Below the pieces are notes generated by a model, which was not told the origin of the DNA, searched no databases, and saw only the letters and a program-made list of their open reading frames with translations. This document shows, piece after piece, positions 1 through 64,000 of a stretch of DNA of 64,000 nucleotides. A program made the position numbers and the translations under genes. The stretch spans positions 124,001 through 188,000 of the forward strand of contig NZ_APMP01000002.1 of assembly GCF_000372645.1 (NCBI RefSeq), in the 5' to 3' direction. The first letter of the stretch is position 1. Every line of letters begins with the position of its first letter. Source of the DNA: Caulobacter vibrioides OR37. Its GTDB lineage: Bacteria > Pseudomonadota > Alphaproteobacteria > Caulobacterales > Caulobacteraceae.

Positions 1-907
1 ACTGCCGCACCTTCAGGCCCAACTCCCGCTGGTGCTGGGGCATGGCGCGGTTCACGCTGTCCGAGAAGATCAGATAGGGCTCGCCGGTCTGCAGGCGCAG
101 CTCCAGCACCTTCTGCCACAGGGCGCGGGCGTCGACCTCGCGCAGCACTTCGCCGGTCTTGGGCGAGCGCAGGCCGAACTTCTTGCCGTCGCGCACGGCG
201 AACATGAATTCGTCCGTGATGTTGATGCCGTGGTGCAGGTTCAGGGACTTGCGGTTGAAGTCGCCCGACGGCTTGCGGATCTCGAGGAACTCCTCGATCT
301 CGGGGTGGTGGATGTCGAGATAGACGGCGGCCGAGCCGCGGCGCAGCGAGCCTTGGCTGATCGCCAGGGTCAGCGAGTCCATCACGCGGATGAAGGGGAT
401 GATGCCCGAGGTCTGGCCTTGGCCCTTGACCTTCTCGCCGATCGAGCGGACGCCGCCCCAGTAGGTGCCGATGCCGCCGCCATTGGCCGCCAGCCAGACG
501 TTCTCGTTCCAGACGCCGAGAATGCCGTCCAGGCTGTCATTGACCGCGTTCAGGAAGCAGCTGATCGGCAGGCCGCGATCGGCGCCGCCGTTCGACAGCA
601 CCGGCGTGGCCGGCATGAACCACAGGCGGCTCATATAGTCGTAGACGCGCTGGGCGTGGTCGGCGTCGTCGGCGAAAGCCGTGGCGACGCGCGCGAACAT
701 GTCCTGATAGCTTTCGCCCGGCAGGAGATAGCGGTCTTCCAGCGTGGTCTTGCCGAAATCGGTCAGCAAGGCGTCGCGGGAGCGGTCGACCTCGACCTTG
801 CGCACCAGCGCCAGCTGGGGTCGTTGCGACGGCTTGATCGCCGTCAGCCGGGCTTCGTTCCGAACGCTCGTCTTCACCGCTTCACTGCCGTTCATGACCG
901 AATCCAT
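1..907 (-). CDS. nrdA: Ribonucleoside-diphosphate reductase alpha subunit, 5' part
   Basis: Catalytic subunit of aerobic class I ribonucleotide reductase, which makes deoxynucleotides in the cytoplasm. The gene runs off the left edge, so only about the first 302 residues are present. Seen: a plain N-terminus without an obvious ATP-cone, then the stretch FMPATPVLSNGG, then GLPISCFLNAV, whose Cys is the family's conserved active-site cysteine, then the NGGGIGTYWGG region. Two in-frame ATGs lie at 907 and 895; neither has a strong Shine-Dalgarno sequence, and the longer is listed. The identification is secure from these motifs. Lack of the allosteric cone in NrdA is known in groups where the cone sits on NrdB; that pairing cannot be checked here. 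Confidence 0.93.
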   Translation of the reverse strand, partial: MDSVMNGSEAVKTSVRNEARLTAIKPSQRPQLALVRKVEVDRSRDALLTDFGKTTLEDRYLLPGESYQDMFARVATAFADDADHAQRVYDYMSRLWFMPATPVLSNGGADRGLPISCFLNAVNDSLDGILGVWNENVWLAANGGGIGTYWGGVRSIGEKVKGQGQTSGIIPFIRVMDSLTLAISQGSLRRGSAAVYLDIHHPEIEEFLEIRKPSGDFNRKSLNLHHGINITDEFMFAVRDGKKFGLRSPKTGEVLREVDARALWQKVLELRLQTGEPYLIFSDSVNRAMPQHQRELGLKVRQ

Positions 908-1308
908 TGCTCAATCAGCGTGTTCCGGAGAAGGGAAACGCCCCGGCCAGCCGCTACATGTTGTGGCTGAGGAGCCCCCTCAACCCACATATGGGGCCAT
1001 AGTGGTGAATGACTCGTCAACGCCTCGCGGGCGAGTTTTTCGTTAACAAACTGTGCACGCCGCGAACTTGTGAGGCAGGATCAACGGGTTGCGCCAGCGA
1101 ACTTTTTTCAGGCGCGACAGGAGGCCGCAAGCGGCTCCCAGACATCCGCCCCCGGACAACGTCGTTCGCTAACAGACGGACCACAAGGGATAGGGGCGCG
1201 CGGTGGACAGGACCGCGTCGGCGGAGGCCCAGGGAGGCCTCGGCGAAAGCCTCGCCGGCCGGCCTTTGGGGCAAGATCGGCGCGCCCGCGAAACGCCAAG
1301 GCGACGCC
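908..1308. promoter_or_regulatory. Upstream region of nrdA with GANTC sites and a possible NrdR half-palindrome
   Basis: Non-coding stretch between the nrdA start and the terminator of the next gene. GANTC sequences, the CcrM methylation target in Caulobacter-type bacteria, occur at 900-904 (just inside nrdA) and 1011-1015. A near-palindrome CCCACATATGGGG at 984-996 loosely resembles an NrdR box, but a second correctly spaced box is not clear. An AT-rich patch with GTTAAC lies near 1041. Beyond about 1060 nothing recognisable was seen; the short open frames there look like chance frames in GC-rich DNA. Confidence 0.3.
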
Positions 1309-1342
1309 CAAAGAGAAAGGGCCCGGCGTTTCCGCCGGGCCC
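1309..1342 (-). terminator. Intrinsic terminator of the OmpA-like gene
   Basis: A 9-bp perfect stem (GGGCCCGGC with GCCGGGCCC, 6-nt loop) at 1319-1342 is followed on the minus strand by a T-rich stretch, TTTCTCTTTG. It lies 25 bp past the stop of the minus-strand OmpA-like gene. Confidence 0.75.
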
Positions 1343-1366
1343 TCCCCGTAGCAGTGTGATTCGATC

Positions 1367-2571
1367 TTAGAAGTTGATCGAGATCGTGGAACGGCGGTTC
1401 AGCGGTTCCTTCACGCCATCGCCGGTGGCGACGGCCGGTTGGCTCTTGCCCTTCCAGTCCACGCCGAGCACGGACTGCGGCACGCCTTGCGACACCAGAG
1501 CGTCGGCGACGGCCTTGGCGCGGCGTTCCGACAGCTTGATGTTGTACTTCACCGAACCCGAGGTGTCGGTGTGACCGACGACCACGATCTTCGTGGCGTG
1601 ACCAGCGTTGGCGTACTTAGCCGCTTCCGTGACCACCGATTGCGCGTCCGCCGTCAGGACCGATTGGTCGAACGGGAAGTACACAATGAACTCGCGAGCC
1701 TCGTACTGCGGCGGCGGCGGAGGCGGCGGCGGCGGGGGAGGCGGCGGGGGCGGAGGCGGAGGAGGCGGCGGCGGCGGGGGGGCGGCGGCGGCGGGGGCGG
1801 CGGCGACGCGAACGAGTAGCGCAGACCCACGGTCAGCGACTGGTCCTTGTACTCGCCGGTGAACGCGCCCGGCGCCAAGGCGCCCGAACCCGTCGTCTGC
1901 CAAGAGTGATCAGCACCGCTGATATAGCGGTAGGTGAAGTCAATCTTCAGCTTGTCCGAAGCCTTGATCGAAGCGCCGGCGATGGCTTGGTAGGCCACGG
2001 CCATGTCGTTGTCGTCGACCGACAGGTTTTGGATCGCGGCGTTCGTCGCGGAAATAGCGCCGACGTTGCTGAACTGGCCCAGGGCCTTGACGTCCAGACG
2101 GTTGATGCCGACGCCGACGCCGACGAACGGGTTGATCCACGAATTCGGGGCGAAGTCGTAAAGGACGTTCGCCATCAGGGTCCAGGACTCGATCGAGCCG
2201 TCCGGAGCACCGCAGACGGCGGAAGCGGCCGTGCGCGTCACGCCGGGGGTGCAGAGACCAACCGGGGTGCGCACGCCCGGACCGTGAACGGCCTTCAGGT
2301 CGCCGGGGCGGTAGCCGCCTTCGACTTCAGCGCGCCAGTGCGGGTCGAACTGGTAGCCCAGACGAACGAAGCCCGCCCAGTCGTCCTTAGACTTCCAAGC
2401 CCAGTGATAATGATCGCCGTCCGGCGCATTCACTTCCGACTCGGACTTGATGGCTTGCGGCCAGTGATAGCCAAGATCGACCGCGCCGTACCAGCCGGTC
2501 TCTTGGGCCGAAACGCCCGACGCGGCGAACACCGCGGCCAGAGCAGCTCCCGCCAGGAGGTTGAGTTTCAT
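1367..2571 (-). CDS. OmpA-family outer membrane protein, interrupted by a frameshift in the proline linker
   Basis: Outer membrane protein expected to anchor the envelope to peptidoglycan. The ATG at 2571 begins a signal peptide ending near VSAQE, then an eight-strand-type barrel rich in aromatic residues that ends near GLRYSF. A proline-rich linker follows, then an OmpA C-terminal domain with FDQSVLTADAQ, VVGHTDTSG and LSERRAKAV, whose Asp and Arg fit the diaminopimelate-binding residues of the family. The barrel and the OmpA domain are in different frames. The shift occurs at a run of seven G (1776-1782, plus strand): one more base would join both into one protein of about 401 residues. As written, the barrel frame runs on through an Arg-rich tail to 1654. 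It could be a sequencing error, phase variation or a true mutation. Confidence 0.85.
1707..1804. repeat. Low-complexity proline-codon tract with a G7 homopolymer
   Basis: Nearly pure GGC/GGN triplet DNA on the plus strand, encoding polyproline on the minus strand. It contains a run of seven G at 1776-1782 and several runs of five. This kind of tract slips both in replication and in sequencing, and the reading frame of the surrounding OmpA-like gene changes exactly here. Confidence 0.9.
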
Positions 2572-2905
2572 CGTTGAAGAGCCCTCTATTGCCCTGCCCA
2601 GGCCGGATACCGACCGAGCATCGTTATACCAAGGCGAACGCCACGGGAAAGTGTCAGCAAAGACACACTCGTCAGGTTTCGCCCCTTCGCTATTGCTCAG
2701 GAAAGCTAAACAAGACCGCCCCTCAGAATCAACATCCGAGCGTGTCCGCCAACATCCGCTTGTGGGAAGCGTCAGCGTCTTTGCGTTCGCACGTGAATAG
2801 GTCCGGCGCAAGGGCTTGAGCCGAGGAAAAGGCCCGACAAGCGGCGACAGTCGCCAAAAATCCCCACCTTGAGCGCCCTAAATCCAAGTCCAGACAGGAT
2901 ATCGG
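2572..2905. promoter_or_regulatory. Promoter region of the OmpA-like gene
   Basis: 334-bp gap between the OmpA-like start and the end of the ABC permease, both on the minus strand. It is less GC-rich than its surroundings. A TATAAC-like -10 element lies on the minus strand at 2623-2628, about 50 bp upstream of the ATG, without a convincing -35. One GAATC (GANTC) site occurs near 2728. No intrinsic terminator for the permease was found, and no gene is supported. Confidence 0.3.
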
Positions 2906-4078
2906 TCAGTCCAGGGTCGTTCTGTAGCGCGCCATCGCCAACGCGGAGATCACCAGGACGAACAGTCCGAGCGCGGAAAGACTTGACCATAGCTGAGCCA
3001 CGTCCAGCCCCTTGAGCAGGGCGCCGCGCACCACCCGAAGAAAATGCGTCACCGGAATCACGTCGCCCAGGGCCTGAGCCCAGCCCGGCATCCCTCGGAA
3101 CGGGAACATGAAGCCCGAGAGCAGCATCGACGGCATCATGTAGAAGAACGACATCTGCATCGCCTGCAGCTGGGTGCGGGCCAGGGTCGAGATCAGAAAG
3201 CCCAGGGCCAGCGAGCCGACGATGAACAGCATGACGCCCAGCGACAGGGCGACCCAGCCGCCGGCCATCGGGACCTGGAACAGCGCGCGGGCCAGCACCA
3301 GGATCACCGCCGTCTGGATCAGCCCGACCGCCACATACGGCGCCAGCTTGCCGATCATCACCTCGATCGGCCGCGCCGGCGTGGCCAGCAGGCTCTCCAT
3401 CGTGCCGCGCTCGTACTCTCGCGTGACGCCCAAGGCCGTCATCATCACCAGAGTCATCGACAGGATCACGCCCAGCAGGCCCGGCACGATGTTGTAGGCG
3501 GTGATGGCCTCGGGATTGTAGCGGCGGTGGATCACCACCGCGAACGGCGCGCTCGCCGACGCGCCCTGACCCCGCTGAGCGACAGCGCCGACCAGATCGC
3601 GCGACAGGGCCGTGGTCGGCAGGCTGGACAGCGCCGCGATCGCCCCGCCGGTGGCGGCGGGGTCCGAGGCGTCGGCCTCGACCAGGATCTGGGCGTCATC
3701 GCCGCGCGCCACGCGCCGCGTGAAGTCGGCCGGAATGGTCAGGGCGAACTGGACCTCGCCGCGCGCCACGGCCTCGTCCAGCTCGCCGGGCGAGGACGCG
3801 GCGCGGACGATCTTGAAATAGCCGGTGTTGACCAGGGCCGACAGGGTCGAACGCGCCATCGGTCCCTGGTCCTGGACCAGAACCGCGGTCGGCAGGTCGC
3901 GGGGATCGTTGTTGATCGCATAGCCGAACAGCAGCAGCTGCACGATCGGCATCACCAGGATCATGGCGTAGGTCAGCCGGTCGCGGGTGAGCTGGATGAA
4001 CTCCTTGATCAGCACGGCCAGGATGCGCGCGCCGGAAAGACCTCCGGAGGCCCGGCCGCGATCCGCCGCCCCGCTCAT
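2906..4078 (-). CDS. ABC-2 type exporter permease (YbhS/YbhR-like)
   Basis: Membrane subunit of an ABC exporter, 390 residues. Seen: an N-terminal transmembrane segment (YAMILVMPIVQLLLFGYAIN), a large periplasmic domain at residues about 50-180, and a C-terminal block of five hydrophobic helices starting with the ABC-2 signature region TREYERGTMESLLATPARP. The ATG at 4078 overlaps the stop of the ATPase gene by 4 bases (ATGA), which indicates translational coupling and supports this start over the much longer open frame extending to 4843. It is the last gene of a TetR-HlyD-ATPase-permease operon. E. coli ybhGFSR has two permeases; only one is present here, so a homodimer is likely. Confidence 0.9.
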   Translation of the reverse strand: MSGAADRGRASGGLSGARILAVLIKEFIQLTRDRLTYAMILVMPIVQLLLFGYAINNDPRDLPTAVLVQDQGPMARSTLSALVNTGYFKIVRAASSPGELDEAVARGEVQFALTIPADFTRRVARGDDAQILVEADASDPAATGGAIAALSSLPTTALSRDLVGAVAQRGQGASASAPFAVVIHRRYNPEAITAYNIVPGLLGVILSMTLVMMTALGVTREYERGTMESLLATPARPIEVMIGKLAPYVAVGLIQTAVILVLARALFQVPMAGGWVALSLGVMLFIVGSLALGFLISTLARTQLQAMQMSFFYMMPSMLLSGFMFPFRGMPGWAQALGDVIPVTHFLRVVRGALLKGLDVAQLWSSLSALGLFVLVISALAMARYRTTLD

Positions 4079-4995
4079 TGGAAATTGTCCGACGACTGGC
4101 TCATCAGCCGGATGAACACGTCCTCGAGCGTCGGCGCGACCTCGGTCCAGCTCAGGGGCGGCCGGCGATAGGGCGCGATAGCCGCCTCCAGCGCCGCGCG
4201 GTCGACGCCGCTGACATGCAGGGCCGCGCCGAACGGGGCGGCCATGATCACCCCCGGCTTGGCCGCCAGCTCGTCGGCCAGACGGTCGGCGCCGGCCCCT
4301 TCGGCGCGGAAGGTGATCAGGCCCGAGTCGGCGATCACCGCCCCGGCCGTCCCGCGCGCCATCAGCTTGCCATAGGCGATATAGGCGATGTCGTGGCAGC
4401 GCTCGGCCTCGTCCATGTAGTGGGTCGAGACCATCACGGTCAGGCCGCCCGCCGACAGGGCGTGGATCTCGTCCCAGAACTCGCGGCGAGCCTTGGGATC
4501 GACGCCGGCCGTCGGCTCGTCCAGCAGCAGCAGCTTGGGCTCGTGCATCACGCTGGCGGCCAGGGCCAGGCGCTGCTTCCAGCCGCCCGACAACGACCCG
4601 GCCAGCTGTTTGCGCCGGGCGCTCAGGCCCAGGCGGTCCAGGCTTTCCTGGATCCGCTCGCGCCGCCGGTCCAGTTCGTGCACCCGCGCGACGAACGCCA
4701 GGTTCTCCTCGATCGACAGGTCCTCGTAGAGCGAGAACTTCTGGGTCATGTAGCCGGTCTGGCGCTTGACCGCCTCGGCGTCGCGCCGGAAATCCAGGCC
4801 CAGCACCCGCCCCTCGCCGCTGTCGGGCGTGAGCAGGCCGCACAGCATCCGCAAGGTCGTGGTCTTGCCCGAGCCGTTAGGCCCCAGGAAGCCGGTGATC
4901 CGCCCCCGGCCGACCTGGATCGAGACGTCGCGCACCACGTGGCGCGGGCCGAAACTCTTGTTCAGCCCCCGGACGTCGACCGCCAGATCGATCAC
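4075..4995 (-). CDS. ABC exporter ATP-binding protein (YbhF-like)
   Basis: Energises the exporter made with the downstream permease. 306 residues with all ABC motifs: Walker A GPNGSGKTT, Q-loop region GYMTQKFSLYEDLS, signature LSGGWKQRL, Walker B LLLLDEPTAGVDP, and the switch His in STHYMDEAERC. The start is taken as GTG at 4995, which overlaps the HlyD stop (GTGA) and has a G-rich ribosome site. The open frame extends to 5307, but that part is the antisense-like continuation through the HlyD gene. E. coli YbhF carries two ATPase domains, this protein one. The substrate is unknown; drug or toxic-compound efflux is inferred from the family. Confidence 0.92.
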   Translation of the reverse strand: MIDLAVDVRGLNKSFGPRHVVRDVSIQVGRGRITGFLGPNGSGKTTTLRMLCGLLTPDSGEGRVLGLDFRRDAEAVKRQTGYMTQKFSLYEDLSIEENLAFVARVHELDRRRERIQESLDRLGLSARRKQLAGSLSGGWKQRLALAASVMHEPKLLLLDEPTAGVDPKARREFWDEIHALSAGGLTVMVSTHYMDEAERCHDIAYIAYGKLMARGTAGAVIADSGLITFRAEGAGADRLADELAAKPGVIMAAPFGAALHVSGVDRAALEAAIAPYRRPPLSWTEVAPTLEDVFIRLMSQSSDNFQ

Positions 4996-5975
4996 CGCTC
5001 GCCCCCCAGTGGGACCACGTCGACCGGCTGACCCGGGGCGAGAGGCGGCCCGGCGTCGGGCCGAGCCTCGACCAGGAACACCAGGCGCTGGCGAGCTTCG
5101 CGGCTGTAGATCACCGGCGGGGTGAACTCCGACCGGGGACTGACATAGTTGATCACCGCCGAGCGCTCGGGTCCGCAGCCGTCGCAGCTGAAGCGCACCG
5201 TCGTACCGGGCGCGTAGCGGGCGACGTCGCGCTCGGGGACGAAGAAGCGCAGACGCACGCGGGCGTCGGACAGCAGGGCGACGATCGGCTGGTTGGCCGC
5301 CGTCCATTCGCCCGGCTGATAGAAGACGTCCTGCACCCGGGCGGCGACCGGCGCGCGAGGGCTGATCTGATCCAGTCGGTTCTGCGCCGCCGCCAGGGCC
5401 TCCTTGGCCGAGGCGACGGCCGATTCCGCCGCGCGGACGGCGTCCGGGCGTTGGCCCAGCTGGCCAACGGTCTTGCGCCGCGCGACCTCGGCGGCGCTGG
5501 CGCGGGCGCTGTCGAGCGCGGCCTTGACCTGATCAAGCTTGGCCGGCGCGTAGATGCCCTTGCCCACCAGCGGCGCGACGCGGTCGTAGTCGGCCTGGGC
5601 CTGGCGGACCTGGGCCTCGGCGGCGGCCTTCTCGGCGTCATAGACGGCCAGTTCCTGCGGACGCTGTCCCTTGCGGCCGTCGTTCAGCTGCGCCGTCGCC
5701 AACGCCACCTGGGCGGCGGCCTGGTCGCGCGCGGAGGTCAGCTGGGCCGCGTCCAGGGCGAACAGCGGCTGGCCGGCCTGGACGCGGTCGCCGCGCTGCA
5801 CGGCCACGACGCTGACCAGCCCCGCGTTCGGCGCGCCGACATAAAGGGTCTCGCCCTCGACATAGCCGGACAGGCGCGGCGGCCGATGGGCGTCCGGGCC
5901 CAGCAGCCGCCAGCCCAGAAAGCCGGCGACGCCGAGCCCGACCACGACGGCGGCGACGCGGACCGCGGGCTTCAC
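4992..5975 (-). CDS. HlyD-family periplasmic adaptor (YbhG-like)
   Basis: Membrane fusion protein linking the ABC exporter to the outer membrane, 327 residues. An N-terminal membrane anchor (VAAVVVGLGVAGFLGWRLLG) is followed by a lipoyl half-motif (GDRVQAGQPLFALD), a long Ala/Gln-rich coiled-coil hairpin at about 80-200, and the second lipoyl and barrel region (SPRAPVAARVQDVFYQPGEW). The start overlaps the TetR stop by 4 bases (5972-5975), so the whole cluster is coupled. Cys-Asp-Gly-Cys near residue 265 is not typical of the family and may be incidental. Confidence 0.9.
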   Translation of the reverse strand: MKPAVRVAAVVVGLGVAGFLGWRLLGPDAHRPPRLSGYVEGETLYVGAPNAGLVSVVAVQRGDRVQAGQPLFALDAAQLTSARDQAAAQVALATAQLNDGRKGQRPQELAVYDAEKAAAEAQVRQAQADYDRVAPLVGKGIYAPAKLDQVKAALDSARASAAEVARRKTVGQLGQRPDAVRAAESAVASAKEALAAAQNRLDQISPRAPVAARVQDVFYQPGEWTAANQPIVALLSDARVRLRFFVPERDVARYAPGTTVRFSCDGCGPERSAVINYVSPRSEFTPPVIYSREARQRLVFLVEARPDAGPPLAPGQPVDVVPLGGER

Positions 5976-6616
5976 GCCGAAGCCCCCGACTGGGCCGGCG
6001 CCAGACCGGCCAGCACGGTTTCGCCGTGCTGCGCGATCAGCGCCTTCAGATCCAGGTCCGGCGCGCCGACGGGGACGAAGGTCTCGCGCCAGACCACGCC
6101 CATCAGCAGCGGCCCCATCAGGCTGAACGCCTGCAAGCGCGGATCGCCTTGGCGCAGCTCGCCCCGCGCCTGGGCCCTGGACAGGGCGCCGCTCAGCGCC
6201 GACAGCGTCCGGCTGACCACCTCGTCATGCCAGACGCGGGCCAGTTCCGGGAAATTGCGCGACTCGCCGATGACCAGCTTGATCACCGCGCCCAGGCGGG
6301 TGGTTTCCGCCACCTCGCCGACACGGCCGAACATCAGCCGCATCATGTCCGCGAACGGCAGGGTCGTCTGGGCCAGGATGGTCTCGGCCATGTCGAGATT
6401 GGGCGCCACCGACTCGCGCACCACCGCGCGGAAGATGTCCTCCTTCGTCTCGAAATAGAGATAGAGCGCGCCCTTGGAGATGCCGGCGCGGGCGGCGATC
6501 TCGTCCAGCTTGGCGGCCGCGAACCCCTTCTCGGCGAAGACATCGAGCGCGGCCCGCGTGATCTCGCCGGGTCGCGCCTCGCTGCGCCGCCGCCATTTGG
6601 GTTGTCCGGGCTGCAT
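5972..6616 (-). CDS. TetR-family regulator of the exporter operon (CecR/YbiH-like)
   Basis: DNA-binding repressor, 214 residues. The helix-turn-helix lies at about residues 18-60 (TRAALDVFAEKGFAAAKLDE through GISKGALYLYFETKE), typical of TetR, and the C-terminal ligand domain includes the TetR_C-like stretch LMGPLLMGVVWRETF. It is first in the operon and overlaps the HlyD gene, the same order as E. coli cecR-ybhGFSR. Autoregulation through the palindrome at 6634-6651 is likely. The ligand is unknown. Confidence 0.9.
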   Translation of the reverse strand: MQPGQPKWRRRSEARPGEITRAALDVFAEKGFAAAKLDEIAARAGISKGALYLYFETKEDIFRAVVRESVAPNLDMAETILAQTTLPFADMMRLMFGRVGEVAETTRLGAVIKLVIGESRNFPELARVWHDEVVSRTLSALSGALSRAQARGELRQGDPRLQAFSLMGPLLMGVVWRETFVPVGAPDLDLKALIAQHGETVLAGLAPAQSGASA

Positions 6617-6633
6617 GGGCCGGCCTCGTCAAT

Positions 6634-6651
6634 TAACTGACTGGCCGGTTA
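6634..6651. promoter_or_regulatory. Candidate TetR operator
   Basis: Imperfect palindrome TAACTGACTGGCCGGTTA, 18 bp with 7 of 9 half-site pairs matching, 18 bp upstream of the TetR start. Position and form fit an autoregulatory operator. No binding evidence is available from sequence alone. Confidence 0.4.
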
Positions 6652-6674
6652 TATACAGACGCGCCCGAGCGAAC

Positions 6675-7502
6675 TCAAGCCTTGGCCGAGACCAGCCAGC
6701 AAGCCGAGTTCATGCGCGCCACGCCTTTCTCGATATAGGGCTCAAGCGCCCTGGCGACCGCCGCGCGGATCGGCTCCCGCGCCGCCTCGTCCAGGGCGCC
6801 GAGGATCGGGTTCAACGGACCGACGCGCACGCTCATGGTCAGCAGTTCGTCGGCGCTGACCGGGGTCGGGTCGTCCAGCGCCTCGATGGCGACGTCGCGC
6901 CAGCCGCTTTCCGCCAGAACGCCCCGCACCCGATCCGGATCGGCGAAGCCAAAGCGGCCCGGCGCGTTCCGCTCGAAGGCCGGGAGCTCGGTCAGGAACG
7001 GCGCCGCGGCCCGCAACGGAACCTCCGAGATCGGATTGTCCTCCGGCCCCCGCCAGCAGGCGAAGGCCAGACGACCGCCCGGCTTCAGCGCTCGCCGCAG
7101 ATTGACGAAAGCCTCGACCGGATCGGGAAAGAACATGACCCCGAAGCGCGAGACCAGGGCGTCGAAGCCGGGCGAGAAGGCCTCGGTCTGGGCGTCGGCC
7201 AGCTGGAACGTCACGCCCTCCAGCCCCGCCTCGCCCGCCCGTCTCCGAGCCAGCTCGACCAGCGGCGCCGAGATGTCGACGCCGACCGCCCGCCCGCTGG
7301 GTCCCACCCGCCAGGCCGCCGCGAAGGTGGTCGCGCCGGCGCCGCAGCCGACGTCCAGCACATGCTCGCCGTTCCGCAAGTCGGCGCGGTCGACCACCGC
7401 CTCGGCGATCGGCGCGAACAGCCGGTCCAGCAGTTCCTGCTGCTCGACCCAGACCCGGCCAGTCCGGTCCCAATAGGCGGACATGTCGCGGTTATCGGCC
7501 AT
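6675..7502 (-). CDS. Class I SAM-dependent methyltransferase
   Basis: 275 residues. The SAM-binding motif I is VLDVGCGAGATTFAAA at about 48-63, followed by the acidic residue of motif II in AVGVDISAPLVELARRR, motif post-I FQLADAQTE, and LRRALKPGGRLAFACW. The fold is a UbiE/COQ5-like small-molecule methyltransferase; the substrate cannot be read from sequence. The ATG at 7502 has a good ribosome site (AAGGAG) 6-7 bases upstream, which decides against the longer frame to 7628. It stands alone between the TetR operon and palindromic repeats. Confidence 0.88.
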   Translation of the reverse strand: MADNRDMSAYWDRTGRVWVEQQELLDRLFAPIAEAVVDRADLRNGEHVLDVGCGAGATTFAAAWRVGPSGRAVGVDISAPLVELARRRAGEAGLEGVTFQLADAQTEAFSPGFDALVSRFGVMFFPDPVEAFVNLRRALKPGGRLAFACWRGPEDNPISEVPLRAAAPFLTELPAFERNAPGRFGFADPDRVRGVLAESGWRDVAIEALDDPTPVSADELLTMSVRVGPLNPILGALDEAAREPIRAAVARALEPYIEKGVARMNSACWLVSAKA

Positions 7503-7532
7503 GCTTTGCTCCTTCTTCGAAGCCCACCGACC

Positions 7533-7584
7533 TAGAGCATTTTCCGATAAGTGTGAAACGGTTATCGGATCGAAAAATGCTCTA
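7533..7584. repeat. Intergenic palindromic repeat, copy 1
   Basis: 52-bp stem-loop beginning TAGAGCATTTTCCGATAA and ending with the inverse, ATGCTCTA. Outer arms pair over 11 bases and the inner CCGATAA/TTATCGG over 7. Such TAGAGCATTTT palindromes are widespread between genes in alphaproteobacteria. It sits upstream of the methyltransferase. Confidence 0.8.
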
Positions 7585-7595
7585 AACTTTTGATT

Positions 7596-7648
7596 TAGAG
7601 CCCTTTTTATCCGATCTGATTGGATCAATCAGATCGGAAAGGGCTCTA
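7596..7648. repeat. Intergenic palindromic repeat, copy 2
   Basis: 53-bp stem-loop with arms TAGAGCCCTTT and AAAGGGCTCTA and inner arms CCGATCTGATT/AATCAGATCGG around a 5-base loop. It starts 11 bp after copy 1 and shares its outer TAGAGC. Its last three bases supply the TAG stop codon of the Kef-type gene, so the repeat also forms that gene's transcription end. Confidence 0.85.
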
Positions 7649-9439
7649 GAGGCTTGCGTCGCGAAGTCGGCGACGACGGCCGCCCAGGGCGTCGGGGCGA
7701 TTTAGCGCCTTGCGGTACTCGTCGCGGCGCTCGTGGATCGAGGCGATGACCAGGCCCATCGGCACACCGATGTCGACCAGCGCCGCTTCCGACAGCTGTA
7801 GGCTAGCCTCGATGGTCTCGGGCACCGCGTCGGTGGCGCCCAGCTCGTAGAGCCGCGCGGCGTGGCGGGCGTCGCGGGCCCGCGCCACGATCGACACGTC
7901 CGGCCGCGCGGCTCGGGTCGCGGCGACCACCGCCTCGGCCGAGTCCGGGGAGTCCATGGTGACGATCACCGCCTTGGCGGTGGCCAGGCCGCAGCGCTCC
8001 AGCAGTTCCAGGCGCGAGGCGTCGCCGTAATAGATGCGTCCGCCCTCGCGCCGTCCCTGCTCCACCAGACGCGCGTCGCGCTCGACCGCCAGCCAGGGCA
8101 GGTCGTGGCGGCCCAGCATGTCGGACACCAGCCTGCCGACCCGGCCATAGCCGACGATCAGAACCTGGCCGGCGGGCTCATCGCCGACATGCTGGACCGG
8201 CGCGGAGCGGGGCGGCGCCTCGCTGGGCTGGGCGACGGGCGCGCGGCGTCCGACGCGGCCGCCCAGCGCGGCCAGGGCCGGGATCAGGAACATGGTCAGG
8301 GTCGCGGAGACCAGCACGGCGTGGCCGATGGCGGCCGGCACGACGCCCGCGCCCACGGCGTTGTCCAGCAGCACGAAGGCGAACTCGCCGCCGGCCGCCA
8401 GGATCAGGCCGGCCTCGATCGCCGCCCGGCGGTCCAGCCCCATGGCCAGGCCGGCGCCGAACACCACCGCCGCCTTGACGACCAGCAGGCCCGCCGCCGC
8501 GCCCAGGATCAGGGCCGGATGGGCGACCAGCAGCGAGAGGTCCAGCCTGATGCCCAGCGACACGAAGAACAGCGACAGCAGCAGTCCCTTGAACGGCTCG
8601 ATCTTGACCTCGACCTCGCGGCGGTACTCGGTCTCGGCCAGCAGCACCCCGGCCACGAACGCCCCCAGCGCCATCGACAGCCCCGACAGCGCGCTGACCA
8701 GCCCCGCCCCGATGATCACCAGCAGGCAGGCGGCCATGAACATTTCTTCGCTCTTGGCCTTGGCGACCGAGCGCATCATCGGCCGCAGCGCCAGGCGCCC
8801 GACCAGGACGATGACGCCCAGGCCAATGCCCGCCGGGACCAGCGAGATCAGGTCGCGCGGCTGGAAGCCGCCGTGGCCGCGCCCGAGGATCTCCAGAGTG
8901 ATCAGGATCGGCGCCACGGCCAGGTCCTGGAACAGCAGCACCGAGAAGGTCGCGCGGCCGGCCTCGGAATGCAGGCGACGGCGCTCGGCCAGCACCGGCA
9001 CGGCGATGGCGGTGGACGACAAGGTCAGGGCCGCGCCGATCGCCAGGGCGGCCATCGGCGCCTGGCCCAGCAGCATGGCGGCCGCGCCCAGGGCCAGCGA
9101 GCCTCCGACCACCTGGATCGCGCCCAGGCCGAACACCAGCTTGCGCATCAGGCGCAGCCGCTCCCACGACAGCTCCAGCCCGATCATGAACAGCAGGAAG
9201 ACGACGCCGAACTCGGCCAGCTGGGCGATCTCGTCGGGCTTGTCGACGGTGACGTGGTTCAGCCAGGGCGCGACGGGGATGAACCGCCCCAGGCCAAAGG
9301 GCCCCAGGATTACCCCGGCCAGCAGATAGCCGAGGATCGGGTTGATCCTCAGGCGCTTGAACAACGGCGCGACGATGCCGGCGGTCGCCAGGAAAAGGAC
9401 CAGGTCCTTGTAGCTCTCTGGGGATACCTCGTGCGCCAC
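7646..9439 (-). CDS. Kef-type cation/proton antiporter (CPA2) with RCK domain
   Basis: Inner-membrane potassium/proton antiporter, 597 residues. About 12 hydrophobic helices fill residues 10-390 (for example ILGYLLAGVILGPFGLG, FLLFMIGLELSWERL, VLLFQDLAVAPILI). A TrkA-N/RCK nucleotide-binding domain follows from about 420 (VLIVGYGRVGRLVSDML, Asp of IYYGDASRLELL). The start is GTG at 9439 with AAGGAGGG 6 bases upstream; no ATG fits as well. No KefF/KefG partner is adjacent. It is one of three CPA2 paralogues in this window. The stop codon comes from the palindromic repeat ending at 7648. Confidence 0.9.
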   Translation of the reverse strand: MAHEVSPESYKDLVLFLATAGIVAPLFKRLRINPILGYLLAGVILGPFGLGRFIPVAPWLNHVTVDKPDEIAQLAEFGVVFLLFMIGLELSWERLRLMRKLVFGLGAIQVVGGSLALGAAAMLLGQAPMAALAIGAALTLSSTAIAVPVLAERRRLHSEAGRATFSVLLFQDLAVAPILITLEILGRGHGGFQPRDLISLVPAGIGLGVIVLVGRLALRPMMRSVAKAKSEEMFMAACLLVIIGAGLVSALSGLSMALGAFVAGVLLAETEYRREVEVKIEPFKGLLLSLFFVSLGIRLDLSLLVAHPALILGAAAGLLVVKAAVVFGAGLAMGLDRRAAIEAGLILAAGGEFAFVLLDNAVGAGVVPAAIGHAVLVSATLTMFLIPALAALGGRVGRRAPVAQPSEAPPRSAPVQHVGDEPAGQVLIVGYGRVGRLVSDMLGRHDLPWLAVERDARLVEQGRREGGRIYYGDASRLELLERCGLATAKAVIVTMDSPDSAEAVVAATRAARPDVSIVARARDARHAARLYELGATDAVPETIEASLQLSEAALVDIGVPMGLVIASIHERRDEYRKALNRPDALGGRRRRLRDASL

Positions 9440-9521
9440 ACGCCCTCCTTCGCGGAGGCCATCCTAAACCGCCGGGTCTGGATGGAACAATCCAAACCCG
9501 GCCGACAGGCTCTACTTTCGA

Positions 9522-11333
9522 CTACGCCGCCAGCCTCTGGGCCTGGGGATCGCCGACCTTGAACTGGCTCATCAGCCGGGCGAGGTCGTCGGCCTCTTGG
9601 GCCAGGCCGTGGCTGGCGGCCGTGGACTGCTCGACCATGGCGGCGTTCTGCTGGGTGACCTGGTCCATCTGATTGACCGCGACATTGACCTCGCCGAGGC
9701 CGGTGGCCTGTTCGCGCGCCGAGGCGGCGATCTCGGCGACGATCTTGCTGACGTCGATGACCTTGGCGACGATGCTCTGGAGCGCCTCGCCGGTCTGGCC
9801 GACCAAATCGACGCCCAGCGTGACCTGGTTGGTCGAGAGGGTGATCAGCGCCTTGATCTCCTTGGCGGCCTCGGCCGAGCGCTGGGCCAGGGCGCGGACT
9901 TCCTGGGCCACCACCGCGAACCCGCGACCGGCCTCGCCGGCGCGAGCGGCTTCGACGCCCGCGTTCAGGGCCAGAAGATTGGTCTGGAAGGCGATCTCGT
10001 CGATGACGCCGATGATCTGGCTGATCTGACGCGAGGAGCTTTCGATCTCGCTCATCGCCGCCACGGCCCGTTCGGCGATCTCGCCGCCGTTTTCAGCGTC
10101 GGTCTTGGCGCCGCCGACCGCCGAGCGCGCGTGTCCCGCGCCCTCGGCGGTGCGATTGACGGTCGAGGTGATCTGCTCCAGCGCCGCAGCGGTCTCCTCG
10201 AGGCTGGCGGCCTGCCTTTCAGTGCGACGCGCCAGGTCGTCGGAGGCCACCGAGATTTCCCGCGCCCCGCCGCTCATCGTCATGACCGCGTGGCGCACGC
10301 CCGAGATGACCGTCTCCAGCTTGGCGATCGAACTGTTGAAGTCATCCTTCAGCTGGACGCTCTTGGGGGCCAGGGTCTCGGTGATGCGGTGGGTCAGGTC
10401 GCCGTTCGACAGGGCGCGCAGGCCTTTGCCCAGCGCCTCGATCGCCGCCCGGTCCTCGGCCGCTTCCCGCGCCCGCTGGGCCTCGGTCTTGGCTCGCTCC
10501 GCCTCGGCCGACTCGCGCATGGCGCTGGTCTCGTTCTCGAGACGCACGGCCTTGAGGCTGTTTTCCTTGAAGGTCTCGAAGGCCCGCGACAACGAGCCCA
10601 CCTCGTCGGCGCGATCGCGATCGGGCGTCTCGACCGCGTAGTCGCCGTCGGCCAGGCGCAGCATCGACTGGGTCATCCGGCCCACGGGCGCGGCGACCAG
10701 GGCGGTGAGCTGCCAGCCCATGCCCACGGCGATGACCAGCAGGCCCAGACCGCCGCCGATCAGCATGGCCACCGACGAGAAGATCGCCTTTTCCTGGGCG
10801 GTCTCGCGAACGGCCATCCGCGCCTGCTCGATCTTACGAACGGCGGCGACGCCCTTGGTGATATGGGTGACGCGCGCCTTCTCGCCGGCGGCGATCAGGG
10901 TTTCGCGCCCCGAGTCCCGCAAGGCCGGATCCAGCGCCGCGCGGGTGAGCGGCGCGCCATATTGAGCCAGCCAGACCTTGGAGTCGTCCTTGGCCTTGGC
11001 CAGGATAGTCTTCTCCTCGGCGGTCAGATCCGACGCCTCGAGCGCGGCGATCGCGGCGTTGAACTGGTTCCAGCCCTCGACATAGGTGTCCATGTACTTC
11101 GGGCTTCCGGTCAGCAGCACGCCGCGCATCTGCGAATTGAAGCGCAGGACGCCCTTCTCGGCGGTCTGGGTCTGATCGATGATCGACTTGCTTTCTTCAT
11201 TCAGCCGGATGGCCTCGCGCATTCCGGTCAGTTGAACGAAGACACTGACAATCATCGCGACCGCCGCGCCCAGCAGCAGGCCGAACGACAGCATGATCTT
11301 GTTGCGGATGGAGATGTTCTTCAGAAAAGACAT
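9522..11333 (-). CDS. Methyl-accepting chemotaxis protein
   Basis: Transmembrane chemoreceptor, 603 residues. TM1 lies at about 13-33, a helical periplasmic ligand domain of four-helix type at 35-185, TM2 at about 187-210, HAMP at 212-265, a second HAMP-like segment near 320-365, then the signalling domain with the conserved hairpin tip [20 protein letters not shown]. Alanine/glutamate-rich methylation helices flank the tip. No CheR/CheB pentapeptide is visible at the C-terminus (ends QAQRLAA). The ATG at 11333 follows a GGAG site; the open frame to 11423 adds only non-homologous residues. The ligand is unknown. Confidence 0.93.
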
Positions 11334-11425
11334 CCGTGTACTCCCGAGCACGCCAGGGCGTGGAACAACTGGCGCGCCTTCCGACGAGGAACCGAGGGGC
11401 GTCGGAAGACGCGTCCCGCTCAAGC

Positions 11426-12913
11426 TTAGAATTCGATCTGCATCCGGGCCTGGACGACCGTGACGTCGGCGTCATTCTCGACCGCGCCGACGCGACGGTT
11501 GTTGATCTTGGCCTTGGTCACGTTCGTCATCAGACGGACGTTGTTGTACGGGTACCAGTTGGCCCCCGCGGTCACGCCTTCGTAGGTCCCGGCCGTCGCC
11601 AGGCCGGGCTGGGCGGTCGGGGCGACGACGGTGTTGGCGCTCATCTTGCTCAGGTCGGCATAGTCGTAGCGCAGGGCCAATTCGTAGGCGCCCAGGCCGC
11701 CCTTATCGATCGGGCGCAGCACCTTGATCTTTCCGAACTGTCCGGCGGCGCTGTAGGGGCGGACCTCCCCGGTCGGAAACCAGCTGGCGAACACATAGCC
11801 GGTCACGACATTGAAGTTGTCGCCGCCATTGGCGGCGCTGAGCGCCGTCGACACCCGGTCGACCCGGATCTGGGCCAGCTCGCCCTGCAGCGAGACGTTG
11901 CGATGGGCCCAGGCGGCTTCGCCAGACCAGGTGGTGTCGCTCTTGCCCACCGCGCCCGTCGAGAGATACACGCCGCCGGCGGCGTTCTGGGGCCGATAGG
12001 CCGTGTTGGCGGCCGCCGAATAGGTGAAGCCGGTCTCGCCGCCGGCGTCGCGATAGCGGACAGAGGCGCCCAGGTGGACGGTGTCGCTGGGGGTCATGAC
12101 GGGCGCCCAGGTGGCGCGCGCCATGAAGCCCGACCGTTCGCGGGTATTGTTGGCGTCATAGCCCCCGGTCGTCACGTCGGCCTTGTTGATCGAGTCGCCT
12201 TGCAGCGCGCCTCGCAACGACCAGTTCCGCCCCAGCTTGGTGACCTGCGCGGCCAGCACGAAGCCGCTGTCGGTCAGATCGCCGAACGGCCCGCGCTCCA
12301 TGAAGGTGATGGTCTTGATCGAGGTCAGGTTCTCCAGACCGCCGACCTTCTGGTTGCCGACCGTCAGCAGCAGGCCGTCGCGCGTCTTGTACTCGATGAC
12401 CGCGTCGTCCCAGGACCAGGCCGAACCGTTGGCCGCCCCGCCCTCAAGGCGATAGGCGAAGGGACCGATCATGCCCTCGGCGCCCAGGAAGAGCTGCCGG
12501 GCGCGATATTGCCGGGACTTGTAGGTCGGCGCGTTGTCCCGATCGACGCCGACGTCGACCGCGTCGATCAGCAGGCGTCCGCGCGGCTTGAACGTCAGGC
12601 CGCTGGCGTCGGTGAAGCGCGGCGAACCTTCCCACTTGATCTGGGTGGCCGCGCCCGGATCGGCCGGCTTGGCGGCGACGGCGGTTTTAGCCGGCGCGGC
12701 GGCCGCGGCCGCGACCGAACCCTGGGGCGTCCCTTGAGCCTGGGCCAGGGCGTTGGCCTGGGCCTCCAGAGACCGCAGGCGCTCCTGCATCAGCTGGATC
12801 TGAGACCTCAGGTCGTCCAGCGTCACGGCGGGGGTGGGCGACGGCTCCGCCGCCGCGGCGGCGCCAGAGACCATCGAGACCGAGAGCAAGGTCAGAGCAA
12901 GTAATTTCCGCAC
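11426..12913 (-). CDS. Porin of the OprO/OprP phosphate-selective family
   Basis: Outer membrane anion porin, 495 residues, expected to form 16-strand barrels as trimers. Seen: signal peptide ending near GAAAAAEP, a short coiled coil at 30-60 ([21 protein letters not shown]) typical of this family, an Ala-rich spacer, then the barrel with GRLLIDAV at its first strand and terminal Phe in QARMQIEF, the outer membrane sorting residue. The start is GTG at 12913, which gives a clean signal peptide. Upstream DNA shows no clear Pho box. The phosphate preference is inferred from the family only. Confidence 0.85.
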
Positions 12914-13361
12914 GATACTTAAACAACCCCGAATATTGGAGAATTTGTGCGTTCATTTCTCGGTTCCGTAAGGTAAACATGCGATTAATCGGGCGGACGT
13001 GCGACAAAATGACCTAATTTCATCTGAAACTATTATTGGGCCGCTCTTCTTATGATTGAATTCAGTACAGTTCATCGACTGACGCCGCCGACGGAGAAGA
13101 CCTTGGCCAGGCGCGCCTTAGAAAATATCCGCAATTATTACAAAGACATACAAGGATATTTCCCGCGCCGCGTCAGCGAACGCCGATATAAATCATCTTG
13201 AGCACTCAACTCATACGTCACCATTGGACGCGAACGGGATTGTGCGCGCGCGGGCGCCCAGACCTCTCGGGGCGCGCCGGCTTGCGGCGAGCGGGCGTCC
13301 GCTGAAGCGCGATGCGTTATCCGGGATCCCTATGCGGCCTGAAGCCCGCGGGCCGCGGAGC
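12914..13361. other. Intergenic region upstream of the porin with an AT-rich inverted repeat
   Basis: 448-bp gap, unusually AT-rich for this genome, between the porin start and the XRE gene end. It holds an inverted repeat AAATATCC (13124-13131) / GGATATTT (13155-13162) with a 23-base spacer that is almost entirely A/T. This is probably part of the porin's promoter or operator region, but no sigma element is convincing. No gene is supported. Confidence 0.35.
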
Positions 13362-13637
13362 TTATCGCGGCCGAGCTAGGCGGACGCCCGCGCCCGCCTC
13401 GTCGGCGGCGATGAGTCGCACGCCGGCGGCCTCGATCGCCTCGATCAGCAGGCGCTCGGTGCTGTGGTGCAGGGCGTGGCGCTCGGTCTCGAAGTCCTTG
13501 ACCGTGCTGCGCGACACGCCCGCCCGGTCGGCGAGCTCGCCCTGCGACCAGTTGATCAGTCCGCGGGCGGCGCGGCACTGCGCCGGAAGAAGGATTTTCG
13601 CGTGGGGCATCTGGCGAACCGGGGCGGCGTCGCCCAT
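13362..13637 (-). CDS. Small XRE-family helix-turn-helix regulator
   Basis: 91 residues. A single Cro/C1-type DNA-binding domain at about 18-60: CRAARGLINWSQGELADRAG, VSRSTVKDFETERH, then a short C-terminal tail with EAAGVRLI. Proteins of this type in alphaproteobacteria are usually 70-90 residues and regulate neighbours. It is divergent from the YbaL-type antiporter, with only 44 bp between the two starts, so shared control is possible. ATG at 13637 is used; an internal ATG (MPHAKILLPAQ) is equally plausible because neither has a good ribosome site. Confidence 0.75.
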   Translation of the reverse strand: MGDAAPVRQMPHAKILLPAQCRAARGLINWSQGELADRAGVSRSTVKDFETERHALHHSTERLLIEAIEAAGVRLIAADEAGAGVRLARPR

Positions 13638-13670
13638 ATTGGTTGAGTACGCCCGAAAAGAATGACCGTC

Positions 13671-13684
13671 AAGGAGCGCCTTTG
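13671..13684 (+). promoter_or_regulatory. Ribosome binding site and TTG start of the YbaL-type gene
   Basis: AAGGAG at 13671-13676 lies 5 bases before TTG at 13682. The protein read from this TTG aligns at its first residues with E. coli YbaL (initiator then HH...I.TIV), whereas the upstream in-frame codons are not family-like. This decides the start. Confidence 0.7.
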
Positions 13685-15337
13685 CACCATACCTCGCTGA
13701 TCGCCACCATCGTCGCGGGCCTGGGTCTGGCCTTCGTTTTCGGCGCCATCGCCAACCGGCTGAAGCTGCCGGTCCTGGTCGGCTATCTGCTGGCGGGCGT
13801 GCTGGTCGGGCCTTTCACGCCTGGCTATGTCGCCGATCAGGAACTGGCGCCGCAGCTGGCCGAGATCGGCGTGATCCTGCTGATGTTCGGCGTCGGTCTG
13901 CACTTCTCGCTGAAGGACCTTATGGCGGTGAAGACCATCGCCATTCCCGGCGCCCTCGCCCAAATCGCGGCGGCGACGGTGATGGGCCTGGGCCTCTCGG
14001 TCGCCCTGGGCTGGAGCATCGGCGCGGGCGTGGTGTTCGGCCTGGCCCTGTCGGTGGCCTCGACCGTGGTGCTGCTGCGCGCCCTGCAGGAGCGACGCCT
14101 GATCGAGACGTCGCGCGGCAAGATCGCGGTGGGCTGGTTGATCGTCGAGGACCTGGTCATGGTGCTGGCGCTCGTGCTGCTGCCGGCCCTGTCCGGCGTG
14201 ATGGGCGGCGTCGCGCCCGAGTCGGGCGGCGGCGGCGTTCTCACCGCCTTCGCCCTGACCATCGGCAAGGTCGCCGCCTTCGTCGCGCTGATGCTGATCG
14301 TCGGGCGGCGGGTGATCCCCTGGGTTCTGCATCGCATCGCCCATACCGGCTCGCGCGAGCTGTTCCGCCTGTCGGTGCTGGCCATCGCGCTCGGCGTCGC
14401 CTTCGGCTCGGCCACGCTGTTCGGCGTGTCGTTCGCCCTGGGCGCCTTCTTCGCCGGGATGATCATGGCCGAAAGCGAACTGTCCCAGCAGGCCGCCAAC
14501 GAGACGCTGCCGCTGCGCGACGCGTTCGCGGTGCTGTTCTTCGTCTCGATCGGGATGCTGTTCGACCCGACCGTGCTGCTGCGCGAGCCGCTGGCGGTGC
14601 TGGCCGCCCTGGCGATCATCGTGGTCGGCAAGTCGCTGGCGGCGCTGATCATCGTCCTGGCCTTCCGCCGGCCGATGAGCACGGCGCTAACCATCTCGGT
14701 CAGCCTGGCCCAGATCGGCGAGTTCTCGTTCATCCTGGCCGGGTTGGGCGTGTCGCTGAAGCTGCTGCCGGCGCAAGGCCGCGACCTGATCCTGGCCGGC
14801 GCCATCCTGTCGATCCTGGTCAATCCGCTGCTGTTCGTGATGCTGGACCGGCTGCTTCCCAAGCTGATGGCCAAGGAAGGTTCGGGCGAGGCCGCGATCG
14901 CCGCCGCCGCCCGGCCGCACGCGGTGCTGGTCGGCTATGGCCGGGTCGGCAAGCGGGTCGCCGAGGGCCTGAAGGCCGTCACGCCCCTGGTGGTGATCGA
15001 GGACGACGCCGAGCGAGCCGAGGACCTGCGCGCCGCCGGCTTCGAGACGGTCGGCGGCAACGCCGTGCGTCCCGAGGTGCTGCTGAAGGCCGGGCTCTCC
15101 AAGGCCACCCACCTTTTTATCGCCGTGCCCAATCCGTTCGAGGCCGCCCGGATCATCGAACAGGCCCGCGCCGCCAACCCCCGCGCGCGGATCGTCGCCC
15201 GCGCCTATACCGACGCCGACGTCGCCCTGTTGAAGGCCGTCGGCGCCACCGAGGCCCTGATCGGCGAGGACGAGATCGCGCGCGGCATGTTGGCGAGGGC
15301 GCCGCGCAAGACGAAACCCGCGCCGCAACATCACTAG
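13682..15337 (+). CDS. ybaL: YbaL-type cation:proton antiporter with TrkA-N domain
   Basis: Inner-membrane CPA2 antiporter, 551 residues, clearly of the YbaL branch: VGYLLAGVLVGPFTPGYVAD, LLMFGVGLHFSLKDLMAVK, VGWLIVEDLVMVLALVLLP, ESELSQQAANETLPLRDAF and the C-terminal end EALIGEDEIARGML are typical. About 12 membrane helices are followed by a Rossmann domain from about 410 (VLVGYGRVGKRVAEGL). It starts at TTG. It is divergent from the small XRE gene. The transported ion is not settled for this branch; potassium/proton exchange is the usual inference. Confidence 0.92.
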   Translation: MHHTSLIATIVAGLGLAFVFGAIANRLKLPVLVGYLLAGVLVGPFTPGYVADQELAPQLAEIGVILLMFGVGLHFSLKDLMAVKTIAIPGALAQIAAATVMGLGLSVALGWSIGAGVVFGLALSVASTVVLLRALQERRLIETSRGKIAVGWLIVEDLVMVLALVLLPALSGVMGGVAPESGGGGVLTAFALTIGKVAAFVALMLIVGRRVIPWVLHRIAHTGSRELFRLSVLAIALGVAFGSATLFGVSFALGAFFAGMIMAESELSQQAANETLPLRDAFAVLFFVSIGMLFDPTVLLREPLAVLAALAIIVVGKSLAALIIVLAFRRPMSTALTISVSLAQIGEFSFILAGLGVSLKLLPAQGRDLILAGAILSILVNPLLFVMLDRLLPKLMAKEGSGEAAIAAAARPHAVLVGYGRVGKRVAEGLKAVTPLVVIEDDAERAEDLRAAGFETVGGNAVRPEVLLKAGLSKATHLFIAVPNPFEAARIIEQARAANPRARIVARAYTDADVALLKAVGATEALIGEDEIARGMLARAPRKTKPAPQHH

Positions 15338-15531
15338 ATTATCGCGCGACGAGCAACCGCGCCCGCCTGCTCCTGGGAACAGCCTCGAACCGCCGCGAGA
15401 TCCGAGCGCCAAGACCTGGGTCTGCCTGGCGGCGACGTGCGACATTGTGGCCAAAATCCCTTCGAACTTAAGGACTTGGCCAGCTGACGATTCAGACGAT
15501 AAGGTCGACGCTCGAAGCCTCGGAGCCGCCG

Positions 15532-16599
15532 ATGGGTGGAACGCCCAAACCGACCCGCGAAGCGCGCTCTTCTCGGGAGCGACAGGCCGGCAAGTCCGCC
15601 GCCGGAGACGCGCGTTACCGGGCCATCGTCGACACCGCCGTCGATGCGATCGTGGTGATCGACGAACGCGGACGGATCGAGGCGTTCAACCCGGCCGCCG
15701 AGCGCCTGTTCGGCTACACGGCCGTCGAGATGATCGGCCACAACGTCAATATGCTGATGCCGGAGCCCTATCACGCCGAGCATGACGGCTATCTGGCGCG
15801 CTACCGGGACACCGGCGAGCGGCGGATCATCGGCATCGGCCGCGAGGTCAACGGCCTTCGCGCCGACGGCTCGACCTTCCCGCTGGAGCTGTCGATCGCC
15901 GAGTGGCGCGACCGCGACAAGCGCTTCTTCACCGGCGTCATGCGCGACATCACCGAGCGGCGGCGCGCCGAGGAGCTGCAGCGGCTGCTGGTCAACGAGC
16001 TGAACCATCGGGTCAAGAACACCCTGGCCACCGTGCAGTCCGTCGCCGGGCAGACCCTGCGCAACGCCGCCGACCTGGGCGACGCGCGGGAGTCGCTGAC
16101 GACCCGGCTGCTGGCCCTGTCGCGCGGCCACGACATCCTGACCCGGGAAAGCTGGGACGGCGCCGAGCTGGCCGATATCGTGGCCGCCGTCGTGGCCAGC
16201 CACGGCGAGGTCGAGCGCTTCTCCATCGAGGGCCCGCCGGTGCGCCTGGCGCCCAAGGCGGCCCTGGCGCTGTCGATGGCGCTGCACGAACTGATGACCA
16301 ACGCCGCCAAGTACGGCGCCCTGTCCAACGCGGACGGGCACGTGCGGCTCGTTTGGAAACGCGTGGCAACGGCCGACGCCCAAGAGCGGCTGAACATGAC
16401 GTGGGAAGAAATCAATGGGCCAGTGGTCTCCCGTCCGACTCGGCAGGGCTTTGGAACGCGCCTCATCACCGGCGGTCTGGCGCGCGAACTCGGCGGGAAT
16501 GTCCGGCTCGACTATCCGCCAGGCGGCGTCGTCTGCGAGATCGACGCCGAACTCGCCCGGACCGGCCAGTCGAACCGTTTCATCCGCGGCGCGGCCTGA
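15532..16599 (+). CDS. PAS-domain sensor kinase of the HWE family
   Basis: Cytoplasmic histidine kinase, 355 residues without membrane segments. An FixL-like PAS domain spans about 28-145 (AIVDTAVDAIVVIDERGRIEAF, GREVNGLRADGSTFPLELSI). The dimerisation/phosphoacceptor box is LNELNHRVKNTLATVQ with His near 164, and the HWE-type ATPase has ALHELMTNAAKYGALS and the WEE motif in LNMTWEEINGP. It is followed by, and slightly out of frame with, a receiver gene. The pairing resembles LovK/LovR-type systems linked to the general stress response. No heme-axial His is obvious, so the signal is unknown. Confidence 0.9.
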   Translation: MGGTPKPTREARSSRERQAGKSAAGDARYRAIVDTAVDAIVVIDERGRIEAFNPAAERLFGYTAVEMIGHNVNMLMPEPYHAEHDGYLARYRDTGERRIIGIGREVNGLRADGSTFPLELSIAEWRDRDKRFFTGVMRDITERRRAEELQRLLVNELNHRVKNTLATVQSVAGQTLRNAADLGDARESLTTRLLALSRGHDILTRESWDGAELADIVAAVVASHGEVERFSIEGPPVRLAPKAALALSMALHELMTNAAKYGALSNADGHVRLVWKRVATADAQERLNMTWEEINGPVVSRPTRQGFGTRLITGGLARELGGNVRLDYPPGGVVCEIDAELARTGQSNRFIRGAA

Positions 16600-16609
16600 A
16601 CCGCTGCGC

Positions 16610-16951
16610 GTGCTGGTCGTCGAGGACGAGCTGTTCGTGGCCATGCTGGTCGAGGACCTGCTGAGCGACCTGGGCTGCGAGGTCGTCGGTCCCGCGGCCT
16701 CGGCGAGCGAGGCGGTCAGGCTCGCCGAGCGCGAGAGCTTCGATCTGGCCCTGCTGGACGTGAACCTGGGCGACGGCGAGACCTCGTTCCGCACGGCCGA
16801 GATCCTGCGCGAGCGCGGCGTGGCGTTCGCCTTCGTCACCGGCTATGGCGATCAGGGCGTCCGGCCCGACCTTCGCGACGCGCCGATCGTGTCCAAGCCC
16901 ATCGACCCCCGACAGCTCGCCCGGGTCATCGACCGCATCGGCAATGGGTAG
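16610..16951 (+). CDS. Single-domain response regulator
   Basis: Stand-alone receiver, about 113 residues. Seen: acidic pocket VVEDE, phosphoacceptor Asp in LALLDVNLG, Thr/Ser switch region FVTGYGD, and Lys in IVSKPID. No output domain. Start uncertain: GTG at 16610 trims the first strand by two residues, and an upstream CTG or coupling from the kinase stop (16599) is possible; the open frame back to 16415 overlaps the kinase and is not receiver-like. Expected to act as phosphate sink or relay partner of the adjacent kinase. Confidence 0.85.
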   Translation: MLVVEDELFVAMLVEDLLSDLGCEVVGPAASASEAVRLAERESFDLALLDVNLGDGETSFRTAEILRERGVAFAFVTGYGDQGVRPDLRDAPIVSKPIDPRQLARVIDRIGNG

Positions 16952-17048
16952 AGCGCGCCGCGCCGCCGCCGAAACGCGCAAGATGAACTTTTTTTAAGGG
17001 AACGATTTTTTCGCGCCGTTGCAGATTGCCGCAGGCTCACACCTACGG

Positions 17049-19181
17049 ATGCGATTTTTCATGAAAAGAGTTTGGTTCGGCGCGGCCGCCACGGCCGCCT
17101 TGTCCCTGTCGGCTTTCGGGGCGCTGGCCCACGAACAGCATGTCTGCCTCGACGACGCCTGCGTGATGCAGTCGTTGCTGCCGGCTCCGATCGAGGGCGC
17201 GCCCGCCGGCGACGCCGCCTCGCTGGAATCGCCGCGCTACGGAACCTGGGGCTTCGACCTCTCGGGCATGGACACCTCGGTCAAGCCGGGCGACGACTTC
17301 TACAAGTTCGCCAACGGCGCCTGGGACGCCAAGACGGTGATCCCGGCCGACCGCGTCCGCTACGGCAATTTCGACAAGCTGGCCGAGCTTTCCGAAGCCC
17401 GCACCAAGGCGATCATCGAGGCCGCCGCCGCCGACAAGGCCGCGACCGGCGAGCGCGCCAAGATCGGCGCCGCCTATCGCGCCTTCATGAACGAGGCCGC
17501 GATCGAGAAGCTGGACGCCCAGCCGATCCAGCCCTGGCTGGCCGGGATCAAGAAGGTCGCGACCAAGGACCAGTTCACCGCCCTGATGGGCCGCTCCTCG
17601 ACCACGCCCTACGCGGCGATCATCGGCCTGGGCATCGGCGTCGACGCCAAGAATCCCAAGGCCTACGCCGTCCACGCCTCGACCGGCGGCCTCAGCCTGC
17701 CCGACCGCGACTACTATCTGGACGCCAAGTTCGCCGACAAGAAGGCCGCCTATCTCGCCTATGTCGAGCAGATGCTGACCCTGGCCGGCTGGGAAAAGCC
17801 CGCCGAGAACGCCAAGGCCATCGTCGACTTCGAGACCAAGCTGGCCGAGGCCAGCTGGACCCGCGTCGAACGCCGCGACCGCGACAAGACCTACAACCCC
17901 GCCACCCTGGCCGAGCTGCAGGCCCTGACGCCCGGCTATGACTGGAACAAGTATCTGGTCGGGACCGAGCTGCCCAAGGTCGACCGCTTCATCGTCACGA
18001 CCAACACCAGCTTCCCGAAGTACGCCAAGATCTACGCCGAGACCCCGCTGGAAACCCTGAAGGCCTGGGAAGCCTTCAAGGTGGCGGACGGCGCCGCGCC
18101 GTTGCTGTCCAAGCGCTTCGCGGACGCCAGCTTCGCGTTCCGCAACAAGACCCTGTCGGGCCAGCCCGAGCAGCGCGCCCGCTGGAAGCGCGGCGTCGGC
18201 GCGGTCAACGCCATGCTGGGCGAGGCCGTCGGCAAGGACTATGTGGCCGCCTACTTCCCGGCGTCGTCCAAGGCCAAGATGATCTCGCTGGTCGGCGACA
18301 TCCGCACGGTGCTGAAGGCCCGCATCGACTCGTCGGACTGGATGGGCCCGGAGACCAAGGCCAAGGCCCAGGAGAAGCTCGCCAAGTTCACCGTCAAGAT
18401 CGGCTATCCCGACAAGTGGCGCGACTATTCCAAGCTGGTGATCAAGGACGACGACGCCTATGGCAACGCCCAGCGCGCCAGCGCCTTCGAGTACCGCCGC
18501 GACGTCGCCCGCCTGAACGGCCCGGTCGACAAGACCGAGTGGGGCATGACCCCGCAGACGGTCAACGCCTACTACAACTCGGTCAACAACGAGATCGTGT
18601 TCCCGGCCGCCATCCTGCAGGCGCCGTTCTTCCATCCGGACGCCGACCCGGCGATCAACTACGGCGGCATCGGCGGCGTGATCGGCCACGAGATCGGCCA
18701 CGGCTTCGACGACCAAGGCCGCAAGTCCGACGGCGACGGCGTGCTGCGCGACTGGTGGACGGCCGAGGATGCCAAGAAGTTCGAGGTCCAGAAGGCCAAG
18801 CTGGGCGCCCAGTATTCGGCGTTCGAGCCCTTCCCCGGCGTGCACGTCAACGGCGGCCTGACCATGGGCGAGAACATCGGCGACATGTCTGGCCTCGGCT
18901 TCGCGCTGGACGCCTACCACGTCTCGCTGCACGGCCAGCCCGCGCCGGTGCTGGACGGCTTCACCGGCGACCAGCGCGTCTATCTGGGCTGGGCCCAGGT
19001 TTGGCGCCAGAAGTCGCGCGACGACGCGGTGAAGCAGCAGATCGCCAGCGACCCGCACTCGCCGGCCTATTACCGCGTCAACGGCACGGTCCGGAACCAG
19101 CCCGGCTGGTACGCGGCCTTCGACGTCAAGCCGGGCGACAAGCTGTACGTCGCGCCGGAAGACCGGGTGAAGATCTGGTAA
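17049..19181 (+). CDS. M13-family zinc metallopeptidase (PepO/neprilysin-like)
   Basis: Exported endopeptidase, about 710 residues. A signal peptide ends near FGALAHE. The N-terminal M13 domain begins WGFDLSGMDTSVKPGDDFYKFANG. The catalytic zinc site is HEIGHGFDDQGR, preceded by VNAYYNSVNNEIVFPAAILQ, which supplies the substrate-binding Asn-Ala-Tyr-type motif, with the third zinc ligand in GENIGDMSG. The C-terminus is KIW, close to the CxxW-like end of the family. Start: ATG 17049 or 17061; a TTG further upstream (17019) is less likely. It is followed by a strong terminator. Confidence 0.92.
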   Translation: MRFFMKRVWFGAAATAALSLSAFGALAHEQHVCLDDACVMQSLLPAPIEGAPAGDAASLESPRYGTWGFDLSGMDTSVKPGDDFYKFANGAWDAKTVIPADRVRYGNFDKLAELSEARTKAIIEAAAADKAATGERAKIGAAYRAFMNEAAIEKLDAQPIQPWLAGIKKVATKDQFTALMGRSSTTPYAAIIGLGIGVDAKNPKAYAVHASTGGLSLPDRDYYLDAKFADKKAAYLAYVEQMLTLAGWEKPAENAKAIVDFETKLAEASWTRVERRDRDKTYNPATLAELQALTPGYDWNKYLVGTELPKVDRFIVTTNTSFPKYAKIYAETPLETLKAWEAFKVADGAAPLLSKRFADASFAFRNKTLSGQPEQRARWKRGVGAVNAMLGEAVGKDYVAAYFPASSKAKMISLVGDIRTVLKARIDSSDWMGPETKAKAQEKLAKFTVKIGYPDKWRDYSKLVIKDDDAYGNAQRASAFEYRRDVARLNGPVDKTEWGMTPQTVNAYYNSVNNEIVFPAAILQAPFFHPDADPAINYGGIGGVIGHEIGHGFDDQGRKSDGDGVLRDWWTAEDAKKFEVQKAKLGAQYSAFEPFPGVHVNGGLTMGENIGDMSGLGFALDAYHVSLHGQPAPVLDGFTGDQRVYLGWAQVWRQKSRDDAVKQQIASDPHSPAYYRVNGTVRNQPGWYAAFDVKPGDKLYVAPEDRVKIW

Positions 19182-19206
19182 TCCGTCTACGGATTATATC
19201 TTGATC

Positions 19207-19239
19207 AAGGGCCGGCGCCGTCCAGCGCCGGTCCTTTTT
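19207..19239 (+). terminator. Intrinsic terminator after the M13 peptidase gene
   Basis: A 12-bp GC-rich stem with one G-T wobble (left arm AAGGGCCGGCGC, 6-base loop) followed by five T. It starts 26 bp after the peptidase stop and separates it from the convergent PfpI-like gene. Confidence 0.85.
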
Positions 19240-19268
19240 CTTGGCCGCGATTCCGTGAGACGCGCCCG

Positions 19269-20078
19269 TCACCGTCCATTCGGGTGCAGCCGGGCCTCGA
19301 TCGCCGCGTCCACCAGGCGTCGAAAGTCGGCCATGCTGGCATTGACCGGCCCATAGACCGAATAGTCGACCGAGCAGGGATCGCCGCCCTGGAACATCGG
19401 GTCGGGATGATATTGCAGCGACAGCTGCACCTGCTGGGCGGCGAGGTCGGCCTTGGCGCCGGCGTCGGGTCCCGTCAGCAGGTCGGCGACGATGGTCCGG
19501 ACCATGAACAGCGACTCGTCGATGGTCGAGGAGATGCCGCCGCCGGTGATGCGGTCGCGGTCCTTGATCCAGCGCGGGCAGCCATTGGCGATGGTCACCT
19601 TGGGAAACCGCGACAGCCCCTCGACGAAGGCCCAGTGGGTCGTCGCCAGATAGCCGTCCAGCAGCCCGGCCGAGGCCAGGATCAGTCCGCCGGTGCAGAC
19701 CGAGGTGACGTAGGACGCGTGGGCCGCGCGGGTGACCAGGAAGTCCAGCAACGCCTGGTCGCCGATCGCGTCCTGCAGACCATCGCCGCCGCCCGGAACG
19801 AACAGCAGGTCGATCGGCGGGCAGTCGGTGAAGTCGTACTGCGGGACGATCTTCAGCACCCCGGCGGTGCGGGTCGGCGCCTTGGTCTGGCCGACCGTGG
19901 CCACCTGAATCGACCGACCGATCACCGCGCCGTCGAAGAAGGCGAACACCTCGTGCGGGCCGGCGATGTCGAGAAGATCCGCGCCCGGATAGACCACGAT
20001 GCCGACCGTGAACGGCTTGGCGGGCGCGGGCTTCCCCGCCCCGCTCGTCGAGGCGCCGCTCACCGGCGAAGCGCTCAT
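19269..20078 (-). CDS. DJ-1/PfpI-family protein of the tyrosinase cassette
   Basis: 269 residues, glutamine-amidotransferase-like fold. Seen: FTVGIVVYPGADLLDIAGPH, FVPGGGDGL, and the nucleophile-elbow region VTSVCTGGLILASAGLLDGY with a candidate catalytic Cys, followed by ATTHW. This matches the isonitrile hydratase (InhA)/GlxA N-terminal type, but no AraC-type helix-turn-helix follows. The first 20 residues are Ser/Gly/Ala-rich linker rather than a signal peptide, so it is probably cytoplasmic. Its ATG overlaps the stop of the upstream 137-residue gene (ATGA), which sets the start. The open frame continuing to 21914 is a chance extension through the tyrosinase gene. Confidence 0.85.
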   Translation of the reverse strand: MSASPVSGASTSGAGKPAPAKPFTVGIVVYPGADLLDIAGPHEVFAFFDGAVIGRSIQVATVGQTKAPTRTAGVLKIVPQYDFTDCPPIDLLFVPGGGDGLQDAIGDQALLDFLVTRAAHASYVTSVCTGGLILASAGLLDGYLATTHWAFVEGLSRFPKVTIANGCPRWIKDRDRITGGGISSTIDESLFMVRTIVADLLTGPDAGAKADLAAQQVQLSLQYHPDPMFQGGDPCSVDYSVYGPVNASMADFRRLVDAAIEARLHPNGR

Positions 20079-20488
20079 TGGCGCACCGCGATGAACGAGG
20101 CGGTGACGCCCGCCGGCTCGCCATTGTGCGGCTTGGCGCGGATGGTCGTGCCCAGAAGCGACGGGACCTGGTGGACCGCCTTGGGCCAGAGATAGCCCGG
20201 CCAGGCGTGATAGTCGTATTCCCAGCCGTCGGTCGGCGAGCCCGCGCGGCCATAGCCGTTCATCGCCACCAAGGTCGGCCCTTGGGGATCGCGTGTGATC
20301 TTGCCCTTGAGGTCGAGGACATAGCCGCCGCCCATGTCGAGCGTTCCGACCACGGTGTCGGGCGAAGGCGTCTCCAGTGTGAAGACGCCCTCGCCAAAGA
20401 TCAGCGACAGCGCCCTGTTGGCGTCGCCGTCGACCAGCTCGGGATTGTTCAGATAGCTGCGATAGGTCCACTGGCCGGCGATCGGCAT
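20075..20488 (-). CDS. Unknown 137-residue protein between tyrosinase and PfpI genes
   Basis: Not recognised. The sequence is beta-rich and soluble, with WTYRSYLNNPEL near the start, FTLETPSPDTVVGTLDMGGGY, GWEYDYHAWPGYLWP and a final FIAVRQ, which suggests a small lipocalin- or avidin-like barrel; that is only an impression. No signal peptide. A strong ribosome site (GGGAGGAAAG) precedes the ATG. It starts 12 bp after the tyrosinase stop and overlaps the PfpI-like gene by 4 bases, so the three are one operon and the product likely acts with the tyrosinase or its products. Confidence 0.75.
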   Translation of the reverse strand: MPIAGQWTYRSYLNNPELVDGDANRALSLIFGEGVFTLETPSPDTVVGTLDMGGGYVLDLKGKITRDPQGPTLVAMNGYGRAGSPTDGWEYDYHAWPGYLWPKAVHQVPSLLGTTIRAKPHNGEPAGVTASFIAVRQ

Positions 20489-20500
20489 GACTTTCCTCCC

Positions 20501-22207
20501 CTAATTGGCGTGGACGACCACGTTCAGCAGTTGCGGCGTCGCCTGGGTGGCGCCGGTGTCGGCGTGATGCATGGCGTGCGGTCCGGTATTGGCCTTCAGG
20601 CCCGACGGCCCCAACCGCACCAGACGGATGGTCAAGGCCGACGGCGCGGCGGCCTTGGCGCCTCCCGCCGCCCGCAACCTCGCCAGGGGACGCGAGATCG
20701 GCACCGTGAAGGTGATCGGCCGCGTGACGATGTGACGGCCGAACATCGACAGGGTGGCGACGAAGCCCGGCGAGTCGAGCGTGACCGGCTCGCCCTCCGG
20801 CGTGTTGACCACCACGGCCAGATCGGTTCCGTGCTCGAACGGCGGCAGGTCGACGGTCAGGGTGGCCAGCAGGCTGGTGGGGCCTTCTGGCCTGGTGGCC
20901 TGGGCCAACAGGGCCGGCGGCGGCGTGACCTCGGCCACGCCCAGGCTGGTGGAGCCCGGCGCCTGAAGGCGACCGACGAACGCCTGGGCCGGCGCGGGGC
21001 GCCTCAGGGCGCCGGAGAGGGTCTTGGGCACGACATTCTCGCCGGAACCGGGCTGATAGTCGTAGTCGAACGCCGCCGTGCTCTCGAACGCTCCGGCGAC
21101 CTGCTGGGCGGGCGGCGCGGGATTGCCGTTGACGTCGACGAAGAACAAGAACGGCTCGCGCCGCCAGCGCTTCAGATCGCCCAGCGGATCGACATAGCTG
21201 GGATTGTCGGCCGGCAGAGTGGGATAGCCCAGGGCCTGCTGCTTGCGGGTCCAGACGTCCCAGATCCGATCGATATTGGCGTGGTGCAGGAAGAACAGCG
21301 GATCGCACGGCGACAGGTTCGACTGCATGAAGCCGTCGCCATAGGTGATCGAGCCGTCCGGATTGGTCCAGATGCCGCCGACGCAGTTGTGCACCTTGTT
21401 GTGCGGCTGGCCTTCCATCACGCCAAAGCCGGTGATGCTGCTGTGATAATTGGACTTCGGACTGGCGAAGTCGATGAAGTCGCGCGGCGACAGGGCCTCG
21501 TTCAGCATCCACGACGAGACGGCGTTGCTGGTCGGCTTGTCGAAGCCCGGCTTGGCCGGCGTCGAGCCGCGCGAATTGGGCGGCGCGAAGAACATCGGCC
21601 CGCCCTGGGGTCCGATATCGAACAGCAGGTCGGCCGGGAAGCGCAGGCCGCGGATCAGCAGCTGCTGGTTCTGCTGGCTGGTCAGGGTCTTCCAGAACGT
21701 GTCCAGCACGGGGCCAAACTGACTGTTGAAGGCGTCCAGGCTCTGGATATAGGCCGAATTGTTGGGGTTCAGCACATCGTCGAACATCGCCGCCGGCACC
21801 TTCGGGTCGGCGGTCCAGTCCCAGTAGGGGAAGGCGAAGTCCGGGTCCTCGCTCAGCAGGCGGACGGTCTGCTCGAACAGGCCCACGAAGCCCCGGTGCC
21901 AGACCACGAACCACCAGTTGCCGTGCGGGCAGTCGATCGTGTGGATCAGCGCCCGGCGGTACCAGTTGTTCGGGTCGGTCGCCGGCAGAGCCAGCATCTT
22001 GCGGATCGCCTTCTTGTAGCTCTCCAGCGCCTTCATCCCCTCCGGAGAATTGACGTTGTAGCGGCGCCAGCGGGCCTTGGCGGGCGGCGCGGCCGAGGCG
22101 ACGGGCCCAGCGGCGGCCAGGGCGGCGGCGGCGCCCCCGGCGGCCAGCAGCGCGCGGCGCGAGGGCATGGAGAAGCCGGCCTCGGCCGGAGTGGAATCGC
22201 GAGTCAT
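20501..22207 (-). CDS. Tat-exported tyrosinase/polyphenol oxidase-like copper protein
   Basis: Type 3 binuclear copper oxidase acting on phenols, 568 residues. The N-terminus has a twin-arginine signal (PSRRALLAAGGAAAALAAAG). CuA ligands fit HTIDCPHG and WHRGFVGLFEQ, with Cys two residues before a His as in thioether-bridged enzymes; CuB fits PHNKVHNCVGG and DPLFFLHHANIDRIW. From about 390 a beta-rich C-terminal part with PPFEHGTDLAVVVNTPEG resembles the shielding domain of plant polyphenol oxidases. The ATG at 22207 has GGAGG 7 bases upstream. First gene of a three-gene operon. The substrate and whether it makes pigment are unknown. Confidence 0.9.
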   Translation of the reverse strand: MTRDSTPAEAGFSMPSRRALLAAGGAAAALAAAGPVASAAPPAKARWRRYNVNSPEGMKALESYKKAIRKMLALPATDPNNWYRRALIHTIDCPHGNWWFVVWHRGFVGLFEQTVRLLSEDPDFAFPYWDWTADPKVPAAMFDDVLNPNNSAYIQSLDAFNSQFGPVLDTFWKTLTSQQNQQLLIRGLRFPADLLFDIGPQGGPMFFAPPNSRGSTPAKPGFDKPTSNAVSSWMLNEALSPRDFIDFASPKSNYHSSITGFGVMEGQPHNKVHNCVGGIWTNPDGSITYGDGFMQSNLSPCDPLFFLHHANIDRIWDVWTRKQQALGYPTLPADNPSYVDPLGDLKRWRREPFLFFVDVNGNPAPPAQQVAGAFESTAAFDYDYQPGSGENVVPKTLSGALRRPAPAQAFVGRLQAPGSTSLGVAEVTPPPALLAQATRPEGPTSLLATLTVDLPPFEHGTDLAVVVNTPEGEPVTLDSPGFVATLSMFGRHIVTRPITFTVPISRPLARLRAAGGAKAAAPSALTIRLVRLGPSGLKANTGPHAMHHADTGATQATPQLLNVVVHAN

Positions 22208-22503
22208 CGGCGACCTCCCTTTGAGTCGAGAGCCCCCTGGAGGGCGAACACGGAAGACGGTGATACGCTTACGGTCACGCGCGGAGGCAGGACCCGCGCC
22301 GGAAGCCCGGCGCGCGAGGCGTTCAGGTCCTTGCACCTCCCCCGTGTGGGACGCGCCCACCCGGGATATACTACTTATGCGCTAAGATAACGCCAGCTAA
22401 ATTTATGGATTAAGGCTCAACGGTCTTGGCGCACCATCTGGCGTGTTGCGCGCCGCCGCCAGACGCGCTCTATCACCCCGGTTGACGCGTTGGGGGGACG
22501 AGC

Positions 22504-23775
22504 ATGGCGCTGGACGACGAAGCCGAGCGCAAGCCGCTGGCGCCGCGCCTGCGTCGCCTGGGTCCCGGCCTGATCACCGGAGCGGCCGACGACGATCCCA
22601 GCGGCATCGCCACCTATTCGCAGGCCGGCGCCCAGTTCGGCCTGAACATGCTGTGGACCGTCGTCCTGACCTATCCGCTGATGGTCGCGGTGCAGTCGAT
22701 CAGCGCCCGCATCGGCCGCGTGACCGGCCATGGCCTGTCGACCAACCTCGGCAAGATCCTGCCGCGCTGGCTGGTCACGGCCCTGGTCGGCCTGCTGTTC
22801 TTCGCCAACACCATCAATATCGGCGCCGATCTGGCGGCGATGGGGGCCGCCGGACGGCTGGTGACCGGCGCCAACCAGCACCTGCTGACCATCGCCTTCG
22901 CGCTGGTCACGGTCCTGCTGCAGGTGTTCGTGCCTTATCATCGCTATGTCAGCCTGCTGAAGTGGCTGACCCTGGCGCTGTTCGCCTATGTCGCCGTCGT
23001 CTTCAGCGTCAAGATCGACTGGGGCCAGGTCGCCATCCATACGATCTTCCCGCGCCTTCCGGACCAGGGCTGGATCGTCGTGGTCGTGGCCGTCTTCGGC
23101 ACCACCATCAGTCCCTATCTGTTCTTCTGGCAGAGCTCCGAGGAGGTCGAGGAAGAGGAGGCCAAGGGCGCCGCCCCGCTGATCGCCGCGCCGGAGGCCG
23201 CCGCCGAGGAACTGGACCGGATTCGCTGGGACACCTTCATCGGCATGGGCGTGTCGAACCTGATCGCCTTCTTCATCATCCTGACCACGGCGGTGACGCT
23301 GAACACCCACGGGATCACCGACATCCAGACGTCCGAGCAGGCGGCCCTGGCCCTGCGGCCGATCGCCGGCCAGATGGCCTTCCTGCTGTTCGCCCTGGGC
23401 GTCGTGGGCACCGGGCTGCTGGGCGTGCCGGTGCTGGCCGGCTCGGTCGGCTACGCGATCGGCGAGCTGCGGGGCTGGACCTGCGGGCTGGAGCGCAAGC
23501 CGCGCGAGGCGCCCGCCTTCTACGCCGTGATCGTCGGGGCCGTCGTCCTGGGCCTCGTGGTCGACTATTCGGGACTGGACCCGATCAAGGCGCTGTTCTG
23601 GAGCGCCGTGGTCAATGGCGTAACGGCCGTGCCGATCATGGCGGCGATGATGCTGGTGGCCAGCCGTCGACAGGAGATGGGCCCGTTCGTGGCCACCCGC
23701 GCCCAGGTCGTCTTCGGCTGGCTGGCGACCCTGGTCATGGCCGTCGCCGCCGTCGGCATGTTCCTGACGTTATAG
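22504..23775 (+). CDS. Nramp-family divalent metal transporter, non-canonical type
   Basis: Inner-membrane transporter, 423 residues with about 11 hydrophobic helices. TM1 carries DPSG at 31-34 (DDDPSGIATYSQAG) where classical Nramp/MntH has DPGN, and TM6 reads TTISPYLFFWQ without the metal-binding Met of the MPH motif. This fits Nramp-related proteins, some of which move magnesium rather than manganese. An acidic loop follows TM6 (SSEEVEEEEAKG). It is divergent from tyrosinase; the 296-bp gap contains a leader hairpin TCTGGCG/CGCCAGA at 22437-22463. No known metal riboswitch was recognised there. Confidence 0.85.
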   Translation: MALDDEAERKPLAPRLRRLGPGLITGAADDDPSGIATYSQAGAQFGLNMLWTVVLTYPLMVAVQSISARIGRVTGHGLSTNLGKILPRWLVTALVGLLFFANTINIGADLAAMGAAGRLVTGANQHLLTIAFALVTVLLQVFVPYHRYVSLLKWLTLALFAYVAVVFSVKIDWGQVAIHTIFPRLPDQGWIVVVVAVFGTTISPYLFFWQSSEEVEEEEAKGAAPLIAAPEAAAEELDRIRWDTFIGMGVSNLIAFFIILTTAVTLNTHGITDIQTSEQAALALRPIAGQMAFLLFALGVVGTGLLGVPVLAGSVGYAIGELRGWTCGLERKPREAPAFYAVIVGAVVLGLVVDYSGLDPIKALFWSAVVNGVTAVPIMAAMMLVASRRQEMGPFVATRAQVVFGWLATLVMAVAAVGMFLTL

Positions 23776-23882
23776 GTCCGGCCCGCGACATCTCCGTCCG
23801 AGGCCGGGGCCAAAGCGCTCGCGGGGCCGGCGCGCCGGACGATCGCGCCCCGAAAGCCAGGCTTCGCCGGACCTGGAAATCT

Positions 23883-24206
23883 TTTTGACGGAAGAGTCAA
23901 AATTTGAAATCGAGAGGCCAGATACACCAAACCCGCCGCGGGGGATAATCGCGACGGGCTGGCTATTTCTCGATCATTCGATCTAGGCGGGCGTTTCCTC
24001 CCCGAAACGCCGAAGGAAGGGAGCTCTCTGTCGGGCCCGTTTCTTCCTTGCAGGGTCAAGAAACGTCAAATTCGTGACGGTGTCAACGCGTCAAAGCCAG
24101 AATCCGTAACGGGTTGGACGAATTTTTGACGCCCGCGCCGTAGTTTGGACCGAGCAGTCGAATTTACCCCCGAAATCCGGCGTTATTTTTGACCAATCCG
24201 TCAAAA
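23883..24206. repeat. TGAC/GTCA-rich block bounded by two TTTTGAC-N6-GTCAAAA palindromes
   Basis: The 432-bp gap between the convergent Nramp and hisG genes contains a perfect 20-bp palindrome TTTTGAC-N6-GTCAAAA at 23883-23902 and another at 24187-24206, one base from the hisG stop. The two ends are also related as imperfect terminal inverted repeats (TTTTGACGGA on each outer side). Between them are at least five further TTTGACG or CGTCAAA copies at 24056-24130 and an 8-bp hairpin GGCGTTTC/GAAACGCC at 23990-24011. No gene is supported. It could be a regulator-binding array or a MITE-like remnant. Confidence 0.7.
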
Positions 24207-24207
24207 G

Positions 24208-25167
24208 TTAAGGTTCGAGCGTGGCGACGAACTGGTCGAGCACCGCCGAGCGCGACTCGAAAACATAGTCCGGACGCGACACGGTGACGGGCTCGACCCC
24301 GGCGGCGGCCAGGGCGGCGGCCGCGTCGAACAGGTCGCCGGTCGCCAGCAGCACGCCATTGGCCCGACGCGAGCCGCCCTTGGCCACGAAGGCGGCCACG
24401 GCCGCCTGGGCCGCCGCGTCCTGCTCGGCCGGCCAGGCCAGGGTCGCCAGCTTGGCCGCCCGTCCCTTGGCCTCGACCACCGACAACATACGCCGGAGAC
24501 TCTCCAGCTGCTCGGCCGACCAACTGGCGACCCGCGAGGCGGTCAGCTGGGCCTGACTCTTCAGGATCACCCCATCTGAGAGGATCTTCAGCCCGTTGGC
24601 CGCCAGGGTCGCGCCGGTGGTGGTGATGTCGACGACCAGCTCGGCGGCGCCGGCGGCCGGGGCCCCCTCGGTCGCGCCGCTGCTCTCGACGATCCGATAG
24701 TCGGCGATGCCGTGCCGGGCGAAGAAGGCGCGGGTCTGGGTGACGTACTTGGTCGCCACCCGCAGGCGCCGGCCGGTCTTGGCCAGGTGCAGATGCCCGA
24801 CGTCGTCGATGTCGGCCATGGTGTCGACGTCGATCCAGCTCTTGGGCGCGGTCACCACCAGGTCGGCGCGGCCAAAGCCCAGGGCCCGCAGCAGCATGAC
24901 CCGGCTGTCCATGTCGTCGCCGCGCTCGCGCAGCAGGTCCTCGCCGGTGACGCCCAGGTGCAGCTCACCGCTGTCCAGGCCCGCGGCGATGTCGCCGGCC
25001 GACAGCAGGCGCACCGAGACGCCGGGCAGGCCGCCCAGCTCGGCCGAATAGCCGCGCGCCCCGCCGGTCATCTCCAGCTTGAAGCCGCAGCCGGCCAGCC
25101 AGTCCTCGACCTGGTCCTTCAGGCGGCCCTTGGACGGAATGGCGAAGATCATCGGATTGGCGCTCAT
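24208..25167 (-). CDS. hisG: ATP phosphoribosyltransferase, HisZ-dependent context
   Basis: First step of histidine synthesis (ATP plus PRPP to phosphoribosyl-ATP), 319 residues. Catalytic-domain motifs seen: AIPSKGRLKDQVEDWL, SAGDIAAGLDSGELHLGVTGEDLLRE, LGFGRADLVVTAPKSW, ATKYVTQTRAFFARHG, and the PRPP loop ELVVDITTTGATLAANGLKIL. The C-terminal 100 or so residues do not show the PTVSPL-like motif of long-form HisG regulatory domains and end in NGVLLATGDLFDAAAALAAAG. The start overlaps the hisZ stop by one base. Last gene of hisS-hisZ-hisG, controlled by the leader at 27825-27963. Confidence 0.92.
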   Translation of the reverse strand: MSANPMIFAIPSKGRLKDQVEDWLAGCGFKLEMTGGARGYSAELGGLPGVSVRLLSAGDIAAGLDSGELHLGVTGEDLLRERGDDMDSRVMLLRALGFGRADLVVTAPKSWIDVDTMADIDDVGHLHLAKTGRRLRVATKYVTQTRAFFARHGIADYRIVESSGATEGAPAAGAAELVVDITTTGATLAANGLKILSDGVILKSQAQLTASRVASWSAEQLESLRRMLSVVEAKGRAAKLATLAWPAEQDAAAQAAVAAFVAKGGSRRANGVLLATGDLFDAAAALAAAGVEPVTVSRPDYVFESRSAVLDQFVATLEP

Positions 25168-26300
25168 CAGGCTTGCCCCCCGGCATAGGCGCGGGCCGGG
25201 CGGACCATGCAGCCCACGGCGCCCGTCGTCGTCGTCACGCCCAGCCGTCCGGGCAGGCCGTCATAGCGGCCGCCGGCGGCGACCGGGGCCTCGTCGCCCA
25301 GGGCCGCCGAGCGGACCTCGAACAGCAGGCCGTCGTAATAGCCGAACGCCCGGCCGAAGGCGGCGGCCAAGGTGGCCTTTTCCAGCGGAACGCCGCGCGC
25401 GGCCATCCCCGCCAGGCGCGCTCGCCAGCCGGCGACGGCGGCCTTCAGCCCCGCATCGTCCGGACCCGCCAGGGCGACGATGGCGTCCAGCGCCGCCTCC
25501 GGACGATCCGACACGGCCAGGAAGGCGCGGACCTTGTCGGCCTGTTCGGGCGACAGGCGCCCGGCCTCGGCGCTCCGGGCCTTCTCGACCAGGCGGCGGG
25601 CGATCTCGGCCGGGCGGCGGCCGCCGACGGGCTCGATGCCGGCCAGGGACCACAGCTCCTGCAGCATGGCCGACGCCTCGGCCTCGGGCAGGCCGGCCAG
25701 CAGGGCGGCGATCCGCGACTGCTCGGCGGTGGACGACACCCCCTCGCCGTCCAGCTCGGCCTTCAGCTGCCGGGGCTTGGCGAAGGCGCGTTTGAGCCGG
25801 GCGGCCAGCGGCGCGGCCAGCTCCAGGCTGTCGACGAAGGCGGAAAACAGCGACACGTCGCCCAGCACCAGCGACAGGTCCGCGCGCCCGCCCGCCGCCG
25901 AGGCCGCCCAGGCCAGGGCGGCGATCTCGGCGTCGGCGGCCACGGGGTCGCCGGCCTCGAAGGCCTCGACGCCGACCTGCAGGAACTCCTCGGCCCGGTC
26001 GCTGCCGCGCGGCGCGACGCGGAAGGCCTTGCCCTCGTAGAAGCAGCGGCCCGGCTCGCCGGCCCCGTCGGCGAAGTGCTCGCGGGCCACGGCGACGGTG
26101 AAGTCGGGACGTAGGCAGGCCTCCTCGCCGCCATCGCCGGACACCACGAACAGCCGCGACCGCATGGCCTCGCCGGCCAGGTCCAGCAACAGACCCAGGG
26201 GCTGCAGCACCGGCGCGTCGACCGGGGTCGCCCCGGCCGCCAGCAGCGGCGCGCGGATGGCGTCCAGCGCCGCCGCCGGAATGGAACGCTCGAGCCTCAC
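25167..26300 (-). CDS. hisZ: ATP phosphoribosyltransferase regulatory subunit
   Basis: Paralogue of histidyl-tRNA synthetase that lost aminoacylation and serves as regulatory partner of HisG; 377 residues. Seen: a HisRS-like class II core with LRPDFTVAVAREHF (motif 1/2 area), RCFYEGKAFRV and FLQVGVEAFEAGDPVAADAEI, a helical insertion, and the late FGYYDGLLFEVR and AAGGRYDGLPGRLG, which correspond to the HisA region of true synthetases. No anticodon-binding domain. It sits 4 bp after hisS and is joined to hisG. Start ATG at 26300. Confidence 0.88.
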   Translation of the reverse strand: MRLERSIPAAALDAIRAPLLAAGATPVDAPVLQPLGLLLDLAGEAMRSRLFVVSGDGGEEACLRPDFTVAVAREHFADGAGEPGRCFYEGKAFRVAPRGSDRAEEFLQVGVEAFEAGDPVAADAEIAALAWAASAAGGRADLSLVLGDVSLFSAFVDSLELAAPLAARLKRAFAKPRQLKAELDGEGVSSTAEQSRIAALLAGLPEAEASAMLQELWSLAGIEPVGGRRPAEIARRLVEKARSAEAGRLSPEQADKVRAFLAVSDRPEAALDAIVALAGPDDAGLKAAVAGWRARLAGMAARGVPLEKATLAAAFGRAFGYYDGLLFEVRSAALGDEAPVAAGGRYDGLPGRLGVTTTTGAVGCMVRPARAYAGGQA

Positions 26301-26304
26301 GTCA

Positions 26305-27795
26305 TCAGCCCCCGATGATCTTGCGGACGGCGGCGACCAGCTGGTCGCGCGGGATGGTCTGCTGGCCCGGACGCTCGGCCTTCCAGGCGGCGTTGTCGGT
26401 CAGGCCCTCGGCGGCCTGCCGGCCGGCGTCCAGGTCCTTGATGGTCACGGTCCCGGCCGCGATCTCGTCGCCGCCCAGCATGACCACGGCCGGCGCGTTC
26501 CGGCGGTCGGCGTATTTCATCTGCGGCTTCATGCCCGAGGTCCCCAGATACACCTCGGCCGGAATGCCCGCCGCGCGCAGCCGTCCGACGACGGAGAAGT
26601 ACTCCGGCATGTGCGCCTGGTCGAAGGCGATCACCACCACCGGCCCGCGCGCGACGCCGCCCGGCTCGCGGCCCGCCGCCCGCAGCGCCGCCGCCAGGCG
26701 CGACACCCCGAACGAGAAGCCCGTCGCCGGCGTCACCTGCCCCGTGAACCGCGCCACCAGGTCGTCATAGCGCCCGCCGCCGCCGATCGAGCCGAAGGTG
26801 ACCTTGTTCCCCTTCTCGTCGGTGGTGCTGAGCAGCAGCTCGGCCTCGAACACCGCGCCGGTGTAGTATTCCAGCCCCCGGACGATCGACGGATCGATGA
26901 AGGCCTGGTCGTCGGCGATGCCGAGGCTGGTCAGGGCCGCGTCGATCCGCGACAGCTCCAGAAGGCCCTCGTCGCCCTCGGCCGAGCCGGCCACCACGCG
27001 GGCGATATTGTCCAGCGTCGCCGCGCGACCGCCGGACGAGCCGGCCTGCACGAAGTCCAGCACCTGGTCGACCGCCTGCCCTTTGAGGCCCGCGCCCTTG
27101 GTGAAGTCGCCGCTTTCGTCGAGGCGGCCCTCGCCCAGCAAGAGCCGCACGCCGTCGACGCCCAGGCGGTCCAGCTTGTCGACCGCGCGCAGCACGGCCA
27201 GCTTCTGGCCGGCGCTGTCGGCCCCGGCGGCGGTCAGGAGGCCGTTCAGGAGCTTGCGATTGTTGATCTTCAGCACCGCCGCCCCGCGCGGCAGGCCCGC
27301 CGCCTCCAGCCCCTCGACGGCCATGGCGATGATCTCGGCGTCGGCCTCCGGACGGGCCGAGCCCACCGTGTCGGCGTCGCACTGGATGAACTGGCGGAAG
27401 CGCCCCGGCCCCGGCTTCTCGTTGCGCCACACCGGCCCGAAGGCGTAGCGGCGGAAGGGCTTCGGCAGGGTCTCCCAGTTCTGGGCGGCGAAGCGGGCCA
27501 GCGGCGCGGTCAGGTCGTAGCGCAGCGCCATCCACTGGTCGTCATCGTCCTGCAGCGCGAACACGCCCTCGTTGGGCCGGTCGCTGTCGGGCAGGAACTT
27601 GCCCAGCGCGTCGGCATATTCGAACGCCCCGGTGTCCAGCGCCTCGAAGCCGTAGCGCTCATAGACCGCCGACACCGCCTCCAGGATCGCCCGCTCGGCC
27701 CGCAGGTCGCGCGCGCGCTTGTCGGCGAAGCCGCGCGGGCTGCGCGCCTCGGGGCGAAAGTCTTGCGGGGTCGTGTCGTTGGAGTCGGTGGTCAT
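26305..27795 (-). CDS. hisS: Histidyl-tRNA synthetase
   Basis: Charges tRNA-His in the cytoplasm, 496 residues, class II. Motifs: early SPRGFADKRARDLRAE, motif 1 region VYERYGFEALDTGAFEY, LRYDLTAPLARFAA, motif 2 FRRYAFGPVWRNEKPGPGRFRQFIQCD, HisA GLEYYTGAVFEAEL, motif 3 GGGGRYDDLVARF with TGFSFGVSRL, and a C-terminal anticodon-binding domain from about 385 (VVVIAFDQAHM). First structural gene of the his operon here; the 5' leader encodes a His-rich peptide, so this tRNA synthetase is likely regulated together with HisZG by charged tRNA-His. Confidence 0.95.
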   Translation of the reverse strand: MTTDSNDTTPQDFRPEARSPRGFADKRARDLRAERAILEAVSAVYERYGFEALDTGAFEYADALGKFLPDSDRPNEGVFALQDDDDQWMALRYDLTAPLARFAAQNWETLPKPFRRYAFGPVWRNEKPGPGRFRQFIQCDADTVGSARPEADAEIIAMAVEGLEAAGLPRGAAVLKINNRKLLNGLLTAAGADSAGQKLAVLRAVDKLDRLGVDGVRLLLGEGRLDESGDFTKGAGLKGQAVDQVLDFVQAGSSGGRAATLDNIARVVAGSAEGDEGLLELSRIDAALTSLGIADDQAFIDPSIVRGLEYYTGAVFEAELLLSTTDEKGNKVTFGSIGGGGRYDDLVARFTGQVTPATGFSFGVSRLAAALRAAGREPGGVARGPVVVIAFDQAHMPEYFSVVGRLRAAGIPAEVYLGTSGMKPQMKYADRRNAPAVVMLGGDEIAAGTVTIKDLDAGRQAAEGLTDNAAWKAERPGQQTIPRDQLVAAVRKIIGG

Positions 27796-27824
27796 CGTCG
27801 GTCCTAAGGTCTTCTAGGCTTCGA

Positions 27825-27879
27825 CGGATGGCGCTTGAGCCAAGCCCCATCCGCTAGGCGGGGGCTGGCTGGGGGCTTG
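27825..27879 (-). promoter_or_regulatory. Histidine attenuator: two mutually exclusive hairpins
   Basis: Between the leader peptide and hisS. Hairpin A pairs CGGATGG (27825-27831) with CCATCCG (27847-27853) and GCTTG (27833-27837) with CAAGC (27841-27845): 12 base pairs with one C-C mismatch and a 3-base loop (plus-strand letters). Hairpin B pairs CAAGCCCC (27841-27848) with GGGGCTTG (27872-27879). Both need 27841-27848, so only one can form. A ribosome finishing the leader at 27883 would block B and allow A; a ribosome stalled at the His codons leaves B free. A lacks a clear U-run, so termination may be assisted or it may act at translation level. Confidence 0.7.
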
Positions 27880-27882
27880 CTT

Positions 27883-27963
27883 TTAGAGCGAGCGGACCCG
27901 GCCGATCCCGCGAGGCGAGGTCGGATGGTGGTGGTGGCCGTGATGGTGCGGCGTGCGGGTCAT
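27883..27963 (-). CDS. hisL: Histidine operon leader peptide
   Basis: 26-codon frame on the minus strand, ATG at 27963 and TAA at 27883-27885. It begins MTRTP like the enterobacterial his leader (MTRV...), and residues 6-13 read HHHGHHHH: seven His in eight codons. It lies 87 bp upstream of hisS and directly before two competing hairpins, the classical layout of ribosome-mediated attenuation. No good Shine-Dalgarno sequence is seen, so it may be translated leaderless or weakly. Its length, His run and position make chance occurrence very unlikely. Confidence 0.82.
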   Translation of the reverse strand: MTRTPHHHGHHHHPTSPRGIGRVRSL

Positions 27964-28120
27964 TGCGGGGGGCGGTGTAGCGGATTGGGGCGTGTGGGGG
28001 AAGGGGGCGTAGATAACGATCATTGAGGCCTTCGTGGCGCTAGCCCCTTAACAAGAAGGCAACAGAACCCATGTAAGGAAGCGATGTGGACGCTAGTGCG
28101 TTGTTTTGAAGCGACGCCTC

Positions 28121-28232
28121 ATCGGCTTGCCGATTTGGCTTGACGGTACCGTCAATCCAAAGTTAGACGTCCCTTCGAGAAGCGGGAATTTCCCGCGCTC
28201 ATTCTGGGGCCCGCGCTTCCAAAGGCGCGGGC
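28121..28232. repeat. Row of four palindromes upstream of the DUF3800 gene
   Basis: In 112 bp: ATCGGC-TT-GCCGAT at 28121-28134; a 28-bp palindrome at 28134-28161 whose core is TTGACGGTACCGTCAA, flanked by TTTGG and CCAAA with one mismatched pair; GCGGGAA-T-TTCCCGC at 28182-28196; and a hairpin GCCCGCGC/GCGCGGGC with an 8-base loop at 28209-28232, ending just before the DUF3800 start. The second matches the TTGAC-N6-GTCAA pattern seen at 23883 and 24187. From 27964 to 28120 no feature other than a possible his promoter was seen. Confidence 0.75.
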
Positions 28233-28251
28233 TTCCGTGTATCTGCGAACT

Positions 28252-29091
28252 ATGCTGTTCGCCTATCTCGACGAGTTTGGGCATATTGGCCCATTCGTCC
28301 ATCGCCAAGACCTCCGCTACAAAGATAGCCCGGTTTTCGGCATGGCGGGCATCATCTTGCCCGAACCGTCGATCCGCCCTTTCTCCGCAGGCTTCCTGAG
28401 ACTTAAAGAAGGCGTATTCCGCGCGGATATAGCTCGCGCTGAGCGGATGCCCTTCAACTGGGAGAAGAAGGGGCAGGATATTTTCCGCCCGAAGGCGCTC
28501 GATAAGTATCCCGCACTTAGAGAAGTGGGCTTCCGCCTTCTAAGCCTGATCAGACGCCACGAAGGAAAGGTCTACTTCTATGGTCGGGAAAAGATCGTCG
28601 GCATGACCGACGGCAATCCGACCGGCATGTACACCACGGTCTTCAGCAAGACCATCCGAGGGCTGGACGCACACTCTCATGCCCAGGGTAGCAATTTTGC
28701 TCTCGTAGTGGATGAGCACAGCGCCAGAAAAGAACTACTCGAGTGCGCCGCAAAGACTATGTATGGAGCGCAACCCGCTCGTCGACTAGTCAGCCCTCCG
28801 TTCGAAGTCGAGAGCTATCTCAACCAGCATATACAGGCCGCTGACTGGATTGCGTCTATTGTCGGCCGCATATGGGCCCACCGTACTCAACCTGAGCAGT
28901 TTAAAGATCACGAGATCGTCGACCGATACTTCGGAAATCGGGTTACTGCCTTAGCCACTAATAGTCGCGTCGAGATGCGTCCCAATAAAAAGCGCAGCAT
29001 TGTCATTCCTTCCGTCGCCAACGACACGACGGAACAGACGTCACAGGCGCGCCCAACGTTGCGCTACTCGATTTTGGACAAGCAGCAATAA
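28252..29091 (+). CDS. DUF3800 domain protein, probably acquired
   Basis: 279 residues, no signal peptide or membrane segment. The N-terminus MLFAYLDEFGHIG is the DUF3800 hallmark (strand followed by D-E-x-G), and later NFALVVDEHS and QAADWIASIVGRIWAHR fit the family's acidic and QxADxxA-type positions; the family has an RNase H-like fold and is common on mobile elements and near defence genes. GC content is visibly lower than all neighbours, which suggests transfer. An alternative GTG start at 28237 lies on top of a hairpin. It stands alone. Function unknown. Confidence 0.85.
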   Translation: MLFAYLDEFGHIGPFVHRQDLRYKDSPVFGMAGIILPEPSIRPFSAGFLRLKEGVFRADIARAERMPFNWEKKGQDIFRPKALDKYPALREVGFRLLSLIRRHEGKVYFYGREKIVGMTDGNPTGMYTTVFSKTIRGLDAHSHAQGSNFALVVDEHSARKELLECAAKTMYGAQPARRLVSPPFEVESYLNQHIQAADWIASIVGRIWAHRTQPEQFKDHEIVDRYFGNRVTALATNSRVEMRPNKKRSIVIPSVANDTTEQTSQARPTLRYSILDKQQ

Positions 29092-29222
29092 GAAACTAGA
29101 CGCCCTACCCCCTTACATCTCACGGCGAGACGATCGCTGGGCGGGCCGCAGCCTCCAAGAGACGTAAGGCTTGGCCCGACCTGGAGCGGTCGGGGTGTTC
29201 ACTGACCCATCCCAATAAACCC

Positions 29223-29393
29223 CGTCATTCCCGCCCTCGTGGCGGGAACCCCTCTGTCCGCCGCAAGGGCGGGAGGGGCGAACCGCTGGCGGTTCGCTGG
29301 CGCCGCACGTGCTAGCGGAACCAGGGTTTCTCGCCACGAGGGCGAGAATGACGGTGGGGTTTGTGAGCCTGGCGAGAATGACGGTGGGGTTTG
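29223..29393. repeat. Inverted repeat with an adjoining 30-bp tandem duplication
   Basis: Arm 1 at 29223-29253 (CGTCATTCCCGCCCTCGTGG and on) is inverted at 29323-29353 (ending GAGGGCGAGAATGACG) with three mismatches over 31 bases. The end of arm 2 is duplicated: the 23-base unit starting GGCGAGAATGACGG is at 29341-29363 and again at 29371-29393. Short hairpins rich in CCCTCC/GGAGGG continue to 29460. The 373-bp gap has no gene; frames across it are chance products of the repeats. Confidence 0.75.
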
Positions 29394-29464
29394 GTGGGCT
29401 TGGTGGTGGCCCCCTCCACCGCCGTTCGGCGGTTCCCCTCCCCCATCGGGGGAGGCGAGGCGGC

Positions 29465-29836
29465 TCAAGCCCGCGCCGGCGGGGTGCGGACATAGGCCAG
29501 GACGAACAGCGCCGCCAGCACCAGGTCGATCGTCCCGAACGCCACGACCGGCGCGGCGACGCGGCCTTGCAGCCACAGCGCCCAGACCGGGACGCCGAAG
29601 GCCAGCTTCTCCAGCACCCCGGCCAGCATGGCCGGGCGCAGGCGGATCGGGTCGTGGGCGATGATCAGGAACAGCGCCTGGGCGGCCAGGGCCGTTCCGA
29701 TGAAGCCGTAGTAGTACTCCGCGTGGGGAAGAACCCCGGCCGGGCCGGCGACCTGTCGCTCCAGAAAGTACATCGGCGCCAGCAGCAGGATCCCGTAGAT
29801 CCCGGCCAGGCGGAATATCCAGCGGGCCAGCCGCAT
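29465..29836 (-). CDS. Small four-helix membrane protein, unknown
   Basis: 123 residues, four hydrophobic segments: LAGIYGILLLAPMYFLE, YYYGFIGTALAAQALFLIIA, LAGVLEKLAFGVPVWALWL and VAFGTIDLVLAALFVLAYV. The N-terminus MRLARWIFRL is positively charged. ATG at 29836 has GGGAGG upstream and excludes the longer frame to 29872. No family recognised with confidence; it looks like the small uncharacterised integral membrane proteins common in Caulobacter. Alone between repeat-rich intergenic regions. Confidence 0.7.
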   Translation of the reverse strand: MRLARWIFRLAGIYGILLLAPMYFLERQVAGPAGVLPHAEYYYGFIGTALAAQALFLIIAHDPIRLRPAMLAGVLEKLAFGVPVWALWLQGRVAAPVVAFGTIDLVLAALFVLAYVRTPPARA

Positions 29837-30504
29837 CGTCGCCCCCTCCCCTCGGTCTTGTCCTTGGCCCAAGCTTAGGCGCTGAACGCGGCGCGGCTCA
29901 AGGGACGGCGCGCGCGGCTTGGGGGGGCCACCTTCCCCGTGAGGGGAGAAGCGTCGTCAAGGGGATTGGCGCGCCGCTATCCTCGGAATTGGCGATCTCG
30001 AATCCAGCGAAATCAACGCCTTGTCGATTTTACACACCCGCCAATCCTCGGCGTTCAGCGCCGCTCCATAATCACAGCCATCCCCGTCGCGGGGGAGGGC
30101 GTTTGGATCCGGCCCAAAACGGCGGCGGGGCTAGGTTGAGCGGGGCCGTTGGCGGTTCCCGGCGCAGACCTCACGCCGCGTCGCTGCCTCTTCAGGGGCG
30201 CGCGCGGGTGACGGATCGGCCGGGGCCAAAACCACCAGCGGAGCGACAGGGCGGTGATCGTACAAGCCGCCTATCGCGGATCGTCGGGCTGGGTCCGGAT
30301 GTAGCCGTCCCAGTTGGTCCGCGCCCGTCCGGGGGCTAGTGGGGACCCGAGCTGAAATACGCTCACGCCTCCCATCCTCACGGGCAAGAACAGCCTGGCG
30401 GAGCGGACTCGCGAGCCGAAACACAAAACCACTCACGGTCTCCGGGTTCGCCCGGCCGCTCCGTCGCCTCCCCACACGCCTTCAGCGGCTGGCCGCGTGA
30501 AGAT
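29837..30504. other. Intergenic region with degenerate repeats, no gene seen
   Basis: About 670 bp of GC-rich non-coding DNA. Short hairpin fragments such as CTTCCCC/GGGGAG near 29930 and CGTCGCGGGGGAG near 30088 look like remnants of the repeat family at 30505-30618. Open frames here run in several phases without family similarity. Confidence 0.5.
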
Positions 30505-30618
30505 GCTCCCCCGTGCCACGGGGGAGCTGTCGCGGAGCGACAGAGGGGGCCAGCGCGGCCTCCGCCCAGTTCGCCCCCTCCGGCCCTCCGGGCCACCTCC
30601 CCCGCAGCGCGGGGGAGG
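30505..30618. repeat. Composite element of five consecutive hairpins
   Basis: Perfect stems in series: GCTCCCCCGTG/CACGGGGGAGC (30505-30527, 1-base centre), TGTCGC/GCGACA (30528-30542), GAGGGGGC/GCCCCCTC (30543-30580), GGCCC/GGGCC (30582-30594) and CCTCCCCCGC/GCGGGGGAGG (30596-30618). First and last stems share the CTCCCCC core. This is a repeat class seen between genes in Caulobacter-type genomes. It ends 26 bp before the next gene. Confidence 0.8.
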
Positions 30619-30644
30619 AGCTTTACCCCCGAACGGAGAAACCC

Positions 30645-30929
30645 ATGCCCAAGTCCAAGCCGCCGCGCCGCAAGCGCACCCGCCACCCCGTCAGCCGCGA
30701 GCGCTCGATGCTGAATTTCTACGACCGGCTGGAACGCCTCACCGACCGCGCCGAGCGCGAGGCCGAGGCCCTGGCCGACAAGGTCCCGCCCGAGGAGCTG
30801 GCCGCCATGCGAGCGACCTGCGCCGAGAACCGGCGGATCTTCGCCGAGGCGCGGGCCGCGATGCTGGCCCCCAGCCGCACGCCGGTGCTGGACCGGCTGG
30901 TCACCGAAGCCCGGCGGAGGGCGCGGTAA
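30645..30929 (+). CDS. Small basic coiled-coil protein, unknown
   Basis: 94 residues, strongly basic at both ends (MPKSKPPRRKRTRHP and EARRRAR), with a heptad-like helical middle (YDRLERLTDRAEREAEALAD, then EELAAMRATCAENRRIFAEAR). No signal peptide. ATG at 30645 has a GGAG site 8 bases upstream; the codon pattern is typical of the genome. Not recognised; the composition would fit a nucleic-acid-associated or structural protein, without further support. Confidence 0.65.
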   Translation: MPKSKPPRRKRTRHPVSRERSMLNFYDRLERLTDRAEREAEALADKVPPEELAAMRATCAENRRIFAEARAAMLAPSRTPVLDRLVTEARRRAR

Positions 30930-31116
30930 AGCGCCACCTATGACTTCGCGCCGCACAAGTCTATCCACAGGCCTTCGAAACGATTGTTCGTAATATCTCG
31001 TATAGAAACATGAACTCCATGTAATAATTGCGACAATTTAACCCACATTTCTGGCTTGTAACTTGAGATGAACGACCCTGGCGTCCAGACCTCTCGTCAA
31101 TTGAGGGGAAATACGA

Positions 31117-33171
31117 ATGACCAGGACCCAGTTGCTGGCGACGGCGGCGGTATTCGTCGTCGCCGGCGCGGCGCTCGCCGGCCAAGCCACGGCCCAGACG
31201 ACCACGCCCGCGCCCGCCCCGACGACCGAGGCCGATCAGAGCGGAGTTTTGGTCTTCACGCCCGACTTCTTCGCCGCCAATCGTCCGAACACCGCCCAGG
31301 ACATGGTCAACCGGATCCCCGGCTTCTCGATCAATGACGGGGCCCAGACGCGCGGCTTCGAGGGGGCGGTCGGCAATGTGCTGATCAACGGCAACCGCCC
31401 GGCCTCGAAGAACGACACCGGCTCCAACGTGCTGTCGCGCACCCCGGCCAGCCAGGTCGAGCGGATCGAGCTGGTGCGCGGCGGGGCAGCCGGCATCGAC
31501 ATGCAGGGCTATGCGATGGTGGCCAACGTCATCCTGAAGAAGGGCGTCAACACCCAGCAGATCCTGACCTGGAACGCCCAGATCTTCGACGGCGGCCACG
31601 ACGTCTATGGCGGCAGCTATCAGTTCACGGCCAATAACGGCGATCGAAGCTGGGGCGTGCTGCTCAGCGACGGCACCAGCAGCAGCGACAGCAACGGTAC
31701 GGGCCGCACCGTGCGCCGCGACGCGGTCGGCAACGTGCTGCGCGACACGGCCTATTCGAACGACGGCTGGGGCGGCAGCAATTCGATCCGCCTCAACTAT
31801 TCGGGTCCGTTCGCGGGCGGCAAGCTGGAGGCCACGGCCCGCTACGGCATCCACGACTGGCAGGAGTGGCAGCAGGACGTCTCGGCGACCAGCTTCAACC
31901 GCACGGACTATTCGGAAGACACCAAGTTCGGCGAGGTCGGCCTGACCTATATCCGCCCGCTGGCCCCGACCTGGACGCTGGAGACCCGGGCGATCCACAG
32001 CTTCGACACCTTCCGCAACGCCTCGACCGGCGCCGAGCGCGAGGACGGCGTGGCCAGCCCGTTCCAGAAGTTCACCTCCAAGGGCGACGACGGCGAGACC
32101 ATCCTGCGGACCCTGGTGCGCAACGAGCGCTCGCCGGACCTGACGCTGGAGGGCGGCGGCGAGGTCGCCTACAACATGCTCGACACCAAGCAGGCCTATA
32201 CCGAGGACGGCGTCGACGTGCCCCTGCCCTCGGCCTCGGTCAAGGTCGAGGAGCTGCGCGGCGAGGCCTTCGCCAAGGCCGTCTGGCGGATCGGTCCGAA
32301 GCTGAACCTGGAAAGCCAGATGCGCCTCGAGACCTCGACCATCAAGCAGTCGGGCGACGCCAGCGCCAAGAAGAGCTTTTTCTACGCCAAGCCGCGCGTG
32401 CTACTGACCTGGACGCCCTCGCCGGCCAGCCAGGTGCGCGTGCGGTTCGAGCGCGAGCTGGGCCAGCTGGACTTCAACGACTTCGCGGCCTCGGCCTCGC
32501 TGAGCAACGGCCAGGTCTATGGCGGCAATGTCGACCTGCGGCCCGAGCAGCGCTGGATCTCGGAAGTGGGCTACGAGCGCCGGTTCTGGGGCCAGGGCGT
32601 GGTCTCGGTGACCTATCGCCACGACGAGATCATCGGCGTGATCGACCGCCTGCCGCTGCCGGGCGGCCTATCGGCGACCGGCAATATCGGCGACGGCACG
32701 CTGGACAAGCTGTCGGTCAATATCGTGGTCCCGACCGACAAGCTGGGGGTGGGCGGCGGCCGGATCACCTTCAAGAACGACTGGAACGACAGCCACGTCA
32801 CCGATCCGACCACGGGGCGCAAGCGCCCGATCTCACGGGTGCGGCCGACCCAGGCCGACATCGGCTTCCAGCAGGACCTGCCGCGCTGGAAGACCCAGTG
32901 GGGCTTCGACGTAATCCCGCTGCTGGGCCAGGGCACCTACGATCCGGACCAGACCTACAAGTGGCGCGGCACGGGCTATTACTCGGCCTTCGCCGAGTAC
33001 AAGCCGACCCCCAGCCTGGCGATCCGCGCCCAGATCAATGTCTGGAACGACTTCCGCCAGCGCTATGTCGTCTATGCCGACCGCACCCCGGCCCGGCCGG
33101 TGTCCTTTGTCGAGGACCGCGAGATCAACCCCCGCACCTTCTGGACCCTGCGGGTGCGCAAGACGTTTTAG
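31117..33171 (+). CDS. TonB-dependent outer membrane receptor
   Basis: 684 residues. A signal peptide ends near GQATAQTTT, followed by a plug domain at about 45-150 (FFAANRPNTAQDMVNRIPGF, NVLINGNRPASKND, VERIELVRGGAAGIDM, typical of TonB plugs), then a 22-strand-type barrel ending in the sorting signal FWTLRVRKTF. The TonB box is not obvious. Smaller than the large Oar-like receptor at 42.5 kb. No transport genes adjoin it, so the ligand cannot be inferred. Confidence 0.9.
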   Translation: MTRTQLLATAAVFVVAGAALAGQATAQTTTPAPAPTTEADQSGVLVFTPDFFAANRPNTAQDMVNRIPGFSINDGAQTRGFEGAVGNVLINGNRPASKNDTGSNVLSRTPASQVERIELVRGGAAGIDMQGYAMVANVILKKGVNTQQILTWNAQIFDGGHDVYGGSYQFTANNGDRSWGVLLSDGTSSSDSNGTGRTVRRDAVGNVLRDTAYSNDGWGGSNSIRLNYSGPFAGGKLEATARYGIHDWQEWQQDVSATSFNRTDYSEDTKFGEVGLTYIRPLAPTWTLETRAIHSFDTFRNASTGAEREDGVASPFQKFTSKGDDGETILRTLVRNERSPDLTLEGGGEVAYNMLDTKQAYTEDGVDVPLPSASVKVEELRGEAFAKAVWRIGPKLNLESQMRLETSTIKQSGDASAKKSFFYAKPRVLLTWTPSPASQVRVRFERELGQLDFNDFAASASLSNGQVYGGNVDLRPEQRWISEVGYERRFWGQGVVSVTYRHDEIIGVIDRLPLPGGLSATGNIGDGTLDKLSVNIVVPTDKLGVGGGRITFKNDWNDSHVTDPTTGRKRPISRVRPTQADIGFQQDLPRWKTQWGFDVIPLLGQGTYDPDQTYKWRGTGYYSAFAEYKPTPSLAIRAQINVWNDFRQRYVVYADRTPARPVSFVEDREINPRTFWTLRVRKTF

Positions 33172-33184
33172 GGGGCGCCAGGCG

Positions 33185-34804
33185 CTACTTCCTCAACCGC
33201 TGGATCAGCGCCGAGGTCGACGGGTCGTGCTGGCCGCTCGCGCCGCTTTCGAGTTCGGGCAGGATGCGGTTGGCCATCACCTTGCCCAGCTCCACGCCCC
33301 ACTGGTCGAAGCTGTTGATCCCCCAGATCACGCCCTCGACGAAGGTCTTGTGCTCGTAGAGGGCGATCAGGGCGCCGAAGGTCTGGGGCGTCAGGCGGTC
33401 CAGCACCACCAGGGTCGACGGGCGGTTGCCGGCGAAGGTCCGCTGCGGCGCCAGGGTGGCGATCTCGGCGTCCGGAACGCCCTTGGCCTTCAGCTCGGCG
33501 ACGACGTCCTCGGTCGTGCGGCCGACCATGAAGGCCTCGGCCTGGGCCAGCAGGTTCGACAGCAGCTTCTCGTGCATCCCGGCCGGACCTTCGTCGGACT
33601 TGGCGACGCCGATCAGCTCCATCGGGGTGACGTCCGTCCCCTGGTGCATGCACTGGAAATAGGCGTGCTGGACGTTGGTGCCCTCGTCGCCGAACACGAC
33701 CGTCGCCGTGCCGCGCTTGACCGGCTGGCCGTCGGGGCCGACCGACTTGCCGTTGCTCTCCATTTCCAGCTGCTGCAGGAACGCGGCCAGGCGGCGCAGG
33801 CGGTGCGAGTACGGCACGACCGAGCGGGCCCGGCGGTCCAGGCCGTTACGATTGAAGATCTGGGCCAGGGCCAGCAGGATCGGCGCGTTCTTGCCCAGCG
33901 GCGCGGACTGGAAGTGGGCGTCCATCGCCGCGCCGCCGTCCAGGAAGCCCTGGAACGCGTCCCAGCCGCAGGCCACGGCCACCGACAGGCTGACCGACGA
34001 CCACAGCGAATAGCGGCCGCCGACCCAGTCCCAGAAGCCGAACACCCGCTCGTCCGGCACGCCGAAGGCCGAGGTCTTGTCCAGCGCCGTCGAGATAGCG
34101 GCCAGATGCTGGTTCGCGCCCTGCTCGCCCAGCGCGGCGACCAGCCAGGCGCGGGCCGCGCCGGCGTTGGCCATGGTCTCCTGCGTCGTGAAGGTCTTGG
34201 AGACCACCATGACCAGGGTCTCCTCGGGATCGAGATCGGCCGTGGTCAGGGCGAACTCGGCGCCGTCGACATTGGCCACGAAGCGCAGGTCGATGGTCGG
34301 CTTGATCGGACGCAGGGCGTCCCACAGAAGGCGCGGCCCCAGGTCGCTGCCGCCGATGCCGATGTGCAGGATGGCCTTGAACGGCTTGCCGGTCGCGCCC
34401 CGGATTTCGCCGGCGCGGACGGCCTCGGCGAAGGCCTTCATCCGCTGGCGGACGCTCTCGACCTCGGCCATGACCGGCTGGCCCAGCGCCTTGACGTCGG
34501 CGCCGGCGGGCGCGCGCAGCGCCGTGTGCAGGACCGCGCGCCCCTCGGAGCCGTTGATCGCCTCGCCGCCGAACATCCGGGCCCGGGCCCCCTCGACATC
34601 CGCCGCGTGGGCCAGGTCGAGCGCGGCCTCCAGGCCGGCCTCGTCCCAGGCCTGCTTGGAGAGGTCCAGGTGCAGGCCGGCGACGTCCAGGGTCAGGGCC
34701 TCCAGCCGCTCCGGCTCGGCGTCGAAGAACTCGACGATGCGCTTTTGGCCCGCGGCCTTGGCGGCGGCTTCCAGGCGAGTCCAGGCGATGTCGAGATCGG
34801 CCAT
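33185..34804 (-). CDS. pgi: Glucose-6-phosphate isomerase
   Basis: Interconverts glucose-6-phosphate and fructose-6-phosphate, 539 residues, close to the usual 540-550. PGI signatures: HIGIGGSDLGPRLLWDAL, VSKTFTTQETMANA, GGRYSLWSSVSLSVA, YSHRLRRLAAFLQQLEMESN, and near the end WGINSFDQWGVELGK. Catalytic Glu and His lie in LEMESNGK and FGDEGTNVQHAYFQ. The ATG at 34804 is preferred because GAGG is 9 bases upstream; the ATG at 34813 has no room for a ribosome site. Convergent with the TonB receptor, 13 bp apart. Confidence 0.96.
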   Translation of the reverse strand: MADLDIAWTRLEAAAKAAGQKRIVEFFDAEPERLEALTLDVAGLHLDLSKQAWDEAGLEAALDLAHAADVEGARARMFGGEAINGSEGRAVLHTALRAPAGADVKALGQPVMAEVESVRQRMKAFAEAVRAGEIRGATGKPFKAILHIGIGGSDLGPRLLWDALRPIKPTIDLRFVANVDGAEFALTTADLDPEETLVMVVSKTFTTQETMANAGAARAWLVAALGEQGANQHLAAISTALDKTSAFGVPDERVFGFWDWVGGRYSLWSSVSLSVAVACGWDAFQGFLDGGAAMDAHFQSAPLGKNAPILLALAQIFNRNGLDRRARSVVPYSHRLRRLAAFLQQLEMESNGKSVGPDGQPVKRGTATVVFGDEGTNVQHAYFQCMHQGTDVTPMELIGVAKSDEGPAGMHEKLLSNLLAQAEAFMVGRTTEDVVAELKAKGVPDAEIATLAPQRTFAGNRPSTLVVLDRLTPQTFGALIALYEHKTFVEGVIWGINSFDQWGVELGKVMANRILPELESGASGQHDPSTSALIQRLRK

Positions 34805-34910
34805 GCGCGGCATCCTCAAGTTTGGTAAATCGGCGTTTACGCCAAGCGGCTTATCAAACGCCCGCCGCCGCGTCATGGCGGACCAATGACGTTTTTTGCC
34901 GGAGTCCGCC

Positions 34911-35405
34911 ATGTCCTGCGACGCCGTCGCCGTTTCCGCCCTGCTGTGGTTCGCCGCTTACAGCCCCGGCCAGGCCGCCGGCCCCGCGCCCGCCGTGCAG
35001 CAGCAGCCCGCCGCCCCGGCCTCGGTGGCCGGAGAGCCGCTGTTCCAGGACATCGTCAAGCGCGCCCGGCAGCTGAAGACCGAGGCGGAAAGCTACCGCA
35101 AGACCCTGGCCGGCGCGGACACGGCCGCCACGGCCAAGGCGCTGAAAGGCTTCGACGCCTTCTCCGGCAAGATCGGCGAGCTCTCCAGCCTGGACATGAA
35201 GGGGCACCTGACCTTGAAGGCGCGGGGCGCGGTCGATGACCTCAAATGCATCCTGCGCGGCATCAGCCAGGATCTGCCCGAGAAACTGACCGCCGTCGGC
35301 GCGGCCAAGACCATCAAGGACCAGGACCTGGCCCTGCGCGACATGGTCTATCTGCTGAACGACAATATCGAGGTCATCACCGCGCCGCCCCAGCCCGCGG
35401 CCTAA
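34911..35405 (+). CDS. Exported protein of unknown function
   Basis: 164 residues. A short hydrophobic N-terminus (VAVSALLWFAAYSPGQAAG) looks like a signal peptide, then a Pro/Gln/Ala-rich spacer, then a helical domain from about 45 (FQDIVKRARQLKTEAESYRK through LRDMVYLLNDNIEVITAPP) with one Cys. ATG at 34911 with GGAG 6 bases before. Not recognised. Followed 100 bp later by a DUF1353 lipoprotein on the same strand; divergent from pgi. Confidence 0.65.
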   Translation: MSCDAVAVSALLWFAAYSPGQAAGPAPAVQQQPAAPASVAGEPLFQDIVKRARQLKTEAESYRKTLAGADTAATAKALKGFDAFSGKIGELSSLDMKGHLTLKARGAVDDLKCILRGISQDLPEKLTAVGAAKTIKDQDLALRDMVYLLNDNIEVITAPPQPAA

Positions 35406-35505
35406 TCGCCGCTGGCCCCAGAATCGCCGCAACACGCGCGCTTAAGGCGTCGGCTAGTCGACCAACCCTTGCAAGGCCGCCCGTCCGGGCCCTAATCGCC
35501 ACGCC

Positions 35506-36231
35506 ATGTCCTCGAAGATCCGCTCCGGCCTGACCCTCGCCGCGCTCGCCCTGACCCTCGCCGCCTGCACGACCGAGAAGAGCACCACCGTCTATGTGCC
35601 GGTGACCGCGCCGACGCCGCCCAGCTCGCTGACGCCGCAGCCGATCATGCTGTTCAACCAGACCAAGGACGGCCGGAAACTGTTCACCCTCGACGCAGAG
35701 TTCCCCTACTGCGATGTCGAGACGGGCAAGGTGATCGTGGTGCCGCGCTGGTATGTCACCGACTTCGCCAGCGTGCCGTGGTACGGCCAGGCCGTGGTCG
35801 ACCCCCAGGGTCCGACGGCCCGCGCGGCGATCATCCACGACTGGCTGTACACGATCGGCGAGCCCGGCAAGCGCGAGGAAGCCGACCAGATCTTCCTGCG
35901 GGCCATGCTTCGCTATGGCGTTTCGCCGTTCCAGGCCAACATCGCCTATCAGGCCGTCCGCATCGGCGGCGAGCGCGGCTATGGCCTGCCCAGCGACTGG
36001 CGCTTCGTCGACCCGACCCGGCAGGGCGTCTCCCAGCCGCCGCCCTTCCCCAAGCCCCGCACCGGCATGGTTAAGTTCCTGCCGCGCTGCCAGGGCTTCG
36101 GCGCCCTGATCGCCAGCGGCTGGCGCGCCTATCCGCTGCCTGTCCCGGTGATCAACGCGCCGCCGCCGGTCACCACGACCCGCACCCCGATCGACAAGGT
36201 CCGGGAGCGGCTGCCGTTCGGCAAGAAGTGA
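35506..36231 (+). CDS. DUF1353-domain lipoprotein
   Basis: 241 residues. Signal peptide with lipobox LTLAAC, so the mature protein is probably lipid-anchored at Cys 21. The central domain carries the DUF1353 hallmarks VPRWYVTDFASVPW and AAIIHDWLYTIGE with AMLRYGVSPFQANIAYQAVR, a family found in phage and bacterial genomes whose conserved His and Asp suggest hydrolase or metal-site activity; function is unproven. C-terminus rich in Pro and Thr. Ends 7 bp from the convergent ScsB gene. Confidence 0.8.
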   Translation: MSSKIRSGLTLAALALTLAACTTEKSTTVYVPVTAPTPPSSLTPQPIMLFNQTKDGRKLFTLDAEFPYCDVETGKVIVVPRWYVTDFASVPWYGQAVVDPQGPTARAAIIHDWLYTIGEPGKREEADQIFLRAMLRYGVSPFQANIAYQAVRIGGERGYGLPSDWRFVDPTRQGVSQPPPFPKPRTGMVKFLPRCQGFGALIASGWRAYPLPVPVINAPPPVTTTRTPIDKVRERLPFGKK

Positions 36232-36238
36232 GGGGCTC

Positions 36239-38398
36239 CTAAGTCCCCGCCTTCTCGATGGCGTCGACGACCAGGCCCTCGGTCAGCAGCTGCGGCAGGA
36301 TGACGGGCGCGCCGCCCGCCTTGGGGTAGACCACGTACAGCGGCACGCCGACCCGGCCGAACTCCGCCAGAGCCTTGGCGATGGTCGGATCCCGATTGGT
36401 CCAGTCGGCTTTCAAGTAGACCGCGTTCTTAGCCTTGAAGGCGTCGGCGACCTTGGCGCCGGACAGGGCGACCTTCTCATTGACCTGGCACGTGACGCAC
36501 CAGGCGGCCGTGAAGTCGACCAGCACCGGACGCCCCTCGGCCTGAAGGGCCTTCACCTTCTCCGGCGACCAGGCCTCGGCGACCAGACCGGAGCCGGCGA
36601 CGGGCGCTTGGGATGTGGCCGCGGCGGTCGAAGCCGGCTTGGCCGCGACGGCGGAGGCGCCGGCCACGGCGACCGCCGCGACCACCGCCACGAGGCCGAC
36701 GATCGCCGAGGTCGTCGACGGCTTGCCCGAGGCGCGCCGCGCCTGCGACAGGCCATAGAGCCAAGCGCCGAAAGCCGCCAGGACGCCGGCCGCCAGCACC
36801 TGACCCAGAGCTAAGGTGTCGGCCTGCTGGGCGAACACCCAGACCAACCACAGGGCCGCGCCGTACATCGGGAAGGCCAGCCCCTTCTTCAGGACCTCCA
36901 TCCAGGCGCCGGGACGCGGCAGGAGCTTCTGGAGGCCGGGCACGAAGGCCACGGCGACGAACGGCGCGGCGAAGCCCAGGGCCAGGGCCAGGAACACGGC
37001 CAAGGCCACGATCGGCGGCTGGGTCAGGGCATAGCCCAGGGCGCCGGCCATGAACGGCGCGGTGCAGGGCGCGGCCACCACCACGGCCAGAGCCCCGGTG
37101 AAGAAGGCGCCGGCCGCCCCGCCCTTGGACGACGCCTCGGCGCCGACACCCTGGACCGAGGTCCCGATCTCGAAGACGCCCGACATGTTCAGGGCGACGA
37201 GCAGCATCAGCAGGGCCAGACCCGCGATGACCAGCGGCGACTGCAGCTGGAAGCCCCAGCCCACGGCCGCCCCGCCGGCGCGGACGGCCAACAGCAAGCC
37301 CGCCAGCGCCAGGAAGGTGGCGACGACGCCCAGCAGGAACACCAAGCCCTGCAGACGGGTCTTGCCGGCGTCGTGAGCATGTCCGGCCAGGCTGGCCGCC
37401 TTCATCGACAGCACCGGGAAGACGCACGGCATCAGGTTCAGGATCAGGCCGCCGACAAAGGCGAACAACAGCGCGCCGAGCAGACCGCCGGAGACGCCGC
37501 CGGCGTTCGGCGCGGTCGCGGCGGCCGGCGCACCCAGGCCCATCGCGGCGGCGGGCGGTTCGCCCGGCGTCGCGGTGACTTCCCAGGCGCCGGAACGGGT
37601 CTCCAGCACGCCGGCCAGTTCGCTCGGCGCCTTACCCCCGCCGACGAAGTCGTAGCCGGCCTTGATGGACAGGGTCAGGCCCTCCGGGCCGCGCTCGATC
37701 GCCTGCGGCGCGGCGTGCTCGATGACCTTTGGCGAGTACGGGTAGAAATAGGCGTCGGCCATCTCGGCGCCCTTCAGCGGCGCGCCGGTGATCGCCAGCT
37801 TCAGGGTCGGACCGTCCAGCTTGAACACCGCCTTCAGCCCGGCGGGCTTAGGAGCCTTGGCCAGGACGTCGCCAATCGCCGCGCCCCATTGAGGATCGGC
37901 CGTGGGCGCGCCGGCGACAACCGGCAACAGAAGGGTCAGCTTGGCGTCCTCGGGTACGCAGACATCCTGGCAGACCAGGTACTGGACGGCGGCGTTGAGG
38001 CTGATCGTCGTTCCTGGCTGGGCGTTGGCGGGCGCGGTGATCGGCACGGGGATCAGCACCTGGCCCTCGTAGGCGTAGTCCAGCAGCGGACCCAGCTTGG
38101 CCTTGATCGGCGCCGGCCAGACCATGTTGCCGGCGCTCCAGCCGGCGGGCAGGGTCCAGGCGATCTTGGTCGCCTCGCCCGCGTCGCCCGGATTGCGCCA
38201 ATAGGTGTGCCAGCCCGGAATGATCTTCTGGCGCAGGGCGACATAGACCGTGCCGCCCGGCGCGACGCCGCTTTCCTGCGCGATCAGCTCGGACTCGATG
38301 TGCCCGGAATTGACCACCGGCCCAGCCGCCGCGGCGTTCGCCACGAGGCCCGCCATCAGCAGGGCTTGCAGGGCGAGAACGAACTTCTTCAGGAACAT
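36239..38398 (-). CDS. Thiol:disulfide interchange membrane protein, ScsB/DsbD type
   Basis: Carries electrons from cytoplasmic thioredoxin to periplasmic partners, 719 residues. Signal peptide, then an ScsB-like N-terminal domain with the redox pair in QYLVCQDVCVPED (CxxxC rather than DsbD's pattern), a central eight-helix domain with its two cysteines in ILNLMPCVFPVLS and VVAAPCTAPFMAG, and a C-terminal thioredoxin domain with AAWCVTCQVNEK. The ATG at 38398 gives the signal peptide MFLKKFVLALQALLMAGL; the longer frame to 38470 is not needed. The partner protein is not encoded nearby. Confidence 0.92.
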   Translation of the reverse strand: MFLKKFVLALQALLMAGLVANAAAAGPVVNSGHIESELIAQESGVAPGGTVYVALRQKIIPGWHTYWRNPGDAGEATKIAWTLPAGWSAGNMVWPAPIKAKLGPLLDYAYEGQVLIPVPITAPANAQPGTTISLNAAVQYLVCQDVCVPEDAKLTLLLPVVAGAPTADPQWGAAIGDVLAKAPKPAGLKAVFKLDGPTLKLAITGAPLKGAEMADAYFYPYSPKVIEHAAPQAIERGPEGLTLSIKAGYDFVGGGKAPSELAGVLETRSGAWEVTATPGEPPAAAMGLGAPAAATAPNAGGVSGGLLGALLFAFVGGLILNLMPCVFPVLSMKAASLAGHAHDAGKTRLQGLVFLLGVVATFLALAGLLLAVRAGGAAVGWGFQLQSPLVIAGLALLMLLVALNMSGVFEIGTSVQGVGAEASSKGGAAGAFFTGALAVVVAAPCTAPFMAGALGYALTQPPIVALAVFLALALGFAAPFVAVAFVPGLQKLLPRPGAWMEVLKKGLAFPMYGAALWLVWVFAQQADTLALGQVLAAGVLAAFGAWLYGLSQARRASGKPSTTSAIVGLVAVVAAVAVAGASAVAAKPASTAAATSQAPVAGSGLVAEAWSPEKVKALQAEGRPVLVDFTAAWCVTCQVNEKVALSGAKVADAFKAKNAVYLKADWTNRDPTIAKALAEFGRVGVPLYVVYPKAGGAPVILPQLLTEGLVVDAIEKAGT

Positions 38399-38512
38399 CG
38401 GCGACGGGCTCGGTGAAAAACGACAGCGGACGAACACATGGCGCGCCGCGCGCGTCTCGACAATGGCCAAGGCTCAAGGGACAGTCGAAAGAGAATCAAT
38501 CGGGAGACGCTG

Positions 38513-38905
38513 ATGCCCGCCGCCTTCGACGACATCGAGATCGGACAGGTCGTCAATCTGGGCTCACGGGCCGTGGACGAAAAGGCCCTGGCGGCCTTCG
38601 TCGCCGCGTTCAATCCGGGCTGGCCGGTGGAGAACGGCGCGCCGGACGGCATGGTCTTCGCGCTCTGGTCGCGCCTTGACGCCGAAGCCAGCGCCGCCTG
38701 GCCCCAGACCAAGCGCCTGGGCGTCGACGCCCTGCGCTGGCTACGCAATCCGCCCGTGGGCGAGCTGTTGCGCGGCCGGATGACCGTGATGGGCAAGGAT
38801 CCGGTCGGCGAGGGCAAGGGCATCGTCATCGCCCAGCACGATCTGCTGGACGAGGCGGGCCGGCTGGTCTTCTCGTGCCTGACCCGCAGCATCTTCGCGC
38901 GATAA
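38513..38905 (+). CDS. MaoC-like hotdog-fold protein
   Basis: 130 residues. The beginning FDDIEIGQVVNLGSRAVDEKALAAFVAAFNP resembles the MaoC dehydratase N-terminal strand-helix (as in F.DI..G...GS..V.E.....FA..F.P), and LLRGRMTVMGKDP fits the long hotdog strand. The catalytic Asp/His pair of true enoyl-CoA hydratases is not evident, so catalysis is uncertain. ATG with GGGAG 7 bases upstream. Divergent from ScsB; stands alone. Confidence 0.7.
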   Translation: MPAAFDDIEIGQVVNLGSRAVDEKALAAFVAAFNPGWPVENGAPDGMVFALWSRLDAEASAAWPQTKRLGVDALRWLRNPPVGELLRGRMTVMGKDPVGEGKGIVIAQHDLLDEAGRLVFSCLTRSIFAR

Positions 38906-38937
38906 AGAAAAGGCGGCGAAGCCGAAGCCCCGCCGCC
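38903..38937. terminator. Bidirectional terminator between MaoC-like and SapC genes
   Basis: GGCGGCG (38912-38918) pairs with CGCCGCC (38931-38937). On the minus strand it is followed by TTTTCTTTATC, a good T-tract for the SapC gene; on the plus strand a weaker CTTCGGTCTTTC follows. The genes converge here. Confidence 0.7.
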
Positions 38938-38964
38938 CTTCGGTCTTTCAGCTGACGCCGAACC

Positions 38965-39762
38965 TCAGTTCAGGTTGGCGGCCGGCGCTTGAGCGGCCTG
39001 CTTCAGCATGGTCTTGGTGATCAGACGATCCCAGCCCAGCAGCGACACCAGGTGCGCGTAGATCTGGGCCAGGGCGCCGTTTTCCTGCAGTTCCTTCAGC
39101 TTGTCGGCCGGAAGCTTGTTCAGCTTCTCTTCCGAAACGCCGAAATATTCGGCGACCGTGACGAGCTCGCCGGCCGGCGCGCCGGTTTCATCCTGCGGCT
39201 GGAACACGGCCTTCTTCAGCTCGAACAGGTCCAGGTCCTTCAGGAGCTGGACGAACGAGTCCGTGCGACGGCGCTCGACCTCGAAGTCGTCGCAGAACTT
39301 GATGCAGTTCTGGGTATATTCCGTCGGCTCGCCCTTGGCGTCGAACAGCGGGGTCTGGCCGGCTTCCGACAGCAGGTCCGAACCGCGGTCGATGCAGACG
39401 ATCAGGCGATCGGCGGTGTCGTCATTGGCCAGCACGAACGGATAGCGACGGATATAGGCCGGGATATAGACGTTCGGCTCGATCGAGCCATCGGCCTCGA
39501 TGAACAGGTTTTCTTGCTGGTTCAGGCCCATCACCGCCAGCGGCACGCGGTCTTCGCCCGCGAAGATCACCGGATAGGTCAGCGCGGCCGGCGCGAATTC
39601 CGAGACCGTCAGCGGCACGGCGGTGCCGGCGGCGGCGAAGCCATACGGCTTGTCCTTGTGGACCAGAGCCAGCTTGGCGTGCTGTTCGCGGTTCAGCGGT
39701 TCAGGCGAGTGGTAGAACAGAACGTTGCCGGAGATTTCGCCGGCGGACTGGGTCGTTTCCAT
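38965..39762 (-). CDS. SapC-family protein
   Basis: 265 residues, soluble and without signal peptide. It matches the SapC family by NREQHAKLALVHKDKPYGFA, LTVSEFAPAALTYPVIFAG, LNQQENLFIEADG, YIPAYIRRYPFVLAND and the late ELVTVAEYFGVSEEKLNKLP. Members are common in Caulobacter and relatives, often beside TonB receptors and tryptophan-halogenase-like genes; the link to S-layer-like proteins is historical and the molecular role is unknown. Here no such partner adjoins. ATG at 39762; the frame extending to 40317 is antisense to the next gene. Confidence 0.85.
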   Translation of the reverse strand: METTQSAGEISGNVLFYHSPEPLNREQHAKLALVHKDKPYGFAAAGTAVPLTVSEFAPAALTYPVIFAGEDRVPLAVMGLNQQENLFIEADGSIEPNVYIPAYIRRYPFVLANDDTADRLIVCIDRGSDLLSEAGQTPLFDAKGEPTEYTQNCIKFCDDFEVERRRTDSFVQLLKDLDLFELKKAVFQPQDETGAPAGELVTVAEYFGVSEEKLNKLPADKLKELQENGALAQIYAHLVSLLGWDRLITKTMLKQAAQAPAANLN

Positions 39763-39881
39763 GAAGAGCTCTACGACAGAATAAGAAACGGGCGCTCGAT
39801 GACGACCGCGAAGGCTCGGCCTTCTAGCCGATCCCAGGCCGACCGGCAATCTTGCCGCTCTCACGGACGGGACTTGGCCGC

Positions 39882-40409
39882 CTAGGGCCGAGCGATCCAT
39901 GTCACGTGCGGCCGCAGCGGATCGCCCTCGGCCACCAGCGGATGGTCGAAATCCCGATCCGGCGTCGCGACCATGCCGATACGGCGCATGACCTTTTGCG
40001 AAGCGACATTGATCCGCGCCGTGAAGGCGACGATCTCGGTCGCGCCGATCTTTTGGAACCCTTCGGCCAGCCAGGCGCGGGCGGCCTCGGTCGCGTAGCC
40101 CTGCCCCCAGACTTCGGACAGCAGGCGCCAGCCGATCTCGACCTCGCCCTCCTCGGGCAGGCCGTCGGGGACATAGCCCAGACCGGCCATCCCGATCACC
40201 CGCCGGTCGGCCTTGCGCTCGATCACGCCGATGCCGAAGCCGAACCGTTCCAGATGCTCCAGGCAGCGGTCGACCAGCAGATCGCTGGCGGCGCGGTCGC
40301 GCACGCCGCCCAGCCACCGGCCGACCTCGGGGTCGGCGCCGATCGCCGCCACCGACGCCCGGTCCCCATCGACGGGCGGACGAAGGATCAGGCGCTCGGT
40401 CTCGATCAC
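39882..40409 (-). CDS. GNAT-family N-acetyltransferase (RimJ/RimL-like)
   Basis: 175 residues. Starts MIETERLILRPPVDGD as in RimJ-like proteins, with IGMAGLGYV as central strand, EIGWRLLSEVWGQGYATEAARAWL containing the acetyl-CoA loop Q/R-x-x-G-x-A (GQGYAT), and VAFTARINVASQKVMRRIGM with the conserved Asn-x-x-S near the C-terminus. The acceptor is unknown. It lies 13 bp downstream of the aguB stop on the same strand and may be co-transcribed. Confidence 0.9.
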   Translation of the reverse strand: MIETERLILRPPVDGDRASVAAIGADPEVGRWLGGVRDRAASDLLVDRCLEHLERFGFGIGVIERKADRRVIGMAGLGYVPDGLPEEGEVEIGWRLLSEVWGQGYATEAARAWLAEGFQKIGATEIVAFTARINVASQKVMRRIGMVATPDRDFDHPLVAEGDPLRPHVTWIARP

Positions 40410-40422
40410 CGGCAGATCTCGA

Positions 40423-41300
40423 TCAAGCCGGGCGGCCGGTCGACAGCGCCGAATAGAATTCGGGCCGGCGGTCGCGGAAGAAGCCCCAGGCGGCGCGGTG
40501 CGTCGTCAGGAAGTCGAGATCGAAGGTGGCGCTGACCAGGCCTTCGTCCGAACGCCCGAGCTCCGACACCAGGTCGCCGCGATGATCGGCCACGAACGAC
40601 GAGCCATAGAAGGTCTGACCGCCGTTCGGATAGCCCTCCCACGGCTCGAAGCCGATCCGGTTGGCGCCGATCACCGGGATCACGTTCGAGACGGCGTGGC
40701 CCTGCATGGCCCTCCGCCACGGCAAGGCGGTGTCCAGGCTCGGGTCGTGCGGTTCGCTGCCGATCGCGGTCGGGTAGAACAGGGCCTCGGCGCCCATCAG
40801 GGCCATGGCGCGGGCGGCCTCCGGATACCACTGGTCCCAGCAGATGCCAACGCCGATCCGGCCAAAGCGCGTGTCCCAGACCTTGAAACCGGTGTCGCCG
40901 GGCCGGAAATAGTACTTCTCCATGTAGCCCGGGCCGTCGGGGATGTGGCTCTTGCGATAGACGCCCATCAGCGAGCCGTCGGCGTCGGCCATCACGAGGC
41001 TGTTGAAGTAGTGCGGGCCCTCGCGCTCGAAGATCGAGATCGGCAGCACCACGCCCAGCTCGCCGGCCAGCGGCGCGATCGCCTTGACGACCGGATGCTC
41101 GCGCCACGGATGGGCTTCCGCGAACCAGCGCTCCTCCTGGGCGACGCAGAAGTACGGCCCCTGGAAAAGCTCGGACGGCAGGATGACCTGCGCGCCCTTG
41201 GACGCGGCCTCGCGGATGAAGGCTTCGGTCTTCTTGATATTGGCCTGCAGATCCATGCCATAAGAGGTCTGGATCGCGGCGACGCTGAGCGTGCGGGCCA

Positions 41301-41301
<1 letters not shown>
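40423..41301 (-). CDS. aguB: N-carbamoylputrescine amidase
   Basis: Nitrilase-family enzyme that converts N-carbamoylputrescine to putrescine, 292 residues. Catalytic triad visible: Glu in ILPSELFQGPYF, Lys in GVYRKSHIPDGPGYMEKYYF, Cys in GVGICWDQWYPEAARAMAL. These regions are characteristic of AguB rather than other nitrilases. The ATG at 41301 shares one base with the aguA stop (TAATG), so the pair is coupled and the pathway agmatine to putrescine is complete here. Confidence 0.94.
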
Positions 41302-42302
<1,001 letters not shown>

Positions 42303-42412
42303 GGCGAAGCTCGGGCCTGAAACGGGAAGACGGGGGGCGAAAACACGAAAGGGGGCGCAGATGGCCCCTCTCGGGACCAGGGTCAAGCGCCGCCTAGTTA
42401 GCAAACGAAAAT

Positions 42413-42452
42413 GACAAAGAAAAAGGGCGGCCCGAAGCCGGACCGCCCTTTC
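42413..42452 (-). terminator. Intrinsic terminator of the Oar-like receptor gene
   Basis: Minus-strand stem AAAGGGCGG..CC with GG..CCGCCCTTT around a GGCTTC-type loop, followed by TTTTTCTTTG. It begins 22 bp past the receptor stop. Confidence 0.85.
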
Positions 42453-42473
42453 CCCTAGATGAGGTCGTGGACC

Positions 42474-45400
42474 TTAGAACTCGTACTTCAGGCCGACCTT
42501 GATGTACCAGGTCGAGCTTTGGTTCGAGGTGTTCACGGTCGGCGTCGTCGTGGACGACAGGTTGTACTGATAGTAGTTGCCCGGGCCGGCGGCGCAGGCG
42601 GTCGTGGCGGTCGCCTTGTTGGCGGCGCTCAGGCTCGGGTTGGCCAGAGCGGTCGCCTGACAGTTCACGGCCTGCACCACGTTCACGCGGTAGGGGAACG
42701 CGTACTGTTCCAGCACGCCCCACTTCTTGTTGATCAGGTTGCCCAGGTTGATGATGTCCAGGGTCGCCTTCAGCTTCGAGCCGCCCGGGAAGAAGGCGGG
42801 CAGTTCCTGCTGCAGACGAACGTCCATCGTCGTGATGTCGCGCGACTTGAAGGCGTTACGCGGCGCGATCTGGCCGGCGTAATCCTTCAGGCCTGTCCTC
42901 TTCACGAAGTCGTCGAGCTTGGCGGCGTCGTTGGCGTTGTTGAAGTGGACGATCGGGTCGCTGGTCATCGTGATGTTGCCCGACGAGTCGGCCTTCGGCA
43001 CGTAGAACAGCTGGGTGTCGCGGAACGCCACGTCGCCCGTTTCGCCAAACGCCTGGTCGGCCTGGCCCGCGTTCGTGCCCAGGAACGAGTCGAACGTGTA
43101 GCTGAAGGGCAGGCCGGCGCGGCGCTGAATAAAGAAGCGCGCGGAGGTCTTGTTATCGCCGAAGAATTCGCGGCTATAACCAATCGACAGCTTCATCGAA
43201 TACTTGATGTTGTAGTTCGAGATCGCGACCTCGGGATTGTCGCGGTCGCTGATGGCCCACTGGCTGTAGTTCGACAGAGCCACCGAGCTGGTGCCCGGAT
43301 TGGTCTCTTTCATGTTGGTGTGGGTGTAGGTGTAGTCGAAGTTCAGGCCGCGCGCCCAACCGTCGTTCCAGTCCTTGCCGACGCCCAGGGCGTAGGAGGT
43401 GCCGCCGCCCTTGCGGGTGTTGGTCAGCAGCAGGTCATAGGGCGCCGCATTGGTGTTCTGGGTCCGGGTGGACAGGTAGGTCGGACGGCCGTCCGGGGCC
43501 CGCGGGCCCGGGTTGGCGTCGGCGTACAGGTCGCGCCAGGTAACGCCATAGTTCGTGCGCTGATAGAGGCCGTCGGCGTGGAAGCGGAAGTCCTTGCCCA
43601 GGTACGGGATGTCCACATAGCGGGCGGCGCTGATCGAGTACTTCCACACCGACGGGGCTTGGAAGTTCGGATCGACCGCGTTCACGACGCCGGTGCCCAG
43701 ATTGGCCGAGTTGGTGTTGGCTTGCTTGGCGGCGTCGGCGACCTTGTTGCCGTCGACGTTGAGCAGGGCGCTTGAGCAGGCCCCCGGCGCGGTGGCCGTC
43801 GGCGACGCGGCTTGCGACGGCGAACAGGTGGCCGAGCCCAGCAGGTTGCCGGTGTTGCTGAAGCTGTTCGACAGCCAAACGTTCGGGCTGCCGCCCGAGA
43901 ACAGGCCCACGCCGCCGGTGATGACGGTGCGGTCGTCCGGACGCCAGTTGAAGCCCACGCGCGGCATGATCACGTGCATGTTCTTGTACGTGGCCGTGTT
44001 GGCGAAGCCGTACTGCGCCAGGAAGCGCTGGTTCAGCTGCGGGGTCGTGTCGGAATCGTAGAACTCGCCGCGCAGGCCGACGCGGATCGTCAGGCCCGGC
44101 ATCACGGTGTACTCGTCTTGAGCGTACAGCGTGTTGGTGATCGAGTTCCAGTTGGCGGCGCCGTGCGTCGCGATGTTGTCGGCGGCGTTGTTATAGGCCA
44201 GCGCGCAAGCTTGACGGTTTTGCAGGTTCGTCAACGTGGCGGCGATCAAAGCGGCCGTGTTAGTGGACGGAATGCCAACACCAGCACCACATGTGGCGTC
44301 GAACGTATACGAACCGTTCGCGCGCTGGACGAACTCGTTGAAAACGTCCAGCTTTTCGCGGATCGCGCCGGCCGTGAAGACGTGGTCGCCAACCTTGTAG
44401 GTGGCGCGGAACTTCAGGGTCTTGGTCTTGTTGTCCAGGATGTTGGCCTGGCTCGAGATATCCGGGCCGAGCAGGACGGTCGAGCCGCCGAGCTTGATCT
44501 GGAAGTTGGCGAAGGTCGTACCGCCCAGCGGGGCGCGCACCGACGAGACTTCCTTGCTCGAATATTCCAGCGCCGTCGAGAACTGGTCCGTCCACTGCGA
44601 GAACAGCTGACCAACCCAGATCTCGTTGGTTTCCGGCTTGGTGTAGTACTCCGACAGCAGCGACAGGTTGGTCGAGTTGTTGGTGCCGCCGTTGAACGTG
44701 CTGGTGTTCTCTTCGCGGGCGTATTCCAGCACCGCGCGGTGCTTGTCGGTGATGTTGCCGTCGAGCTTGATGAAGTACTTCTTGTCGGTCTGCGGCGGCA
44801 GGGTCAGGCCGTAGCCGAGCGGGTCATAGTTGTAGACCGACTTCAGGATGCTCTGGATCTGTTGGACCTGGGCGACGGTGACGCCATTGACCCTATTGGC
44901 CGCGTTGCTGTCCGACGGGCCGTAGGCGTCGCTGGCCTGCGTGTATTCGCCCTTTTCATAGCCAGCCGAGAAGAACAGACGGTCCTTGATGATCGGGCCG
45001 CTGAAGGTCGCGCCGTAAGTCTTGTCCTCGAAGCGGCTGATCCGGAGATTCCGCGGCTTGCCGGTCGTGGGATCATTGTAGAGGCTGTTGATGTCGCGGC
45101 CAGCCATGCGCGAGGAGTCGTATTCGCCGTAGACCGAGCCGTGGAAGCTGTTGCCGCCTGACTTGGTGACGATGTTCATCACGCCGCCCTGGAACGAGCC
45201 GTACTGGACGTCGTAGGGGGCGACTTCGAAGTTGAACGAGCGGACCAGTTCCAGCGAGATCGGCGAACGCTGCGACGGATAGCCGTTGCCGTTCAGGCCG
45301 AAGTCGTCGGCTTGCTTGACGCCGTCGATATAGACCGTGTTCACGCGGTTGTTCGAACCGGCGACGATCAGGGCGTTGTTGTTGGTCGGGTCGATCGTGA

Positions 45401-45902
45401 CGAACGGGTTCAGGCGCGCCAGATCCTTCAGGTCGCGGCTGAACGACGGCAGGGTTTCGATGTCCTTGGCCGTGAAGGTCGAGCGCGGGCCGGTCTCGAG
45501 GGTGCGGGCGCCGCTGGCCGACGCGGTCACGACGATCTGCGAGACTTGGTTGTCGGCATTGCCCAGGGCGATGTCGAGGGAGACCGGGGCGCCCGTGCCG
45601 ACGTCGGCGACGTCGACGACCTTGCCTTGGTGAGCCGGGTCGCTGACCGCGACCGTGTACGGACCGCCGACGCGCAGGTTGCGGGCGGCGTAGTAGCCGT
45701 CGGCGCTGGTGACGGTCGTCACCTTGGTGTTCGACGGCACGTGCGTGACGACGACGGCGACATTGCCCAGCGGGGCGCCGTTCGGGCCGGTGACGCGACC
45801 GCCGATCGAACCGGTGGTTTCCTGGGCGTAGACGGCCGAGGCCGACGCCATGGCCAGAACGGTCAGCGCGGCGCCGCCCGCGAGCCTTTTCATCGAGATC
45901 AT
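42474..45902 (-). CDS. Large Oar-like TonB-dependent receptor
   Basis: Outer membrane receptor, 1142 residues. Signal peptide ends near ASAVYAQET. A carboxypeptidase-regulatory-like beta-sandwich follows at about 25-110 (TGSIGGRVTGPNGAPLGNVA, TVTSADGYYAARNLRVGGPY), typical of Oar/large receptors, then a plug with FSRDLKDLARLNPFVTIDP and VNTVYIDGVKQADDFG, and a long barrel ending in TWYIKVGLKYEF. Two ATGs: 45902 with GAGGGG upstream is chosen; the second is 45893. The substrate (oligopeptide or polysaccharide in relatives) is unknown. Confidence 0.92.
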   Translation of the reverse strand: MISMKRLAGGAALTVLAMASASAVYAQETTGSIGGRVTGPNGAPLGNVAVVVTHVPSNTKVTTVTSADGYYAARNLRVGGPYTVAVSDPAHQGKVVDVADVGTGAPVSLDIALGNADNQVSQIVVTASASGARTLETGPRSTFTAKDIETLPSFSRDLKDLARLNPFVTIDPTNNNALIVAGSNNRVNTVYIDGVKQADDFGLNGNGYPSQRSPISLELVRSFNFEVAPYDVQYGSFQGGVMNIVTKSGGNSFHGSVYGEYDSSRMAGRDINSLYNDPTTGKPRNLRISRFEDKTYGATFSGPIIKDRLFFSAGYEKGEYTQASDAYGPSDSNAANRVNGVTVAQVQQIQSILKSVYNYDPLGYGLTLPPQTDKKYFIKLDGNITDKHRAVLEYAREENTSTFNGGTNNSTNLSLLSEYYTKPETNEIWVGQLFSQWTDQFSTALEYSSKEVSSVRAPLGGTTFANFQIKLGGSTVLLGPDISSQANILDNKTKTLKFRATYKVGDHVFTAGAIREKLDVFNEFVQRANGSYTFDATCGAGVGIPSTNTAALIAATLTNLQNRQACALAYNNAADNIATHGAANWNSITNTLYAQDEYTVMPGLTIRVGLRGEFYDSDTTPQLNQRFLAQYGFANTATYKNMHVIMPRVGFNWRPDDRTVITGGVGLFSGGSPNVWLSNSFSNTGNLLGSATCSPSQAASPTATAPGACSSALLNVDGNKVADAAKQANTNSANLGTGVVNAVDPNFQAPSVWKYSISAARYVDIPYLGKDFRFHADGLYQRTNYGVTWRDLYADANPGPRAPDGRPTYLSTRTQNTNAAPYDLLLTNTRKGGGTSYALGVGKDWNDGWARGLNFDYTYTHTNMKETNPGTSSVALSNYSQWAISDRDNPEVAISNYNIKYSMKLSIGYSREFFGDNKTSARFFIQRRAGLPFSYTFDSFLGTNAGQADQAFGETGDVAFRDTQLFYVPKADSSGNITMTSDPIVHFNNANDAAKLDDFVKRTGLKDYAGQIAPRNAFKSRDITTMDVRLQQELPAFFPGGSKLKATLDIINLGNLINKKWGVLEQYAFPYRVNVVQAVNCQATALANPSLSAANKATATTACAAGPGNYYQYNLSSTTTPTVNTSNQSSTWYIKVGLKYEF

Positions 45903-46099
45903 TTTATCCCCTCGTTTTTTTCGCGATGGCCAGACGGACAGCCTACTGAGCAGTCTCGTCGCCCATTCAGCGCCGGTCTTTAGCCTCCCTTTTCGAAGGT
46001 TTGGTGACGGAAAGGCCACGACCGCCCAGAAATTGTCATAAATGCCCACGGGGGCAGAAAAAATTGGTCAGTTTTATTTTACATGGCTAAGCAGGAGGC

Positions 46100-47674
46100 A
46101 TGTCCGTACCCGCCCTGAAACTTGACCATAAGACAGCCGATCGCGCCTGGCGGTTGACGCTTATGATGGTGGGGATGCTGACGGTTGCAAGGCTGGCGGC
46201 GCTGTTTGCGACCCCGCTGGAACTCTATCCGGACGAGGCGCAATATTGGCTTTGGTCTCGGACCCTGGCCTTCGGCTATTTCTCCAAGCCGCCGATGATC
46301 GCCTGGCTGATCTGGCTCACCACTCATCTCGGCGGCGACGGCGAAGCCTGGGTGCGGCTGTCCGCGCCGCTGCTGCATGGCGCCACGGCGCTGATCGTCA
46401 GCCGGATCGCGGGACGGCTCTACGGCGGCTGGAGCGGCCTGGTCGCCGCGGCGATCTACGCCCTGATGCCGGGCGTTGTGCTGTCCTCGGGCCTGATGGC
46501 GACCGACGCGCCGCTGCTGTTTTTCCTGTCGCTGACGATCTGGGCCTATGTCGACCTGGCCGAGGCCCGCGCGCCGCGCCGTTACGCCGTGGCGCTGGGC
46601 ATGGGCGTGGCGCTGGGGCTGGCCTTTCTGTCGAAATACGCGGCGATCTACGCCCTGGGCAGCATCGTGGTCCACGCGGCGATCTCCAAGGAGGCCCGCG
46701 CCCGCTGGTGTCCGGCGGCGATCAGCCTGTTCCTGGCCGCCTTCGTGATCACCCTGGCGCCCAACTTCGCCTGGAACGCCCGCCACCACTTCTCGACGGT
46801 CAAGCACACGGCGTCGAACGCCAATTGGAGCGGACACCATCTGTTCAATGTCCGCGAGCTGATCGAATTCATCGGCTCGCAGTTTGGCGTGTTCGGCCCC
46901 GTGCCTTTCGCCGCCCTGCTGGGCGGGGCGATCTGGCTGAGCGCCAGGAAACGGCTGTCGTCGCCGGATCTGTTGCTGCTGTGCTTCTCGGCCCCGCCGC
47001 TGATCATCGTCGCCGGCGAAGCCTTCGTGTCGCGCGCCAACGCCAACTGGGCCGGCGCGGCCTTCGTGGCGGGCTCGGTGCTGACGGCGGCCTGGCTGCT
47101 GCGCTGGAACGCCCGCCGCTGGCTGATCGGCGGGCTGGCCTTCGAGGCCCTGTTCGCGGCCTTCTTCATGGCCTGCATGGTCAGCCCCAAGCTGGCCGAC
47201 GCCACCGGCCTGTCGAACGGCTTCAAGCGCGTGCGCGGCTGGGACCAGACCGTCCAGGCGATCATCGACCGCGCCCGCGAGGAGCAGGCCTCGCACGGGG
47301 GCGTCACCGCCGTCGCGATGGACGACCGCTTCGTCTACAACGCCGCCGCCTATTACGGCCGCGACTATTTCGGCGCCCCCGGCGCGCCGCCGCTGAAGAT
47401 GTGGGTGCATGAAGCCCACCCGCAGAACCAGGCCGAGACCGAGGCCCCGCTGGACGCCGCTTCCGGCCGGCGCGCCCTGATCGTCAGCCTGGAGGGCGGC
47501 TATCGCCCCGAGATCGAGCAGGACTTCAGGCAAACCTCGGACCTCCAGATCGCCCGCGTGCGCCTGGACAAAAAACGCTCGCGGCGGATCGACCTGTTCA
47601 TCGCCCAGGGGTTCGCGCCGCTGCCGCGCGATCCCATCACCGGCCTGCCGCCCGAGCCGAAGCGCAAACCATAA
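46100..47674 (+). CDS. GT39-family membrane glycosyltransferase (ArnT/PMT-like)
   Basis: 524 residues, about 10-11 membrane helices. The first periplasmic loop holds the Asp-Glu pair LYPDEAQYWLWSR followed by YFSKPPMIAWLIWL, hallmarks of the PMT_2 family that transfers sugars from polyprenyl phosphate to lipid A or other envelope acceptors. Further: GLMATDAPLLFFLSL and LGLAFLSKYAAIYAL. A periplasmic C-terminal domain from about 370 (WDQTVQAIIDRAREEQ). ATG at 46100 with GGAGG. Donor and acceptor unknown. Confidence 0.88.
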   Translation: MSVPALKLDHKTADRAWRLTLMMVGMLTVARLAALFATPLELYPDEAQYWLWSRTLAFGYFSKPPMIAWLIWLTTHLGGDGEAWVRLSAPLLHGATALIVSRIAGRLYGGWSGLVAAAIYALMPGVVLSSGLMATDAPLLFFLSLTIWAYVDLAEARAPRRYAVALGMGVALGLAFLSKYAAIYALGSIVVHAAISKEARARWCPAAISLFLAAFVITLAPNFAWNARHHFSTVKHTASNANWSGHHLFNVRELIEFIGSQFGVFGPVPFAALLGGAIWLSARKRLSSPDLLLLCFSAPPLIIVAGEAFVSRANANWAGAAFVAGSVLTAAWLLRWNARRWLIGGLAFEALFAAFFMACMVSPKLADATGLSNGFKRVRGWDQTVQAIIDRAREEQASHGGVTAVAMDDRFVYNAAAYYGRDYFGAPGAPPLKMWVHEAHPQNQAETEAPLDAASGRRALIVSLEGGYRPEIEQDFRQTSDLQIARVRLDKKRSRRIDLFIAQGFAPLPRDPITGLPPEPKRKP

Positions 47675-47756
47675 GCGCTGGCCGCTTTCGAGGGATCATC
47701 GTCCTTTCGTTCGCCGCGCCGTCGCCGAAACTTCCCGCGTCAAACGGGAGCTTTCG

Positions 47757-48740
47757 ATGTTGCGTCTATTCCTGCTTTTGCTGGTCCTGGCGGGCGGCTC
47801 GCCAACCCTGGCCCGGCCCCTGGTCGCGATCCTGGCCGAGCCGCGCGGGACCGAGACCACCGACCTGATCGCGCCCTATGCCGTGCTGGCCGAGTCCGGA
47901 GCGATCGACGTCCGGATCGTCGCGGCCGGCATGACGCCGATCAGGCTGATGCCGGGCCAGGCCTTCGTCCGGCCGCAAGCGACCTATGCCGACCTGCGCC
48001 CCGACGTGATCGTTGTCCCCTTCATGATGCCGGCTGCGGATCCGGCCCGCGAGGCCTGGCTGAAGGCCCAGGCGGCGCGCGGCGCCCGGATCGTGTCGAT
48101 CTGCGCCGGCGCCGAGACCCTGGCCCACGCCGGCCTGCTGGACGGTCGCGACGCCACCACCCACTGGTTCGAGCTGGGCCGTCTGGCCAAGGCCTATCCC
48201 CAGGTCCGGTGGCGGCGCGACCGGCGCTGGATCGTCGACGGAAACGTCACGACCACCGCCGGGGTGACGGCCTCGATCCCGGCGAGCCTGGCCCTGCTGC
48301 GCGACCTGGCGGGCGAAGACACGATGCGCGCCACCGCCGCGAGGCTGGGGGTTCCGCCTCCGGTCCAGGCCCACGACGGCGCCGCGTTCCGGGTCAACGG
48401 CGACGCGGTCATGGCCGGCCTGTCGGGCTGGGCCAACGCCTGGCGATCACAGACGGTCGCGGTGAAGATCGCCGACGGCTTCGACGACCTGGCCTTCGCC
48501 ACCACGCTGGACGCCTGGTCGCGCACCAACCGCTCCGAAGCCTTCGCCAGCGCGAGCGCGGTGTCGCGCCACGGCCTGGCCGTGATCGCGCCGGAGAAGC
48601 TCCCTCGCGCGGGGCGGATGGTGAAGGCGCTGACGGGAGATCCGGCCTTGGTGCTGGAGGATATCGCCAGCGCCTACGGCAAGCCGACGGCGCGCTACGT
48701 GGCGCTCACGCTGGAGCACCCGTACTGGCTGACGAAATGA
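47757..48740 (+). CDS. Exported DJ-1/PfpI-family protein
   Basis: 327 residues with a clear signal peptide (MLRLFLLLLVLAGGSPTLAR). The DJ-1/PfpI domain follows directly: LVAILAEPRGTETTDLIAPYAVL, DVIVVPFMMP, and nucleophile elbow IVSICAGAETLAHAGLLDGRDATTHW with a candidate catalytic Cys. The end of that domain resembles GlxA-type regulators, but instead of an AraC helix-turn-helix there is an unrecognised domain from about 205 (AFRVNGDAVMAGLSGWANA to LEHPYWLTK). A periplasmic location is unusual for this family. ATG with GGGAG. Confidence 0.8.
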   Translation: MLRLFLLLLVLAGGSPTLARPLVAILAEPRGTETTDLIAPYAVLAESGAIDVRIVAAGMTPIRLMPGQAFVRPQATYADLRPDVIVVPFMMPAADPAREAWLKAQAARGARIVSICAGAETLAHAGLLDGRDATTHWFELGRLAKAYPQVRWRRDRRWIVDGNVTTTAGVTASIPASLALLRDLAGEDTMRATAARLGVPPPVQAHDGAAFRVNGDAVMAGLSGWANAWRSQTVAVKIADGFDDLAFATTLDAWSRTNRSEAFASASAVSRHGLAVIAPEKLPRAGRMVKALTGDPALVLEDIASAYGKPTARYVALTLEHPYWLTK

Positions 48741-48798
48741 TGGGGTGGCGGACCTCGCCCCACGACAGGCTCAGGGCGAGGCCCGAATTCAAGCACGG

Positions 48799-49440
48799 TT
48801 AGACGGCCACCTCGAACGCCGCCTCGGTCTTGGCTTTCACGTCATCGACCGTGACGCCGGGCGCCAGTTCGATCAGCTTCACTGGCGTCTTGCCGCGATT
48901 GATCTCGAAGACGCCCAGCTCGGTGATCAGCAGATCGACCACACCGGCGCCAGTCAGCGGCAGCGTGCATTGCTTCAGCAGCTTGGGCGCGCCGGACTTC
49001 TCGCAGTGGTCCATGACCACAACCACCCGCTTGACGCCGGCGACGAGGTCCATGGCCCCGCCCATGCCCTTGACCATCTTGCCGGGCACCATCCAGTTGG
49101 CGAGGTCGCCGTTCTCCGCCACCTGCATCCCGCCCAGGATCGACAGGGCGATGTGGCCGCCCCGGATCATGGCGAAGCTGTCGGCCGAGCTGAAATAGGA
49201 GCTCGAATCCAGCTCGGTGATCGTCTGCTTGCCGGCGTTGATCAGGTCCGCGTCCTCTTCGCCCTCGTAGGGGAAGGGGCCCATACCCAACATGCCGTTC
49301 TCGCTCTGCAGCGTCACATGCATCCCTTCCGGGATGTAGTTGGCCACCAGGGTCGGGATGCCGATGCCGAGGTTCACATAGAAGCCGTCCTGCAGCTCCT
49401 TGGCGGCGCGGGCCGCCATCTCGTCGCGGGTCCAGGCCAT
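48799..49440 (-). CDS. scoB: 3-oxoacid CoA-transferase subunit B
   Basis: Succinyl-CoA:3-ketoacid CoA transferase beta subunit, 213 residues; with subunit A it activates acetoacetate using succinyl-CoA. Seen: [19 protein letters not shown] and [14 protein letters not shown], where the Glu of SENG forms the glutamyl-CoA intermediate, then [20 protein letters not shown] and [10 protein letters not shown]. Overlaps scoA by one base at 49440. AtoA/PcaJ homologues are alternatives, but the SENGMLG and [13 protein letters not shown] segments are of the SCOT type. Confidence 0.93.
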
Positions 49441-50150
49441 TACGCGGCTTCCTTCTGACGGGTGGTGACGCGCTCGATGCGCTTTTCGAATTTCGCGCCC
49501 TTGAGGATGCGGTCGACATATATGCCCGGGGTGTGGATGGCGTCCTTGTCCAGGGCGCCGATCTCGACCAGCTCCTCGACCTCGACGACGGTGGCCTTGC
49601 CGGCCGTGGCCATCATCGGATTGAAGTTCCGGGCGGTCTTCCGATAGATCAGGTTGCCCTCGGCGTCGCCCTTCCAGGCCTTGACGATCGCGAGGTCGGC
49701 GGTCAGGCCGCGCTCCATCACGTACATCTCGCCGTCGAATTCACGGGTCTCCTTGCCCTCGGCCACCAGCGTGCCGTAGCCGGTGCGCGTGAAGAAGGCC
49801 GGGATGCCCGCGCCGCCGGCGCGGATGCGCTCGGCCAGGGTGCCCTGCGGATTGAACTCCAGTTCCAGCTCGCCGCTGAGGTAGAGCTGTTCGAACAGCT
49901 TGTTCTCGCCCACATAGGACGAGACCATCTTCTTGATCTGACGGTTCTCCAGCAGGATGCCCAGACCGAAGCCGTCGACGCCGCAATTGTTGGAGATGAC
50001 CGTGAGGTCCTTGGTCCCCGCCGCGCGGATCGCCGCGATCAGGTTTTCCGGAATGCCGCAGAGGCCGAACCCGCCGGCCATGATGGTCATGCCGTCGAAC
50101 AGCAGCCCGGCCAGGGCCTCGACGGCGTCTGTCTTCACCTTGTCGACCAT
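49440..50150 (-). CDS. scoA: 3-oxoacid CoA-transferase subunit A
   Basis: Alpha subunit of the same enzyme, 236 residues. Contains the CoA-transferase motif [60 protein letters not shown] and [24 protein letters not shown] at 50150 has GGGAG upstream. Upstream of scoB in a two-gene operon; no other ketone-body or PHB genes adjoin. Confidence 0.94.
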
Positions 50151-50257
50151 GGTGTCTCCCTTGTTCCGGATTATACGTCCGGCGTCTGGCGACCCGTGTC
50201 GCCCGAGCCGAGAAGAAATTCAACCCTTGATGAATTATTTTCCAGAAGGGCCGTTCG

Positions 50258-50854
50258 ATGACCGACGCTAGCACCGGGCCCGTGACGCCCGCCACCTCCG
50301 GGGTGCTGCTCGTGCTGGCCCATCCGGCGCTTGAACGCTCCCGCGCCAATCGCGCCCTGGCCAAGGCGGCCAAAGGCCTTTCCGGCGTCACCTTCAAGGA
50401 CTTGTACGAGGTCTATCCTGACTTCGTGGTCGATATCGAGGCCGAACAGGCCGCCCTGCTCGCCCACGACGTCGTGGCCCTGCAATTTCCGCTCTACTGG
50501 TACTCGACCCCGTCGCTGATGAAGGAATGGCTGGATCTGGTGTGGCTGCACGGCTTCGCCTACGGCGAGGGCGGCGAGGCCCTGAAGGGCAAGCGTCTGT
50601 TCGTGGCCTGCACGACCGGGGCGAGCGCCAAGGCCTATCACGCCCACGGCTACAATCGCTTTTCGATGGACGAATTCCTGCGTCCGCTGGAGCAGACCGC
50701 CCATCTGTGCGGCATGGGCTGGGAGACCCCCTTCGTGGTCCATGGCGCCTCGGTCAAGGACGACGACGCCCTGAAGGCCGAGGCCGAACGCTATAAGGCG
50801 CGCCTGGCTTCGCTGCTTCCCGCCCTATCGACTTCTGGCAAGACGGAGGCTTGA
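50258..50854 (+). CDS. KefG/KefF-type NAD(P)H oxidoreductase, ancillary protein of the Kef system
   Basis: 198 residues, flavodoxin-like quinone reductase fold. Motifs: VLLVLAHPALERSRANRALAK (FMN loop), VVALQFPLYWYSTPSLMKEWLDLVW and FVACTTGASAKAYHAHGYNRF. In enterobacteria KefF/KefG bind and are needed for full activity of KefC/KefB. Its stop lies 8 bp before the start of the downstream Kef gene, giving the same pairing. ATG 50258 preceded by AAGGG. Confidence 0.9.
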   Translation: MTDASTGPVTPATSGVLLVLAHPALERSRANRALAKAAKGLSGVTFKDLYEVYPDFVVDIEAEQAALLAHDVVALQFPLYWYSTPSLMKEWLDLVWLHGFAYGEGGEALKGKRLFVACTTGASAKAYHAHGYNRFSMDEFLRPLEQTAHLCGMGWETPFVVHGASVKDDDALKAEAERYKARLASLLPALSTSGKTEA

Positions 50855-50862
50855 GGAACGGC

Positions 50863-52767
50863 ATGGAGAACTTCCTCACCCAGACCCTGGTCTATCTGGG
50901 CGCGGCCGTCGTCTCGGTGCCGATCGCCAAGCGGCTCGGGCTCGGCTCGGTGCTAGGCTATCTGATCGCCGGCGTCATTATCGGCCCGTTCGCCCTGGGC
51001 CTGACCGGCCAACTGGCCGACGTCATGAAGTTCGCCGAGTTCGGCGTGGTCATCCTGCTGTTCCTGATCGGCCTCGAGGTGCAACCCTCGATGCTGTGGG
51101 ACATGCGCAAGGCGATCTTCGGCCTGGGCGGAGCCCAGGTGCTGGGAACGGGCCTGGCCATCGCCGCCGCCTCGCTGGCCCTCGGGCTGCCCTGGCAGCA
51201 GGCCCTGGCCGTCGGCCTCGTCCTGGCCATGTCCTCCACCGCGATCGTGCTCCAGACGCTGGACGAGAAGGGTCTCCGGCAAGGGCCGGTGGGGCGCGCG
51301 GCCTTCGGGGTGCTGTTGCTGCAGGACCTGGCGGTCATCCCGCTGTTCGCCCTGCTGCCCTTGCTGGCGACCGGCGCCCCTCACCCGACCGAGACCAGCG
51401 GCGGCCACGGCGGCGGCAGCCTGGTGGCCCACCTGCCCGTCTGGGCCCAGATGCTGTCGGTGTTCGCCGCCGTCGGCGCCGTGGTCGGCGGCGGGCGCTA
51501 TCTGGTGCGGCCGGTGTTCCGCTTCATCGCCAAGGCCCGCCTGCGCGAGATCTTCGTCGCCGCCGCCCTGCTGATCGTGGTCGCCGTCGCCAGCCTGATG
51601 CAGATCGTCGGCCTCTCCCCCGCTCTCGGCGCCTTCCTGGCCGGGGTGGTGCTGGCCGAGAGCGAGTTCCGCCGCGAACTGGAGACCGATATCGAGCCGT
51701 TCCGGGGCCTCCTGCTGGGCCTGTTCTTCATCACGGTCGGCGCGGGCGTGAACCTGCCGCTGGTGGCCAGCCAGCCCCTGACGCTGCTGGGCCTGGTGAT
51801 CGGCCTGATGGCGCTGAAGTTCCTGGTCATGTACGGCCTGGCCCGACTGTTCGGCGCGCCGAAACGGGGCGCCATGGCGGTGGCCACGGCCCTGGCTCAG
51901 GGCGGCGAGTTCGCCTTCGTTCTGCTCACCTTCACGGTCGGCGCCGGCGTCATCGGCGCGCAGCTGGCCGCGCTGTTGACCGCCGCCGTGGCGGTCTCGA
52001 TGGCCTTCACCCCGCTGGCCATGATCCTGTACGAGCGCGTCGCGGCCCTGATGGACGCGGCCATTCCCGACGTGGTCCCAGACACCGGCGACTTCGACGA
52101 AGGAGAGCCCGACATCATCATCGCCGGCTTCGGCCGTTTCGGTCAGATCACGGGCCGCCTGCTGTCCGCCAACGGCTTCAAGTCGACCGTTCTGGACAGC
52201 GATATCGAGCAGATCGAACTGCTGCGCCGGTTCGGCCGGCGCGTTCACTATGGCGACGCCACGCGGCTCGACCTGCTGCGCCAGGCCGGCGCCGATCGCG
52301 CCCGGATGCTGATCGTCGCGCTGGACGACCGCGAGAAAACCGTCGAGCTGGTCGAGACGGCCCGGAAGGCCTTTCCCGATCTCGTCATCCTGGCCCGGGC
52401 GTGGGACCGGCGCCATGCCTACGATCTGCTGGCCAATGGCGCGGACGCGGTCGAACGCGAGACCTTCGAGTCGGCCCTGGCGCTCGGAACCACCGCCTTG
52501 CAGAAGCTGGGCTTCCGGGCCCACCGCGCCCATCGCGCCGCAGCCTTCTTCCGTCGCCACGATCGGCGAACGTTCGAGGAGCTGCGCCCGATGTGGGGCC
52601 AGGAAGAAGCCTATATCCTGGCCTCGCGCGACGCGGCCCAGACCATGGACCGCCTGCTGAACGCCGACCTGCACCGGATGCGCCCCGGCGACGCCGGCGG
52701 GGCCTGGAACACCTCCAGCCTCGACGAGGAGCTGCGCGAACAGGCCGCGCGGGAAGGCGCCGAGTAG
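50863..52767 (+). CDS. KefB/KefC-type potassium efflux antiporter
   Basis: 634 residues. Membrane part at about 5-400 (VLGYLIAGVIIGPFALGLTG, VVILLFLIGLEVQPSMLWDMRK, FGVLLLQDLAVIPLFALLPLL), RCK domain from about 415 (IIIAGFGRFGQITGRLLSANGF, VHYGDATRLDLLRQAG) and the C-terminal REETFESAL-like ERETFESALALGTTAL. This is the KefC/KefB branch, normally held closed by glutathione and opened by electrophile adducts. The start is ATG 50863 with GAGG 6 bases upstream. With the upstream KefG-like gene it forms a complete electrophile-response module. Confidence 0.92.
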   Translation: MENFLTQTLVYLGAAVVSVPIAKRLGLGSVLGYLIAGVIIGPFALGLTGQLADVMKFAEFGVVILLFLIGLEVQPSMLWDMRKAIFGLGGAQVLGTGLAIAAASLALGLPWQQALAVGLVLAMSSTAIVLQTLDEKGLRQGPVGRAAFGVLLLQDLAVIPLFALLPLLATGAPHPTETSGGHGGGSLVAHLPVWAQMLSVFAAVGAVVGGGRYLVRPVFRFIAKARLREIFVAAALLIVVAVASLMQIVGLSPALGAFLAGVVLAESEFRRELETDIEPFRGLLLGLFFITVGAGVNLPLVASQPLTLLGLVIGLMALKFLVMYGLARLFGAPKRGAMAVATALAQGGEFAFVLLTFTVGAGVIGAQLAALLTAAVAVSMAFTPLAMILYERVAALMDAAIPDVVPDTGDFDEGEPDIIIAGFGRFGQITGRLLSANGFKSTVLDSDIEQIELLRRFGRRVHYGDATRLDLLRQAGADRARMLIVALDDREKTVELVETARKAFPDLVILARAWDRRHAYDLLANGADAVERETFESALALGTTALQKLGFRAHRAHRAAAFFRRHDRRTFEELRPMWGQEEAYILASRDAAQTMDRLLNADLHRMRPGDAGGAWNTSSLDEELREQAAREGAE

Positions 52768-52777
52768 ACGGCCAGCC

Positions 52778-53830
52778 CTACCGCGCCGGCTGGTCGGCCG
52801 GAACCTTGCCGCCGGCGCGGCGGAAGAGGTCGGCGAGGGCGGGGAACAGGCCCCGCTCCGAGGCGCGATGATAGATCGAATCCGCGGCCAAGGCCTGGGC
52901 CAGCCGGGCGTGGGCCTTGCCCAGGTTGTGATACGGCAGGCGCGGCAGCAGGTGGTGCAGGGCGTGGTAGCGCAGGCCCACCGGCGCCCACAGCGCCGAC
53001 AGCACGTTGGGCGGCGGCACGTTCACCGAGTCGAGAAACTGCTCGTCCAGGGTCATCTTGCCGCCGTCGTTGTCCCAATGGTGGGCCGCGAGGGTGCGCG
53101 CCTGGTTGAGGAAGGTGGCGAGGGCGAAGACGGCAAGACCCGTCAGCACCCCGCGCAGCGGCAGCCAGCCCGCGATCGTGGCGCCGATCACCGTCCAGGA
53201 CCACAGCCAGCAGGCGATATCCTGGATCACCCATTCGCGGCGCCAGCGGTCGACGTCCTCGCGCACGAAGTCCGGATTGATCATCAGCGCCGACAGGCGT
53301 CCGCGCACCATGCGGCGCAGCGACGGAATGACGAACGACAGCGGAACCAGCACCGCCGAGCGCAGGATCACGCCGAGCGGCGCCAGCAGCGCCACGAACA
53401 GAAAGCCGGCCAGCTTGAACGGCGTGAAACGCGACAGCGGCAGGTATTCCGGATCCAGAGCCGTGCCGAAGCGGTCCTTGACGTGGTGGACGTTGTGCAC
53501 CCCCTCGTACATCAGCGACGGCGTCATCAGCGGCACGCCGACCAGCACGTTCCAGCCGAGGCGGAAGCCGGGCGCTTCGTCGTCACGAATGTGGGTCAGC
53601 TCGTGAATGAAGCTGAGCGCGCGATAGAGCGCCAGCACGCCGACCAAGCCCGCCGCCAGGCCGATCGCCAGGTTGGAGGTCGTCGCGGCGACCACGACGC
53701 CGCCCCACATCAAGGCCACCGAAACCAGCATGTCGGCCCAGTAGACGGTCGCGTTCGGCGTCATCAGGTCCTGCGCCAAGCCATAGGCTTGCTTGGTCAG
53801 GCCGACACCATCGCTGGCGGTTTTCGTCAC
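52778..53830 (-). CDS. Membrane fatty acid desaturase
   Basis: Di-iron acyl desaturase, 350 residues with four membrane segments in two pairs. The three histidine boxes are visible: HELTH (about 90), VHNVHH (about 131) and ALHHLLP (about 300), plus NQARTLAAHHWDN. These are the metal ligands of the family. GTG at 53830 is the only reasonable start; the extended frame to 53977 adds an unrelated basic segment. The lipid substrate and position of the double bond cannot be deduced. Confidence 0.88.
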   Translation of the reverse strand: MTKTASDGVGLTKQAYGLAQDLMTPNATVYWADMLVSVALMWGGVVVAATTSNLAIGLAAGLVGVLALYRALSFIHELTHIRDDEAPGFRLGWNVLVGVPLMTPSLMYEGVHNVHHVKDRFGTALDPEYLPLSRFTPFKLAGFLFVALLAPLGVILRSAVLVPLSFVIPSLRRMVRGRLSALMINPDFVREDVDRWRREWVIQDIACWLWSWTVIGATIAGWLPLRGVLTGLAVFALATFLNQARTLAAHHWDNDGGKMTLDEQFLDSVNVPPPNVLSALWAPVGLRYHALHHLLPRLPYHNLGKAHARLAQALAADSIYHRASERGLFPALADLFRRAGGKVPADQPAR

Positions 53831-54119
53831 GTCTTCCTCGCGCCGGACGGAATTGAAGGAGACGAATTGGCGACGACAGGGGCGAAAAGCAACTGTTTGC
53901 GTGGGCTCAGGCGACAATTCCGCGCCCTTACGGACGCAACGCCCCGTCGCCACCCCGGCGGGTTTGCTGTAAATCAAAGCGCCTTGGGCGAACGCCCGTC
54001 AATTAGCCAGGTTTCGCCCCTACGTCGTGGCCGGCCCGAACAGGCTTCGCGTCCCATCGCCGCCCGTGTAGTAAGAAGAGACTTACCCCCTCAGACCTCG
54101 TTCCTCAAGGCTCGCAGAC

Positions 54120-55055
54120 GTGTCCACCTCCGCCATCGAACCTGTCTCGTTCTCCCTCTACGCCAAGGATTTCCCGCGTTTCGCCCAGGCGCTGGGCGCC
54201 TCGTTCGAGCGCTATGGCTTCGCCGTGCTGTCCGACTATGACCTGCCGCAGGACCGCATCGACGCGGCCGTCGACAGCGCCAAGGCGTTCTTCGCCCTGC
54301 CCGAGGACGTCAAGAAGCAGTACGCCGGCGTCAAGGGCGGCGCGCGCGGCTACATCCCGTTCGGCGTCGAGACCGCCAAGGGCGCCGACCACTACGACCT
54401 CAAGGAATTCTGGCACATGGGCCGCGACCTGCCGGCCGGCCACCGCTTCCGCGCCCACATGGCCGACAACGTCTGGCCGGCCGAGATCCCGGCGTTCAAG
54501 CACGATGTCAGCTGGCTCTACAACGGCCTCGACGCCATGGGCGGCAAGGTGCTGGAGGCGATCGCCACCTATCTGAAGCTGGACCGCGACTTCTTCAAGC
54601 CGACCGTCCAGGACGGCAATTCGGTGCTGCGCCTGCTGCACTATCCGCCGATCCCCGCCGACGCGACCGGCGTGCGGGCCGGCGCCCACGGCGACATCAA
54701 CACCATCACCCTGCTGCTGGGCGCCGAGGAAGGCGGCCTGGAGGTCTTGGACCGCGACGGCAAGTGGCTCCCGATCAATCCGCCTCCGGGTTGCCTGGTG
54801 ATCAATATCGGCGACATGCTGGAGCGCCTGACCAACAACGTTCTGCCCTCGACGGTGCACCGCGTGGTGAACCCGCCGCCCGAACGGCGCGGCGTGCCGC
54901 GCTATTCGACGCCGTTCTTCCTGCACTTCGCGTCGGACTACGAGATCAAGACGCTGCCGAACTGCATCACGCCCGACAACCCGGACCGCTATCCGCAATC
55001 GATCACGGCGGACGAATTCCTCCAGCAGCGCCTGCGCGAGATCAAGCTGGCCTGA
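54120..55055 (+). CDS. Isopenicillin-N-synthase-like 2-oxoglutarate/Fe(II) oxygenase
   Basis: 311 residues, non-heme iron dioxygenase. Iron ligands: His and Asp in RAGAHGDINTITLLLG and His in LPSTVHRVVNP; the Arg/Ser pair RYSTPFF would bind the 2-oxoglutarate carboxylate. N-terminal DIOX_N domain (FGFAVL-like YGFAVLSDYDLP). Common in alphaproteobacteria with unknown substrates; it resembles plant-type small-molecule oxygenases. The start is GTG at 54120; no ATG is nearby. Terminated by the hairpin at 55083. Confidence 0.88.
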   Translation: MSTSAIEPVSFSLYAKDFPRFAQALGASFERYGFAVLSDYDLPQDRIDAAVDSAKAFFALPEDVKKQYAGVKGGARGYIPFGVETAKGADHYDLKEFWHMGRDLPAGHRFRAHMADNVWPAEIPAFKHDVSWLYNGLDAMGGKVLEAIATYLKLDRDFFKPTVQDGNSVLRLLHYPPIPADATGVRAGAHGDINTITLLLGAEEGGLEVLDRDGKWLPINPPPGCLVINIGDMLERLTNNVLPSTVHRVVNPPPERRGVPRYSTPFFLHFASDYEIKTLPNCITPDNPDRYPQSITADEFLQQRLREIKLA

Positions 55056-55082
55056 GGCTGGCGACCGAAACGCCGAAAGGCG

Positions 55083-55110
55083 GGCGACGGCTTCGCGGCC
55101 GTCGCCTTTC
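55083..55110 (+). terminator. Terminator of the oxygenase gene
   Basis: Perfect 9-bp stem GGCGACGGC (55083-55091) / GCCGTCGCC (55098-55106) with a 6-base loop, followed by TTTC. It reaches the stop codon of the convergent TadG-like gene. Confidence 0.75.
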
Positions 55111-56780
55111 TACTGCGAAATCCGCAGGTTCTGGATCGAGCCGGCGATGGTGTTGAACACCGCGGTCAGCTGGGCCGAGGCCGTCACGTCGTAATATTTG
55201 TCGCTGGAGCTGGCGCAGGCTTGCAGGCCAGCCTTGGCGTTCGACGAGACCCCGACGCCGATCGTGTAGATGATGACGCCGGCGTTCTTGGCGTTGGTGC
55301 AGGTCTTCGATTCCCGGCTGTCGATCGCGGCCTGACGGTCCGTACCGGACGACGAGGTGGTCAAGGACACATTGTTGCTGTCCCTCAGCCGGCCCTGCCA
55401 GATGTAGCCATAGCCCGTGTAGATCGAGGCGTTTGGATTGTTGTAGACGTCATTGGTGTTGTCGCCGTCGGTCAGCAGCACGATGATCTTCTGGGTCTTG
55501 GGCGTGGCATAGGCCGCGCCATCGCCGAACGGCGCGTTCGGCGACAGGGTGTGCCAGCCCCACATCAGGCCCATGGCGATATTGGTGTTGCCGCCGGCCG
55601 TCATCTGGTCGAGCTTGGCGTTGACCGTATTGACCCCGGACATCGTCGCCAGATTGGTCAGGCGCAACAGACTGGCGACGCTGCAGCCCGCGTTCGGACC
55701 ATAGTCCGTGCCCGTCTTGGCCCCGCTATACACCGAGCTTTTGTTGCTCGCTGAATACTTCGAAGTGACGTTCTGCCTGGTAAACCAGTCCTTGGACGAT
55801 GTCGCCCCGGTGTCCTTCAGCCAGTTGTTCTGGATATCCCCATAGTAGCTGTGCTGGGTGTCGCGATAGTTCGAGGACCAGTACTCAGGAATGACATTGT
55901 CGTCGGGCTCGTCCGGCGCGAAGAACGGCACGAACATCGTGGCGCCCGTCCCGGAGGTCGGCGCGGTGTCCTGCGTATCGTAGGGGTCTGGCCGGCTCTC
56001 GACGCACCCGCCCCAGCTTAGTCCCAGATTGCTCAGCAAGGTGAAGCGGTTCTGCGAGGTCGCGAAGAGGTCGGAGCCGTAGGCGGACGGCTGAGTCCCG
56101 GTGATCCAGGCAGCGTTCTGATAGGTCGAGCCCACGTTCACGGTCATCGAGAATGGGACCACCGAGATCTTCACCGCGTTCGGATCCGACGACCGGGTCG
56201 CGGCCGCGGCCAGGGTCGAGACCAGGGACTTGGAGGCCGATTTCAGAGCATCGATCTTGGCGCCGCCGGAGCCCAGCGGGTCGTTCATCGACCCGGTGTT
56301 GTCGAGCACCAGGGCCACCTCGAGCTTGTTGACCGAGCGCACCACCGTCGACGAGGCGGTGACCGTCGTGTTCGAATTGGTCCAGAGATTGGAGATGATC
56401 GGCGCGATCGACACCGTGGCCGCGCCGATCACCGTATTGTTGGCGCCCGCGACGAAGTTGGAATTGCTGCCGGTGACGCCCAGGTTCAGGTTCGCGACCT
56501 CGGCCAGAAAGGCGGCGTTGCCCACCGTGGTGAGATCGGCGTCCGTCACCGCGGTCGAGCGCGCCGCGATCAGGGTGGCCGCGTCCAGGGCGTCCTGCAG
56601 CTGACGACGCTCCAGACTGGCGCGACCGATATCGACCATGCCCAACACCATGATCGACAGGGGAATGGCCAGAAAGACGAACTGAACCGCGGCCGCGCCG
56701 CGCTCGTCGCGAGCGGCCCCGCCCAGCCAGCGGCGCAATCGGGTCATAAGTCGGGCCAGCCCCGAATTTTGCCCCGTCAT
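55110..56780 (-). CDS. TadG-like protein with von Willebrand domain, copy 1
   Basis: 556 residues. N-terminal TadE/TadG-type segment DERGAAAVQFVFLAIPLSIMVLGMVDIGR (one membrane helix), then LERRQLQDALDAATLIAARS typical of Flp-pilus pseudopilin-like TadG, and a von Willebrand A domain with the metal site DNTGSM at about 165 and LLTDGDNTND near 420. Between them lies a long Ser/Asn/Tyr-rich insertion. Exported and membrane-anchored. Paralogue of the next gene; no other tad genes are in the window. Confidence 0.88.
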   Translation of the reverse strand: MTGQNSGLARLMTRLRRWLGGAARDERGAAAVQFVFLAIPLSIMVLGMVDIGRASLERRQLQDALDAATLIAARSTAVTDADLTTVGNAAFLAEVANLNLGVTGSNSNFVAGANNTVIGAATVSIAPIISNLWTNSNTTVTASSTVVRSVNKLEVALVLDNTGSMNDPLGSGGAKIDALKSASKSLVSTLAAAATRSSDPNAVKISVVPFSMTVNVGSTYQNAAWITGTQPSAYGSDLFATSQNRFTLLSNLGLSWGGCVESRPDPYDTQDTAPTSGTGATMFVPFFAPDEPDDNVIPEYWSSNYRDTQHSYYGDIQNNWLKDTGATSSKDWFTRQNVTSKYSASNKSSVYSGAKTGTDYGPNAGCSVASLLRLTNLATMSGVNTVNAKLDQMTAGGNTNIAMGLMWGWHTLSPNAPFGDGAAYATPKTQKIIVLLTDGDNTNDVYNNPNASIYTGYGYIWQGRLRDSNNVSLTTSSSGTDRQAAIDSRESKTCTNAKNAGVIIYTIGVGVSSNAKAGLQACASSSDKYYDVTASAQLTAVFNTIAGSIQNLRISQ

Positions 56781-56918
56781 GTCAAGCTACTCCCGCGAAA
56801 GGCGGCAAGGCTAGGCAACCAGACCCGAACAATTAGGAAAGCAACATGGTTAAGCGCCCATGAACGGCGGGTGCGTCGACCGCCCGTCCCTACACCTGGC
56901 CTGGCGTCGCCGAGCGGG

Positions 56919-58379
56919 CTACCGCGCGATGTAGAGGCTGCGCAGCGAGTCGCCGATGTTCTGGAACGCCGTCAGCAGCTTGCCCGTGTCCGTCGCGTCG
57001 AAATAGTGCGAACTGTCGGTGGCGCAGGTGCTCAGGATGCTCTTGATGGTGGGGTCCGTGACGTTGAACGCCACCGTGAACACCTCGATGTTCTTGGCCT
57101 TGATGTTGGTGCAGAGCTCGGCCGTATAGGTGTTGGCCTGGACCGCCGGGCTGTCGGGATAGGGCGTGGGCGACACGTCATGCGCGCCGTTGCTGGCCCG
57201 CATCAGCTTGGAATTGGCCCCGTCGGTCATCAGCACCATGGCCTTTCGCGGGTTGCGGTTCTTGCCGCTCGGGTCGTAGGCCGCCGCGTCGGTCAGGGGC
57301 TGGGCCGAGGACAGCATGTTGAAGCCCCAGGCCAGACCGGCCGGAATATAGGTATCGCCCGAGGCCGACAGGGCGTTGATCGCCGACTTGACCGTCGCGG
57401 CGGTGCTGGTCAGCGGCGTGATCGTGGCGCTGCAGGTCAGGTTCAGGAACCCCGGATAGACCCGCGTCGCATCATCGTCCGTGACGTTCTTCGGATAGGG
57501 CGGCGAACCGACGCAGCCGTTGAACTTGTAGTTCGTGGTCGTGGTCTTGTCCTGCGTACAGGTCGTCACGGGCGTGATGGGGGTCGTGACGCAGTTGATC
57601 GAACGACTGCAAGTCGCCGTGTAAGGGACGCCATCGCTATAGCCCGTGCAGCTATAGTATTGGGTCTGGCACGTGGTCTTGGTCGAGACCGTGGTGCACT
57701 GGCCCTTGGTCGTGGAGGTGGTCGAATAGTCGGCTGGGACGCTGACCCAGCTCTGATAGCGGCTGGCGACGCCGACATTGACGTACTGAGCGAACGGCAC
57801 CACGCCGATCTTGACGTTGGCGGTCCCCCCGGAGGTCAACTTGTCCACCAACGATGAGGCCGCGGTCTTGAGGGTGGCGAGCTTGGTGCCCGCCATCGAC
57901 CCGGTGGTGTCCAGCACCATGACCAACTCGACCGGCGCCCCCTGAGCCCGCATCACCGTCGTCCTGGCCGTGACGGGAATGTCGGCACCGGACCACAGGT
58001 TGGAGATGATCGGCTTCAGAGTCGCCGTCGCCGTGCCGACCACCTGATTGTTGGCTCCCATGGTGAAGGTCACGTTGCTGGCGGTCAGACCAAGGTTCAG
58101 GCCCGCCACCTCGGACAGGAAGGCCGGGTCGCCGACCGCTTCGAGGTCGGCGGTGGTGGTCACCGTCGAGCGGGCCGCCAGCAGCGTCGCGGCGTCCAGG
58201 GCGTCCTGCATCTGCCGGCGCTGAAGGCTCAGGCGGCCGATATCCACCAGGCCGAAGATCAGGATGGCCAGCGGAATGGCCAGGAACGCGACCTGCACGG
58301 CGACGGCCCCGCGGCGGTCGTGCCACAGGCCTGCGATCAGGACGCCGAGGCGGCGTAGATGCGAACGGGCGATCGACAT
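56919..58379 (-). CDS. TadG-like protein with von Willebrand domain, copy 2
   Basis: 486 residues. Same layout as copy 1: HDRRGAVAVQVAFLAIPLAILIFGLVDIGR helix, LQRRQMQDALDAATLLAARS, metal-site DTTGSM near 165 and LMTDGANSK near 400. The central insertion has about ten cysteines (for example TTVSTKTTCQTQYYSC and TTCTQDKTTT), absent in copy 1, which suggests disulfides in the periplasm. Start ATG 58379 chosen; ATG 58415 is possible. The pair arose by tandem duplication; gap 138 bp. Confidence 0.87.
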   Translation of the reverse strand: MSIARSHLRRLGVLIAGLWHDRRGAVAVQVAFLAIPLAILIFGLVDIGRLSLQRRQMQDALDAATLLAARSTVTTTADLEAVGDPAFLSEVAGLNLGLTASNVTFTMGANNQVVGTATATLKPIISNLWSGADIPVTARTTVMRAQGAPVELVMVLDTTGSMAGTKLATLKTAASSLVDKLTSGGTANVKIGVVPFAQYVNVGVASRYQSWVSVPADYSTTSTTKGQCTTVSTKTTCQTQYYSCTGYSDGVPYTATCSRSINCVTTPITPVTTCTQDKTTTTNYKFNGCVGSPPYPKNVTDDDATRVYPGFLNLTCSATITPLTSTAATVKSAINALSASGDTYIPAGLAWGFNMLSSAQPLTDAAAYDPSGKNRNPRKAMVLMTDGANSKLMRASNGAHDVSPTPYPDSPAVQANTYTAELCTNIKAKNIEVFTVAFNVTDPTIKSILSTCATDSSHYFDATDTGKLLTAFQNIGDSLRSLYIAR

Positions 58380-58505
58380 TCTCAACACCAAGGCGTGACC
58401 TTTCGTCGCAATCATGCCTGGCGAGAGTGAATAACCTGGAAATGGCCCCCGGAGACGCGTGGTAAGGCTTCGACTCCCGATCCGGGTGCGGCTAAACCCC
58501 GACCC

Positions 58506-59243
58506 ATGCCGTTCACCGCCACCGTCCTGACCATGTTCCCCGAGGCCTTCCCCGGCCCGCTCGGCGTCTCGATGATCGGGACCGCGTGGAAGGAGCAGGA
58601 CCTGTGGCGCCTGGAAACGCTGGACATTCGGGCCTTTTCCAAGGATAAGCGCGGCTTCCTCGACGACACCCCCGCGGGTGGCGGCGCGGGAGCCGTGCTC
58701 AAGGCGGACGTTATCGCCTCCGCGCTGGACAGCGTGGAGCGCGATGGACGGCCGCTTTTGTACATGAGCGCCCGGGGCAGGCCCCTGACCCAGGCGCGCG
58801 TTCGGGAGTGGTCCAAGGCGCCCGGTATCGTGGTGCTGTGCGGTCGCTTCGAAGGGGTGGATCAGCGGGTGCTCGACGCCCGGGGGTTCGAGGAGGTCTC
58901 GGTCGGAGACGCCGTGCTCGCCGGTGGCGAAGCGGCGGCGATGGTCGTGATCGAGGCGTGCGTTCGACTGGCCCCGGGGGTTCTGGGGAATATCGAGAGC
59001 ACGCTGGAAGAAAGCTTCGAGGACGGTCTCCTCGAACATCCGCAGTACACCAGGCCGCGGACGTTCGAAGGGCTCGACATCCCCGAGGTGCTGCTGTCGG
59101 GCGATCACAAGAAGATCGACCAATGGCGCAAGCTTATGCGTGAAGAGACGACCCGCGAGCGGCGCCCGGATCTCTGGGAGGCCCACCTCGCCAATCAACA
59201 GGCAAAAGGCGACCCGAAAACGGGTAAGCCCAAGGAGACATGA
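58506..59243 (+). CDS. trmD: tRNA (guanine-N1)-methyltransferase
   Basis: Methylates G37 of tRNAs with SAM, 245 residues, SPOUT knot fold. Motifs: [67 protein letters not shown] and [12 protein letters not shown]. The C-terminal tail is extended and basic. The ATG at 58506 is the family start. It overlaps a non-used ATG of rplS by 4 bases. rpsP and rimM, often upstream of trmD, are not here. Confidence 0.96.
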
Positions 59244-59245
59244 TC

Positions 59246-59641
59246 ATGGCGATCAACATCATCGCTCAGCTCGAGCAAGAAGAATCGGCCCGTCTGCTGG
59301 CCGCCCGCGCGATCCCGGACTTCCGTCCCGGCGACACCCTGCGCGTCAACGTGAAGATCAAGGAAGGCGAGCGCGAGCGCGTTCAGGCCTACGAAGGCGT
59401 CTGCATCGCCCGTCAAGGCGCCGGCGTCCACGAGAGCTTCACGGTCCGTAAGATCTCGTTCGGCGAAGGCGTGGAGCGTCTGTTCCCGCTGCTGTCGCCG
59501 AGCATCGAAAGCATCGAAGTCAAGCGTCGCGGCGTCGTCCGTCGCGCCAAGCTGTACTACCTGCGCGACCGTCGCGGTAAGTCGGCCCGTATCGCCGAGC
59601 GCGCTGGCGGCCCGAAGGCCTCGGCTTCGTCGGAAGACTAA
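59246..59641 (+). CDS. rplS: 50S ribosomal protein L19
   Basis: 131 residues, slightly long because of a C-terminal extension ([11 protein letters not shown]). Signature [35 protein letters not shown] and [18 protein letters not shown]. The start is ATG 59246, 8 bases after AAGGAG (59232-59237); the ATG at 59240 is only 2 bases from that site and is rejected. Translationally linked to trmD. Confidence 0.97.
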
Positions 59642-59664
59642 GTCTCCGATACTCGGAATGAACG

Positions 59665-59697
59665 AGGCCCCGGCGGAAACGCCGGGGCCTTTTTCTT
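59665..59697 (+). terminator. Intrinsic terminator of trmD-rplS
   Basis: Perfect 11-bp stem AGGCCCCGGCG / CGCCGGGGCCT with GAAA tetraloop followed by TTTTTCTTT, 24 bp after the rplS stop. Confidence 0.95.
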
Positions 59698-59779
59698 TGC
59701 CGATTGGCGCGAAGGCGTGGGTGGAGCCGATCGACCGTCAGGCGCGGACCTGAACGCCAAGCTTCGTGCGATCGCACCT

Positions 59780-59955
59780 ATCTTGACAAATCGTCGTTCC
59801 GTGACAAGCTCACATCACCCCCGACACCGTCGGGCTTCCAGACCGTCTTCTTTCTAGCGGACGGCCCTCTTCGGGAAGGCGACATCGGCCCCCGAAGGCT
59901 AAAAATGATGCTAGGGCGCGCCGACATGTCGAAAGACCGGCGCGCCCTTTGTCTA
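59780..59955 (+). ncRNA. Candidate small RNA ending in a terminator
   Basis: In the 381-bp gap after rplS, a TTGACA box at 59783-59788 (no good -10 was found) precedes a stretch able to form CTTCGGG/CCCGAAG, ending in a strong hairpin with arms AGGGCGCGCCG and CGGCGCGCCC followed by TTTGTCT (about 59912-59955). This is 70 bp before the next gene's start, so it could also be a leader with attenuation. No known RNA family recognised. Low confidence. Confidence 0.3.
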
Positions 59956-60022
59956 TCTTCAAAATCAGAGGCAACCTCGTCCGGCGGCTCCGCGGATGCG
60001 CCGCTGTTCGGAGAACAATCTT

Positions 60023-60676
60023 ATGAGCTCGTCCTTGGAGACTCGCCTCGCGGCCTGCGAGCGCGCCAATAGCCGCCTTCGTAGGATCGTCTTGGCCCAG
60101 TTTCTGGTCTGGCCGGTGGGGGCTCTTGTTCTGGCTGGCGTGGCGCTCGCCGATCGCTCGCCCGCGCCGGTGGCGTCCATCAAGGCGCGTGAAATCGCCA
60201 TCGTCGACGGCAAAGGCGTGGTGCGAGCGCGCCTAAGCGGCGACTTGCCGGACGGCGTCATGGCGAACGGCCACGTGGCAAAGCGGGGCAGCAAGGCGGC
60301 CGGCCTGATACTTTACGACGAGCAGGGCATTGAACGCGGAGGCTACGTAACCCAAGACACCGGCAGCAACGTCATGCTGACCCTCGACTCCAAGTACCGA
60401 CAGGCGGCTCTGTTCGTCGCGGGCCCAGACCAAGAACAAGCTAGCGCGCTAAGGCTGTGGTCAACCGCCAGCGGGATCGAGTTGCGATCGGACGACATGG
60501 GATCGCGCATGAGCGTCAATGACCGTTCAGGCGTAATACTCCAGCAGCCAGTCATCTCCACCATTTCGGCGGAGGCCTGCGGCGAGTACCGGGCGCTGGC
60601 CGTCCAATACCCCAAGGAACGCATCTGCCAGTCGCGCTTCACCGAAGCCGCCTGCACCGCCTGCCTGACGCATTGA
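60023..60676 (+). CDS. Single-span membrane protein of unknown function
   Basis: 217 residues. A short cytoplasmic N-terminus ([21 protein letters not shown]), one membrane helix ([22 protein letters not shown]) and an extracytoplasmic beta-rich domain with repeated strands ([50 protein letters not shown]). Four Cys near the C-terminus. Composition is a little lower in GC than neighbours. ATG at 60023 with GGAG 9 bases before. Not recognised. Confidence 0.7.
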
Positions 60677-60799
60677 GGCAAGAAACATGCGCTACCCTGA
60701 CCTTCTCTACCGCTATAGAGGCACGAACGACCGCTAGACCGCGATCGACAAAGCATTTTCAGCGCTTCCTCGCTTTACGCGCCCCGTCGGAAAGCCTAG

Positions 60800-62257
60800 A
60801 TGCGACGCGCCATGACCCGCACAGCCAAAACCCTTTACGACAAGATCTGGGACGCCCACGTCGTCAACGAAACCGACGGCGAGGCGATCCTCTATATCGA
60901 CCTGCACCTGATCCACGAGGTGACCACGCCGCAGGCCTTCGCCGGCCTTCGCGCGGCCGGCCGCAAGGTGCGTCGTCCCGACCGCACGCTGGCCGTGGCG
61001 GACCACAATATCCCGACCGAGGGCCAGGCCCTGGGCGTGGACGCCGTGAAGGACGAGGAGGCGCGCCTCCAGCTCAAGACGCTGGCCCGCAACGTGGCGG
61101 ACAACGGCATCGAATTCTTCCCGATGGGCGACATCCGCAACGGCATCGTCCATGTGGTCGGCCCCGAGCAGGGCCGCACCCAGCCGGGCATGACCATCGT
61201 CTGCGGCGACAGCCACACCTCGACCCACGGCGCCTTCGGAGCCCTGGCCCACGGCATCGGCACGTCCGAGGTCGAGCACGTGCTGGCCACCCAGACCCTG
61301 CGCCAGAAGAAGGCCAAGAACATGCTGGTCCGCGTCGACGGCCAGCTGGCCCCCGGCGTCACCGGCAAGGACATCGCTCTCGCCGTCATCGGCGAGATCG
61401 GCACCGCCGGCGGCACCGGCTATGTCATCGAGTTCGCCGGCGAGGCCGTGCGGAGCCTGTCCATGGAGGGCCGGATGACCCTCTGCAACTTGACCATCGA
61501 GGGCGGCGCCAAGGCCGGCCTGATCGCGCCGGACGAGAAGACCTTCGCCTACATCCAGGGCAAGCCCTCGTCTCCCAAGGGGGCGGCCTGGGACATGGCC
61601 CTGTCGCACTGGAAGACCTTCTTCACCGACGAAGACGCCGTCTTCGACCGCACCGTCGTGATCGACGGCGCGGCCCTGGTTCCGATGGTCACCTGGGGCA
61701 CTTCCCCCGAGGACGTCATCCCGGTCACCGGCAATGTCCCCGATCCGGAAAGCTTCGCGACGCCCGACAAGCGCGCCGCCGCTCACCGCGCTCTGGACTA
61801 TATGGGCCTGACCGCCGGGCAGCCGATCTCAGAAGCCAAGATCGACCGCGTCTTCATCGGCTCGTGCACCAACAGCCGCATCGAGGACATGCGGGCCGCC
61901 GCCGCCGTGGTTCAGGAAGCCTTCCTGCACGGCCGCCTGGTCGCGCCGCACGTCAAGGCGATGGTCGTGCCGGGCTCGGGCCTCGTGAAGGAACAGGCCG
62001 AGGCGGAAGGACTGGACGCCATCTTCAAGGCGGCCGGCTTCGACTGGCGCGAGCCTGGCTGCTCGATGTGCCTGGCCATGAACCCCGACAAGCTGGCCCC
62101 GGGCGAGCGCTGCGCCTCGACCAGCAACCGCAATTTCGAAGGCCGCCAGGGCCGCGCCGGCCGCACGCACCTGGTCTCGCCAGCCATGGCGGCGGCGGCG
62201 GCGATCGCCGGCCACCTGACCGACGTGCGGACCTTCCTGCAGGAGAGCGCCCAATGA
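60800..62257 (+). CDS. leuC: 3-isopropylmalate dehydratase large subunit
   Basis: Aconitase-family [4Fe-4S] enzyme of leucine synthesis, 485 residues from the first ATG. Motifs: [69 protein letters not shown] and [32 protein letters not shown]; the cluster cysteines are in GSCTNSR and PGCSMC. An ATG at 60812 would match the family start better but has no ribosome site. Overlaps leuD by ATGA. A 16-codon frame upstream (60691) has only two Leu and is not a convincing leader. Confidence 0.96.
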
Positions 62258-62862
62258 AGGCCTTCACCCGCCTCGACGGCCGCGCGGCTCCGCTGGAGCT
62301 CGCCAATATCGACACCGACCAGATCATCCCCAAGCAGTTCCTCAAGACCGTGGAACGCGAGGGCCTGGCCAAGGGTCTGTTCTACGACTTCCGGTTCGAT
62401 GGCGACGGCAATGAAATCAGCGACTTCGTGCTGAACAAGCCGGAGTACAAAGGCGCTTCCGTGCTGATCGCCGGCGACAATTTCGGCTGCGGCAGCTCGC
62501 GCGAGCACGCGCCCTGGGCGCTGATGGACTTTGGGATCATGTGCGTGATCTCGACCAGCTTCGCCGACATCTTCTTCAACAACTGCTTCAACAACGGCCT
62601 GCTGCCGGTGATCGTGAAGCCGGAGGAGCTGGCGGCCCTGATGGACGAGGCCAAGGGCGGCAACCACATGGTCAGCGTCGACCTCGAGGCCCAGACCGTG
62701 GTCTCGCCGTCGGGCAAAACCTTCGCCTTCCAGATCGATCCGGTCCGCAAGGAGAAGATGCTCAAGGGCCTCGACGCCATCGGCGAGACCCTGCAGCACG
62801 GCGGCGACATCGACGTCTTCGAGAGCAAGCGCGCGATCAGCCAGCCCTGGCTGGAAGTTTGA
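62254..62862 (+). CDS. leuD: 3-isopropylmalate dehydratase small subunit
   Basis: Partner of LeuC, 202 residues. Signatures: [44 protein letters not shown] and [18 protein letters not shown]. The ATG at 62254 overlaps the leuC stop, so the two subunits are made in step. Confidence 0.97.
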
Positions 62863-62871
62863 TGTCCTCTT

Positions 62872-62986
62872 CCCTCCCCTCGATGGGGAGGGGCAGGGGT
62901 GGGGTGGCGCGGCGGTTCGGCCGCGCTAGACCCCGACAGGCTGTCACCCCCATCCCGACCCTTCCCCCATCAAAAGGGGAAGGGGG
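62872..62986. repeat. Palindromic intergenic repeat between leuD and the ABM gene
   Basis: Hairpins CCCTCCCC/GGGGAGGG (62872-62892), GCGCGGC/GCCGCGC near 62910-62930 and TTCCCC/GGGGAA near 62962-62982. A C/G-rich composite of the same general kind as at 30505, though not the same core. It ends just before the next start. Confidence 0.65.
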
Positions 62987-62996
62987 AGACCGCTAG

Positions 62997-63299
62997 ATGA
63001 CCCTCATCCTCGCCGGCACGATCCGCATCGCCCCCGAACGCCTGGCCGACCTGCGCCCCCATCTGCGCGCCCAGGTCGAGAACACCCGCGCCGAACCGGG
63101 CTGCCTGGACTACGCCCTGACCGAGGACCCGCTGGATCCCGGCTTGATCCGGGTCTACGAGCACTTCGAGAGCGAGGCCGCGCTGGAGCACCACCGCGCC
63201 ACCCCGCACATGGCCGCCTGGCGCGCCGCCTGCGCCGAGCTGGGCGTACACGGCCGCGACCTGCAATCGTTCGATATTTCCGCCTATCGCAAGATCTAG
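62997..63299 (+). CDS. ABM-domain putative quinol monooxygenase
   Basis: 100 residues, a single antibiotic-biosynthesis-monooxygenase ferredoxin-like fold (YgiN type): LILAGTIRIAPERLADLRPHLRAQVENTRAEPGCLDYAL, VYEHFESEAALEHHRATPHMAAW, FDISAYRKI. Small proteins of this kind form dimers and oxidise quinols or act as stress-linked partners. It sits between leuD and leuB on the same strand and may be co-transcribed by read-through. Confidence 0.88.
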   Translation: MTLILAGTIRIAPERLADLRPHLRAQVENTRAEPGCLDYALTEDPLDPGLIRVYEHFESEAALEHHRATPHMAAWRAACAELGVHGRDLQSFDISAYRKI

Positions 63300-63311
63300 A
63301 GAGAGCTCCTC

Positions 63312-64000
63312 ATGTCCACCCTGCTGCTCCTGCCCGGCGACGGCATCGGCCCGGAAGTCTGCGCCGAGGTGCGCCGCGTGGCCGCCGCCCTCACCCCGGA
63401 CCTGAAGGTCGAGGAAGCGCCCTATGGCGGCATGAGCTATGACGCGCACGGCACGCCGCTGCTGGACGAGGTGCGCGATCAGGCCATCGCCAGCGACGCG
63501 GTGCTGATGGGCGCCGTCGGCGGTCCGAAATGGGCGGACGCGCCGCGCCATCTGCGCCCGGAAGCGGGCCTCCTGAACCTGCGTAAGGCCATGGACGTCT
63601 ATGCCAATCTGCGTCCGGCCTATTGCTTCGAGGCCCTGGCCGGCGCGTCCAGCCTGAAGCCGGAGCTGGTCTCGGGCCTGGACATCATGTTCGTCCGAGA
63701 ACTGGTGGGCGGCGTCTATTTCGGCCAGCCGCGCGGCATCGAGGACCTGCCGGACGGCCAGAAGAAGGGCTTCGACACCGCCGTCTACACGACCAGCGAA
63801 ATCGAGCGCGTGGGTCGCGTGGCCTTCGAACTGGCGCGCGGCCGGACCAACAAGGTCCACTCGGCCGAGAAGTCGAACGTCATGGAGTCGGGCCTGCTGT
63901 GGAAGCAGGTGATCACCGACCTGCACGCCCGCGAATATCCGGACGTTCAGCTGGAGCACATCCTGGCCGACAACTGCGCCATGCAGCTGGTCCGCGCGCC
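63312..64000 (+). CDS. leuB: 3-isopropylmalate dehydrogenase, 5' part
   Basis: NAD-dependent enzyme of leucine synthesis; the first 229 residues are in the window and the gene continues beyond the right edge. Motifs: LLLLPGDGIGPEV, MGAVGGPKW, LRKAMDVYANLRP, FVRELVGGVYFGQPRG, SAEKSNVMESGLLW and HILADNCAMQL. The Arg, Lys and Asp positions of the active site in this part are intact. ATG at 63312, 12 bp after the ABM gene. Confidence 0.96.
   Translation, partial: MSTLLLLPGDGIGPEVCAEVRRVAAALTPDLKVEEAPYGGMSYDAHGTPLLDEVRDQAIASDAVLMGAVGGPKWADAPRHLRPEAGLLNLRKAMDVYANLRPAYCFEALAGASSLKPELVSGLDIMFVRELVGGVYFGQPRGIEDLPDGQKKGFDTAVYTTSEIERVGRVAFELARGRTNKVHSAEKSNVMESGLLWKQVITDLHAREYPDVQLEHILADNCAMQLVRA

Follow-up and report, generated by a model that had tools for sequence, protein, structure and literature searches.

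A predicted histidine-responsive leader with competing RNA helices upstream of hisS-hisZ-hisG in Caulobacter

In the enterobacterial his attenuator (Rfam RF00514, His_leader), a leader peptide carries a run of His and the position of the ribosome on it chooses between helices. Both traits are shared by the region that precedes hisS, hisZ and hisG in Caulobacter vibrioides OR37. Unlike the enterobacterial system, the Caulobacter leader would control hisS-hisZ-hisG, lacks a U-run, has a leader ORF without a Shine-Dalgarno (SD) sequence and is predicted to act on the translation of hisS. Membership of RF00514 was tried and dropped, with no match in this genome (0 of 1) or in the window (the whole stretch of 64,000 nucleotides that was analyzed). 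Attenuators of the ermC type, which sequester the ribosome-binding site (RBS), share with the hisS leader the principle that the position of a ribosome in the leader ORF exposes or hides a downstream RBS. The ermC leader senses a drug, whereas the sensor of the hisS leader would be its His codons and the charging of tRNA. Such RBS-sequestering (translational) leader-peptide attenuators are mentioned in an excerpt of PMC9413887. In bacilli, His leader peptides are described upstream of hisS* and hisZ (excerpts of PMC2965389); the likeness is a His leader peptide ahead of a hisS paralogue or hisZ, and the differences are the phylum and their discovery through a search for premature terminators. 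According to the same excerpts, the leader and non-coding sequences of Firmicutes show no similarity to those of Proteobacteria. An alphaproteobacterial attenuator with transcription beginning at the ATG of its leader, as is predicted for the hisS leader, is trpL of Sinorhizobium meliloti; it differs in responding to Trp and in attenuating transcription, with release of the sRNA rnTrpL (excerpts of PMC7298713). Streptomyces leuS attenuators, themselves predicted, likewise place a leader peptide before an aminoacyl-tRNA synthetase gene but concern Leu and have a terminator followed by poly-U (according to part of PMC1262725).

In the open-licence PMC literature, we found no account of a Caulobacter His leader preceding hisS, and no paper treating CC3513, an sRNA annotated on the opposite strand of the same DNA (Rfam RF01528), together with Caulobacter; the portions of PMC12559287, PMC11005374 and PMC6237742 that were available contained nothing on hisS. 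The component parts are known; their combination and this family of leaders were not found in that literature, and Landt 2008 or Vitreschak 2004 may already mention them. The features of the locus are collected in Table 1. The nearest named relatives of HisS are from Caulobacter species (best 94% identity). Just past hisG and on the same strand lies a match to the Rfam CrfA sRNA (23917-24051, minus strand, 151.7 bits), and a divergent ORF of 284 aa without an NCBIfam match (28237-29091, plus strand) is found upstream of the leader.

Table 1. Features of the hisS leader and of the genes that follow it, in window coordinates
Feature	Position	Strand	Remark
Rfam RF01528 'caulobacter sRNA CC3513' match	27849..28018	+	113.2 bits vs gathering score 40
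-10-like element GCTACACC	27974..27981	-	10 nt before leader ATG
His leader ORF MTRTPHHHGHHHHPTSPRGIGRVRSL	27883..27963	-	26 codons, stop TAA
His codons 6-8 and 10-13 of the regulatory run, where the ribosome is presumed to stall	27925..27948	-	
R1, 3' part of leader ORF, 5' arm of R1:R2	27887..27911	-	
R2, post-stop arm, partner of R1 or R3	27857..27881	-	
R3 CGGATGGGGCTTGGCT, partner of R2 (OFF) or R4 (ON; hairpin A), as predicted	27838..27853	-	
R4 CGCCATCCGTCG, partner of R3 (ON) or hisS start region (OFF), as predicted	27822..27833	-	
R6, hisS Shine-Dalgarno (TTAGGA) and ATG	27793..27807	-	covered by R4 and an inner CCT/AGG stem
hisS, histidine--tRNA ligase	26305..27795	-	NCBIfam TIGR00442 above cut-off
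hisZ, ATP phosphoribosyltransferase regulatory subunit	25167..26300	-	NCBIfam NF008949 above cut-off
hisG, ATP phosphoribosyltransferase	24208..25167	-	NCBIfam TIGR00070 above cut-off

The leader frame, with seven His in eight codons, is present as the first-pass annotation of this DNA had claimed; it is short, conserved, upstream of the operon and co-directional with it. That annotation also likened its MTR start to that of HisL. Enterobacterial HisL does begin with MTR, but the relatives of the Caulobacter leader begin with MTR, MTA, MTQ, MTF, MSG, MFR, MKT and others, so the likeness is probably coincidental. One pattern of His codon runs gave 15 overlapping matches at 9 places of the whole genome, and the hisS leader was the only match within a short ATG-started frame when ATG starts were considered; the others lay in longer frames (the shortest of 44 codons, from stop to stop) or had no ATG ahead of the run. 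With this single codon pattern and ATG starts no second His leader was found in the genome, a search that leaders of another pattern would escape. The frame is more than a chance occurrence, since it is conserved upstream of hisS and a His-rich frame was found in only 1 of 60 opposite-strand controls made in loci of other families. For C. crescentus, a part of PMC4117421 reports a Trp leader ahead of trpS; among the frames with at least two Trp before trpS in the OR37 genome, none was convincing.

To describe the distribution of the leader we read hisS loci from 30 of the 41 genomes of the same family and from 60 of the 156 of other families. The leader was present in 24 of the 30 same-family loci, including all 16 of Caulobacter and those of two further genera (7/7 and 1/1), and absent from two others (0/4 and 0/2). 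Its length varied from 23 to 26 codons across relatives. The His-rich frame is thus kept in close relatives, which disposes of the objection, raised beforehand, that it might not be conserved. In a collection of 80 named loci, 18 carried it, under the titles of Caulobacter, Phenylobacterium or unclassified MAGs, and 54 had no leader (two of these with fewer than 100 bases examined). All 18 leader-bearing loci continued with hisZ and hisG, and the 54 without a leader had hisZ and hisG (26), hisZ only (2) or neither (26) downstream. When 200 genomes of the order were searched with an RNA model built from 38 leader sequences, 31 gave a match at E <= 0.001. Strong matches (E <= 1.2e-15) numbered 24; all adjoin hisS genes and fall in the genus itself (16/16) and in two further genera (7/7 and 1/1), with none among 17 in two other genera of the family; ten weak rows (1.6e-6 to 8.4e-4) lay away from hisS, and the 142 genomes of the class gave two weak matches besides the window. 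Since the search used strict filters and the model contains sequences that it finds, these numbers speak for specificity and are not independent support. An Rfam scan of 12 relatives returned no family at the leaders, including those of the short Hyphomonadaceae type described below.

In all 38 sequences, CTA, TTA or ATA begins 14 to 17 nt before the leader ATG, and none of the 38 has an SD-like motif (AGGA, GGAG, GAGG or AAGG) between -16 and -3 (both are raw counts). Given the position of the -10-like element and the lack of an SD-like motif, the leader ORF looks leaderless or nearly so, with a transcript predicted to start within a few bases of the ATG. A scan for the sigma-70 consensus between 27700 and 28200 found nothing on either strand and decides neither way. 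The loci of Phenylobacterium type L035, L036, L039, L054, L055, L057, L058 and L088 have a second in-frame hisS ATG, 48 to 66 nt downstream, with TTGAG...TAAGC or TAATC ahead of it. This looks like a second leaderless promoter, one that would bypass the attenuator. In L037, L038 and L066, the in-frame hisS ATG lies 135 to 176 nt past the leader stop.

The comparison of relatives suggests four competing helices: R1:R2, R2:R3, R3:R4 and R4 with the hisS start codon. The alignment (A1) comprised 38 sequences, four duplicate leaders having been dropped from 42 beforehand. Pairing was kept in 96.5% of cells for R3:R4, 91.1% for R2:R3, 82.1% and 75.3% for R1:R2, and 100% (2 pairs) and 81.7% (6 pairs) for R4 with the hisS start. 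Folded alone, all 38 sequences form R1:R2 with the stop codon of the leader inside or close to the apical loop, and in the diverged sequences L040/L041 and L042 it is a different sequence near the hisS start that pairs with R4 (both judged by eye). The two hairpins proposed by the first-pass annotation exist at their given coordinates. Hairpin A, which is R3:R4, joins 27853-27841 to 27837-27825 (7 bp, one G-G mismatch, 5 bp); its seven outer pairs are formed in 256 of 266 cells, and a double change from UA to CG occurs in 13 of 38 sequences. Hairpin B, proposed between 27879-27872 and 27848-27841, fared otherwise: 173 of 304 cells are paired and 8 of the 38 sequences keep 7 or more of its 8 pairs, and it is not supported as a competing helix. 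What stands of the earlier reading of the locus is an attenuator with a His leader and exclusive helices before hisS-hisZ-hisG.

The predicted ON pairs (R1:R2 and R3:R4) form in 86.5% of cells, against 41.5 to 52.7% when slid, and the OFF pairs (R2:R3 and R4:R6) in 88.9%, against 30.3 to 49.2%. Double-changed cells numbered 27 (ON) and 10 (OFF), above all 500 shuffles; taken together with the covariation score, nearly all shuffles were exceeded (0, 0 and 4, 0 came as high). Neither the count of double-changed pairs nor that of pair types rose above the shuffles, whether for ON (343 and 489 of 500) or for OFF (97 and 109 of 500), and two slid OFF versions, with 12 and 15 double-changed cells, surpassed OFF itself. 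Because the 38 sequences are related, these covariation counts are not independent events.

No run of more than four T was found from R2 to codon 3 of hisS in the 38 sequences (longest 1 to 4), and the 8 nt after R3 or R4 contained at most 3 T. The pattern of an intrinsic terminator, a GC-rich hairpin followed by a U-run, was not found. The first-pass annotation had noted the missing U-run after hairpin A and had taken it as a hint that the mechanism may differ (Rho or translation); the observation is confirmed and the hint of another output is supported. Hairpin A as a terminator was rejected because no U-run follows it.

To model the effect of ribosome position, the RNA under the ribosome was removed and the energy needed to open the region around the hisS start (-18 to +6) was calculated for 35 of the 38 sequences (L037, L038 and L066 were left out). 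The ribosome was assumed to cover RNA until 12 nt after the first base of the A-site codon, and folding was at equilibrium, which ignores co-transcriptional order. For RNA reaching hisS +10, opening cost 6.25 kcal/mol with the A site on the last His, 11.30 with the A site on the stop codon and 10.31 without a ribosome, and the cost was higher at the stop than at the His stall in 35/35 sequences. The difference of 5.05 changed to -0.51 when the post-stop region was shuffled, 1.27 when R2-R3 was shuffled and 1.67 when R1 was shuffled; 0 of 50 replicates reached 5.05 in each of the three controls, two of which retain a smaller difference of the same sign. A further control with synonymous codons in R1, the only one to use dinucleotide-preserving shuffles, gave a mildly positive result, with 1 of 40 replicates equal to or lower than the observed value; like the runs with R2 covered, it used RNA to hisS +30 and a slightly different definition of the last His. 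Along the leader (RNA to +30), the cost was lowest on the His run (8.6 to 9.7) and rose to 10.4 to 11.2 from two codons later. The difference shrank as more hisS RNA was included, to 3.13, 1.88, 1.11 and 0.74 kcal/mol at +20, +30, +60 and +100, where 1, 7, 9 and 10 of the 35 sequences, respectively, had the reversed sign.

In the window itself, with RNA to 27785, P(R3:R4) was 0.85 with the ribosome stalled at His-13 and 0.00 with it at the stop; P(start codon paired) was 0.00 and 0.85, respectively. The His-stalled state was not clean with RNA to 27765, where P(R2:R3) was 0.86 and P(start codon paired) was 0.55 at His-13 and 0.77 at His-11. The SD stem was paired in both states (P near 1.0), so that it is the start codon that switches in this prediction. 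Within these limits, comparison and folding point to mutually exclusive helices chosen by the position of the ribosome. The model predicts that access to the start site changes most strongly while hisS RNA is just emerging; a fully open RBS is no part of its prediction.

We consider it probable that the region is a His-responsive translational attenuator of hisS-hisZ-hisG. Transcription of the leader would start from a promoter that ends at the leader ATG, and the ORF would be read without an SD. When charged His-tRNA is scarce, the ribosome would stall on His codons 6 to 13, with R1 just past its footprint; R1:R2 would form, then R3:R4, and the hisS start would be free (ON). A stalled ribosome should permit R1:R2, since the distance from the first base of the last His codon to the start of R1 is 16 nt in the window and 12 nt in L035, as counted by hand, and the assumed footprint ends at 12 nt. 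With plentiful charged His-tRNA, the ribosome would reach the stop codon in the apical loop of R1:R2 and melt this hairpin; R2:R3 would then form and the freed R4 would pair across the hisS start codon, lengthening the stem that covers the hisS SD (OFF). HisZ and HisG would follow hisS, possibly with Rho-dependent polarity. We infer a physiologically sensible sign of regulation, in which little charged His-tRNA raises HisS, HisZ and HisG. With an output at translation, the absence of a U-run is expected and is no defect. Such a leader would be a testable amino acid sensor in a model bacterium, with an output probably at translation and a leader ORF without an SD, and it would place a synthetase gene under the same control as the committing enzyme of histidine synthesis.

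Stalling could also act through transcription attenuation, with Rho or a terminator free of a U-run halting transcription within the leader when histidine is plentiful and the RBS helix being secondary. The same leader and helices would fit, untranslated hisS RNA would naturally bring Rho polarity, and an excerpt of PMC4117421 describes a leader attenuator with a rho-independent terminator at ilvBN of Caulobacter. We nevertheless find this explanation unlikely, though worth keeping in view: a U-run is present in 0 of 38 sequences, the scanned stretch of the window has no terminator-like site (a weak argument, as 0.5 would be expected by chance) and the partner conserved for R4 is the hisS start, a pairing that would be superfluous if termination were the only output. 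The first-pass annotation implied a different arrangement, where hairpin A is the OFF state, formed when a terminating ribosome covers the first arm after the stop, and hairpin B is the ON state. A terminating ribosome would indeed cover the 5' arm of hairpin B, and R3:R4 forms (P = 0.90) when a ribosome is modeled over R2. However, covering R2 makes the hisS start more open, not less; when the stop codon is in the A site, the conserved part of R2 (27870-27857) lies outside the ribosome; hairpin A lacks a U-run and is clear of the SD; and hairpin B, poorly kept in the alignment, had a P of 0.00 in the six window folds able to form it. This arrangement is thus most improbable, and the role implied for hairpin A is not supported: since it forms in folding with the ribosome on the His codons, we place it in the ON state of the translational attenuator.

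The remaining alternatives concern the strand. The RF01528 match is antisense to the leader and its promoter, and 17 of 200 genomes in the order contain matches to the family. CC3513 on the plus strand might be the functional RNA, in trans or antisense on the leader, with the His frame as its mere complement, a reading for which the strong Rfam match and its recurrence in the order speak. We compared wobble pairs, since a G-U pair of either strand reads as a C-A mismatch on the other. G-U and A-C cells numbered 37 and 4 in R2:R3, 11 and 1 in R3:R4 and 22 and 8 in R4:R6; the counts of R1:R2 (17 and 14) are uninformative on the strand. The codons, the wobble pairs and the -10-like element thus favor a functional RNA on the hisS strand rather than on that of CC3513, as do the in-frame length changes of the leader, and the silence of the promoter scan on both strands is not decisive here. 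We therefore judge it very unlikely that CC3513 alone is the functional RNA. RF01528 may have its strand wrongly assigned, or an antisense RNA may exist; this calls into question the orientation and the meaning of a family that Rfam curates as an sRNA. Landt 2008 is reportedly the source of CC3513. A rather doubtful possibility is that both strands are used, with a real antisense CC3513 that would pair with the leader RNA and whose transcription would cross the leader promoter, overriding the histidine switch. If true, a translational attenuator with a leaderless ORF and a dedicated antisense RNA would jointly control hisS-hisZ-hisG.

A different, short His leader was found in 8 of the 80 named loci (Hyphomonas, Henriciella and Hyphomonadaceae, with L091 titled otherwise). 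Seven of them continue with hisZ and hisG, and the eighth has hisZ, after which the sequence ends. Four other families of the order contributed 60 loci; one family had the short type in 14 of 20, and the other three had it in 0 of 40 (two of these truncated). Two leader types in sister families make this a case of sensor turnover at one gene. In the alignment of L143-L161 from Hyphomonadaceae (A2), the short leader is MNTTLHHHHHHA and similar, with hairpins of its own, and a segment at its 5' end, ATGAACAC, is complementary to GTGTTCAT after the hairpins; some short leaders show a parallel change to ATGAAAAC/GTTTTCAT. This pairing could hide the start codon of the short leader itself once transcribed. 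The short leader starts about 190 to 310 nt before the HisS match, so its output may differ. In the Hyphomonadaceae loci L090 (3829-3902), L148, L152 and L156, ARAGORN places a tRNA-Gln (TTG) gene between the short leader and hisS, and the leader RNA would run into this tRNA.
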